Notes under the pieces: model-generated
The model's input: the letters and a program-made list of their open reading frames with translations, nothing else
The model's database searches: none
Told to the model about the DNA's origin: nothing
Made by a program: the position numbers and the translations under genes
Origin: Burkholderiales bacterium
Lineage (GTDB): Bacteria; Pseudomonadota; Gammaproteobacteria; Burkholderiales; Casimicrobiaceae
NCBI GenBank assembly: GCA_025927765.1
Contig: JAICKU010000034.1
Location: 1 to 38,683, forward strand
DNA length: 38,683 nucleotides
Reading direction: 5' to 3'
Part shown: piece by piece, positions 1 to 38,683 of the stretch
Numbering within the stretch: the first letter of the stretch is position 1
Layout: each line of letters begins with the position of its first letter

Positions 1-986
1 CAGTACGGCACCTTGACGATGTAGATGCGGTCGAGGAACGCCTCGTTGTTCTTGTTGTTGCGGAACGTGTGCCACTCGGACTCGTTCGAGTGCGCGATGA
101 TGATGCCGTTGAAGGGGATGGCCGAGAAGCCCTCGGTGCCCTTGAAGTTGCCCTCCTGCGTGGCCGTCAGGAGCGGATGCAGCATCTTGATCGGCGCCTT
201 GAACATTTCCACGAACTCGAGCAGCCCCTGGTTCGCGAGGCACAGGCCGCCGGAATAGCTGTACGCGTCGGGATCGTTCTGCGACAGGCTCTCGAGCTTG
301 CGGATGTCGACCTTGCCGACCAGCGAGGAGATATCCTGGTTGTTCTCGTCGCCCGGCTCGGTCTTGGTGATCGCGACCTGCCGCAGCACGGACGGCTGCA
401 GTCGCACCACGCGGAACTTCGACAGGTCGCCTTCGAATTCCTGCAGGCGCTTGACCGCCCACGGCGACATGATCCCCGTCAGGTAGCGTTGCGGGATGCC
501 GTATTCCTGCTCGAGCAGCGTTCCGTCGCGCTCCGGCGAGAACAGGCCGAGCGGCGATTCATTGACCGGCGAGCCTTTGAGCGCATAGATCGGATGCGAT
601 TCCATCACGACCTTCAGCCGCTCGGCGATCGACGACTTGCCGCCACCCACCGGGCCCAGCAGATAAAGGATCTGCTTCTTTTCCTCGAGCCCCTGCGCCG
701 CGTGCTTGAAGAACGCGACGATCTGCTCGATCGCCTCCTCCATCCCGTAGAACTCGCGAAACGCCGGATAGCGGCGGATCGTGCGATTGCCGAAGATGCG
801 TCCGAGGTGCGGGTCGTTGCGGGTGTCGACGAGCTCCGGCTCGCCGATGCCGGCGATCATGCGCTCGGCCGCGCTCGCATAAGCCTGCGGCTCGCGGCGG
901 CACAGGTCGAGATACGCTTCGACGCTCATCTCCTCCGCCTGGGTGGCGGAGTAGTTCGAGCGGAACTGCTGGAGGACGCTCACCAT
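1..986 (-). CDS. prkA: PrkA/YeaG-type serine protein kinase, 5' part (runs off left edge)
   Basis: The first 328 codons are present; the 3' end lies beyond the window. PrkA proteins are cytoplasmic AAA-like serine kinases, usually encoded next to yeaH and spoVR and induced in stationary phase or nitrogen starvation. The start is the ATG at 986, giving a product that opens MVSVLQQFRSNYSATQAEEM. A P-loop, GPVGGGKS, lies at residues about 111-118, and the stretch around residues 300-328 (HSNESEW, FRNNKNNEAFLDR, IYIVKVPY) is typical of the family. No good Shine-Dalgarno is visible; the closest purine run is GGGAAA just before the start. A sigma-54-like promoter lies upstream at 1213-1230. Partner genes would be expected to the left. 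Identification is firm. Confidence 0.93.
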   Translation of the reverse strand, partial: MVSVLQQFRSNYSATQAEEMSVEAYLDLCRREPQAYASAAERMIAGIGEPELVDTRNDPHLGRIFGNRTIRRYPAFREFYGMEEAIEQIVAFFKHAAQGLEEKKQILYLLGPVGGGKSSIAERLKVVMESHPIYALKGSPVNESPLGLFSPERDGTLLEQEYGIPQRYLTGIMSPWAVKRLQEFEGDLSKFRVVRLQPSVLRQVAITKTEPGDENNQDISSLVGKVDIRKLESLSQNDPDAYSYSGGLCLANQGLLEFVEMFKAPIKMLHPLLTATQEGNFKGTEGFSAIPFNGIIIAHSNESEWHTFRNNKNNEAFLDRIYIVKVPY

Positions 987-1381
987 GTCGTTTCCCAAAA
1001 AAGTTGTTGCAAAGGCCCCGAAAGGCTCGCTGTCATTGCGCGGCGCTCCTGGGCGTACGAAGCGACTGACAGCTTGGTATTTTTGGGAAGTGCCTTGGCT
1101 GCTCTTCTTGCTGCTCGCCGCCACAAAAAAGGCGTGATCGGCGTTGGCGCGACGGCGGCGAGTCGTGAATCCTGAGGCTTAGACCGCTCGCCGCATGTCG
1201 GCAATTGCTATCGTGCATAACGTGTGCCAATGCCATGGCGTTGACACAGGTCGAGATCCTGCGCGGCTTCCCGCCACTGTCAGCAATCGCGTTGCTACGG
1301 CGCCGGCAAAACGCGCGTCGGTTTTCGTCACTCGCTGCCCACGTACGCATGCTTGCATGGGCATCGCGAACGTCGATGCGT
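987..1381. other. 395-bp intergenic region between gamma-glutamyltransferase and prkA
   Basis: No convincing gene is present. Short open frames here have no ribosome-binding site and no recognisable protein. The only feature I can support is the sigma-54-like element at 1213-1230 pointing toward prkA. A+T-rich runs (CAAAAATA near 1080, AAAAAAG near 1127 and 1000) lie in what would be the prkA leader. No clear intrinsic terminator follows the gamma-glutamyltransferase gene. Confidence 0.5.
1213..1230 (-). promoter_or_regulatory. Candidate sigma-54 promoter for prkA
   Basis: On the minus strand the sequence reads TTGGCACACGTTATGCAC. It keeps the sigma-54 -24 GG and -12 GC dinucleotides with exactly ten bases between them. 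The -24 block matches TGGCAC fully; the -12 block is ATGCA rather than TTGCA. It would give a prkA leader of roughly 210 nt. In Escherichia coli the homologous yeaGH operon is known to use sigma-54 with NtrC, which fits. No enhancer-binding site was identified by eye. Confidence 0.45.
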
Positions 1382-2986
1382 TCACCATGCGGCCACCCCG
1401 CCGTCGGAGCGCGGGTCGCTGCCGCCTTCGAGCACGCCGTTCGCGTTGCGCACGATCGCGCCGGCGTGGCCCACGATTTCGTCGAACGGCGCGAGCACTT
1501 CGACGACGTGTCCGCGTGCGCGCAGGTCGGCGATGACGTCGGCACCAAACCGCGACTCGAGCTTCAATGTGTCGCTCGTGTCGCCCCACGTGCGGCCCAA
1601 CAGCCAGCGCGGCGCACTCACCGCCGCCTGCGGCTTCATGCCGAAGACGGCGGTACGCGTGTAGATCGCGCTTTGCGTCTGCGGCTGGCCGTCGCCGCCC
1701 ATCGTGCCGTAGACGAGCGTGCGACCGTCGGACAGTTGCGCGAGCGCAGGATTCAGCGTGTGGTAGGGCTTGCGTCCCGGACGCAGCGCATTGAGCGCGT
1801 CGGGCGCGAGCGAGAAGCTGCAGCCTCGGTTTTGCCAGTTGATGCCCGACTCGCGCAACACGACCCCCGCACCGAACTCGTGGTACAGGCTCTGGATGAA
1901 GCTCACCGCGCGGCCGGCGCCGTCGATCACGCCCATCCAGATCGTATCCGACGGCAACTGTCCCGCGCCGTAGGGCGCGGCCTTGGCGCGGTCGACGCGG
2001 GCCGCCAGCGCCGCAAGGCGATCGCGGGCGAGCAGGTCCTCGGCATCGCAGGTCATGTAGGCCGGGTCGGTGACGCATGCATCGCGCACTGCGAAGGCCT
2101 GCTTCACCGCTTCGACACACAAATGGACGTAATCGGCGCTGTCCGGTTCGACATCCTCGATGCCGAGTGCGTCGAGGATGCCGAGGATCATCAGCGACAC
2201 GACACCCTGCGTGGGCGGCGGCAGGTTGTAGACGCTGCCGCGCGAATGCGCGAGCGCGAGCGGCTTGCGCCATGCGGCCTTGTGCTGGCGCAGGTCGTCC
2301 TGCGACACCGGACTGCCGATCGCAGCGAGATCGCGCGCGATCGAGCGCGCGAGGTCGCCGCGGTAGAAATCATCGAGGCCGGCAGTCGCGAGCTGCGAGA
2401 GCGTGGCGGCGATGCGCGGCTGCACGAAGCGGCTGCCGATCGCGGGCAGCGCACCTTCGTCGAGGAACGTTTCGTCGAACCCTGGTTGACCGCGAAGGCC
2501 GTCGAGCTTCGCAGCGGTCGTCGCGTATTGGCTGCGCGTGACCGGAATGCCGTGGCGCGCGTAGTGGATGGCGTCGGCGAGCAGGCGCGACAGCGGCAGG
2601 CGGCCGCCGAGCGCATCGCGGCTGTAATCGAGCGCGAGCGACCAGCCGCCGATCGTGCCGGCCACCGTGCATGCGGCGATACCGCCGCGAAACGGGATCG
2701 ACGCGTGCCCCAGCTCCCGATAGAAGTCGATCGAGGCGCCGGCGCCGGCGCCACCGCAGGCATCGATCGCGCGCGGTGTTTCGCCCGGCACCTGCATCAG
2801 CCAGAACGCGTCGCCGCCGATCGAGTTCATGTGCGGGTAGACGACGGCAATGGTGGCCGCCGCCGCGACCATGGCTTCAACGGCATTGCCGCCGTCGCGC
2901 AGCACCGCGACGGCCGATTGCGCTGCGAGCGCGTGGGGGGCGACGGCCATTCCGCGCATGCCCCACGCGGAGGTCTCGCCTGTCAT
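1382..2986 (-). CDS. Gamma-glutamyltransferase family protein (Ntn-hydrolase)
   Basis: The product is 534 aa from the ATG at 2986 (MTGETSAWGMRGMAVAPH). A start 63 nt further upstream is open but adds a non-conserved leader. Gamma-glutamyltransferases cleave themselves before a catalytic threonine and then hydrolyse or transfer gamma-glutamyl groups, for example from glutathione. The N-terminal GGNAVEAMVAAAATIAVVYP and SIGGDAF blocks are family hallmarks. The processing site is DTIWMGVIDGAGRAVSFIQS, with the nucleophile Thr at about residue 348. This DT-I-W form resembles YwrD-like members more than classical Ggt with TTH. No signal peptide is evident, so it may be cytoplasmic. It is divergent from the TRAP genes. 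The substrate is not known. Confidence 0.88.
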   Translation of the reverse strand: MTGETSAWGMRGMAVAPHALAAQSAVAVLRDGGNAVEAMVAAAATIAVVYPHMNSIGGDAFWLMQVPGETPRAIDACGGAGAGASIDFYRELGHASIPFRGGIAACTVAGTIGGWSLALDYSRDALGGRLPLSRLLADAIHYARHGIPVTRSQYATTAAKLDGLRGQPGFDETFLDEGALPAIGSRFVQPRIAATLSQLATAGLDDFYRGDLARSIARDLAAIGSPVSQDDLRQHKAAWRKPLALAHSRGSVYNLPPPTQGVVSLMILGILDALGIEDVEPDSADYVHLCVEAVKQAFAVRDACVTDPAYMTCDAEDLLARDRLAALAARVDRAKAAPYGAGQLPSDTIWMGVIDGAGRAVSFIQSLYHEFGAGVVLRESGINWQNRGCSFSLAPDALNALRPGRKPYHTLNPALAQLSDGRTLVYGTMGGDGQPQTQSAIYTRTAVFGMKPQAAVSAPRWLLGRTWGDTSDTLKLESRFGADVIADLRARGHVVEVLAPFDEIVGHAGAIVRNANGVLEGGSDPRSDGGVAAW

Positions 2987-3121
2987 TCGCTTGCGTACAT
3001 CCTGATGTCGATGCGACGAGTGTAATGGCAACGGCGGCCATAGGGGCAATGCGAATTGCCTTTTGTTGCACGATTGGGGAAACTACCGCGCGGAAAAACC
3101 ACACTGGGAAAGAACATCGGG

Positions 3122-3656
3122 ATGCATACGCTCCTGCGCTTCGCTTTTGCCGTCGATCGGATCAACGAGCGCATCGGCAAGTCGGTGGCCTGGCTCGGCC
3201 TCGCGGCGGTCATCGTGTGCACGGCCAACGCGGTCGCGCGCTACGCGTTCAACGTCGGCTCGAACGCGTGGCTCGAGCTGCAGTGGTATTTCAATTCGGC
3301 GGTGTTCCTGCTGATCGCGGGCTTTGCGCTGAAGCGCAACGAGCACGTGCGCATCGACGTGATCAACGGCAAGCTGCCAGTGCACGCGCAGGCGTGGATC
3401 GACATCCTGGGGGGCCTGTTCATGCTGCTGCCCACCGTCGCGATCATCGCCTGGTACTCGTGGCCGTCGCTCGTCAATTCATGGACGATCAACGAGTACT
3501 CGTCCGACCCCGGCGGCCTGATCCGCTGGCCGGTGCGGCTGCTGATTCCACTGGCGTTCGGCCTGCTCGGGTTGCAGGGCCTGTCGGAAATCATCAAGCG
3601 ATTCGCGTTCCTGAAGGGTCTCCTCCCCGCCAGCCACTTCGAGAAAAAGGCGCACG

Positions 3657-3667
<11 letters not shown>
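3122..3667 (+). CDS. TRAP transporter small membrane subunit (DctQ family)
   Basis: The product is 181 aa from the ATG at 3122 (MHTLLRFAFAVDRINERIGK). GGGAAAG sits about nine bases upstream; an earlier in-frame ATG at 3056 has no comparable site. Four hydrophobic segments (roughly residues 20-45, 55-75, 95-115 and 135-160) match the DctQ topology. The sequence ELQWYFNSAVFLLIAGFALK followed by EHVRIDV is characteristic of the family, in which the small subunit scaffolds the large permease. It overlaps dctM by 11 bp, so the two are coupled. The matching binding protein is probably the convergent dctP at 5266-6363. Confidence 0.9.
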
Positions 3668-5129
<1,462 letters not shown>

Positions 5130-5130
5130 C

Positions 5131-5265
5131 AGGGATCAGGTATCGGGCATCAGGTATCAGCGCGACGGTGATGAGACGCGGCGGCGTCCGTCGGCAGCGA
5201 CTCACTGATACCCGATCCCTGATTCCTGATACCTGACACCCCGATCCCTGATACCTGATTCCTGA
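5131..5265. repeat. 7-bp tandem repeats forming an imperfect inverted repeat between convergent TRAP genes
   Basis: The left arm (5131-5160) is four units of GGNATCA; the right arm (5205-5265) is about eight units of the complement, TGATNCC, with one extra C near 5241. The left arm pairs with the first 30 bases of the right arm with five mismatches, leaving a 44-nt loop. The array fills the whole gap between the dctM stop (5127-5129) and the dctP stop (5266-5268). It could act as a bidirectional terminator or transcript stabiliser, but no U-tract is present. Interspersed short tandem repeats of this style occur in several bacterial lineages; the function is inferred. Confidence 0.85.
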
Positions 5266-6363
5266 CTACGCTTTGCCGAACGGGTGGCTGTACGCGAAGC
5301 TTTCGTACGTGAACTCCGCCGCGCGGTGCCACAGGAACTCCTCGTTGCGGAACTGCTTCCACGGCTCGTAGATCTTCTTGAACGCCGGGTTCTTGCCTGC
5401 CTCGTCCTCGTAAAGCTCGTACGCCGCCTGCTGCGCGGCGCGCATGATGTCGTTCGAGAACGCGTGCAGCTTGACGCCGTTCTTCACGAGCCGCTGCAGC
5501 GCGGCGAGATTCTTGTAGTCGTACTTGGCCATCATGTCGATGTTGGCCTCGAACGCCGCCGCCTCGATCGCCGCCTGGTATTCCTTCGGCAGCTTGTCCC
5601 ATTCCTTCATGTTCACGTAGAACGAGTACATCGAGTTGCTTTCCCACCAGCCGGGGAAGTAGTAATGCGGCGCGACCTTGTAGAAGCCGAGCTTCTCGTC
5701 GTCGTACGGGCCCACCCATTCCGCTGCGTCGATCGCACCTCGCTCGAGCGCCGGGTAGATGTCGCCGCCGGCGATCTGCTGCGGCACCGCGCCGAGGCGC
5801 GCCATCACTTCGCCGCCAAGGCCGGCGATGCGCATCTTGACGCCCTTGATGTCGGCGACGTTCTTCACTTCCTTGCGCCACCAGCCGCCCATCTGCACGC
5901 CGGTGTTGCCCGCCGGGAACGAAATGATGCCGAAATCGCGGAAGAACGCCCGCATCAAATCGAGGCCGCCGCCGTAGTAAATCCACGCATTCTGCTGGCG
6001 CTGGTTCAAGCCGAACGGCAGTGTCGTGTCGAACGCGAACGCCTTGTTCTTGCCGACGAAGTAATAGCTCGCGGTATGTGCGCACTCGACCGTACCCTGC
6101 TGGATCGCATCCACCACACCGAACGCCGGAACGATCTCGCCGGCTGCGAACACGCGAATCTGGAACTTGCCACCCGTCAATTGCTCGACGCGCTTGGCGA
6201 CCACTTCGGCGCCGCCATAGATCGTGTCGAGGCTCTTCGGAAAGCTCGACGCGCAACGCCAGCGAATCGAGGGCAGTGACGGCGATTGCGCGATTGCCTG
6301 TTGCACTGCTGCCGCGCCGCCTGCCACGGCGGCTCCGCGTACGAGGAACTTCCGTCGATCCAT
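5266..6363 (-). CDS. TRAP transporter substrate-binding protein, TakP-like (2-oxoacid type)
   Basis: The product is 365 aa. The ATG at 6363 follows a strong GGAGGAGAGC site, which fixes the start. A twin-arginine signal (MDRRKFLVRGAAVAGG, cleaved near AIAQ) sends it to the periplasm. The core closely resembles TakP, the alpha-keto acid receptor of TRAP transporters. From memory of that structure, the ligand carboxylate binds an Arg and a sodium ion binds a Gln plus a Glu-Trp pair; here the equivalents are Arg178 in KMRIAG, Gln157 and Glu215-Trp216 in AEWVGP. It probably delivers pyruvate-like acids to DctQM. Unusually, it is convergent with dctQM rather than co-directional. Confidence 0.93.
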   Translation of the reverse strand: MDRRKFLVRGAAVAGGAAAVQQAIAQSPSLPSIRWRCASSFPKSLDTIYGGAEVVAKRVEQLTGGKFQIRVFAAGEIVPAFGVVDAIQQGTVECAHTASYYFVGKNKAFAFDTTLPFGLNQRQQNAWIYYGGGLDLMRAFFRDFGIISFPAGNTGVQMGGWWRKEVKNVADIKGVKMRIAGLGGEVMARLGAVPQQIAGGDIYPALERGAIDAAEWVGPYDDEKLGFYKVAPHYYFPGWWESNSMYSFYVNMKEWDKLPKEYQAAIEAAAFEANIDMMAKYDYKNLAALQRLVKNGVKLHAFSNDIMRAAQQAAYELYEDEAGKNPAFKKIYEPWKQFRNEEFLWHRAAEFTYESFAYSHPFGKA

Positions 6364-6477
6364 GCTCTCCTCCATTTTCTGTGTGATGATGAACGACGAA
6401 GCGGAGTCTAGCGTCAAACCGCGGCCGAGTGCGCACATTTGAACGGCTTGTCGAGCGTCGCCTTCGGCACGATTCGT

Positions 6478-6537
6478 AGGCGGACCGGCAATCAGCTGGT
6501 ACATCCATACGAGGAACCCGTATCCGCCGACGACGGC
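6478..6537 (-). pseudogene. napE: napE remnant (C-terminal membrane segment)
   Basis: The minus strand encodes [20 protein letters not shown], which matches the conserved C-terminal membrane helix of NapE, a small protein of periplasmic nitrate reductase operons. Nothing resembling the upstream part of NapE is found in any minus-strand frame beyond 6540, and no start codon or ribosome site is attached. It abuts the napB remnant, which lies on the other strand, at about 6540. In intact operons napE and napB read the same way, so a rearrangement is implied. The match is short but highly specific. Confidence 0.62.
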
Positions 6538-6545
6538 TCGCCGAG

Positions 6546-6902
6546 ATCGACGCCGACCCGCGTCGTGTCCGATGCGTACCCCACGGTGACCACGCTCGCC
6601 GCCGACCGATCCCGCACAAGATCGAGGGGTATCAGCTCGGCCGCAACGCGAATCGCTGCGTCGTCTGCCGTGCGCGTACTCGCATCGAGGAGACGAAGGC
6701 GATACCGATTCCCGCGTCGCATTACATGGATCGCGACGGCACGATCCGCGGCGCCAACTCACCGCGCCGCTACTTCTCCACCACGTGCCACGTGCCGCAC
6801 AACCGGACCGACAAGATCGCGCGCAAGATGCAGGCGTCGAAGGAGGTGTGGGGCAAGATCTTCGGCACGATCAATACGCGCGAGAAGTTCGGGGCATTTC
6901 GC
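6546..6902 (+). pseudogene. napB'-'napC chimeric remnant (periplasmic nitrate reductase cytochromes)
   Basis: A single plus frame reads first as NapB and then as NapC. The NapB part includes [41 protein letters not shown] and [13 protein letters not shown]. From about 6798 it reads as Nap[21 protein letters not shown], then NTREKF. The switch falls at CHVP, which both families share within a CxxCHVP haem site. Haem ligation is broken twice: the first motif is CVVCR instead of CxxCH, and the second has Ser for its first Cys (codon at 6777). The YP-QPP stretch before IPHK is scrambled. There is no start or ribosome site, and the catalytic napA is absent. It ends 38 bp before htpG's stop. The remaining stretch 6364-6477 holds only the dctP ribosome site and no recognisable gene. 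Confidence 0.82.
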
Positions 6903-6940
6903 ACCGGCTGCCACGGATCCCGCCGAAGTAGCAGCCGCTT

Positions 6941-8860
6941 TTACGTCTTCGCGGCCCCGCTCACTTCCAGCATCAGCTGATTCACGCGCCGCACGAACGC
7001 GGCCGGATCGTCGAGCTGGCCGCCTTCGGCGAGCAGCGCCTGGTCGAAGAGCACGGACGCCCAGTCGTCGAAATGCCGCTCCTCGTGCTCGAGGCGCTCG
7101 ACCACTGGATGCTTCGGGTTGAGCTCGAGGATGGGTTTCGTGCTCGGCGCCTCCTGCCCCGCCGCCTTCAGCATGCGCGCGAGGTTGGCCGACAGGTCGT
7201 GCTCGTCGGCGACGAGGCATGCCGGTGAATCGGTGAGCCGGCGCGTAAGCCGCACGTCCTTCACGCGCTCGCCGAGACTCTTCTTCACGCGCTCGATGAA
7301 CGGCTTCAGCTCGCCCGCTTCGGCTTCGGCTTCCTTCTTCTCGGCTTCGTCCTCGAGCTTGCCGAGGTCGAGCCCGCCCTTCGCGACCGACACCAACTCC
7401 TTGCCGTCGAATTCGTGCAGGTGCGCGACGACCCACTCGTCGATGCGCTCGGACATCAGCAGCACCTCGATGCCCTTCTTGCGGAACACCTCGAGATGCG
7501 GGCTATTCTTCGCCGCATTGAACGTGTCCGCGGTGACGTAGTAGATCTTGTCCTGCCCCTCCTTCATCCGTCCGACGTAATCGGCGAGCGACACCGTCTC
7601 GTCGGGCGTATCGTCTTGCGACGACGCGAAGCGCAAGAGCGCGGCGATCTTCTGCTGGTTCGGATGATCCTCGCCGATGCCTTCCTTCAGCACGCGGCCG
7701 AACTCCGTCCAGAACGTGCGGTACTTGTCCTTCTCGTTGTCGGCGAGGTTCGCGAGGAGGTCGAGGATCTTGCGCGTCGACCCTGCGCGCAGCGTCTCGA
7801 TGTCCTTCGATTCCTGCAGGATTTCGCGCGACACGTTGAGCGGCAGGTCGCTCGAATCGACGATGCCGCGCACGAACCGCAGGTAGTTCGGCAACAGCTG
7901 CTTCGCGTCGTCCATGATGAACACGCGCCGCACGTACAGCTTCACGCCGTGCCGCGTCTCGCGATCCCACAGGTCGAACGGCGCGTGCGCGGGGACGTAA
8001 AGCAGCAGCGTGTAGTCGTGGCGGCCTTCGACGCGCGTGTGCGTCCACGCGAGCGGATCCTCGAAGTCGTGCGAGACGTGCTTGTAGAAGTCCTTGTACT
8101 GCTCGTCGCTGATGTCGCTCTTCGGCCGCGCCCACAAGGCCGAGGCCTGGTTCACCGTCTCCTCTTCGGTGCCCTTCTCCTGCTTGCCGTCCTTCCATTC
8201 CTCCTTGTGCATGAGGATCGGCTGCAGGATGTGATCCGAGTAGCGATGGATGATCGAGCGCAGCTTCGATCCCGAGAGCAAATCGTCCTCGCCTTCACGC
8301 AGGTGCAGCGTCACCTCGGTGCCGCGGTTCGGCCGGTTGACCATCTCGATCGTGAACTCGCCCTGCCCGTCGGATTCCCAGCGCACGCCCTGGTCGGGCA
8401 TCTCGCCTGCGCGGCGGGTGACGACGGTCACCTTGTCGGCGACGATGAACGACGAATAGAAGCCGACGCCGAACTGCCCGATGAGATTGGCGTCCTTCTG
8501 CTCGTCGCCTGTCAGCTGCCGGAAGAATTCGCGCGTGCCGGACTTCGCGATCGTGCCGAGGTTCGCGACGACTTCGTCGCGGCTCATGCCGACGCCGTTG
8601 TCGGCGACGGTGATCGTGCGCGCGTCCTTGTCGTAATCGACCCGGATGCGGAAATCGGGATCGCCCGCGAGCAGCGCGGGATCGTGCAGCGCCTCGAAGC
8701 GCAGCTTGTCGCACGCGTCGGCGGCATTCGAGATCAGCTCGCGCAGAAAGATCTCGCGGTTCGAGTACAGCGAATGAATCATGAGGCCGAGGAGTTCCTT
8801 CACCTCGGCCTGGAAGCCCAGCGTTTCGCGCGTGGGCCCGTCAGTCTGCGTTTCGCTCAC
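6941..8860 (-). CDS. htpG: Molecular chaperone HtpG (Hsp90)
   Basis: The product is 639 aa, a full-length bacterial Hsp90. The start is a GTG at 8860 ([20 protein letters not shown]), with a weak ribosome site. ATP-binding motifs of the GHKL fold are intact: [15 protein letters not shown] (about 43-56), ADNGVGM (86-92) and [11 protein letters not shown] (128-138). The middle domain carries [10 protein letters not shown] and LNVSREILQ, and the C-terminal dimerisation region is complete. It is a cytosolic ATP-dependent chaperone. It is separated by 112 bp from the upstream hybrid kinase gene on the same strand, so co-transcription is possible but not evident. Confidence 0.97.
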
Positions 8861-8972
8861 GGAAGCGGCTCCAGCGGATTGGCGACGAATGCGTCGATTT
8901 TACGGCAGCGAAAGTGCCGCCCGGGTTCCGGCCGGGGCTGCCGCCCGACGCCGGCCCCCATGCGTGCCGGCC

Positions 8973-11159
8973 TCACTCCCCGAGTCGCAGCGATACCGAC
9001 GACGGATCGAGCGATGCGATCGCGTGATCGAGGCGCTCGACGGTGACGGGCTTCACGAGGTGCAGGTCGAAGCCGGCGTCGCGTGCACGCCGCTGATCCT
9101 CCGGCTGGCCGTAGCCCGTAAGCGCGATCAGCGCGATGCGCCGCTTCGCCTGCGCGCGGATCTCGCGGGCAACCGCGTAGCCGTCGATGTCAGGCAGGCC
9201 GATGTCGATGATCGCGACGTCGGGCTGCACCTGCAGCGCGAGCGCGATCGCCGATGCCCCGTCCCTCGCCGCGCACACTTCGTGCCCCTGCATCGCAAGC
9301 ACCTGTTGCAGCATGTCGCGCGCGTCGTCGTTGTCCTCGACGATCAGCACCAATGCGGGCGACCCGGACTTCAATGTCGGCGCGGCCGGCACGAGCGGCG
9401 CCGCCGCTTGCACTGCCGGCAGGCCCACGGTGAACGTGGCCCCGTGACCGAGGCCTTCGCTTTCCACGCTCACCGCGCCATCCTGCAGTTCGGCGAGGCG
9501 CTTGACGAGCGTCAGGCCGAGGCCGATGCCGCCGCGCGAGCGGCTCGCGTCCTGGTTGCCCTGCACGAACACGTCGAACACGCGTCCCGCGAGCGTGGGG
9601 TCGATGCCTTCGCCGTCGTCGCGCACCGAGAGCACGCTGCGCTGACCGTCGGCGAACACGCGAATGGCGATCGTGCGCCCGGGCGGCGTGAACTTGACGG
9701 CGTTGTCGAGCAGGTTCGACAGGATCTGCTCCATGCGCGTGCGATCGGCGCGCACCCACGCGCTTTGCGTGTCGAGCGTCACGTTCTGTCCACCGAAGCG
9801 GCCCGCCGCCCGCCACGCGCCGACGGTGGACGCGGCAAGCGGCGCGAGATCGAACGTCTCGATCACGAGGTTCGCCTTGCCCGCAATCAGGCGACTGACG
9901 TCGAGCAGATCCTCGATCATCCGCGACATGTGCTTCGTCTGCCGCTCGACGACGCCGCGAGCATCCTTCGCCGCGCCATGCGCGGGATCGGCCACGCGCA
10001 GGATGTGCGCCGCGGCCGTCAGCGCCGCGAGCGGATTGCGCAACTCGTGCGACAGCGCGGCGATGAATTCGTCCTTCGCGCGATCGGCCTGCTGCAGCGC
10101 CGTCTTCTCGCGCTCGATCAATTGCTCGCGCTCGCGCACCGCGACGTCCGCATCGCGGAGCGCCGCGGCGACGTCGCTCACTTCGCGCACGGCGTCGTCG
10201 ACGGGGGTCGTCCCGGCGTCGCCCGAGCCGACGGAGCGCGCGACGATCGCGAGCGCGGCGACGGGCCGCGCGATGCGGCGCCCGAGCAGAAGCGCAATGC
10301 CGATCGCCATCACGATCGAGCTCGTGACGCCGATGCCCATCAGCCACGCGGTGCGCGTGGCACCCGCTTCGACGATCTGCGCGGGAATGGAGAGGCCGAT
10401 GCTCCAATGACTGAAGGCCGAGCGTTCGTGCGCGGTGAACGTGTCCCTGCCCTCGACAGTCAGTCCACGGTAGAACCCTTCGGGCGCGCGCATCACCGCG
10501 GCGCGGAACTGCACGGACGCCGCCTGGCCCGGCTCGCGCGCGGGAATGCGTGAGACGAAGTTGCCGTTCGCGTCGACGATGCCGCTGATCCAGCCGCTCG
10601 GAAGGCGCTGCTCGCGGATCAGGTCCTGGAACGAGTCCGGGCGCACGAGCGCCGTCAGCACGTAGACCACCTGGGCGCCGATGGTCACCGGCACGCGAAT
10701 GGGCACCGCCGGCGGCGCCGACGCATCGAAGCGATCCACGTTGCCGATGGCGACGTGACCGCTCGTGACAACGCTCGCGGCGCTTGCGGGATCGAGCACG
10801 CGCTCGGGCGGATGGTCGAGCGATTGGCGCGCGTCGACGATCTTCTCGCCGGATGCACGGGCGAGCGTCAGGTCGACCCACGACGGCTGCGTCGCGAGCA
10901 CGCGCCGCGCTTCGGCGTGGAAGGCAGGCAGGTCCGCGGACTGAAGCGTCGGGGAGGCGGCCACCGCGAGCAGGCTCGTGACGGATCCGCGCAACTCGGC
11001 GTCGACCGCGGTCATCATCGCGCGGGCGCGGTCGGTGGCCGCACGCTCGAGCGTCATCCGGTCCTGCTCGAGAAGCACGATCGATACGAGGATCGCGAAC
11101 AGCAGGACGGGCAGCACCGCCCCAATCGCAAGCAGCATCAGGTGCGAGCGGATGGTCAT
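8973..11159 (-). CDS. Hybrid sensor histidine kinase with C-terminal receiver domain
   Basis: The product is 728 aa. A membrane helix at about 10-31 is followed by a periplasmic double-Cache-like sensor (about 32-270), a second helix (about 272-293), a HAMP-like linker, then the kinase core. The phosphorylatable His is about residue 371 in [10 protein letters not shown]. The ATP-binding N, G1 and G2 boxes are LLDNAVKFT (483-491), DDGEGI (514-519) and GIGLGL (544-549). The receiver domain begins VLIVEDNDD (about 604) with phospho-acceptor Asp652 in [12 protein letters not shown] and Lys703 in LVKP. No HPt domain and no response regulator gene are adjacent, so its output partner is unknown. It is divergent from the MFS gene. 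Confidence 0.93.
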
Positions 11160-11342
11160 GCCCGGTGCAGCGACGATCGAAGGGGGTTTCGGACGCGCGC
11201 GGAAGGTCGAGGCCCAGAGCGCGAAGGCGCGACGTTAGCACGACACCGCGGCGAAAAGTAGGGCCCGCGCCCGGCGTGGATTCGCGCGTACTTGCCGGTG
11301 CGAGCGACCCCGCTCGATCGCGTCGGAGACAATACGGCGCCG

Positions 11343-12518
11343 ATGACCGTCCCCACCCGACCGCCGTGGCTTGCCGCCCTTTTGCTCTGGCTCGCCGGCA
11401 ACGCGCTGCGCCTCACGATCCTGGCGGTCCCGCCGGTGCTCGCGATGATTCGCGACGACCTCGGGCTCTCCGCCACCGAGGTCGGATTGCTGTCGAGCAT
11501 TCCGCCGGCGATGTTCGCGATCGCCGCACTCGGCGGGTCGCTCCTCGTCGCGCGACTCGGCATCCGCGCCGCGATGGTGGGCGGTCTCGTGCTGATCGCA
11601 CTGGGCTCCGCGCTGCGCGGCGTCAGTCCCAATTTCGTCGCGCTTCTCGCCACCACGATCGTGATGTCGTCGGGCGTGGCGTTGATGCAGCCGATCATGC
11701 CCACCGCCGTGCGGCAATGGCTGCCTTCGCGCATCGGGCTCGGGACCGCGCTCTACACGAACGGCCTGCTTGTCGGCGAGATCTTCGCGGTCCTCCTCAC
11801 GCTGCCGGTCGTGCTGCCGCTCGTCGGCGGCAGCTGGCGCATGTCGCTGCTCGCCTGGTCGCTGCCGATCGTGGTGATCGCCATCGTCGTCCACGCGTTT
11901 GCGCCGAGTTCGCGGCGGCCGTCGCTGCACGCCGCGCTGCCCACCGCGTGGATGCCCGACTGGCACAACGGCCTCGTGTGGCGGCTGGGCGCCCTTTTCG
12001 GCTGCATCAACTCGACGTATTTCTGCATGAACGCGTTCATGCCGATCTACCTCGCCAGCCGCAGCCGCCCGGACCTGATCGGGCCGGGCCTCCTCGCGCT
12101 GAACCTCGGCCAACTGCCCGCGTCGCTGCTGCTGCTCGTCGTCGCCGGCAGGCTCGAGCGCGCCGCATGGCCGTACCTCGCGACGGCGATCGTCGGATTC
12201 GCGAGCGTCGTCGGAATCGTCTTCACGGTGGGCACCGCGACGATCGTCTGGGCCGCGCTCCTTGGCTTCGCCGTTGCCGCGCAACTGACGCTCGCGCTCA
12301 CGCTGCCGCCGCTGCTTTGCGCGCCGGACGACGTCGCGCGCACTGCCGCCGGCACGTTCCTGATTTCGTACGGGGCGGCCGTAGCGCTGTCGCTGGTGTG
12401 CGGCGCACTGTGGGACGTCTCGGGAGTCCCGGCGCTGGCCTTCGTGCCGCTCGCGCTGTGCATGATCGGCCTCGCACTCGTAACCGCACGGATGTGGCGC
12501 ACGCGCGAACTGCGCTGA
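11343..12518 (+). CDS. MFS transporter, CynX/NimT-like
   Basis: The product is 391 aa from the ATG at 11343 (MTVPTRPPWLAALLLW). An ATG 51 nt upstream is in frame but would add a polar leader. Twelve hydrophobic segments are apparent. The N-terminal half has GLSATEVGLLSSIPPAMFAI and LGIRAAMVGG, the loop 2-3 region typical of the CynX/NimT group of major facilitator carriers. Known relatives export or import small anions such as cyanate or nitroimidazoles; the substrate here cannot be told. It is divergent from the hybrid kinase at 8973-11159 across 183 bp, so regulation by that kinase's pathway is possible but unproven. Confidence 0.88.
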   Translation: MTVPTRPPWLAALLLWLAGNALRLTILAVPPVLAMIRDDLGLSATEVGLLSSIPPAMFAIAALGGSLLVARLGIRAAMVGGLVLIALGSALRGVSPNFVALLATTIVMSSGVALMQPIMPTAVRQWLPSRIGLGTALYTNGLLVGEIFAVLLTLPVVLPLVGGSWRMSLLAWSLPIVVIAIVVHAFAPSSRRPSLHAALPTAWMPDWHNGLVWRLGALFGCINSTYFCMNAFMPIYLASRSRPDLIGPGLLALNLGQLPASLLLLVVAGRLERAAWPYLATAIVGFASVVGIVFTVGTATIVWAALLGFAVAAQLTLALTLPPLLCAPDDVARTAAGTFLISYGAAVALSLVCGALWDVSGVPALAFVPLALCMIGLALVTARMWRTRELR

Positions 12519-12604
12519 AGCAACGGGTCGGGCCGACCGGAACGTGACCCCCCGTTATGCTGTCGATCTGGCAATCGAAGCGCAATCGAGAGCGAGGACA
12601 TGCA

Positions 12605-13381
12605 ATGAGCACCGAACACGAATCAGGCCGTTCCTTCGCGACATTCCTGGGCGGTGCCGTGCTGGGCCTTGCCGCGATGTACATGCTCGATCCCGATCGC
12701 GGCCGGCGCCGGCGCGCGATCGTCGGCGACAAGGCGGCGAGCCTCGCGCTCGACACGCAGCGCGCACTCCGCGCGGCGACCCGTGACGCCACGCACCGCA
12801 TCGAGGGCCTGCGTGCGCGTGCGCGGCATCTGCTGACCGACGAGCCGGTGCCCGACGACCTGCAGCTGATCGAGCGCGTGCGTGCACGCATGGGACGTCT
12901 CGTGTCGCATCCGCACGCAATCCAGGTGGGCGCGAATCGGGGCCGCGTCACGTTGAGCGGACCGGTGCTCGCGTACGAGGTCGACCGGCTGCTCGACGCC
13001 GTCCGCTCCGTGTGGGGCGTGTCGTCGCTCGACAACAAGCTCGCCGTCTACAACGACGCGGATTCGATCTCGAGCCTGCAGGGCAGCGGCGAAAGCCCGG
13101 CCGCACAGGCGCGATACGATCACTGGACGCCCACGGCGCGCGGCGCTGCGATCATCGCAGGCAGCGGCCTGTCGCTCTTCGGCCTGTCCGAGCGTTCGGT
13201 CCTCGGTCTCGTCTTTGCCGCCGGGGGTGCCGCACTCGCCGTGCGCGGCGCGACGAATCGGCCGCTGTTCGCCGACGCCCAGACCTTGGGCGAGATCGAC
13301 GAGCGGCTGCTGCCGGTCCCGGCCGACGAGGCGGTGCCGCCGAACATCGCGCAGCCGGCGGGCTCGCGCACCCCGGCGTGA
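12605..13381 (+). CDS. BON-domain protein with hydrophobic segments
   Basis: The product is 258 aa from the ATG at 12605 (MSTEHESGRSFATFLGGAVL), preceded by GAGGA; an upstream ATG at 12557 lacks a site. The N-terminus carries a glycine-rich hydrophobic segment (about 10-26) followed by LDPDRGRRRRA, a layout common in proteins of unknown function in betaproteobacteria. A BON domain (about residues 80-145; ERVRARMGRLVSHPHAIQV and GRVTLSGPVLAYEVDRLL) follows, a fold thought to bind membranes or lipids. A second hydrophobic region lies at about 177-215 (ARGAAIIAGSGLSLFGLS, then VLGLVFAAGGAALAV). Its TGA overlaps the GTG of the nitroreductase gene, so they are coupled. The precise role is unknown. 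Confidence 0.8.
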   Translation: MSTEHESGRSFATFLGGAVLGLAAMYMLDPDRGRRRRAIVGDKAASLALDTQRALRAATRDATHRIEGLRARARHLLTDEPVPDDLQLIERVRARMGRLVSHPHAIQVGANRGRVTLSGPVLAYEVDRLLDAVRSVWGVSSLDNKLAVYNDADSISSLQGSGESPAAQARYDHWTPTARGAAIIAGSGLSLFGLSERSVLGLVFAAGGAALAVRGATNRPLFADAQTLGEIDERLLPVPADEAVPPNIAQPAGSRTPA

Positions 13382-13980
13382 CGCCGCGCGTGGATGCGAT
13401 CGAAGCGCTGACGACGCGCACGAGCCCGCCCGGGCTCGTCGCTCCGGGGCCCGACCAGGCGTCGCTCGAGCGGATGTTGCAGGCCGCCGTACGCGCGCCC
13501 GATCACAAGCGGCTGCGGCCGTGGCGATTCATCGTGATCGAGGGTGCGTCGCGCGAAGCGTTCGGCGACGTGCTGGCGACGTCGCTGCGCCGCCGCGAGC
13601 CCGAGGTGCCCGAAGCGGCACTCGCCAAGGAGCGTACGAAGCCCCTGCGCGCGCCGCTGATCGTCGTCGTCGCCGCGCGGCTGCGCGAGCACAAGGGCGT
13701 GCCCGCGGTCGAGCAGATCGTCGCCTCGGGTGCAGCCGCGCAGAACATGCTCGTCGCCGCACATGCGCTGGGTTATGGCGGATTCTGGCGCACCGGTGCC
13801 GCCGCCTACGACGACGAGGTCAAGCGCGCGCTCGGCCTGCGATCCGACGACGCGATCGTCGGCTTCGTCTACCTCGGCACACCGGCGGGCATTGCGGCGC
13901 CGTTGCCGCCGGCGGAGATCGCGTCGCACGTCACGTACTGGACGGCGCCGGTGGGTCGACTGCAAGAGGCGGATGCGTGA
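13378..13980 (+). CDS. YdjA-type NAD(P)H nitroreductase
   Basis: The product is 200 aa starting at a GTG (13378) that overlaps the stop of the upstream BON gene. It matches the short FMN-dependent nitroreductases of the YdjA group: the APDHKRLRPWRFIVIEG block near residue 40 binds FMN, and APLIVVVAA, EQIVASGAAAQNMLVAAHAL, GYGGFWRTGA and IVGFVYLGTP follow in family order. Such enzymes reduce nitro or quinone groups with NAD(P)H; the physiological substrate is usually unknown. It lies 61 bp upstream of hpnM on the same strand and could be in the same transcript. Confidence 0.9.
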   Translation: MTPRVDAIEALTTRTSPPGLVAPGPDQASLERMLQAAVRAPDHKRLRPWRFIVIEGASREAFGDVLATSLRRREPEVPEAALAKERTKPLRAPLIVVVAARLREHKGVPAVEQIVASGAAAQNMLVAAHALGYGGFWRTGAAAYDDEVKRALGLRSDDAIVGFVYLGTPAGIAAPLPPAEIASHVTYWTAPVGRLQEADA

Positions 13981-14041
13981 GTCCGAAGGGCCGCCCCGAC
14001 GGCGAACAGGTCGCGAAGCGCGAAGCGCAAAGGGAAGTGCA

Positions 14042-14668
14042 ATGAACCGGCGCGAGGCGTTGCGCGTCTTCGTCGCGTGCATCGCCGCGTCCGCGTGGCC
14101 CGCGTTCGCGCAAGACACGTCGAACGACGAGGCGAAGGCGCCCGTGCGCCGCTTCTACGACGCGCTGCTCGACGTGATGAAGCGCGCCAAGGCGCTGGGC
14201 TTCAAGGGGCGCTACGACACGCTCGCGCCGGTGATTTCCAGGAGCTTCGACCTCGCCGCCATGACGCGCATCGCGGTGGGCCCGAAATGGACGTCGATCC
14301 CGGCCGAGCAGCAGAAGGAACTGTTCGACGCATTCAGCCGGATGACCATCGCTACGTATGCGAGCCGTTTCGACGGCTACTCAGGCGAGAAATTCGAGAT
14401 CGATCCCAGCGTCGAGTCGCGCGCGGGCGGCAGTGTCGTGCACACGCGCATCGTGCAGACGAACGGCGAGCCCGTTGCGCTCAACTACCTCGTGCGCAAA
14501 TCGGGCGACGCCTTCCGGATCGTCGACGTGTACCTGAGCGGCACCATCAGCGAACTGGCGACGCGGCGGGCGGAATTCGCGAGCATTCTCGATTCCGGCG
14601 GCCCGCAGGCGCTGATCGCATCATTGCGCAGCCAGGCCGAGCGGCTGACGCAGCCGGCCAAGCAGTGA
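14042..14668 (+). CDS. hpnM: Hopanoid-associated MlaC/Ttg2D-type periplasmic lipid-binding protein HpnM
   Basis: The product is 208 aa from the ATG at 14042, preceded by AAAGGGAAG. A signal peptide (MNRREALRVFVACIAASAWP, cleaved after AFA) places it in the periplasm. The mature part follows the MlaC fold: FKGRYDTLAPVISRSFDLAAM, VGPKWTSIPAEQQKELFDAF and RIVQTNGEPVALNYLVRK. MlaC proteins shuttle lipids between inner and outer membranes; the paralogue linked to hopanoid clusters is called HpnM. The adjacent mlaA homologue and the hopanoid genes downstream support this name over general MlaC. No mlaBDEF genes are present in the window. Confidence 0.85.
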   Translation: MNRREALRVFVACIAASAWPAFAQDTSNDEAKAPVRRFYDALLDVMKRAKALGFKGRYDTLAPVISRSFDLAAMTRIAVGPKWTSIPAEQQKELFDAFSRMTIATYASRFDGYSGEKFEIDPSVESRAGGSVVHTRIVQTNGEPVALNYLVRKSGDAFRIVDVYLSGTISELATRRAEFASILDSGGPQALIASLRSQAERLTQPAKQ

Positions 14669-14684
14669 CCGGGGGCCGGCGATG

Positions 14685-14698
14685 GGCAGCGCGCTGCC
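14685..14698. terminator. Palindrome between convergent hpnM and mlaA
   Basis: GGCAGCGCGCTGCC is a perfect 14-bp palindrome lying in the 31-bp gap between the hpnM stop and the mlaA stop. It could help end transcription from both sides, but there is no flanking T-tract and the hairpin loop would consume part of the stem, so this is weak. Confidence 0.3.
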
Positions 14699-14699
14699 G

Positions 14700-15464
14700 C
14701 TATGGTTGCTGCTGCGGATCTTCGGGCGTCGCGCCGGGGTCGAGAAGCTCCGTTGGCTCCGGCGATTGACCGCGCGCCTCGCGCAGCGCCGCCGCGCGGT
14801 GCTGGCGCCAGACGCTGCGGAAATGCGTGTAGTAGTCGAGCGAGCTGGCTTTGAGCTCGTCGAGCACGCCGATGTTGCGCGAGCGCAGGTCGATGCCGTC
14901 GAGCAGGCTCATGCCGACGCCTATGGCCGTCGCATCGTCGCCGTGCAGCACCTGCGCGGGGGGCGTCGTGTACATGTCGACGCCGAGGCCCACCGCGTCG
15001 CGCACGTCGGACGGCCCGAAGAACAGCAGCACGAGATACGGCCCGTCGTCGACGCCCCACGCGTAGAGCGTCTGTCCGAAGTCGCCGGTCTGGCGTTGCA
15101 ACCCCTGCCCCGTCGCCACGTCGAACAGCCCGCCCACGCCCGCGATGGTGTTCGCGAGGAAGCGTGACAGCGTGATGCCCGCGGCGTCGAATCGGCCCTG
15201 GAGCATGTCGTTGACGAAGATCCGCGGCTCGGCGAGGTTGTCGATGAACGCGCGGACGCGATCGCGCACGAACGCCGGCACGACGTCGAGGTACGCCTGC
15301 GCGGCGGGCTTGATCACCGCCGTGTCGAGGCGGTCGTTGAAGTCGAACACCGCACGATTGAGCGGCTCGAGCGGGTCGTTCGCCGCGCGATCGGCTGGCG
15401 GGACGCTGGCGCAACCCGCGACGACGAACGCGACCAGCAAAACGGCGGAAGCGAAGCGCCTAAT
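14700..15464 (-). CDS. mlaA: MlaA (VacJ) family outer-membrane lipoprotein
   Basis: The product is about 254 aa. MlaA sits in the outer membrane and passes lipids to MlaC-type carriers. The family blocks are present: DPLEPLNRAVFDFNDRLD, FIDNLAEPRIFVNDMLQGRF, TLSRFLANTIAGVGGLFDVA and GPYLVLLFFGPSDVRDAVG. The lipobox is VVAGC. The first canonical start in frame (TTG at 15440) leaves only nine residues before the Cys and no positive charge. Starting at an ATT at 15464 instead gives RRFASAVLLVAFVVAGC, a normal lipoprotein signal, just after a G-rich site. The ATT start is therefore preferred but unusual. The pairing with convergent hpnM suggests both handle hopanoids. Confidence 0.88.
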   Translation of the reverse strand: MRRFASAVLLVAFVVAGCASVPPADRAANDPLEPLNRAVFDFNDRLDTAVIKPAAQAYLDVVPAFVRDRVRAFIDNLAEPRIFVNDMLQGRFDAAGITLSRFLANTIAGVGGLFDVATGQGLQRQTGDFGQTLYAWGVDDGPYLVLLFFGPSDVRDAVGLGVDMYTTPPAQVLHGDDATAIGVGMSLLDGIDLRSRNIGVLDELKASSLDYYTHFRSVWRQHRAAALREARGQSPEPTELLDPGATPEDPQQQP

Positions 15465-15470
15465 GACGAT

Positions 15471-15520
15471 CCCCCCACGCTTGCGGCGTCGCCGCTGCGC
15501 TGCCCCCCGAGGGGGCCCGA
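15471..15520. repeat. GC-rich extragenic palindromic element
   Basis: The element runs from CCCCCCACGC through GCGTCGCCGCTGCGCTG to a CCCCCCGAGGGGGC hairpin. Sequences of this design, a run of C, a CGC-rich middle and a C6GAG5 palindrome, are common between genes in Burkholderiales genomes as I recall. Here it sits directly upstream of the mlaA ribosome site, inside its probable leader. Confidence 0.6.
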
Positions 15521-15561
15521 TTCGCGCTTTGAGTCGGCTCGGCAGCGCTCATCGTCGGCCA

Positions 15562-15570
15562 ATTATTGCA
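15562..15570 (-). promoter_or_regulatory. Candidate extended -10 promoter for mlaA
   Basis: The minus strand reads TGCAATAAT: a TGN extension plus AATAAT, five of six bases of the sigma-70 -10 consensus. It is the most A+T-rich spot in an otherwise GC-rich 230-bp divergent region. No good -35 is visible. It would give a leader of about 90 nt that includes the palindromic element at 15471-15520. Confidence 0.38.
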
Positions 15571-15693
15571 CCGGGTCCCGCCTGCGGCGAGCCCGTGCGA
15601 TGATCGGGTGGTCGCCCGTCCCATGGAAAGGCTGCGCATGCCGGGTTCCCGAGGAACGTGTGGTTCGCCGCGCGCCGCGCCCGAGGCGGCACG

Positions 15694-16857
15694 ATGATGG
15701 GCGTTGCGCTGTTCGCGCTCGCCCTCGCGTGCTTCGCGCTCGCCGCGGCCGGCTGCCTGCACACGCTCGCCGCCACCGCGCTCGTGGGGCGCTTTCGCGG
15801 CCGCGAATCGCCGCCGCTCCCCGCGCTGCCGAGCATCACGATCCTGAAGCCCGTGCACGGCGCCGAAGCGGGGCTGTACGAGAACCTGCGTTCGTTCTGC
15901 GAGCAGGATTACGACGGCGACATCCAGCTGCTGTTCGGCGTGCACGACGCGCAGGATGCTGCGGTGCCGATCGTCGAGCGCCTGATCGCCGAATATCCCG
16001 GCCGCGATCTCGCGCTTTGCGTGACGAGCAACCTGCGCGGCCCCAACCCCAAGATCGCGAACCTGCTCGGCATGGAGGCGAAGATCCGCCACGAAGTGGT
16101 GGTGATCGCCGACAGCGACATCGCCGTGCCGCGCGACTACCTCGCACGTACGGTAGTGGAGCTCGAGAAGAGCGGCGTCGGCCTCGTGACGTACCTGTAT
16201 CGCGGCGACGTGCGCGGCGGCGTGTGGGCGCGCCTCGCCGCGATGGCGATCGATTATCACTTCCTGCCGAACGTGCTGGTCGGGCTCGCCGCGGGGCTCG
16301 CGCGGCCGTGCTTCGGGGCGACGATGGCGATGAAGCGCGCCACGCTCGCCACGATCGGCGGCTTCGACGCGTTCCTCGCGCATCTCGCCGACGACAACGC
16401 CATGGGACAGGCGGTGCGGCGCGCGGGCTTTCGGGTGACCGTGCCGCCGCTCGTCGTGTGCCACACCTGCGCCGAGCGCGATGCGGTCGAACTGCTGCGG
16501 CACGAATTGCGCTGGGCGCGCACGCTCCGCGCTGCCGATCCGCTGGGCTACATGGGCCTCGTCATGACGCATCCGCTGCCGTTCGCGATCGCCGGCGCGA
16601 TCGCGTGGCCGCATCCGTACGTCGCCGGTGCGTTCATCGCGTCCGCGGTCGCCTGCCGGCTCGCGCTGCAGTTGACCGTCGATCGGACGCTTCGCGTGCG
16701 CACGACGTCGCCGTGGCTCGGCCCCGTGCGCGACCTGCTGTCGTTTGCGGTGCACTTCGCGAGCTTCTTCGTCGGTGTCGTCAGCTGGCGCGGCCGCCGC
16801 TACAGGGTGCGCGCCGACGGCACGCTCGTCCCGCTCGGCAAATCCGGGGGTCTATAA
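15694..16857 (+). CDS. hpnI: Hopanoid glycosyltransferase HpnI
   Basis: The product is 387 aa. ATGs at 15694 and 15697 are both possible; GAGG at 15683-15686 suits either. HpnI is a GT2 membrane glycosyltransferase, known from Burkholderia and Rhodopseudomonas work to add N-acetylglucosamine to bacteriohopanetetrol. An N-terminal membrane helix precedes the catalytic domain: ITILKPVHGAEAGLYENL, the metal-binding DSD in IADSDIAVPRDY, the CFGATMAMKRATL block, DDNAMG, and the HELRWART acceptor-site motif. C-terminal hydrophobic segments anchor it. It is followed after 5 bp by hpnJ. The deacetylase gene hpnK, expected between these steps, is not found here. Confidence 0.92.
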   Translation: MMGVALFALALACFALAAAGCLHTLAATALVGRFRGRESPPLPALPSITILKPVHGAEAGLYENLRSFCEQDYDGDIQLLFGVHDAQDAAVPIVERLIAEYPGRDLALCVTSNLRGPNPKIANLLGMEAKIRHEVVVIADSDIAVPRDYLARTVVELEKSGVGLVTYLYRGDVRGGVWARLAAMAIDYHFLPNVLVGLAAGLARPCFGATMAMKRATLATIGGFDAFLAHLADDNAMGQAVRRAGFRVTVPPLVVCHTCAERDAVELLRHELRWARTLRAADPLGYMGLVMTHPLPFAIAGAIAWPHPYVAGAFIASAVACRLALQLTVDRTLRVRTTSPWLGPVRDLLSFAVHFASFFVGVVSWRGRRYRVRADGTLVPLGKSGGL

Positions 16858-16862
16858 CGCCG

Positions 16863-18293
16863 ATGATGCGTACGCTCTTCCTGCAGGCGCCGTCGTTCGA
16901 CGGCTTCGACGGCGGCGCCGGTTCGCGCTATCAGGCACGGCGCGAGATCCGCTCGTTCTGGTATCCGACGTGGCTCGCGCAGCCGGCGGCACTCGTCGCG
17001 GGCAGCAAGCTCGTGGACGCCCCGCCGCACGGCCTTGCACTCGACGACGTGCTCGCGGGCGTGCGCGATTTCGACCTCGCCGTGCTGCACACGTCGGCGC
17101 CGTCGTTCGCGTCCGACGTGCGCACGATCGAGGCGATGAAGGCCGCGCATCCGTCGCTCAAGGTGGGCCTCGTGGGCGCGAAAGTGGCGGTCGATCCGCA
17201 AGGCAGCCTCGAGTCGTCGCGCGCGATCGACTTCGTCGCCGGGAACGAGTTCGACTTCACGCTGAAGGAAGTGGCCGAGGGCCGCGACCTTGCATCGATC
17301 GACGGCCTGTCGTATCGCAATGAGGCGGATCGCATCGTGCACAACGCGCCGCGCGCGACGCTGACCGACATGGATGCACTGCCGTTCGTGACGCCGATCT
17401 ACCAGCGCGACCTCGACATCGACAGGTACTTCATCGGCTACCTGAAGCACCCGTACGTGTCGCTCTACACCGGGCGCGGATGCAAGTCGCGCTGCACGTT
17501 CTGCCTGTGGCCGCAGACGATCGGTGGCCACAAATACCGCACGCGCAGCGTCGGCCACGTGATCGACGAGATCGCATGGGCGCAAAAGGCGATGCCGCAG
17601 GTGAAGGAGTTCTTCTTCGACGACGACACGTTCACCGACGACCTGAAACGCGCCGAGGCGATCGCGCGCGAACTCGGCAAGCTCGGCGTCACGTGGTCGT
17701 GCAACGCCAAGGCGAACGTGCCGCGCGACACGCTGAAGGTGATGCGGGACAACGGCCTGCGGCTGCTGCTCGTCGGTTACGAAAGCGGCAACCAGCAGAT
17801 CCTCTTCAACATCAAGAAGGGCATGCGCGTCGAATTCGCGCGCCGCTTCACCAAGGACTGCCACGACCTCGGCATCACGATCCACGGCACGTTCATCCTC
17901 GGCCTCCCCGGCGAGACGAAGGAGACGATCGAGGAGACGATCCGCTTCGCGACCGAGATCAATCCGCACACGATCCAGGTGTCGCTCGCCGCACCCTACC
18001 CCGGCACGTTCCTGCACAAGCAGGCGCTCGAGAACGGCTGGCTCGACGATGCGCACGCCGACCTCGTCGACGCGCACGGCGTGCAGATCGCGCCGCTCCA
18101 CTACCCGCACCTGTCGCACACCGAGATCTTCGATTCGGTGGAGACGTTCTACCGGCGATTCTATTTCCGCAGCGGCAAGATCGCATCGATCGTGGGCGAG
18201 ATGGTGAGAAGCCCCGAAATGATGAAGCGGCGGTTGCGCGAAGGCGTCGAGTTCTTCCAGTTCCTGCGCGAGCGCCGGCAGGCCACAAGCTGA
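16863..18293 (+). CDS. hpnJ: Hopanoid radical SAM enzyme HpnJ
   Basis: The product is 476 aa, starting at tandem ATGs (16863 or 16866). HpnJ is a B12-binding-type radical SAM enzyme that converts glucosaminyl-bacteriohopanetetrol into the cyclitol ether. The N-terminal half resembles a cobalamin-binding domain (DLAVLHTSAPSFASDVRTIE, GLVGAKVAVDP). The radical SAM cluster motif is CX3CX2C in GCKSRCTFCLWP, with Cys at about 207, 211 and 214. Downstream are EFFFDDDTFTDD and GTFILGLPGETKETIEETIR, both normal for the family. It lies between hpnI (5 bp) and hpnL (16 bp), so the three genes form one operon. Confidence 0.93.
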   Translation: MMRTLFLQAPSFDGFDGGAGSRYQARREIRSFWYPTWLAQPAALVAGSKLVDAPPHGLALDDVLAGVRDFDLAVLHTSAPSFASDVRTIEAMKAAHPSLKVGLVGAKVAVDPQGSLESSRAIDFVAGNEFDFTLKEVAEGRDLASIDGLSYRNEADRIVHNAPRATLTDMDALPFVTPIYQRDLDIDRYFIGYLKHPYVSLYTGRGCKSRCTFCLWPQTIGGHKYRTRSVGHVIDEIAWAQKAMPQVKEFFFDDDTFTDDLKRAEAIARELGKLGVTWSCNAKANVPRDTLKVMRDNGLRLLLVGYESGNQQILFNIKKGMRVEFARRFTKDCHDLGITIHGTFILGLPGETKETIEETIRFATEINPHTIQVSLAAPYPGTFLHKQALENGWLDDAHADLVDAHGVQIAPLHYPHLSHTEIFDSVETFYRRFYFRSGKIASIVGEMVRSPEMMKRRLREGVEFFQFLRERRQATS

Positions 18294-18309
18294 TCGCGCG
18301 CGGCGTGCG

Positions 18310-19308
18310 ATGAAGAAGCTCGCGCGCGTGCTCGCCGTGCTGGGGCTCATCGTCGCGGCGGCGCTGTTCGCGCGGCAGAACGTCGCGCGCATCGGCCACC
18401 TCGTCGTCGACGCGATTCCGGGGCTGATGCTCGCCGCGGCGTTTCACGTCGTGCCGATGGTCGCGAACGCGTTCGCGTGGAAACACCTGTTTCCGCGGCC
18501 CGACCGGCCTGGCATTCCCGTGCTGCTGTACGCAATCTGGGTGCGCGAATCGGTGAACGGCGTGCTGCCCGTCGCGCGCATCGGCGGCGAGATCGCGGCC
18601 TATCGCATCCTGCTGCACCACATCGCGTCGCGTACGCAGGTGGCGGCGAGTCTCGCGGCCGACGTCGCGCTGTCGGTGCTGTCGCAGGCGGTGTTCGCGC
18701 TGCTCGGCCTCGCGATGCTGTTCGCCGCGGGCCACGGCGGCCCGTTCGCGGAGCACCTCGCCACCGCCGTCGCGGTGCTGCTCGTCGCCGGCGCCGCGTT
18801 CATGATCGCGCAGCGCGCGGGCGCGCTCGCCGGCATCGCCGGCCTCGTCGAGCGCGTTTTCTCGGGGCGCATGGAGGCCCTGCACGCCCGCGCGCTTCGC
18901 CTCGACCGCGCGATCCGCGACGTGCACGCGCGTCACGTCGACGTCGTCGCGTGCCTCGGTTTCCAGATCGCCGCGTGGGTGCTCTCCGCCGGCGAGACAT
19001 GGATCGCGCTGCATTTCCTCGGCGCACCACGCAGCATTCCGGAGGCGCTCGCGATCGAGGCCACCGTGCAGGCCATCAACAGCGCGGCGTTCGTCGTGCC
19101 CGCCGCGATCGGCGTGCAGGAAGGCGCCTTCGTGCTGATCGGCGGCATCATGGGCCTCGACGCGACGACCGCGCTCGCGCTCGCCGCGGCACGCAGGCTC
19201 CGCGACATCGCGATCTACCTGCCCGGGCTCGTCGCGTGGCATTACGCGGAGACGAAGAAGCGGGACGGGGGAAGCGATGCGAGCGACGAGCACGCCTCTA
19301 GAGTCTGA
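18310..19308 (+). CDS. hpnL: Hopanoid-associated integral membrane protein HpnL
   Basis: The product is 332 aa from the ATG at 18310. It has seven or eight hydrophobic segments and belongs to the lysylphosphatidylglycerol synthase/AglD-like membrane family that includes HpnL. Recognisable blocks are WVRESVNGVLPVARIGGEIA, GFQIAAWVLSAGETWIALHFL and INSAAFVVPAAIGVQEGAFVL. The role of HpnL is not established; relatives suggest lipid flipping or modification. It ends two bases before the stop of the convergent hpnN gene, leaving no room for a terminator. Confidence 0.9.
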   Translation: MKKLARVLAVLGLIVAAALFARQNVARIGHLVVDAIPGLMLAAAFHVVPMVANAFAWKHLFPRPDRPGIPVLLYAIWVRESVNGVLPVARIGGEIAAYRILLHHIASRTQVAASLAADVALSVLSQAVFALLGLAMLFAAGHGGPFAEHLATAVAVLLVAGAAFMIAQRAGALAGIAGLVERVFSGRMEALHARALRLDRAIRDVHARHVDVVACLGFQIAAWVLSAGETWIALHFLGAPRSIPEALAIEATVQAINSAAFVVPAAIGVQEGAFVLIGGIMGLDATTALALAAARRLRDIAIYLPGLVAWHYAETKKRDGGSDASDEHASRV

Positions 19309-19310
19309 CC

Positions 19311-22061
19311 CTACTTTCGCTGCGGGCGTCCGAGCAATGCCGGCAGGAACAGCAGCGCGGTGACGAGCGTCCACCCGAGAGAAATCGCGAGGAGCTCGCC
19401 CATGCTCGCGGTGCCCGGGTGCGCGGACAGCCACAGGCTGCCGAACGCGGTGCCCGTCGTGAGCCCGCTCATGATCACCGCGCGCGTGAGGCTCGACTGC
19501 AGCGGATGCATGCGCCCCGCGCGCCACGCCATCACGAAGTAGATGTTGAAGGCGACGCCGATGCCGAACAGCAGCGGCAGCGCGATGATGTTCTCGAAAT
19601 TGAGCGGCAAGCCCACGACGACGCAGGTGGCGAGCGTGCACAGCGCCGACAGCAGGAGCGGCAGCAGCGTCACGATCACGTCGCGCGTGCGCCGCAGCGT
19701 GAACGCGAGGATCAGCGTGATCGACACGAACGCGAAGAGCCCCGCCTGCAGGAACGAGCCGATGATCGTGCGGCTCGACGCGTCGATCGACACCGGCGCG
19801 CCGGTCGCATCCGGCGCGACGGCCTCGACGGCCGTCACGAAGCGGTGCAGCGCCACGTTGTCGCCCATGTCGCCTTTCGGGTAGACCTCGACGCGCGCAC
19901 GTCCGTCCGCCGTGACCCAGTCGCGCCGAAGCGATTGCGGCAGCGACGCGAGTGTCACCCGCTCGGCCTGCATCGCGCTTCGCAACCGGTCGAGCGTGAT
20001 CGCAAGGCCCGGCATCAACGTGTCGCGCGCGCGGACACGCGCAGCTTCCGGCGCGTGGGCAAGGGTGCGCAGCGCGCCGCCGACGCGCGCTGCGGGCATG
20101 GCGAACGGCGCGCCGCCCGCGGCCTTCGCCGCTTCGTCGAGTCGCATCGACGCCTGCAAGAGCGCTTCGACCACCTGCGCGTCCGTGGGCGGTGGCCGGG
20201 TCTGCTGCGGCTCCAGCGTCGGCCCGAGGAGCATGGCCGCATCCTGGATGGCCGCGAGCTTCGCCTCCTGATCCTCGGGCACGAACGTCGCAAGCGACAG
20301 CACGTGATCGACTTCGGGCAGTTTTTCGAGCCGTGTGGCGAGATGCTTCGCGTCGTCGAGCGACGGAGCGAGCACGTCGATCGTGTCGGGAGACGTGGCC
20401 GTGTCCTTCATGAGATCGAGCAGCGTCGCGACCGATTCGGATTGCGGGCTTCGCAAATGCAGCGGATTGAAGTCGAACGACAGGTCGCGCAGCAGCACGA
20501 GCGAGGCGATCGCGAGCGCTGCGCCGATGCCGAGCACGAGGTCGCGGTGGCGAAGCAGCAGCCGGTCGATCGGTGCAAACGATGCGAAGCCGACTTCGCC
20601 GCGTTCGCCGCGCGGCCGCAGCAGCACGACGAGTGCGGGCAGCACGGTGATGCTCGCGACGAACGCGATGATCATCCCCGTGCCGGCGATGACGCCGAGC
20701 TCGGACACGCCGCGAAACTCGGTCGGCACGAACGCATAGAAGCCCGCGGCCGTTGCCGCCGCGGCGAGCGCGAGCGCGCTGCCGACCTCGCCGGCCACGT
20801 CGCGGATCGCGTGCATCAGGTTGCCGGTGGCGTGGCGGCGCGCACGGTACGCCACCGCGAACTGGATGCCGAAGTCGACGCCGAGCCCGACGAACAGCAC
20901 GGCGAACGCGACCGAGATCAGGTTGTAGGCGCCGAACACCGCGAGCCCGAACGCACCGGTCAGCACGAGCCCGATCGCGAGGCTCACGAGAATCGCGACG
21001 ATCAGCCGCCACGAATGAACGGCAAGCCACAGGAGCAGGATCACGACGACGAGCGTCACCGACATGTTGAGCGCGGCGCCGTCGGCGAGCGTCGCGAACT
21101 CCTCGTCGGCGAGCGGCACGGGGCCGGTCAGCCGCACCCGCACGCCGGGCGTCGCATCGAGGCCGAGCGCGTGCACCGCGTTGCGGATGGCGTTCGTCGC
21201 GTCCGCGCCGGGCATCAACGCCGTGTAGTCGAGCACGGGCCGCACGAGCACGAAGCGGCGCAGCGCCCGCGGATCGGGCGGTGCGCCGGTGAAGAGCGAT
21301 TGCCACGAGAACCGGGTCGGGTGGCCGGCGGCGATCGCCGACAGCGCGCCTGCCAACGCGTCGAGCGGCTTGACGAGTGCGCTCAAGGGAGACGTCGCTT
21401 CGTCATCGCCCGGGGTCTCCCGCGTGGCGGTCGGCATCGCGCGCGCGCCTGAAGCCGCAGGCGCACCCGAAGCATCCCCGCTCCCGCCCGACGGTTCCGC
21501 CCCGGTTGCACCGCGCAATGCTCCTTGCGCGATCAGGGCGAGCGCATCGGCGAGACCCCGCAGCGTCGGGTCGGCGGCGAGCGTCCCGAGCAGCGGCTGC
21601 GCGCCGATCAGCCGCTCCATCGTCTTCGCGACCTCGTCGGTCGGCTCGAACAGCAGGCCCTCCTGTGCGAAGAACGGTCCGCCATCGGGTCGCCAGACCT
21701 CCTGCAGCGTGTCGTGCAACGTGCCGAGACGTTCGGCGAGTTTCGCGCTCGCGGCTTCGGCGAGTTCCGGGGTCGCGCCGTCGACGACGATGGCGATCAG
21801 GTCGCTTCGCTGCGGAAACGCCTTCGCGAACGCGATCTCGCGCTGGCGCCATGGCACATTGCTCGAAATCAGCTTCGACGCATCGGTGTTGATCGCGAAG
21901 TTGTTCGCCGCGTAGAACCCGGCGCCGACGGCCACGGCGATGGCCGCGACGACCACCCACACCGCGCGCGATGCGCAGGCGATGATGGTGCGACGGATGG
22001 CGGACGCGATCGGGCGATCGGGTCCGCGCATGTCGCGCCAGCGCCAGCGTGTTCGCCTCAT
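19311..22061 (-). CDS. hpnN: Hopanoid RND transporter HpnN
   Basis: The product is 916 aa from the ATG at 22061, preceded by AGGATC. HpnN is an inner-membrane RND (MMPL-like) transporter needed to place hopanoids in the outer membrane, as shown in Rhodopseudomonas. Two pseudo-repeats each have one helix, a large periplasmic loop and five helices: first loop about 52-340, first helical bundle about 345-520, second loop and bundle to the end. SVAFAVLFVGLGVDFGIQFAVAYRAR and FENIIALPLLFGIGVAFNIY are the core helix-4 motifs. Residues about 181-224 form a Gly/Ala/Ser-rich insertion in the first loop. It is on the strand opposite its neighbours. Confidence 0.93.
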   Translation of the reverse strand: MRRTRWRWRDMRGPDRPIASAIRRTIIACASRAVWVVVAAIAVAVGAGFYAANNFAINTDASKLISSNVPWRQREIAFAKAFPQRSDLIAIVVDGATPELAEAASAKLAERLGTLHDTLQEVWRPDGGPFFAQEGLLFEPTDEVAKTMERLIGAQPLLGTLAADPTLRGLADALALIAQGALRGATGAEPSGGSGDASGAPAASGARAMPTATRETPGDDEATSPLSALVKPLDALAGALSAIAAGHPTRFSWQSLFTGAPPDPRALRRFVLVRPVLDYTALMPGADATNAIRNAVHALGLDATPGVRVRLTGPVPLADEEFATLADGAALNMSVTLVVVILLLWLAVHSWRLIVAILVSLAIGLVLTGAFGLAVFGAYNLISVAFAVLFVGLGVDFGIQFAVAYRARRHATGNLMHAIRDVAGEVGSALALAAAATAAGFYAFVPTEFRGVSELGVIAGTGMIIAFVASITVLPALVVLLRPRGERGEVGFASFAPIDRLLLRHRDLVLGIGAALAIASLVLLRDLSFDFNPLHLRSPQSESVATLLDLMKDTATSPDTIDVLAPSLDDAKHLATRLEKLPEVDHVLSLATFVPEDQEAKLAAIQDAAMLLGPTLEPQQTRPPPTDAQVVEALLQASMRLDEAAKAAGGAPFAMPAARVGGALRTLAHAPEAARVRARDTLMPGLAITLDRLRSAMQAERVTLASLPQSLRRDWVTADGRARVEVYPKGDMGDNVALHRFVTAVEAVAPDATGAPVSIDASSRTIIGSFLQAGLFAFVSITLILAFTLRRTRDVIVTLLPLLLSALCTLATCVVVGLPLNFENIIALPLLFGIGVAFNIYFVMAWRAGRMHPLQSSLTRAVIMSGLTTGTAFGSLWLSAHPGTASMGELLAISLGWTLVTALLFLPALLGRPQRK

Positions 22062-22168
22062 GATCCTGTCCCGGAATCGCTTTCGTGCACAATGAAGCTG
22101 TTGGAGGCGCGACGCACCGCGAGGGTTTTCCCGCGGGCGGACTGTTTTTGCGAACCCGGAGGCGGTTC
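22062..22168. promoter_or_regulatory. Divergent control region between hpnN and ispH
   Basis: These 107 bp lie between two divergent starts and must hold the promoters for hpnN and for ispH-hpnH. I could not pick out convincing -35 and -10 pairs by eye. GGAGG at 22158-22162, six bases before ATG 22169, is the ispH ribosome site and decides its start. Confidence 0.5.
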
Positions 22169-23185
22169 ATGCACTCCCATCAGGGAAATGTACGCCAACA
22201 GCCCGATTTTCCCCGCGGACAGGGCACGCCCGTGCGCGTGATGCTGGCGCAACCCCGCGGGTTCTGCGCCGGCGTCATCCGGGCCATCGACATCGTCGAG
22301 GAAGCGCTCGCCCGGTTCGGCGCCCCCGTCTACGTCCGCCACGAGATCGTCCACAACCGGCACGTCGTCGAAAGCCTGCGCGCAAAAGGCGCCCGCTTCG
22401 TCGAGCACCTATCCGAGGTGCCCGCCGGGTCGATCACCGTTTTCAGTGCCCACGGCGTGGCGCGCGCGGTCGAGGACGACGCCGCGACGCGAGGCCTGCG
22501 GGTGCTCGACGCCACGTGCCCGCTCGTCGCGAAGGTGCACGGCCAGGGCAAGCGTTACGTCGCACAGGGGCGTGTGGTCGTCCTGATCGGCCATGCCGGC
22601 CACCCCGAGGTCGAAGGCACGATGGGCCAGATTCCGGGTCCCGTGCTCCTCGTGCAGAACGAAGCCGACGTCGAGCGCCTCGAACTCGACCCGGCGACGC
22701 CTGTCGCATATGTGACACAGACGACGCTTTCAGTCGACGACACGCGCACCGTGATCGGAGCGCTGAAGCGCCGCTTCACCGACATCGTCGGTCCCGACAT
22801 CCACGATATCTGCTATGCGACGCAAAATCGCCAGACCGCCGTGCGCGAGCTCGCCAAGGTTGCCGACGTGATCCTCGTCGTCGGCGCGCGCAACAGCTCC
22901 AACTCCAACCGGCTGCGCGAAATCGGCGTCGAGTCGGGCGTGCCGAGCTACCTGATCGCCGACGGCAGCGAGCTCGATCCCGCATGGGTGCGCGGAGCGC
23001 GAACGATCGGCCTCACTGCCGGCGCCTCCGCCCCCGAGACGCTCGTGCTGGGCGTCATCGACGCGCTCGGCGCGCTCGGCCCCATCGATGTCGCCGCGCT
23101 GCCCGGCATCGAGGAGAAAGTCGAGTTCCGCCTGCCGCCCGAGCTCGCGCGCAATCGCGCCGAGCATCGCGCGAGCGCGACGTAG
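22169..23185 (+). CDS. ispH: 4-hydroxy-3-methylbut-2-enyl diphosphate reductase IspH
   Basis: The product is 338 aa. The ATG at 22169 is set by GGAGG six bases upstream; an ATG 84 nt earlier is in frame but has no site. IspH makes isopentenyl and dimethylallyl diphosphate in the last step of the MEP pathway. The three Cys ligands of its iron-sulfur cluster are in PRGFCAGV (Cys33), LDATCPLV and HDICYATQ. The substrate-binding blocks [20 protein letters not shown] and [12 protein letters not shown], plus TAGASAPE, are all intact. It is only 10 bp from hpnH, suggesting a cluster copy that boosts isoprenoid supply for hopanoids. Whether a second ispH exists elsewhere cannot be told. Confidence 0.96.
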
Positions 23186-23195
23186 GCCGCGCACG

Positions 23196-24338
23196 ATGGC
23201 GATACCCTTCCTGCAACAGGCGAAGATCGGCGGCTACATCCTGCGCCAGCAGATGGCGCGCCGCGAACGTTATCCGCTCGTGCTGATGCTCGAGCCCCTC
23301 TTCCGCTGCAACCTCGCCTGCGCGGGCTGCGGCAAGATCGACTATCCGAAGGAGATCCTCGACCGGCGGCTGTCGGTGGCCGAATGCCTCGAGGCCGTCG
23401 ACGAATGCGGCGCGCCCGTCGTGTCGATCGCCGGCGGCGAGCCGCTGCTGCACAAGGAGATCCAGGAGATCGCCGAGGGCATCGTTGCGCGGAAGACGTT
23501 CGTGTACCTCTGCACGAACGCGCTCCTGATGAAGAAGCGCCTGTCGCGCTTCACGCCGAGCCCGTACTTCGTGTGGTCGGTGCACTTGGACGGCGATCGC
23601 GAGATGCACGACGCGTCGGTGTGCGAAACCGGCGTCTACGATCGAGCGGTGGAGGCGATCGGCGAAGCGAAGGCGCGCGGCTTTCGCGTCAACATCAACT
23701 GCACACTCTTCAACAACGCCGATCCTGCGCGCGTCGCGTCGTTCTTCGACAAGGTCAGGGACATCGGCATCGACGGCATCACGGTGTCACCCGGCTACGC
23801 GTACGAGCGCGCGCCCGACCAGGAGCATTTCCTGACGCGCACGAAGACGAAGGAGCTCTTTCGCGACATCCTGCGCCGCGGTCGCGGCGGTCGCGCATGG
23901 TCGTTCAGCCAGTCGAGCCTGTTCCTCGATTTCCTCGCCGGCAACGAGGAATACCGCTGCACGCCGTGGGGCAACCCGACGCGCAACCCGTTCGGGTGGC
24001 AACGGCCGTGCTACCTGCTCGGCGAAGGCTACGCGAAGACGTTTCGCGAGCTGATGGAAACCACCGACTGGGATTCGTACGGCACCGGCAATTACGAGAA
24101 GTGCGCGAACTGCATGGTGCATAGCGGCTACGAGGCGACGGCCGTCACGGATTCGGTGCGCCATCCGTTGAAGGCACTCGGCGTCAGCCTGCGCGGCGTG
24201 CGCACCGAAGGGCCGATGGCGCCGGAGATTCCGCTTTCGAAGCAACGTCCCGCGCAGTACGTGTTCTCACGGCACGTCGAGCAGGAGCGCGCGCGCATCC
24301 AGGCCGAGGCGAAGTCCCAGGCGTCGCCGTCCGCGTAG
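23196..24338 (+). CDS. hpnH: Adenosylhopane synthase HpnH (radical SAM)
   Basis: The product is 380 aa from the ATG at 23196. HpnH joins an adenosyl group to diploptene to give adenosylhopane, the first side-chain step. The radical SAM motif is CX3CX2C in FRCNLACAGCGKID, with Cys at 38, 42 and 45. SIAGGEPLLHKEIQEI binds SAM, and VYLCTNALLMKKRL, VWSVHLDGDREMHD and INCTLFNN follow as expected. The C-terminal Cys-containing region (KCANCMVHSGYEATAV) is also conserved. It shares an operon with ispH. Its 3' end overlaps the 3' end of the convergent hpnG by 72 bp. Confidence 0.96.
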   Translation: MAIPFLQQAKIGGYILRQQMARRERYPLVLMLEPLFRCNLACAGCGKIDYPKEILDRRLSVAECLEAVDECGAPVVSIAGGEPLLHKEIQEIAEGIVARKTFVYLCTNALLMKKRLSRFTPSPYFVWSVHLDGDREMHDASVCETGVYDRAVEAIGEAKARGFRVNINCTLFNNADPARVASFFDKVRDIGIDGITVSPGYAYERAPDQEHFLTRTKTKELFRDILRRGRGGRAWSFSQSSLFLDFLAGNEEYRCTPWGNPTRNPFGWQRPCYLLGEGYAKTFRELMETTDWDSYGTGNYEKCANCMVHSGYEATAVTDSVRHPLKALGVSLRGVRTEGPMAPEIPLSKQRPAQYVFSRHVEQERARIQAEAKSQASPSA

Positions 24339-24974
24339 AAGCGCGCCGAACGCAAGTCCCGAGTCGATCGCCGTCTGCGGCAGGCGCAGCCAATCCGCAG
24401 GGTTTGTCGCGAATGCCCGGATGACGCGCACGACGTCGACACGGCCGCCGGCACCGAGCGCCGCGGACACCGCGGCCGGCAGCGCATGACCCACCGGATC
24501 GGCCACCACGCGAAACACCGCGAACGGCAGCGCGTGCGCACGCGCGATCCGCGCCGCGATGTGCGATTCGGTGTCGACGGCCAGTGCCTGCGTACGTGCA
24601 TGCAGCGCGCGCTTCGCGTCGACGTCGACGAGCGGCGCGTCGACCGAGGCGATATCGCCGGCGCGTGCATCGGGCATCGCTTCGCGAAGGGCTGCGACCC
24701 ACCGTTCGTCGCACGGATGATCGCCGTCGTCGCCGATTACGCGCCCGGGGATCACCGGCGTGCCGGCGACGACGTCCGGCGCGAGGCCGCCCGCAATGCC
24801 AAAGCTCATCACCGCCGCCGCGCCCTGCGCGATCTCGCGCTCGAGCCCGGCTGCGAGTCGTTGCGCATCCATGCCGCCCGCCACGCAACGCACGTGTGGC
24901 CCCGCGGCAATGCGTGCCTCGAACGCGAGGCCGGTGGCGACGACGACGAAGCGTTCGTCGGTCGTGGAATTCAC
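24267..24974 (-). CDS. hpnG: Hopanoid nucleoside phosphorylase HpnG
   Basis: The product is 235 aa starting at a GTG (24974) that overlaps the TGA of shc. HpnG resembles MTA/SAH nucleosidases and cleaves adenine from adenosylhopane, giving phosphoribosylhopane or ribosylhopane. Visible blocks are RFVVVATGLAFEARIAAG, AAAVMSFGIAGGLAPDVVAG, and the ADTESH-like AVDTESHIAARIARAHALPF, which corresponds to the substrate-binding region of the nucleosidase family. FRVVADPVGHALP follows. The gene extends 72 bp into the end of convergent hpnH, and its last 25 residues are basic and non-conserved-looking. Confidence 0.9.
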   Translation of the reverse strand: MNSTTDERFVVVATGLAFEARIAAGPHVRCVAGGMDAQRLAAGLEREIAQGAAAVMSFGIAGGLAPDVVAGTPVIPGRVIGDDGDHPCDERWVAALREAMPDARAGDIASVDAPLVDVDAKRALHARTQALAVDTESHIAARIARAHALPFAVFRVVADPVGHALPAAVSAALGAGGRVDVVRVIRAFATNPADWLRLPQTAIDSGLAFGALLRGRRRLGLRLGLDARALLLDVP

Positions 24975-26965
24975 ATTCCGTAGCGAACGCGCGGCGCGGG
25001 CTCCGCCGCGAGCGCGCGATAGCGTGCGAGCGCCCACAGCGGGAAATACCGTGCGTAGCCGTGATAACGCAGGAAGAACACGCGCGGGAAGCCCGTCGCC
25101 GTGAATTCCTGTTCCGTCCAGAAGCCGTCCTCGTTCTGCGTGCGCAGCAGGTACGCGACACCCCGCTCGCACGCGGGGTGATGCGTAGCGCCCGCGGCCA
25201 TCAAGCCGAGCAAGGCCCAGGCGGTCTGCGACGAGGTCGAGCGCGCACGTCCATCCGTCGCACGGGCAAGTTCGTAACTCTGCGCGGTCTCGCCCCAGCC
25301 GCCATCTTCGTTCTGGGCGGCCAGGAGCCAGTCGACGGCGCGCCGCACCGACGCCGACTCGATGCTGCCGCCGGTCGCGTTCAGCGCGCACAGTACCGAC
25401 CACGTGCCGTAGACGTAATTCATCCCCCACCGCCCGTACCACGATCCGTCGTTTTCCTGCGTGCGGTCGAGATAGGCGAGCGCGCGCTCGATCGCCTTGC
25501 GGTCGCGCTGCAGGCCCAGTTGCGCCAGCATCCCGACGCAGCGTGCGGTCACGTCGGCCGTCGGCGGGTCGAGCAGCGCGCCGTGATCGGCGAACGGGAT
25601 GTGATTGAGGTAGAAGGCGGTGTTGTCCGCGTCGAACGCGCCCCAGCCGCCGTTGCCGCTCTGCAATCCGGCCACCCATGCGTGTGCGAGCGCGATCGAT
25701 TCGCGCAATGTCGCGGGCGAACCGTGCGCCGCGGTGCTGCGGACGTAGCGATCCATCGCCATCACGACGACCGCGGTATCGTCGAGATCGGGGTAATGCG
25801 GATTCGCGTACTGGAACGCCCATCCTCCGGCGGGCACACCGGGACGCCGCTCCTGCCAATCGCCGCCTGCGCGCACCTGGCGCCTGGCGAGCCATGCGAG
25901 GCCCTTGCCCACGGCTGCGAGCGACGCGCGGTCGCCGGTCTCCAGCAACGCGTGGCACGCGAGCGCCGTATCCCACACCGGCGAGACGCACGGCTGGCAG
26001 TAGCTCTCGGTGTCGCCCTCGACGAGCAGGTTGTCGACGGCGCGCCGTGCGGTCCGATACGGCTCCGCGTCGCGCGGATAACCGAGCGCCTCGAACATCA
26101 TCACGGCGTTCGCCATCGCCGGGAAGATCGCGCCAAGGCCGTCCTCGCCGTTCAGCCGTTCCTCGACGAAAGCGACCGCGCGGCCGATCGCCCATTCGCG
26201 GATGCGCCCCGGCACGAGCGGCTCGCAGGCGCGAAGCACGACGTCGGCCACGCAGAAGAACGCGAAGGGCAGCCGCGCCTGGTGCGGCGCGCGCTTCAGC
26301 GTCCGCGCGCGCGGACGGCCACCGTGGAAGAGTTCGTCGAGCCGCACGCCGCGGGTGTTGCGCGCGCGCGGCTTCTTCGCCGCGAGCACGAACAGCGGCA
26401 CGAGCACCGTGCGCGTCCAGTACGACACGCGCGCGAGATGGAACGGCGACCAGCGCGGCAGCAGCATGATCTCGACCGGGATCACCGGCACCGCCGACCA
26501 CTTCAGCACGCCGTGCAGCGCGAGCAGGATGCGCGTGAACACGTTCGCCGTGCCCGCGCCCCCGTGCGCGAGGATCGCTTCGCGCGCACGCTGCATGTGC
26601 GGTGCGTCGGGCCGATCGCCGATGAGCCGCAGCGCGTAATACGCCTTCACGCTCGCGCTCATGTTGAACGGTCCGCCGTGCACCAGCGGCCAGCCGCCGT
26701 GCTCGCCCTGGCGTGCGCGAAGGTACCGGCCGATCGCCGCTTCGCGCGCCGGGTGCTGCTCGTCGAGGAACGCGAGCAGCGCGATGTACTCGGCGGGAAT
26801 CGTGCAGTCGGCCTCGAGCTCGAATACCCAGTGGCCGTCGGGCTGCTGCGCGTCGAGCAGCGCGCGCCGTGCGTCGGCGATCGCGTCGTCGAGGCGTGCG
26901 TCGAGCGACGCATCGACGCCCGACACGGCAACGCGCGGCGGCTCGCGCATCAACGGCGCGCGCAT
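24971..26965 (-). CDS. shc: Squalene-hopene cyclase (HpnF)
   Basis: The product is 664 aa. The ATG at 26965 follows GAGG by eight bases; another ATG at 26950 is possible. The enzyme cyclises squalene to hopene at the inner membrane. The catalytic aspartate motif DXDDTA is DLDDTA at about 393-398. Repeats of the QW type are visible, for example QPDGHWVFELEADCTIPAEY, QSGNGGWGAFDADN, TQENDGSWYGRWGMNYVYGT and QNEDGGWGETAQSYE. Length is normal for the proteobacterial enzyme. It follows hpnB by 25 bp and overlaps hpnG by the stop/start GTGA, placing it inside the long hopanoid operon. Confidence 0.97.
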   Translation of the reverse strand: MRAPLMREPPRVAVSGVDASLDARLDDAIADARRALLDAQQPDGHWVFELEADCTIPAEYIALLAFLDEQHPAREAAIGRYLRARQGEHGGWPLVHGGPFNMSASVKAYYALRLIGDRPDAPHMQRAREAILAHGGAGTANVFTRILLALHGVLKWSAVPVIPVEIMLLPRWSPFHLARVSYWTRTVLVPLFVLAAKKPRARNTRGVRLDELFHGGRPRARTLKRAPHQARLPFAFFCVADVVLRACEPLVPGRIREWAIGRAVAFVEERLNGEDGLGAIFPAMANAVMMFEALGYPRDAEPYRTARRAVDNLLVEGDTESYCQPCVSPVWDTALACHALLETGDRASLAAVGKGLAWLARRQVRAGGDWQERRPGVPAGGWAFQYANPHYPDLDDTAVVVMAMDRYVRSTAAHGSPATLRESIALAHAWVAGLQSGNGGWGAFDADNTAFYLNHIPFADHGALLDPPTADVTARCVGMLAQLGLQRDRKAIERALAYLDRTQENDGSWYGRWGMNYVYGTWSVLCALNATGGSIESASVRRAVDWLLAAQNEDGGWGETAQSYELARATDGRARSTSSQTAWALLGLMAAGATHHPACERGVAYLLRTQNEDGFWTEQEFTATGFPRVFFLRYHGYARYFPLWALARYRALAAEPAPRVRYGM

Positions 26966-26990
26966 CGCGATACCTCGGCGCAATGTCCGA

Positions 26991-28166
26991 TCACGACACC
27001 GCCCTTTGCGCCGTGCGTTCCGGCGCCGGCGTCGCGCCCTGCGCGATGCGGCCCTTCCATTCGCCACCACGCCCGCAAAGGTGCGCGTAGGCCGATTCGA
27101 TCGTCATCGCGAGATATGCAGCCGCGATCGCCGGCAGCGCCAGCGCCCACAGGCGCGAGCGCCGATAGAACGCGAGCATCGGCACGAATGCGACGGCCAT
27201 CGCCACCCAGGCGACGAAGCCGAGCACGCGCGCGACGCCGCTGCCGAAGAGCGTGAAGAGCGGGGGCGCGACGAACACGATCAGCATCGACACGACGACG
27301 AATGCGAGTCGCGCCGGCGAATGGCGAAGCTCCGTGTACGCCGAGCGCACGATCATGCGGCGGATGTCGCGGAATGCGCCGTAGCGCCGCGTGCTGGCGA
27401 CGCGTTGCGACAGCGCGAGGTGCAGCGGACCCTGCGGCTTCAGCAGTCGCGCGAGCGCGCAGTCGTCGATCAGCGCGTGGCGAATCGCGGCGATGCCGCC
27501 GGCATGTGCGAGCGTGTCGCGCCGCACCAGCATGCAGCCGCCCGCCGCGCCCGCCGTCGCGCGGCGCGCGTCGTTGACCCACGCGAACGGATACAGCATC
27601 CGGAAGAAGAATACGAACGCAGGCACGAGTGCGCGCTCGGCGACGCTGTCGCAGCGAAGCAGCGCCATCCGCGACGCGAGCACGAGCCGCTTGGCCTCCG
27701 CGAGTGTCACGAGCGTGCGCAGCGAATCGCGCGCATGGCGGATGTCGGCGTCGGTCAGCAGCAGGTAATCGACGTCGCCCGCTTCGCGAATGCCGGCGGC
27801 AACCGCCGCGAGCTTGCCCGTCCAGCCGTCCTCGAGCGGAGGCGCAGCGAGCAGCCGCACGCGCCCCGGCGCCGCACGCTCGCGGAGGCCGCGCACGATC
27901 GCGGCGGTGCCGTCGCTGCTGTGATCGTCGACGACGACGATCGAAAAGTCCCCTTCGTAGTCCTGCGCGAGCAGCGCCGCTACGTTGTCGGCGATCGAGT
28001 CGGCTTCGTCGCGCGCGGGAATCACCACGCACACGCTGGGCCAGCGACCGGCGCGGTTCACGTGTCGAAGCTCGTCGCGCTCGCGCGTACGCCAGAAGCC
28101 ACCGCGCGCAGCCAGCAGATAGGCCCAGGCGAGGCATCCCACCGCGGCGGTGAGCGTCGCGATCAA
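26991..28166 (-). CDS. hpnB: Hopanoid-associated glycosyltransferase HpnB
   Basis: The product is 391 aa. The best start is a TTG at 28166 overlapping the hpnA stop as TTGA, with AGGG upstream; this gives a hydrophobic N-terminal helix (LIATLTAAVGCLAWAYLLAA). The GT2 domain has VCVVIPARDEADSI, SIVVVDDHSSDGTA, GWTGKLAAVAAGI and the metal-binding DAD in LLLTDADIRHA. HALIDDCALARLLK is also conserved. Three C-terminal membrane helices follow (about 300-365). HpnB is found in many hopanoid operons; its reaction has not been firmly established. It lies between hpnA and shc. Confidence 0.92.
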   Translation of the reverse strand: MIATLTAAVGCLAWAYLLAARGGFWRTRERDELRHVNRAGRWPSVCVVIPARDEADSIADNVAALLAQDYEGDFSIVVVDDHSSDGTAAIVRGLRERAAPGRVRLLAAPPLEDGWTGKLAAVAAGIREAGDVDYLLLTDADIRHARDSLRTLVTLAEAKRLVLASRMALLRCDSVAERALVPAFVFFFRMLYPFAWVNDARRATAGAAGGCMLVRRDTLAHAGGIAAIRHALIDDCALARLLKPQGPLHLALSQRVASTRRYGAFRDIRRMIVRSAYTELRHSPARLAFVVVSMLIVFVAPPLFTLFGSGVARVLGFVAWVAMAVAFVPMLAFYRRSRLWALALPAIAAAYLAMTIESAYAHLCGRGGEWKGRIAQGATPAPERTAQRAVS

Positions 28167-29155
28167 TGCAGGTACCCTGCGGCGCGAAACCAGTCGACGG
28201 CGTCGTGCAATGCTTCTGCATACGGACGGCTTTGGTACCCCAGTTCGCGCATCGCCTTCTCGCTCGTGAAGAACATCCGGTGCCGCGACATCCGCAATCC
28301 GTCGCGCGTCAGAAGCGGCTCGCGGCCGGTGAACGACGCGATCGCCTCGGCCGCCGTTGCGAGCGGATACAGCGGCGCGCGCGGCAGCTCCAGTCTGGGC
28401 GCACGCCGGCCGGTCAGCCGGGCGATTTCGCCCAGCATCTCGCGCAGCGGCACGTTGTCGCCGCCCAGAATGTACCGCTCGCCCGGCCGGCCTCGCTCGA
28501 GCGCGGCAACGTGGCCGGCCGCCACGTCGTCGACATGCGCGAGGTTCATGCCGGTGTCCACGAACGCGGGCATGCGTCCGCGCGCGGCCTCGACGATCAC
28601 GCGGCCGGTGGGCGTCGGCTTGATGTCGCGTGGGCCGATCGGCGTCGACGGGTTGACGATCACGACGGCGAGGCCGCGTGCCGCGATGCCTTCGACGACG
28701 CGCTCGGCGGCGACCTTGCTCTGCTTGTAGGCGCCGATTGCGTCGGCGACGTCGAGCGCATCGGTTTCGTTCGCCGGAGCGCTGTCGTGCCGGGGCTTCA
28801 GCGTCGCGACGCTGCTGGTGTAGACGACGCGTTCGACGCCCTCCGCGAGGGCCGCTTCCATGACGGTGCGCGTCCCGTCGACGTTCATTCGCACCAGCGC
28901 CGCGGGGTGACGCGTCCACAGCCGATAGTCGGCTGCCGCGTGCACCACGTACTGCACGCCGCGCATGGCGCGGGTCAAGGCCGCCGGATCGCACATGTCG
29001 CCATCGACCGTTTCGAGGCCGAGTCCGGCAAGGTTGTTCCGCCGCGAGGTCGGGCGGACCAGCGCGCGGACGCCGTAGCCGGCGCCGAGCAGCGCCCGGG
29101 CGATCGCCGAGCCGACGAAGCCGCTGCCGCCCGTGAGAAGGACCAGGCCCGTCAT
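28163..29155 (-). CDS. hpnA: Hopanoid-associated sugar epimerase-like protein HpnA
   Basis: The product is 330 aa from the ATG at 29155, which overlaps the stop of the upstream ABC ATPase gene as ATGA. It is an extended short-chain dehydrogenase: the NAD-binding motif is LLTGGSGFVGSAIARALL at the N-terminus, DGDMCDP follows, and the catalytic YxxxK is YKQSK. HAAADYRLW, RVVYTSSVATL and NPSTPIGPRDIKPTPTGR are strong HpnA signatures. The exact substrate is unknown; a sugar-nucleotide or sterol-like role is presumed. It begins the hopanoid core genes. Confidence 0.93.
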   Translation of the reverse strand: MTGLVLLTGGSGFVGSAIARALLGAGYGVRALVRPTSRRNNLAGLGLETVDGDMCDPAALTRAMRGVQYVVHAAADYRLWTRHPAALVRMNVDGTRTVMEAALAEGVERVVYTSSVATLKPRHDSAPANETDALDVADAIGAYKQSKVAAERVVEGIAARGLAVVIVNPSTPIGPRDIKPTPTGRVIVEAARGRMPAFVDTGMNLAHVDDVAAGHVAALERGRPGERYILGGDNVPLREMLGEIARLTGRRAPRLELPRAPLYPLATAAEAIASFTGREPLLTRDGLRMSRHRMFFTSEKAMRELGYQSRPYAEALHDAVDWFRAAGYLH

Positions 29156-30213
29156 TCGGGGATGACCCAGCCGTCGACGAGTGCCAGGTGCACGGTGCGC
29201 CCGATCCCCGTCGCCGTGCCGGAATCCACCGACAGCGACAGCGTCGTCTCGGGGTCGGCGGCCGGCGAGGCCTCGACGACGCTCCGCCCGCCCTGGTACA
29301 GCACACGCGCCACGCGGGCGGCAAAGCCGCGGCCTTCGCCGACGATCGCGAGGTCCTCGGGGCGGATGCAGACCTCGACGTCGCCGGCGGTCTGACCCGG
29401 CGCCGAGCGCACCTCCCATTCGCGTCCGAACAGCGCCACCGTCGAATGTCCGTTCGCGAACGTCTGGGTGACCTGGCCGCGGGCGACCGCACCGGGTCCG
29501 ACGAAGCGGCTGACGACGCCGTCCTGCGGCGTCCGATACAGCGCCGCCGGCGGCGCCACCTGGCGGATGCGTCCCCCGGACATGACGGCCACCCGGTCGG
29601 CGACGCCGAGTGCCTCGGCCTGGTCGTGTGTCACGTAGATCAGCGTCGCTTTCGACAGCTCGCGGAACGCGGCAATCTCGGCCAGCATGCGGGCGCGGAG
29701 GTGCACGTCGAGGTTCGCGAGCGGCTCGTCGAGCAGGACGATGCGAGCCTTCATCGCGAGGCAGCGCGCGAGCGCGACGCGCTGCCGCTGGCCACCGGAC
29801 AACTGCGCCGGACGCCGCTCGGCATAGCCGGTGAGACCCACGGCCGCGAGCGCCGCGTCGACTTCGCGCCCGACATCACGCGCGGCGAGCTTGCGCACGC
29901 GCAGCGGATAACCGATGTTCTCGGCCACCGTCATGTGCGGCCACAGCGCGTACGACTGGAACACCATGCCGATCTGGCGATCCTCGGGCGCGACGTGCAG
30001 CGCGCCGTTGCTCACGATGCGCTCGCCGAAGCTGACGCTGCCACGCTCGGGCCGTTCGAAGCCGGCGATCACCCTCAGCAGCGTGCTCTTCCCGCAGCCC
30101 GACGGCCCCAGCACAGCGACGAATTCGCCGTCCGCCACGGTCAGCGACACGTCGTCGAGCGCCGCCACCGCGCCAAAGCGCTTGGCCACACCTTCGATCG
30201 TCAGGGCTGCCAC
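29152..30213 (-). CDS. ABC transporter ATPase, Fe(III)/2-aminoethylphosphonate/polyamine class
   Basis: The product is 353 aa. Walker A is GPSGCGKST (36-44), the Q-loop lies in GMVFQSYALWPHMTVAEN, the signature is LSGGQRQR from about 138, and Walker B is IVLLDEP ending at about 164. A C-terminal TOBE-like region (about 230-350; VCIRPEDLAIVGEG) places it with FbpC/PotA/PhnT-type importers. It overlaps the permease gene by 13 bp upstream and hpnA by ATGA downstream, so its translation is tied to both. Substrate is discussed under the binding protein. Confidence 0.93.
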   Translation of the reverse strand: MAALTIEGVAKRFGAVAALDDVSLTVADGEFVAVLGPSGCGKSTLLRVIAGFERPERGSVSFGERIVSNGALHVAPEDRQIGMVFQSYALWPHMTVAENIGYPLRVRKLAARDVGREVDAALAAVGLTGYAERRPAQLSGGQRQRVALARCLAMKARIVLLDEPLANLDVHLRARMLAEIAAFRELSKATLIYVTHDQAEALGVADRVAVMSGGRIRQVAPPAALYRTPQDGVVSRFVGPGAVARGQVTQTFANGHSTVALFGREWEVRSAPGQTAGDVEVCIRPEDLAIVGEGRGFAARVARVLYQGGRSVVEASPAADPETTLSLSVDSGTATGIGRTVHLALVDGWVIPE

Positions 30214-31916
30214 GGCAGGACCCCACGCGCGGTGCGCGACGCGAACGCGTTGGCGATCAGCATCAGCGCGAGCGTGACGAGCACGGCGATCACGGCGACC
30301 GCCGCGGCCGACACGGCGTCACCCGCCTGCTCGAGGCTGAACAGCACGACGCCGACGGTTTCCGACCCGGCCGACCACAGCAGCGCAGACACCGTGAGTT
30401 CGTTGAAAGCCATCATGAACACGAGCATGCCGCCGGCTACGGCCGACGGCGCGATCATCGGCATGATCACCGTCGCCACGCGCCGCGCGAAGCGCGCCCC
30501 GCTCATCCGTGCCGCTTCGTCGAGGCTGGGATCGATCTGGCGCAGCGCGTTCGTCACCGGCCGCAGCGCGAGCAGCAGGAAGCGCGACAGGTACGCGACC
30601 AGGATGATCCAGATCGTGCTGTAGAGCGAGAAGCCGACGATCGGCAGCGGCCGCAACAGGCAGAGGATCATCGCGATCGCGAGCACGACGCCGGGCAGCG
30701 CGTACGGCAGCTCGGCGACGAAGCCGACGACCTGGCGAACGCCAGGCGGGCGCCCGGCCAGCGAATAGCCGAGCGGCACCGACAGCATCACGAGCACCAC
30801 CGCCGCACCCGCGGCGAGCGACGCGCTGTTCAGGAACGCGCGGCGCGTGGCGGCGTAGTCGAACAGCACGAAGTGGAAGTTCGCGAGCGTCGCCGTTTTG
30901 GGACCGAGCGCCACGCCGATCGCCGGCACGAGCGCCGTCGCCGCGAGGGCTGCGAACGGCAGCGCCAGCACGAAGAAGAGCGCGAACCAGCACACGCCTT
31001 CGGCGATCGGCCGGGCGCGTCCCAGCGACCACGCCGGCGCTGCGGTGGCGAGCGCCGCCACGCGCACGTCCTTGCGCCGGCCGAGCCAGCCGTTCAGCAG
31101 CAGCCCGCCGAGGGCGATCAGCGCGAGCAGCAGCGACAGCGCGGCGACTTCGGACAGCACGCCCGTCCCGAAGCCGGCGAGCCGCTGGTAGATCAGCGTG
31201 ACGAGCACGGTGAAGCCGGCGGGAATGCCGAGGAACGCAGGGATGCCGAAGTTGCCGATGCAGCCGACGAAGGCGAGCATCGCGCCCGCTGCGACACTCG
31301 GCATCGCGAGCGGCAGCACGATCGTCCCCACGATGCGCCATGGCCGCGCGCCCGACGCCTGCGCCGCCTCGACCAGATCGCGCGGCAGCGCACGCAGTCC
31401 CGCGCGCACGGCGAGGAACACCACCGGCGCCTGCTCGATGCCAAGCAGGAGTGCGATGCCGGCGGCGCCGTACAGCGGGTGCGGCGAGCCGGGCGCGGGC
31501 GCGAGTCCGACGGCACGCAGCAGCGTGCTGTTGGGCCCGAGCAGGTTGATCCACGCGAGCGCGGTGACCTGCGGCGCAATCATCAGCGGCATCATGAACG
31601 AGAACACCAGTGCCTTCTTCGCGCGAATGTCGGTCAGCGTGACGAGCAGCGCGAACGACGTGCCGAGGGCGAGCGAGAGCGCCGTGCCGCCGATCGCCAC
31701 GACGATCGTGTTGCGCGCCGCGCGCCACACCGTCGGGCTTTCCAGCACGCCGGCGAAGACCGCGGGATCGAACACGCCGTGCGGCGCGATCGCCTCCTGC
31801 GCGAGCCGCGCGATCGGCACCAGCGCCAGCAGGCCCACCAGGGCCAGCAACAGCACGAACGCGACGCGTTCTCCGCGCCGCGCGCCCGTCCAGGGCAGGG
31901 CGAGCGCGCCGCTCAC
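30201..31916 (-). CDS. ABC transporter permease, duplicated FbpB-like
   Basis: The product is 571 aa. It is two permease domains fused in one chain, each with its own ATPase-docking EAA-type loop: EAAQASGARPWRIVGTIVLP in the first half and EAARMSGARFARRVATVIMP in the second. About twelve membrane segments are seen. This fused form is typical of ferric-ion and 2-aminoethylphosphonate type importers. Its ATG overlaps the binding-protein stop by ATGA, and its 3' end overlaps the ATPase gene. The three genes are one operon. Confidence 0.93.
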   Translation of the reverse strand: MSGALALPWTGARRGERVAFVLLLALVGLLALVPIARLAQEAIAPHGVFDPAVFAGVLESPTVWRAARNTIVVAIGGTALSLALGTSFALLVTLTDIRAKKALVFSFMMPLMIAPQVTALAWINLLGPNSTLLRAVGLAPAPGSPHPLYGAAGIALLLGIEQAPVVFLAVRAGLRALPRDLVEAAQASGARPWRIVGTIVLPLAMPSVAAGAMLAFVGCIGNFGIPAFLGIPAGFTVLVTLIYQRLAGFGTGVLSEVAALSLLLALIALGGLLLNGWLGRRKDVRVAALATAAPAWSLGRARPIAEGVCWFALFFVLALPFAALAATALVPAIGVALGPKTATLANFHFVLFDYAATRRAFLNSASLAAGAAVVLVMLSVPLGYSLAGRPPGVRQVVGFVAELPYALPGVVLAIAMILCLLRPLPIVGFSLYSTIWIILVAYLSRFLLLALRPVTNALRQIDPSLDEAARMSGARFARRVATVIMPMIAPSAVAGGMLVFMMAFNELTVSALLWSAGSETVGVVLFSLEQAGDAVSAAAVAVIAVLVTLALMLIANAFASRTARGVLPWQP

Positions 31917-32902
31917 CCGCCGAACAATTCGGCAAACCGCTTCTTGTTTTGTTCGTCGTGCTGCAAGAGCTCACCGATGTCGACCGGCAGGATCTTGAGC
32001 GAGCCGACGTCGGGGAAGCCCGCCGGCGGCTTCACGTCCTTGCGCGCCGGGAAGTAGCCCTGCGACACCGCGAGCTCCTGGCCGTCGCGCGACAGCAGGA
32101 AGCTCACGAACGCCTTGGCGGCGTCGGGATTCTTCGTGCTCTTGATGATCGCCGTGGGCTCGGTGACGATGGACACGCCCTCGGTGGGAAAGACGAAGTC
32201 GACCGGCGACCCTTTCGCCTTCGCGTTCAGCGCCATGAACTCGACGATGATCCCGTACATCTTCTGGCCGCCGGCCACCGCGTTCAGCACCGCGCCGTTG
32301 CCGCGCAGCGCGACGGCGCCGTTCTGCGCGAGCTTCGCGTAGTAGTCGCCTCCGATCGCCGGGTTCTGCGTAAGCGCCGCCATGTGGATGGCGGCCGCAC
32401 CCGAGTAGAGCGGGCTCGGCAGCGCCACCTGCCCCTTCGCCTCGGGCTTCAGCAGGTCCTTCCACGACTTCGGCCGCATCGGCGCCTGCGAGTTGACGAT
32501 GATGCCCGTGGTAATGATCTTCGTGCCGAAATACGTCTTGTCCTTGTCGTAAGCGTCGGGCGGGAATTCGCGCACGTCGGCCTGCGGGTAGGCCATCAGC
32601 TGGTTGGCGGCCTTCAGTCGCTCCATCGACAGTGCGTCGGCGATCAGCAGCACGTCGGCGCGCGGCGCACCGGCGGCGATCTCCGCCATCAGCTTGCTCA
32701 TCACCTCGGTCGTGCCCGAGCGGTAGATCTCCACCTCGACGCCCGGATGCTTCTTCTTGAAGCCCTCGACGGTGCGCTGCGCGTCGCGGTCGGGCTGCGA
32801 CGTATAGAGCACGAGCTTGCCGGTCGCCTGCCCGAACGCCGGGACGGCGAGCACGAGCGCGAGCAGGCCGGCAGCGAGCGTGGCGATGCGATTGTTCTTC
32901 AT
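31913..32902 (-). CDS. ABC transporter substrate-binding protein (FbpA/AfuA-like)
   Basis: The product is 329 aa from the ATG at 32902, with AGGAG eight bases upstream. A signal peptide (KNNRIATLAAGLLALVLAVP, cleaved near FGQA) exports it to the periplasm. GKLVLYTSQPDRDAQRTVEG and FKKKHPGVEVEIYRSGTTEV are typical of the FbpA/PotD-like cluster, as are AAGAPRADVLLIADALSMERL and TEPTAIIKSTKNPDAAKAF. The paired tyrosines that bind iron in FbpA (motif NNYYW near residue 195) are not at the matching place, where EFMALNAKAKG is found, so ferric iron is not assured. Phosphonate, sugar or another anion is possible. First gene of the long operon. Confidence 0.88.
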   Translation of the reverse strand: MKNNRIATLAAGLLALVLAVPAFGQATGKLVLYTSQPDRDAQRTVEGFKKKHPGVEVEIYRSGTTEVMSKLMAEIAAGAPRADVLLIADALSMERLKAANQLMAYPQADVREFPPDAYDKDKTYFGTKIITTGIIVNSQAPMRPKSWKDLLKPEAKGQVALPSPLYSGAAAIHMAALTQNPAIGGDYYAKLAQNGAVALRGNGAVLNAVAGGQKMYGIIVEFMALNAKAKGSPVDFVFPTEGVSIVTEPTAIIKSTKNPDAAKAFVSFLLSRDGQELAVSQGYFPARKDVKPPAGFPDVGSLKILPVDIGELLQHDEQNKKRFAELFGG

Positions 32903-33005
32903 TCAGCGAAACTCCTCACTCCCGGTGGAGCTTGTTCTCTCTTGATCGGACGAGACGCGCGGAAAGCGCGCAAAGCCGCGTGCGGACGCCCGCGGTCGGC
33001 CCGAT

Positions 33006-33045
33006 CGTATACCGGAAGGTCCACCGGCTCCAAACGAAGGTGGAC
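33006..33045 (-). promoter_or_regulatory. Candidate promoter and overlapping operator for the ABC-hopanoid operon
   Basis: On the minus strand TTGGAG (33033-33028) and TATACG (33011-33006) are 16 bp apart, a modest sigma-70 match that would start transcription about 95 bp before the binding-protein ATG. An inverted repeat, GTCCACC (33019-33025) and GGTGGAC (33039-33045), has 13 bp between arms and straddles the -35. That geometry suits a repressor dimer. Inference only. Confidence 0.4.
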
Positions 33046-33078
33046 AGCGCGCGGCGTCGGCGCTCGCGACGCGCGCGC

Positions 33079-33104
33079 GGGACCGGCCTGGCGCGGCCGG
33101 TCCC
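33079..33104 (-). terminator. Strong hairpin after the Gfa-family gene
   Basis: GGGACCGGCC (33079-33088) and GGCCGGTCCC (33095-33104) pair perfectly over 10 bp around a 6-nt loop. It lies 18 bp past the stop of the gene at 33122-33550. There is no T-tract on either side, so it may stop transcription inefficiently or protect the transcript end. Confidence 0.5.
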
Positions 33105-33121
33105 GGCAGGTCATGCAGGTG

Positions 33122-33550
33122 CTACTCGGCGCACAGCGCGCCCGATCCCCCCATCTCGCCGGGCAGGTCGCGGAACTTCGGCAGGCCGTCGTGCATCGGC
33201 AGCACGCTTTCGCCGTAGTGGACGTGAAGTGTGGGCGCGTGCCGCAGTGCCGGGATCGTGGCCGCGTACACGTCGACGAGGCCGAAGCCTGGATGGTCCG
33301 TCATCACGTGCCCGCCGCAGCGGCTGCAGAACTTGCGGTCGCTGTGCTCGGTCTTGCGGTACCCCCGAAGGCTGTCGGCGCCCTTCACGACGTTCACCGA
33401 CTCGGGCTTCCACAGCGTGAACGCATTCACCGGCGCCGCCGACCAGCTGCGGCACGACGCGCAGTGACAATAGCCCTGGGCGACGGGCTCGCCCGTCACG
33501 CTGATCTGCACGGTGCCGCAAAAGCAGCTTCCTTCGTACGTCATGGTCAT
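33122..33550 (-). CDS. Gfa-family (glutathione-dependent formaldehyde-activating-like) zinc protein
   Basis: The product is 142 aa from the ATG at 33550, preceded by GGAGAAG; an ATG two codons later is possible. It has the Cys pattern of the Gfa/CENP-V zinc fold: GSCFCGTVQI near the N-terminus, GYCHCASCRSW, and KFCSRCGGHV. The family name comes from a formaldehyde-glutathione enzyme, but most members are of unknown function. Its start overlaps the stop of the small membrane-protein gene upstream (ATGA), so the two are co-translated. A GAAAC-type box lies upstream of the pair at 33835-33852. Confidence 0.9.
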   Translation of the reverse strand: MTMTYEGSCFCGTVQISVTGEPVAQGYCHCASCRSWSAAPVNAFTLWKPESVNVVKGADSLRGYRKTEHSDRKFCSRCGGHVMTDHPGFGLVDVYAATIPALRHAPTLHVHYGESVLPMHDGLPKFRDLPGEMGGSGALCAE

Positions 33551-33783
33551 GATCGCTTCTCCATGGATGGGATCGTGGTGATCGAACGTGGCGCATCGAC
33601 TGCCCTCGCCCGCGCTTGCGCCGTCGCCGGCGGTGTGCGCTGCACGGGCGTCGCGACCATAGCATGTCGCTCGATCGAGGCGGGCAGCAGCACGAGCACC
33701 CCGAGCGTCGTGCACACCATGACGACCGCGGCGCAGGCGAGCGCGACGCGGGGCGAAGCCGTTTCGAAGTGATCGCGGTTCAT
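33547..33783 (-). CDS. Small single-helix membrane protein, hypothetical
   Basis: The product is 78 aa with one hydrophobic segment (about 13-34; VALACAAVVMVCTTLGVLVL), a short basic N-terminal tail and a Pro/Ala/Arg-rich C-terminus. No family is recognised. Support comes from context: its TGA overlaps the Gfa gene's ATG, and a tandem GAAAC box sits 52-69 bp upstream of its start. No clear ribosome site precedes the ATG at 33783. It might be a membrane partner for the Gfa protein, but nothing shows this. Confidence 0.55.
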   Translation of the reverse strand: MNRDHFETASPRVALACAAVVMVCTTLGVLVLLPASIERHAMVATPVQRTPPATAQARARAVDAPRSITTIPSMEKRS

Positions 33784-33834
33784 GGGGCGAGTGTCGCGCG
33801 CTCGCCTTGCTACGCGATTTCACTCGCGGTGCGC

Positions 33835-33852
33835 TTTCGTTTCGTTTGTTTC
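33835..33852 (-). promoter_or_regulatory. Tandem GAAAC box 3, upstream of the small-protein/Gfa operon
   Basis: On the minus strand it reads GAAACAAAC followed directly by GAAACGAAA, two 9-bp direct repeats. The same layout occurs at 38503-38520 and 38563-38580 beside the OmpR-type regulator gene. OmpR-family regulators bind short direct repeats, so this is a candidate site for that regulator. It also lies just past the stop of the kinase gene. Confidence 0.55.
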
Positions 33853-33860
33853 AGGCGACG

Positions 33861-36653
33861 TCAGCGTGGCGCGGCGCGGCGATATTCCGAAGCCACCTCG
33901 GCGACGACGCGCCGCACCTCGCTCGGCAGGAACGGCTTCTCGATCACGCGGCGTCCGCTCTCGCGGGCGAAGTCGCGTAGCTCGGAGGCGAGCGTGTCGC
34001 CGGTCACGAACACCACACGCGGCGCCTGCGCGGGCCAGCGGCGTGCAATCTCCGCGTATAGCGCACGGCCGTCGAGATCCGGCATGCGGATGTCGGTGAG
34101 CACGACGTCGAAGCGGGCCGACCGCAGGCGCTCGAGTGCCTCGCGGCCGCTGCAGGCCGTCGTCACGCGATGGCCGGCACCGCCGAGGATGTCTGCGAGC
34201 GATTCGCGGATATCCGGCTCGTCGTCGACGACGAGCACCGCATGCGCCGGGGCGCTCACGGGCGCGAGCGGCTCTTTGCGAAGCGCCTTGCCGACGGACG
34301 CGCCTGCGGGCAGCGTGATCACGAACGAAGCGCCTCGATCCGGCGGCGATTCGACGACGAGCGTCCCGCCGTGCGCCTCGACGATCCCGAGGCTCACCGC
34401 GAGGCCCACGCCCGTGCCCATGCCGATCGGCTTGGTGGTGAAATACGGCTCGAACACCCGTGCGCGAAGGTGGGGCGGAATGCCCGGCCCGTTGTCGGCC
34501 ACGGTGATGCGCACGACATCGGCCGGTGCATCGAAGCGGCTCGTGATCGTGATGCGGCGCGGTGCGGGCCGTTCCGAGAGGGCCTGCTGGGCGTTGATGA
34601 CCAGGTTCAGCAGCACCTGGTGAAGCTGGTCGTCGTCGGCCTGCACGAGCGGAAGGTCCGGCGCGAGGTCGAGCACGAGCTCGATGCCCGTCGTGCGAAT
34701 CGCGTACGCGGCGATGTCGAGCGCCGCGGTGACGACCTCGTTGATCGCGACCGGGCCACGCGCGGGCCGTTGCTGGCGCGCCATCGCTAGGAACGTGCGC
34801 ACGATGCGCGCGCAGCGTTCGGCGGCGCTGCGAATCTTGACCGCGGCCGTCTGCGTGGCGGCATCGCCGCGCTCCTCGAGCAGCACGGCGCGCGCCACGA
34901 CGACCGACAGCGGGTTGTTGAGCTCGTGCGCGACGCCCGCGAGCAGCGAGCCGAGCGCTGCGAGCTTCTCACGCTGGTACACCGATTCGCGCTGCCGCGC
35001 GAGCTCCTCCTCCGAGCGCTTCTTCTCGGTGATGTCGCGCGCGATCGTCAGCACGTGCGGCTTGCCCTGGTATTGCATCGGCACCGCGTGCACCTCGAGC
35101 CGGATCGGCGTGCCGTCCTCGCGCGCCTCGGTCACCTCGACGTGCCGCGATTCGCCCTTCGCTACCACCGCCAGCAGATCGCGGTGGAATGCCGGCCCGG
35201 CGAAGGCGCCGGGACGCATCGCGCGGAAATCGGCATCGCTGTGGCCGTACATGCGCCACAGCGCCGGATTCACGTCGACGATCTCGCCTGCTGCGTTCCA
35301 CAGCGCGAGCCCGTCGATCGACGCGTTGAACATGGCGTGATACTGCTCCTCGCTCGCGCGCAAGGCCTCCTCGGCATCCTTGCGCGCGCTGATGTCGCGC
35401 GCGAGCGCGAGCACGCGATCATGGCCGCCGATGCGCACGCGCTTGACGAACACCTCGTACCAGCGCAGCACGCCGTCCTTGCTGCGGCCGCGCCATTCGA
35501 TGCGAAGCGCGTCGCCGGCATACGCCCGCGCGATGATGTCGCGCGCATCCTGCCGCGCGTACGGGCGCTGCCCCGTCCCGAGCACGCCCACGTCGAGCGC
35601 ACGGAATTCGTCGCGCGTGTAGCCGAACGCGGCGCACGCCTTCAGGTTCACGTCGACGATCACGCCGCTGCCGACGTCGTGCACGAAAATCGCGTCTTCC
35701 GAGGCATCGAAGATCGCGCGATAGCTCGCCTCGGAGATCTCGAGCTCCCGCTGCACCCGCGCCCGATGCGCGATATCGGTACGAAGCCGCGTCTGCGTCG
35801 ACGCCACTTCGGCGGCCATCGCGTCGAACGCGCGCGACAGCCGCCCGAGCTCGTCCTTGCCGCGCAGGCTCGCGCGCGCCGCAAGGTTGCCCGCCGCGAG
35901 CTCTTCGGCCGCGCGCACGAGACGCGCCGTGCGGCGCGTGAGCAGGACGTGGAACACGAGCCACATCGCGAACGCGAGCGCGCTCACCCAGCCCGCCCAA
36001 TACAGCGACTGCTGCACGACCTGCGCGCGCGCTTCCGCCTGGTAGCGCTGCAGGTCGTAGGCGAGGAACAGGCCGCCGGTGCGCGACGGCCGCAGTTCGT
36101 CGCGCTCGCGGCCCATCAGCACACCCGCATGCGCGAGCAGTTCCTTGCCGTTCGAGCTGATGGCGATGCCCGCGCGCCGTTCGCGGATCGCCCGCATCGC
36201 GTCGTCGAGGTTGAACTGCGGCGACACGTCGGCGATCGGCCGATCGAGCCACGCGCGCCGCGTCGCCGCCAGCACCACGTTGCGATCGTCGGTAAGCGCG
36301 GCGAGCACGACGTCGTGGTTGTGCGCGAGCACCGCGATCTCGTGCTGCGCCGCCTCCACGTCGCCCTTCAGCAGCAGATACTCGAGCGTGCTTTGCAGCC
36401 GCGACATTTCCTGCGCGAGCCGCTTGCGGCTCTCTTCCTCGGCCTCGTGCTCGGCCTGCGGCACGTGATACAGCAGGTTGACGGCGGAGAGGATGCCGGT
36501 GAACGCGAGCAGGATCAGCGGCACGGTGAACTTGAGCGATGCCGGGACACGATCGGCCGTCCAGGACGATGCGCGGCGCGGCCACGTCCGATGCAGCCAC
36601 ACGCTCCATTGGCGCCACGCGGCCGAGAGCGCGGGCGCACGTACGCCGTTCAT
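33861..36653 (-). CDS. Hybrid sensor histidine kinase with two PAS domains and receiver
   Basis: The product is 930 aa. In order: membrane helix about 41-62, periplasmic sensor about 63-216, helix about 217-238, HAMP about 239-292, PAS 1 about 305-425, PAS 2 about 435-545, a HisKA domain with His576 in GVAHELNNPLS, ATP-binding motifs NLVINAQQAL (683-692) and DNGPGI (720-725), then a receiver domain (about 804-920) with DDEPD and phospho-acceptor Asp854 in VVLTDIRMPDLDG. It starts four bases inside the solute-binding lipoprotein gene (ATGA), implying the two work together: the lipoprotein could present a ligand to the periplasmic loop. No HPt domain is present. Confidence 0.93.
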   Translation of the reverse strand: MNGVRAPALSAAWRQWSVWLHRTWPRRASSWTADRVPASLKFTVPLILLAFTGILSAVNLLYHVPQAEHEAEEESRKRLAQEMSRLQSTLEYLLLKGDVEAAQHEIAVLAHNHDVVLAALTDDRNVVLAATRRAWLDRPIADVSPQFNLDDAMRAIRERRAGIAISSNGKELLAHAGVLMGRERDELRPSRTGGLFLAYDLQRYQAEARAQVVQQSLYWAGWVSALAFAMWLVFHVLLTRRTARLVRAAEELAAGNLAARASLRGKDELGRLSRAFDAMAAEVASTQTRLRTDIAHRARVQRELEISEASYRAIFDASEDAIFVHDVGSGVIVDVNLKACAAFGYTRDEFRALDVGVLGTGQRPYARQDARDIIARAYAGDALRIEWRGRSKDGVLRWYEVFVKRVRIGGHDRVLALARDISARKDAEEALRASEEQYHAMFNASIDGLALWNAAGEIVDVNPALWRMYGHSDADFRAMRPGAFAGPAFHRDLLAVVAKGESRHVEVTEAREDGTPIRLEVHAVPMQYQGKPHVLTIARDITEKKRSEEELARQRESVYQREKLAALGSLLAGVAHELNNPLSVVVARAVLLEERGDAATQTAAVKIRSAAERCARIVRTFLAMARQQRPARGPVAINEVVTAALDIAAYAIRTTGIELVLDLAPDLPLVQADDDQLHQVLLNLVINAQQALSERPAPRRITITSRFDAPADVVRITVADNGPGIPPHLRARVFEPYFTTKPIGMGTGVGLAVSLGIVEAHGGTLVVESPPDRGASFVITLPAGASVGKALRKEPLAPVSAPAHAVLVVDDEPDIRESLADILGGAGHRVTTACSGREALERLRSARFDVVLTDIRMPDLDGRALYAEIARRWPAQAPRVVFVTGDTLASELRDFARESGRRVIEKPFLPSEVRRVVAEVASEYRRAAPR

Positions 36654-37627
36654 CGCTTGAGGGCCACGAGCGGCGCCGGTGCGAGCACGGTCTCGATGTC
36701 GAACCCCTTGCGCAGCAGCCGGGCGTCGACCATCAGCGTCATGAGGCGGCGGCCGGTCACGGCGAGCGTCGGCGCGCTGCCGCCCAGCATCCGCAGGTTC
36801 TCCTCACGCGTGGGCACGTGCAGCCCCTTCTGCGCTTCGCGAAACTGCTCGCCGCTCGTTTGCTGGCGCACGCCCATCCGCCGTGCCGCATCGGCCGGCT
36901 CGCGCTCGATGTAGTCGAGCGCGTCGAACCAGCCATTGAGCAGCGACGACACCGCGTTGGGTTGCCGCTCGAGCACCTCCGCGCGAACGGCGACGAGGTC
37001 GACGATCTCGCCGGGAATGCGCGTGCTGTCGAACAGCGTCACCGCACCGGCGCGCAGGAACTGCGTGCGGTAGGGGTCGAACGTGACGGCCGCGTCGACG
37101 CGCCCCTTCTCGAACGCGCTCGGTTGCTCGTTCGACTCGAGGTGCACGACGTTCACGTCGCTCGCCTGCATCGACGACAGCGCGAGCGCGCGGCTCAGCA
37201 CGAAGCCGCCGAGCGCGCCGCTTTCGACGGCGACCGATTTGCCCTTGAGATCGCGCATCGACGTCATGCCGCGACGCCCGACCACGACGTCGGCGCCGCT
37301 CGACACGTCGACGACGAGGACGACGCGCGGCGCGAGGCCGTCGACTGCGAGTCCGAACAGTTCGTCGAGGCTGATCACCATGCCGTCGATCGCCTGGTTG
37401 CGATAGGCGCGCAGCACTTCGCTCGCCGACGGGTATTCGACGAGTTGCACCGCCGCGGGATCGAGGCGACCGAGATCGCGCGCGAGGTAGAGCGGTTCGC
37501 TGCCGATCCAGACGTTCGTGCCGATGCGCAGCGCCGGCTCCGGTGCACGCATGCATGCAGCAAGCGCCACTGCGAAGGCGGTGGTGGCGAGCATACGGAG
37601 CAACGAAGCGAGCGCGAGGCGTGTCAT
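36650..37627 (-). CDS. Solute-binding lipoprotein, NMT1/SsuA-like, in a two-component operon
   Basis: The product is 325 aa from the ATG at 37627, three bases after the regulator stop. A lipoprotein signal ends at the LAAC lipobox (Cys25). The body matches the nitrate/sulfonate/thiamine-precursor binding class: RIGTNVWIGSEPLYLARDLG, SASEVLRAYRNQAIDGMVIS, LKGKSVAVESGALGGFVLSR and KGRVDAAVTFDPYRTQFL. No ABC permease or ATPase gene of that class is nearby. Its place between an OmpR-type regulator and a hybrid kinase, with overlapping genes, suggests it serves as a ligand sensor for the kinase, not a transporter part. The ligand is unknown. Confidence 0.88.
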   Translation of the reverse strand: MTRLALASLLRMLATTAFAVALAACMRAPEPALRIGTNVWIGSEPLYLARDLGRLDPAAVQLVEYPSASEVLRAYRNQAIDGMVISLDELFGLAVDGLAPRVVLVVDVSSGADVVVGRRGMTSMRDLKGKSVAVESGALGGFVLSRALALSSMQASDVNVVHLESNEQPSAFEKGRVDAAVTFDPYRTQFLRAGAVTLFDSTRIPGEIVDLVAVRAEVLERQPNAVSSLLNGWFDALDYIEREPADAARRMGVRQQTSGEQFREAQKGLHVPTREENLRMLGGSAPTLAVTGRRLMTLMVDARLLRKGFDIETVLAPAPLVALKR

Positions 37628-37630
37628 GGG

Positions 37631-38341
37631 TCAGGTCCCATCCGGTACGAACACGTAGCCCTCGTTACGCACCGTGCGGATGTAACGCGGATGCTCGGGG
37701 TCGGGCTCGATCTTCTTGCGCAGGCGCATGACGCGCAGGTCGACGCTGCGGTCGAACGGATCCCAGTCGCGCCGTTGCGTGAGGTTCAGGATGCGCTCGC
37801 GCGACAGCGCGCGATTCGGATGCTCGGCGAGCGCCTTCAGGAGATCGAATTCGAGCGACGACATCGCGACATCCGCGCCGTCCGCGTCGGTCAGCCGATG
37901 CGCGCCGAGATCGAGCACGCAGCGGCCGATGCGCACGCGCGCCGCGCCTATATCGCCGCGGCGCGCAGCCGCCGTGCGCCGCAGCACGCTCTTCACGCGC
38001 GCGAGCAGTTCGCGCGGATCGAACGGCTTCGCGACGTAATCGTCGGCACCCATCTCGAGGCCGACGATGCGATCGACCACGGTGCCGGCCGAGGTCAGCA
38101 TCACCACGGCAAGATCGGCATAGCGCTCGCGCAGGTGGCGCGCGAGGCTCAGGCCGTCCTCACCGGGCATGTGGATGTCGACGATGGCGAGGTCGAAGGG
38201 TTGCCGCGCCACGAGCGCCTTCGCGGCCTCGGCATTGGCCGCGGCGACGACCGTAAAGCCGTGCGCTGCCAGGTATTCGTCCAGGACCTCGCGGACGTCG
38301 GGTTCGTCGTCGACGACGAGGATCGTGGCCTGCGCGTGCAT
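37631..38341 (-). CDS. OmpR/PhoB-family response regulator
   Basis: The product is 236 aa from the ATG at 38341, with GGGAG six bases upstream; a longer open frame upstream has no such site. The receiver domain has the acidic pair in VVDDEPDV, phospho-acceptor Asp55 in AIVDIHMPGEDG, the Thr/Ser switch in VMLTSA and Lys in VAKPFDP. The C-terminal winged helix is complete (SSLEFDLLKALAEHPNRALS, then RSVDLRVMRLRKKIEP and YIRTVRNEGYVF). It leads the operon with the binding lipoprotein and hybrid kinase. Tandem GAAAC boxes at 38503-38520 and 38563-38580 are its likely sites. Confidence 0.95.
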   Translation of the reverse strand: MHAQATILVVDDEPDVREVLDEYLAAHGFTVVAAANAEAAKALVARQPFDLAIVDIHMPGEDGLSLARHLRERYADLAVVMLTSAGTVVDRIVGLEMGADDYVAKPFDPRELLARVKSVLRRTAAARRGDIGAARVRIGRCVLDLGAHRLTDADGADVAMSSLEFDLLKALAEHPNRALSRERILNLTQRRDWDPFDRSVDLRVMRLRKKIEPDPEHPRYIRTVRNEGYVFVPDGT

Positions 38342-38502
38342 AGACACTCCCACGCTTGCGGACGGCCCACCGTGCTGCTCGCTCCGCGTCTCCGCGGTTG
38401 CGGACGCCACCGGGCCCTTTCCGACCCGCTCGCGATCGTACGCCTCCGTGCGCCAAGCATAAACACGCCTTCGGCAAGCCAGGAAGCCTGCGCGGGCGGA
38501 TT

Positions 38503-38520
38503 GAAACAAACGAAACAAAA
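38503..38520 (+). promoter_or_regulatory. Tandem GAAAC box 1
   Basis: GAAACAAAC followed directly by GAAACAAAA. It lies about 160 bp upstream of the regulator start and is nearer that gene than box 2. It is the same design as the box before the small-protein/Gfa operon, suggesting autoregulation by the OmpR-type protein. Confidence 0.58.
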
Positions 38521-38562
38521 ATGGGACGCCCCCCGCACGCCGTTTGCCGCTCGTGCGCTCGG

Positions 38563-38580
38563 GAAACAAAGGAAACACAA
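38563..38580 (+). promoter_or_regulatory. Tandem GAAAC box 2
   Basis: GAAACAAAG followed directly by GAAACACAA. It begins exactly 60 bp after box 1 and 99 bp before the ATG of the divergent gene at 38662, so it may control that gene. Confidence 0.58.
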
Positions 38581-38661
38581 ACGCGCGGCCGCCGAAATCG
38601 CGGGGCGACGTCGCGCGCCTAGAGTCGCTCCATCGCCTCACTGCGACGAAAGGAACGCGAC

Positions 38662-38683
38662 ATGACGCACGAATTCGACGCGC
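38662..38683 (+). CDS. Start of an unidentified gene, cut by the right edge
   Basis: An ATG at 38662 follows AAAGGAACGCGAC, a fair ribosome site, and reads MTHEFDA before the window ends. Seven codons are too few to identify the protein. It is divergent from the two-component operon and preceded by a tandem GAAAC box and a possible -10 (TAGAGT at 38620), so it is a candidate target of the regulator. Confidence 0.5.

Follow-up and report, generated by a model that had tools for sequence, protein, structure and literature searches.

The window, as we call the whole 38,683-nucleotide stretch analysed, contains three abutting minus-strand genes that form one predicted operon, as in three-component systems dependent on a substrate-binding protein (SBP). 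They encode an OmpR/PhoB-type response regulator (37631–38341), an NMT1/SsuA-like SBP with a lipoprotein-like start by eye (36650–37627) and a hybrid PAS histidine kinase (33861–36653) with HAMP, two PAS stretches, HisKA, HATPase and a receiver domain. Both the receiver (PF00072, 105.9 bits) and the winged-helix domain (Trans_reg_C, PF00486, 80 bits) of the regulator score above cut-off, placing it in the OmpR/PhoB family. The OmpR equivalog NF007005 is its best NCBIfam match, yet at 255.1 bits it falls below the cut-off of 331, and against the PhoB equivalog TIGR02154 it reaches 184.6 bits (cut-off 296.2). Similarly, the SBP scores 122 bits against the SsuA equivalog TIGR01728, below the cut-off of 163.5, and its closest solved chain is an aliphatic-sulphonate-binding protein (2x26_A, 1.6e-9). 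Just downstream of the kinase stop codon lies a repeat box (33835–33852, minus strand), followed on the same strand by a small open reading frame (33547–33783) and a GFA-family gene (33122–33550), as a preliminary description of this DNA had reported. The former encodes a 78-amino-acid protein that has one hydrophobic stretch by eye, matched no Pfam family and has a homologue in the same place in the related genome G008; the GFA protein passes the Pfam cut-off. On the other side of the operon, a plus-strand gene starts at 38662 and continues past the last base of the window (38683) onto contig C58, the end of which is the reverse complement of the window contig's last 141 bases. The preliminary description had called this gene unknown; its place stands, and read through C58 it encodes a DUF1127 protein. 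An Rfam scan of the window found no match at the gathering score.

Three exact copies of an 18-mer occur in the window, at the places and on the strands first described: 33835–33852 on the minus strand and 38503–38520 and 38563–38580 on the plus strand, the last being a 9-bp tandem, GAAACAAAG-GAAACACAA. One explanation to be weighed is that these are chance A-rich repeats in a GC-rich genome. A looser pattern, GAAACN4GAAAC at up to one mismatch, is indeed expected 0.91 times per window and reaches three matches in 8 of 100 shuffles, although this count is less telling than that of the 18-mer: GAAACAAASGAAACNNAA at up to two mismatches has three matches in the window against 0.01 expected, and none of 100 shuffles reached three. 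Given that expectation and the conservation of the box across genera with a fixed spacing to a −10 element (below), we reject chance as vanishingly improbable. Searching the draft genome (4,011,206 bases in 148 contigs) with the exact pattern returned four rows, the fourth of which (C58:81765–81782) falls in the contig overlap and is therefore the 38563 site again rather than a separate one. The 4.01-Mb draft thus has three distinct exact sites, all at the operon, and the box is not common genome-wide. A genome-wide scatter of weaker boxes was also rejected, since the 11 further rows at two or three mismatches are close to background (7 for a reversed control pattern).

Alignment of the sequences downstream of the boxes indicates that each box, described initially as an 18-bp tandem, is such a tandem but is only the upstream, promoter-distal part of a longer and rigid promoter. 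The full design reads GAAACAAAC-GAAACAARA, 13 nt, GAAAT, 6 nt, GNNAC, 10 nt and TAGANT, with the blocks at logo positions 1–8 (GAAACAAA), 10–18 (GAAACAARA), 32–36 (GAAAT), 43–47 (GNNAC) and 58–63 (TAGANT), so that the half-sites follow one another at 9, 22 and 11 bp. Of 20 exact 18-mers (a set that includes copies lying above another box and an unrelated match in L068), 9 are followed at exactly 39 nt by TAGANT, compared with a rate of 0.0013 per position elsewhere. Sequence between the conserved blocks varies widely among loci. The right-hand promoter of the window is complete: the main box at 38563–38580 is followed by GAAAT (38594–38598), by GCGAC as the fourth half-site 11 bp further on (38605–38609) and by the −10 element TAGAGT (38620–38625) 39 nt after the box, all on the plus strand. 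The copy at 38503–38520, 60 bp above the main box, has no −10 element in register; comparable extra copies lie 48 bp above the main box in L077, 54 bp in L074, 60 bp in L061 (where the main box is degenerate) and 83 bp in L062. The left-hand, minus-strand promoter has GAAAT (33817–33821), a weak fourth half-site GCAAG (33806–33810) and, at the −10 position, a degenerate GACACT (33790–33795) 6 nt ahead of the small open reading frame's ATG; the promoter's counterpart in G008 has TAGACT there. With this −10 sequence and only 6 nt to the ATG, the left-hand promoter would be either weak or leaderless, unless translation in fact starts further on.

The lower part of this design has the geometry of the phoA promoter of Escherichia coli (L209), in which we measured TGTCA at 469 and 480 and TATAGT at 496: in both, half-sites are repeated at 11 bp and 15 bp separate a half-site from the −10 element. 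By sequence, the promoters would therefore be of the PhoB-type class II kind, with 11-bp direct repeats replacing the −35 element at a fixed distance from the −10 element. An ECF-like alternative sigma factor might instead read the promoter, taking GAAAC/GAAAT for its −35 and TAGANT for its −10 element; the two-component operon would then be a mere neighbor. The rigidity of the design and the departure of TAGANT from TATAAT fit this reading, and −35 elements of ECF promoters can be GAAC-like. However, the 21 nt from GAAAT to TAGANT are too long for a usual −35/−10 spacer, up to four half-sites (9, 22 and 11 bp apart) with additional boxes 48–83 bp upstream better suit an activator that binds in tandem, and the promoter tracks a single regulator clade (below), so that we regard a sigma factor as quite unlikely.

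Promoter orientation gives no support to one part of the initial interpretation, namely that the regulator controls itself through the boxes. Both right-hand boxes, proposed to flank the regulator's promoter, are over 160 bp away from where the regulator gene starts, and both face the DUF1127 gene. At all 11 loci, the window included, where the regulator is intact with 74% identity or more and the box lies upstream, the box likewise faces away from the regulator, and we saw by eye no regulator-side promoter common to the loci. Promoters that face a gene of the system occur in just two relatives, L075 (the SBP gene) and L204 (the regulator gene).

Close orthologs of the SBP are found in 4/22 genomes of the genus, and orthologs of at least 70% identity in 4/399 sampled genomes of the order, a count that leaves out two further matches at 39 and 42%. 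Named records of Aromatoleum, Variovorax, Schlegelella and Competibacter add orthologs at approximately 67% or more in 12 of 25 loci; a plasmid collection searched with the SBP gave no match at E ≤ 1e-40. Merging duplicates (L066 = G008, L070 = G014, L072 = G090) and adding the window, G015 and G173 leaves 15 distinct operon loci, of which 14 can be assessed for the box, because L067 begins inside the regulator gene. All 14 retain a box near the operon, 13 with exact GAAACN4GAAAC and G015 with one mismatch, although the relatedness of the loci, taken mostly from draft genomes, inflates simple statistics of this kind. It lies directly upstream except in L125 (approximately 1.9 kb upstream of the regulator) and L076 (approximately 1.4 kb upstream of the SBP). 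More distant relatives lack the signal: the 52% relative G599 and its contig L130 have no promoter match above background, and relatives at 37–42% (L063, L078, L079, L080, L093 and L094) have none in the available DNA.

At one mismatch the 18-mer matched 45/399 genomes of the order and alone was insufficiently specific, so we built a longer promoter model, R1, from the sequences of 19 promoters and used it on the 399 order genomes, 64 family genomes and 17 chosen genomes. Its E-values are rough, and for order genomes we combined a threshold of E ≤ 0.001 with stricter filters. Training rows match by construction; they include both promoters of the window, at 50.0 bits for the DUF1127 promoter and 42.1 bits for the small-protein/GFA promoter (33786–33853), and the extra box at 38503 gives a partial match of 22.6 bits. 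In the 17 chosen genomes strong matches contrast with noise below approximately 19 bits. Across all three genome sets, 14 matches outside the training set reach at least 30 bits: four each in the L067 genome and G014, two in G814 and one each in G015, G148, G295 and G046. R1 matched 11/399 order genomes, comprising 4/4 with the operon and 7/395 without it (P = 3e-7, Fisher's exact test, a statistic that ignores kinship). Among the 64 family genomes it matched eight, the four with the operon plus G815, which is the L067 genome (identical coordinates), G021, G814 and G016. In G021 the end of a kinase gene (72%) lies 91 bp before the match and in G814 a kinase remnant lies beside it, while the weak match in G016 (22.8 bits) precedes an FAD/BBE gene of a kind also found behind the box in Variovorax. 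The source genome has two extra sites, both weak (23.6 and 22.9 bits). Exact boxes in G026, G032 and G362 were not counted as regulon members; these genomes have neither an SBP ortholog nor an R1 match at E ≤ 0.001.

Five of the seven matched order genomes that lack the operon carry, on the contig of the match, a regulator at 49–58% identity and also a kinase similar to P0003. The distance from regulator to match is approximately 80 bp in G202, 220 bp in G093, 400 bp in G295, 2.9 kb in G403 and 12.5 kb in G046; in G403 a further box precedes the regulator by 69 bp. A tree of 27 regulators unites in one clade (support 98/96) the 17 labelled as box-linked (L067 by matches elsewhere in its genome and L205 by a match 12.5 kb away) and two that have no nearby box; the L190 and L196 regulators lie inside this clade, with no R1 match within their 3.7-kb loci. 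The stretch that we take to be the recognition helix reads RSVDLR(V/I)MR(L/V)R(K/R)K among the 12 close regulators, whereas the five distant ones have RSID(L/I)R(I/V)(M/A)RLR(R/K)K. These observations bear on a further alternative, that the boxes are bound by a different, unlinked transcription factor, which would have the two-component operon as just one of its targets. Persistence of the promoter at the three of 15 operon loci where the regulator is broken or was not found (L072, L075 and L076) would accord with such a factor, as would the promoters of G186 (46.8 bits) and G148 (35.6 bits), in whose draft assemblies (completeness 92 and 98%) no regulator of the clade was found. Nonetheless, it is unlikely: all five genomes just described were found blind by R1 and proved to have a regulator of the same subfamily on the same contig, and direct repeats with PhoB spacing fit the protein family of that regulator.

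Genes behind the promoters differ among species. We called first open frames by position and by GC content of codon positions, and assigned families from Pfam/NCBIfam matches or from BLAST similarity to a member already scanned. DUF1127 genes, read from open reading frames as encoding 97–176 amino acids, occur at five loci (source genome, G008, G014, G015 and G202), up to 0.9 kb downstream of the promoter and adjoining the operon or the regulator. GFA genes follow the promoter in five genomes (source genome, G008, G014, G814 and G021); the G014 copy and the operon are on separate contigs. Families found three times are OsmC (G148, G046 and G800, 69–73% identical), alpha/beta hydrolases (G015, G186 and, as second gene, L068), TPR proteins (L069, L077 and the weak C123 site of the source genome), FAD/BBE proteins (L073, L074 and G016) and MddA (G014, the weak C12 site of the source genome and a 60-amino-acid remnant in G814), the MddA proteins of G014 and C12 being above the equivalog cut-off. 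DUF2917 occurs twice (L068 and L077), and single cases comprise CysK, a globin, DsrE (weak site), PLD, an ABC transporter, an MFS efflux protein, Lipoprotein_15, an RTX/PEP-CTERM protein, a ferritin-like protein by eye and secreted proteins without a known role. Different families behind the same promoter suggest that targets change while the operator stays. For the source genome, we are sure of the DUF1127 gene and the small-protein/GFA operon as regulon members, in agreement with the preliminary description, and count the MddA-like methyltransferase (C12) and the TPR protein (C123) as weak candidates. The proposed box-marked regulon tied to the OmpR-type regulator therefore holds up, and with related sites outside the locus in relatives it is wider than the local one envisaged. 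Neither outcome named beforehand as refuting it was seen, the box being uncommon genome-wide and kept in relatives that retain the operon.

Known systems resemble parts of this arrangement. The pho box consists of two 11-nt repeats (PMC4415409), and strict spacing is described as required between it and the core promoter (PMC10294691). Unlike the TGTCA half-sites of PhoB, those here are GAAAC and include a further pair, at 9-bp pitch, 22 bp upstream; the regulator, too, scores well below the PhoB cut-off. The known operators of OmpR and RstA likewise consist of half-sites in tandem, to which paired DNA-binding domains of this protein family bind, but the repeats of the RstA box, given as TACATNTNGTTACA (PMC4117788), lie 10 bp apart rather than 9 and 11 bp. 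AioXSR also has a periplasmic binding protein, a kinase and a regulator encoded together; it is described as an arsenite sensor and assigned to the sigma-54 family (PMC7533571), whereas the regulator here is OmpR-type and the SBP of the SsuA/NMT1 type. Finally, a small DUF1127 protein is described as binding and acting on PhoR, the sensor kinase of a PhoB-type system, in Agrobacterium (PMC12501420). The product of the DUF1127 gene beside the operon may by analogy be a feedback partner of the kinase, although the proteins here are longer than the short ones of that account. Among the literature matches listed, the exact box 14-mer appeared only in unrelated contexts, and open-access titles and abstract starts listed for an NMT1-SBP/hybrid-kinase/OmpR system, for MddA with two-component systems and for DUF1127/DUF2917 with response regulators included none that we recognized as the same system.

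Because the promoter design recurs in about two dozen genomes beside one sensor-regulator family, the boxes very probably mark genes activated by the regulator. Comparison of sequences establishes the design, its spacing and conservation, its link to a regulator subfamily and its position ahead of recurrent genes, and from this we infer activation, not repression, of the genes concerned. We consider it likely that the SBP, hybrid kinase and OmpR-type regulator together activate a set of targets that turns over rapidly between species behind fixed promoter-distal operators. A presumed ligand bound to the periplasmic SsuA/NMT1-like SBP would change the hybrid PAS kinase, whose signal would lead to phosphorylation of the regulator, the putative binder of the boxes. 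Phosphorylated regulator would then bind head to tail at GAAAC half-sites, anchored by the 9-bp pair GAAACAAAC-GAAACAARA approximately 52–69 bp above the expected start, while the 11-bp pair GAAAT...GNNAC, at the pho-box position, would replace the −35 hexamer. With this pair in place of the −35 element, the regulator could recruit sigma-70 polymerase to the TAGANT −10 element.

A more specific version is rather doubtful, namely that the system senses organosulfur or thiol-reactive compounds. Here an SsuA-like SBP would signal to the hybrid kinase, a four-site regulator complex (the 9-bp anchor plus the 11-bp PhoB-like pair) would drive MddA, CysK, OsmC, DsrE and GFA, and DUF1127 would bind the kinase as negative feedback, with operators kept and targets swapped. 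The family of the SBP and the presence of MddA, CysK, OsmC and DsrE among the targets hint weakly at sulfur.

The promoter signature lets the targets of an uncharacterised two-component family be read from draft genomes and links DUF1127 and other genes of unclear role to a defined regulator. Its half-site layout of 9, 22 and 11 bp departs from the single 10–11 bp pair described for PhoB and RstA, and the system presents a natural example of an operator conserved across wide distances with changing genes behind it.

The right end of the window overlaps a second contig of the same draft genome: window positions 38543-38683, its last 141 bases, are the reverse complement of positions 81662-81802 at the end of that contig (C58). 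C58 therefore extends the window, and the box site at 38563 is consequently counted twice in any genome-wide tally. Elsewhere in the window, the minus strand carries HpnA, a hopanoid-associated sugar epimerase (28163-29155; NCBIfam score 481.9 bits, above the cut-off of 367.65), and ABC transporter genes for an ATPase, a fused-looking permease and a binding protein (29152-32902). The binding protein and ATPase are closest to putative 2-aminoethylphosphonate transporters, yet both score under the cut-offs of those families.

Some relatives carry several boxes at one locus. At locus L076, copies at 224 and 5038 lie one on each side of the genes for the SsuA/NMT1-like substrate-binding protein and the hybrid PAS kinase, with identical flanking bases over about 85 nt; from these common flanks, it looks as if a segment had been duplicated. 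Genome G403 (locus L203) has two exact boxes downstream of the kinase, at 10615 and 10937 (322 bp apart), and a third upstream of the regulator.

The system is also found incomplete. L072, L075 and L076 retain the promoter box and intact binding-protein and kinase genes despite a regulator gene that is broken or was not found (L072, 7870-8043; L075, 11361-11609); at L075, transposase-like frames, judged by eye, follow the first part of the regulator gene. Kinase remnants adjoin promoters that match R1, our sequence model of the full promoter, and are of the type preceding the small-protein genes (L161, 365-1066, and L215, 9408-9563; the L067 genome and G814). These remnants hint that the system has decayed or been rearranged.
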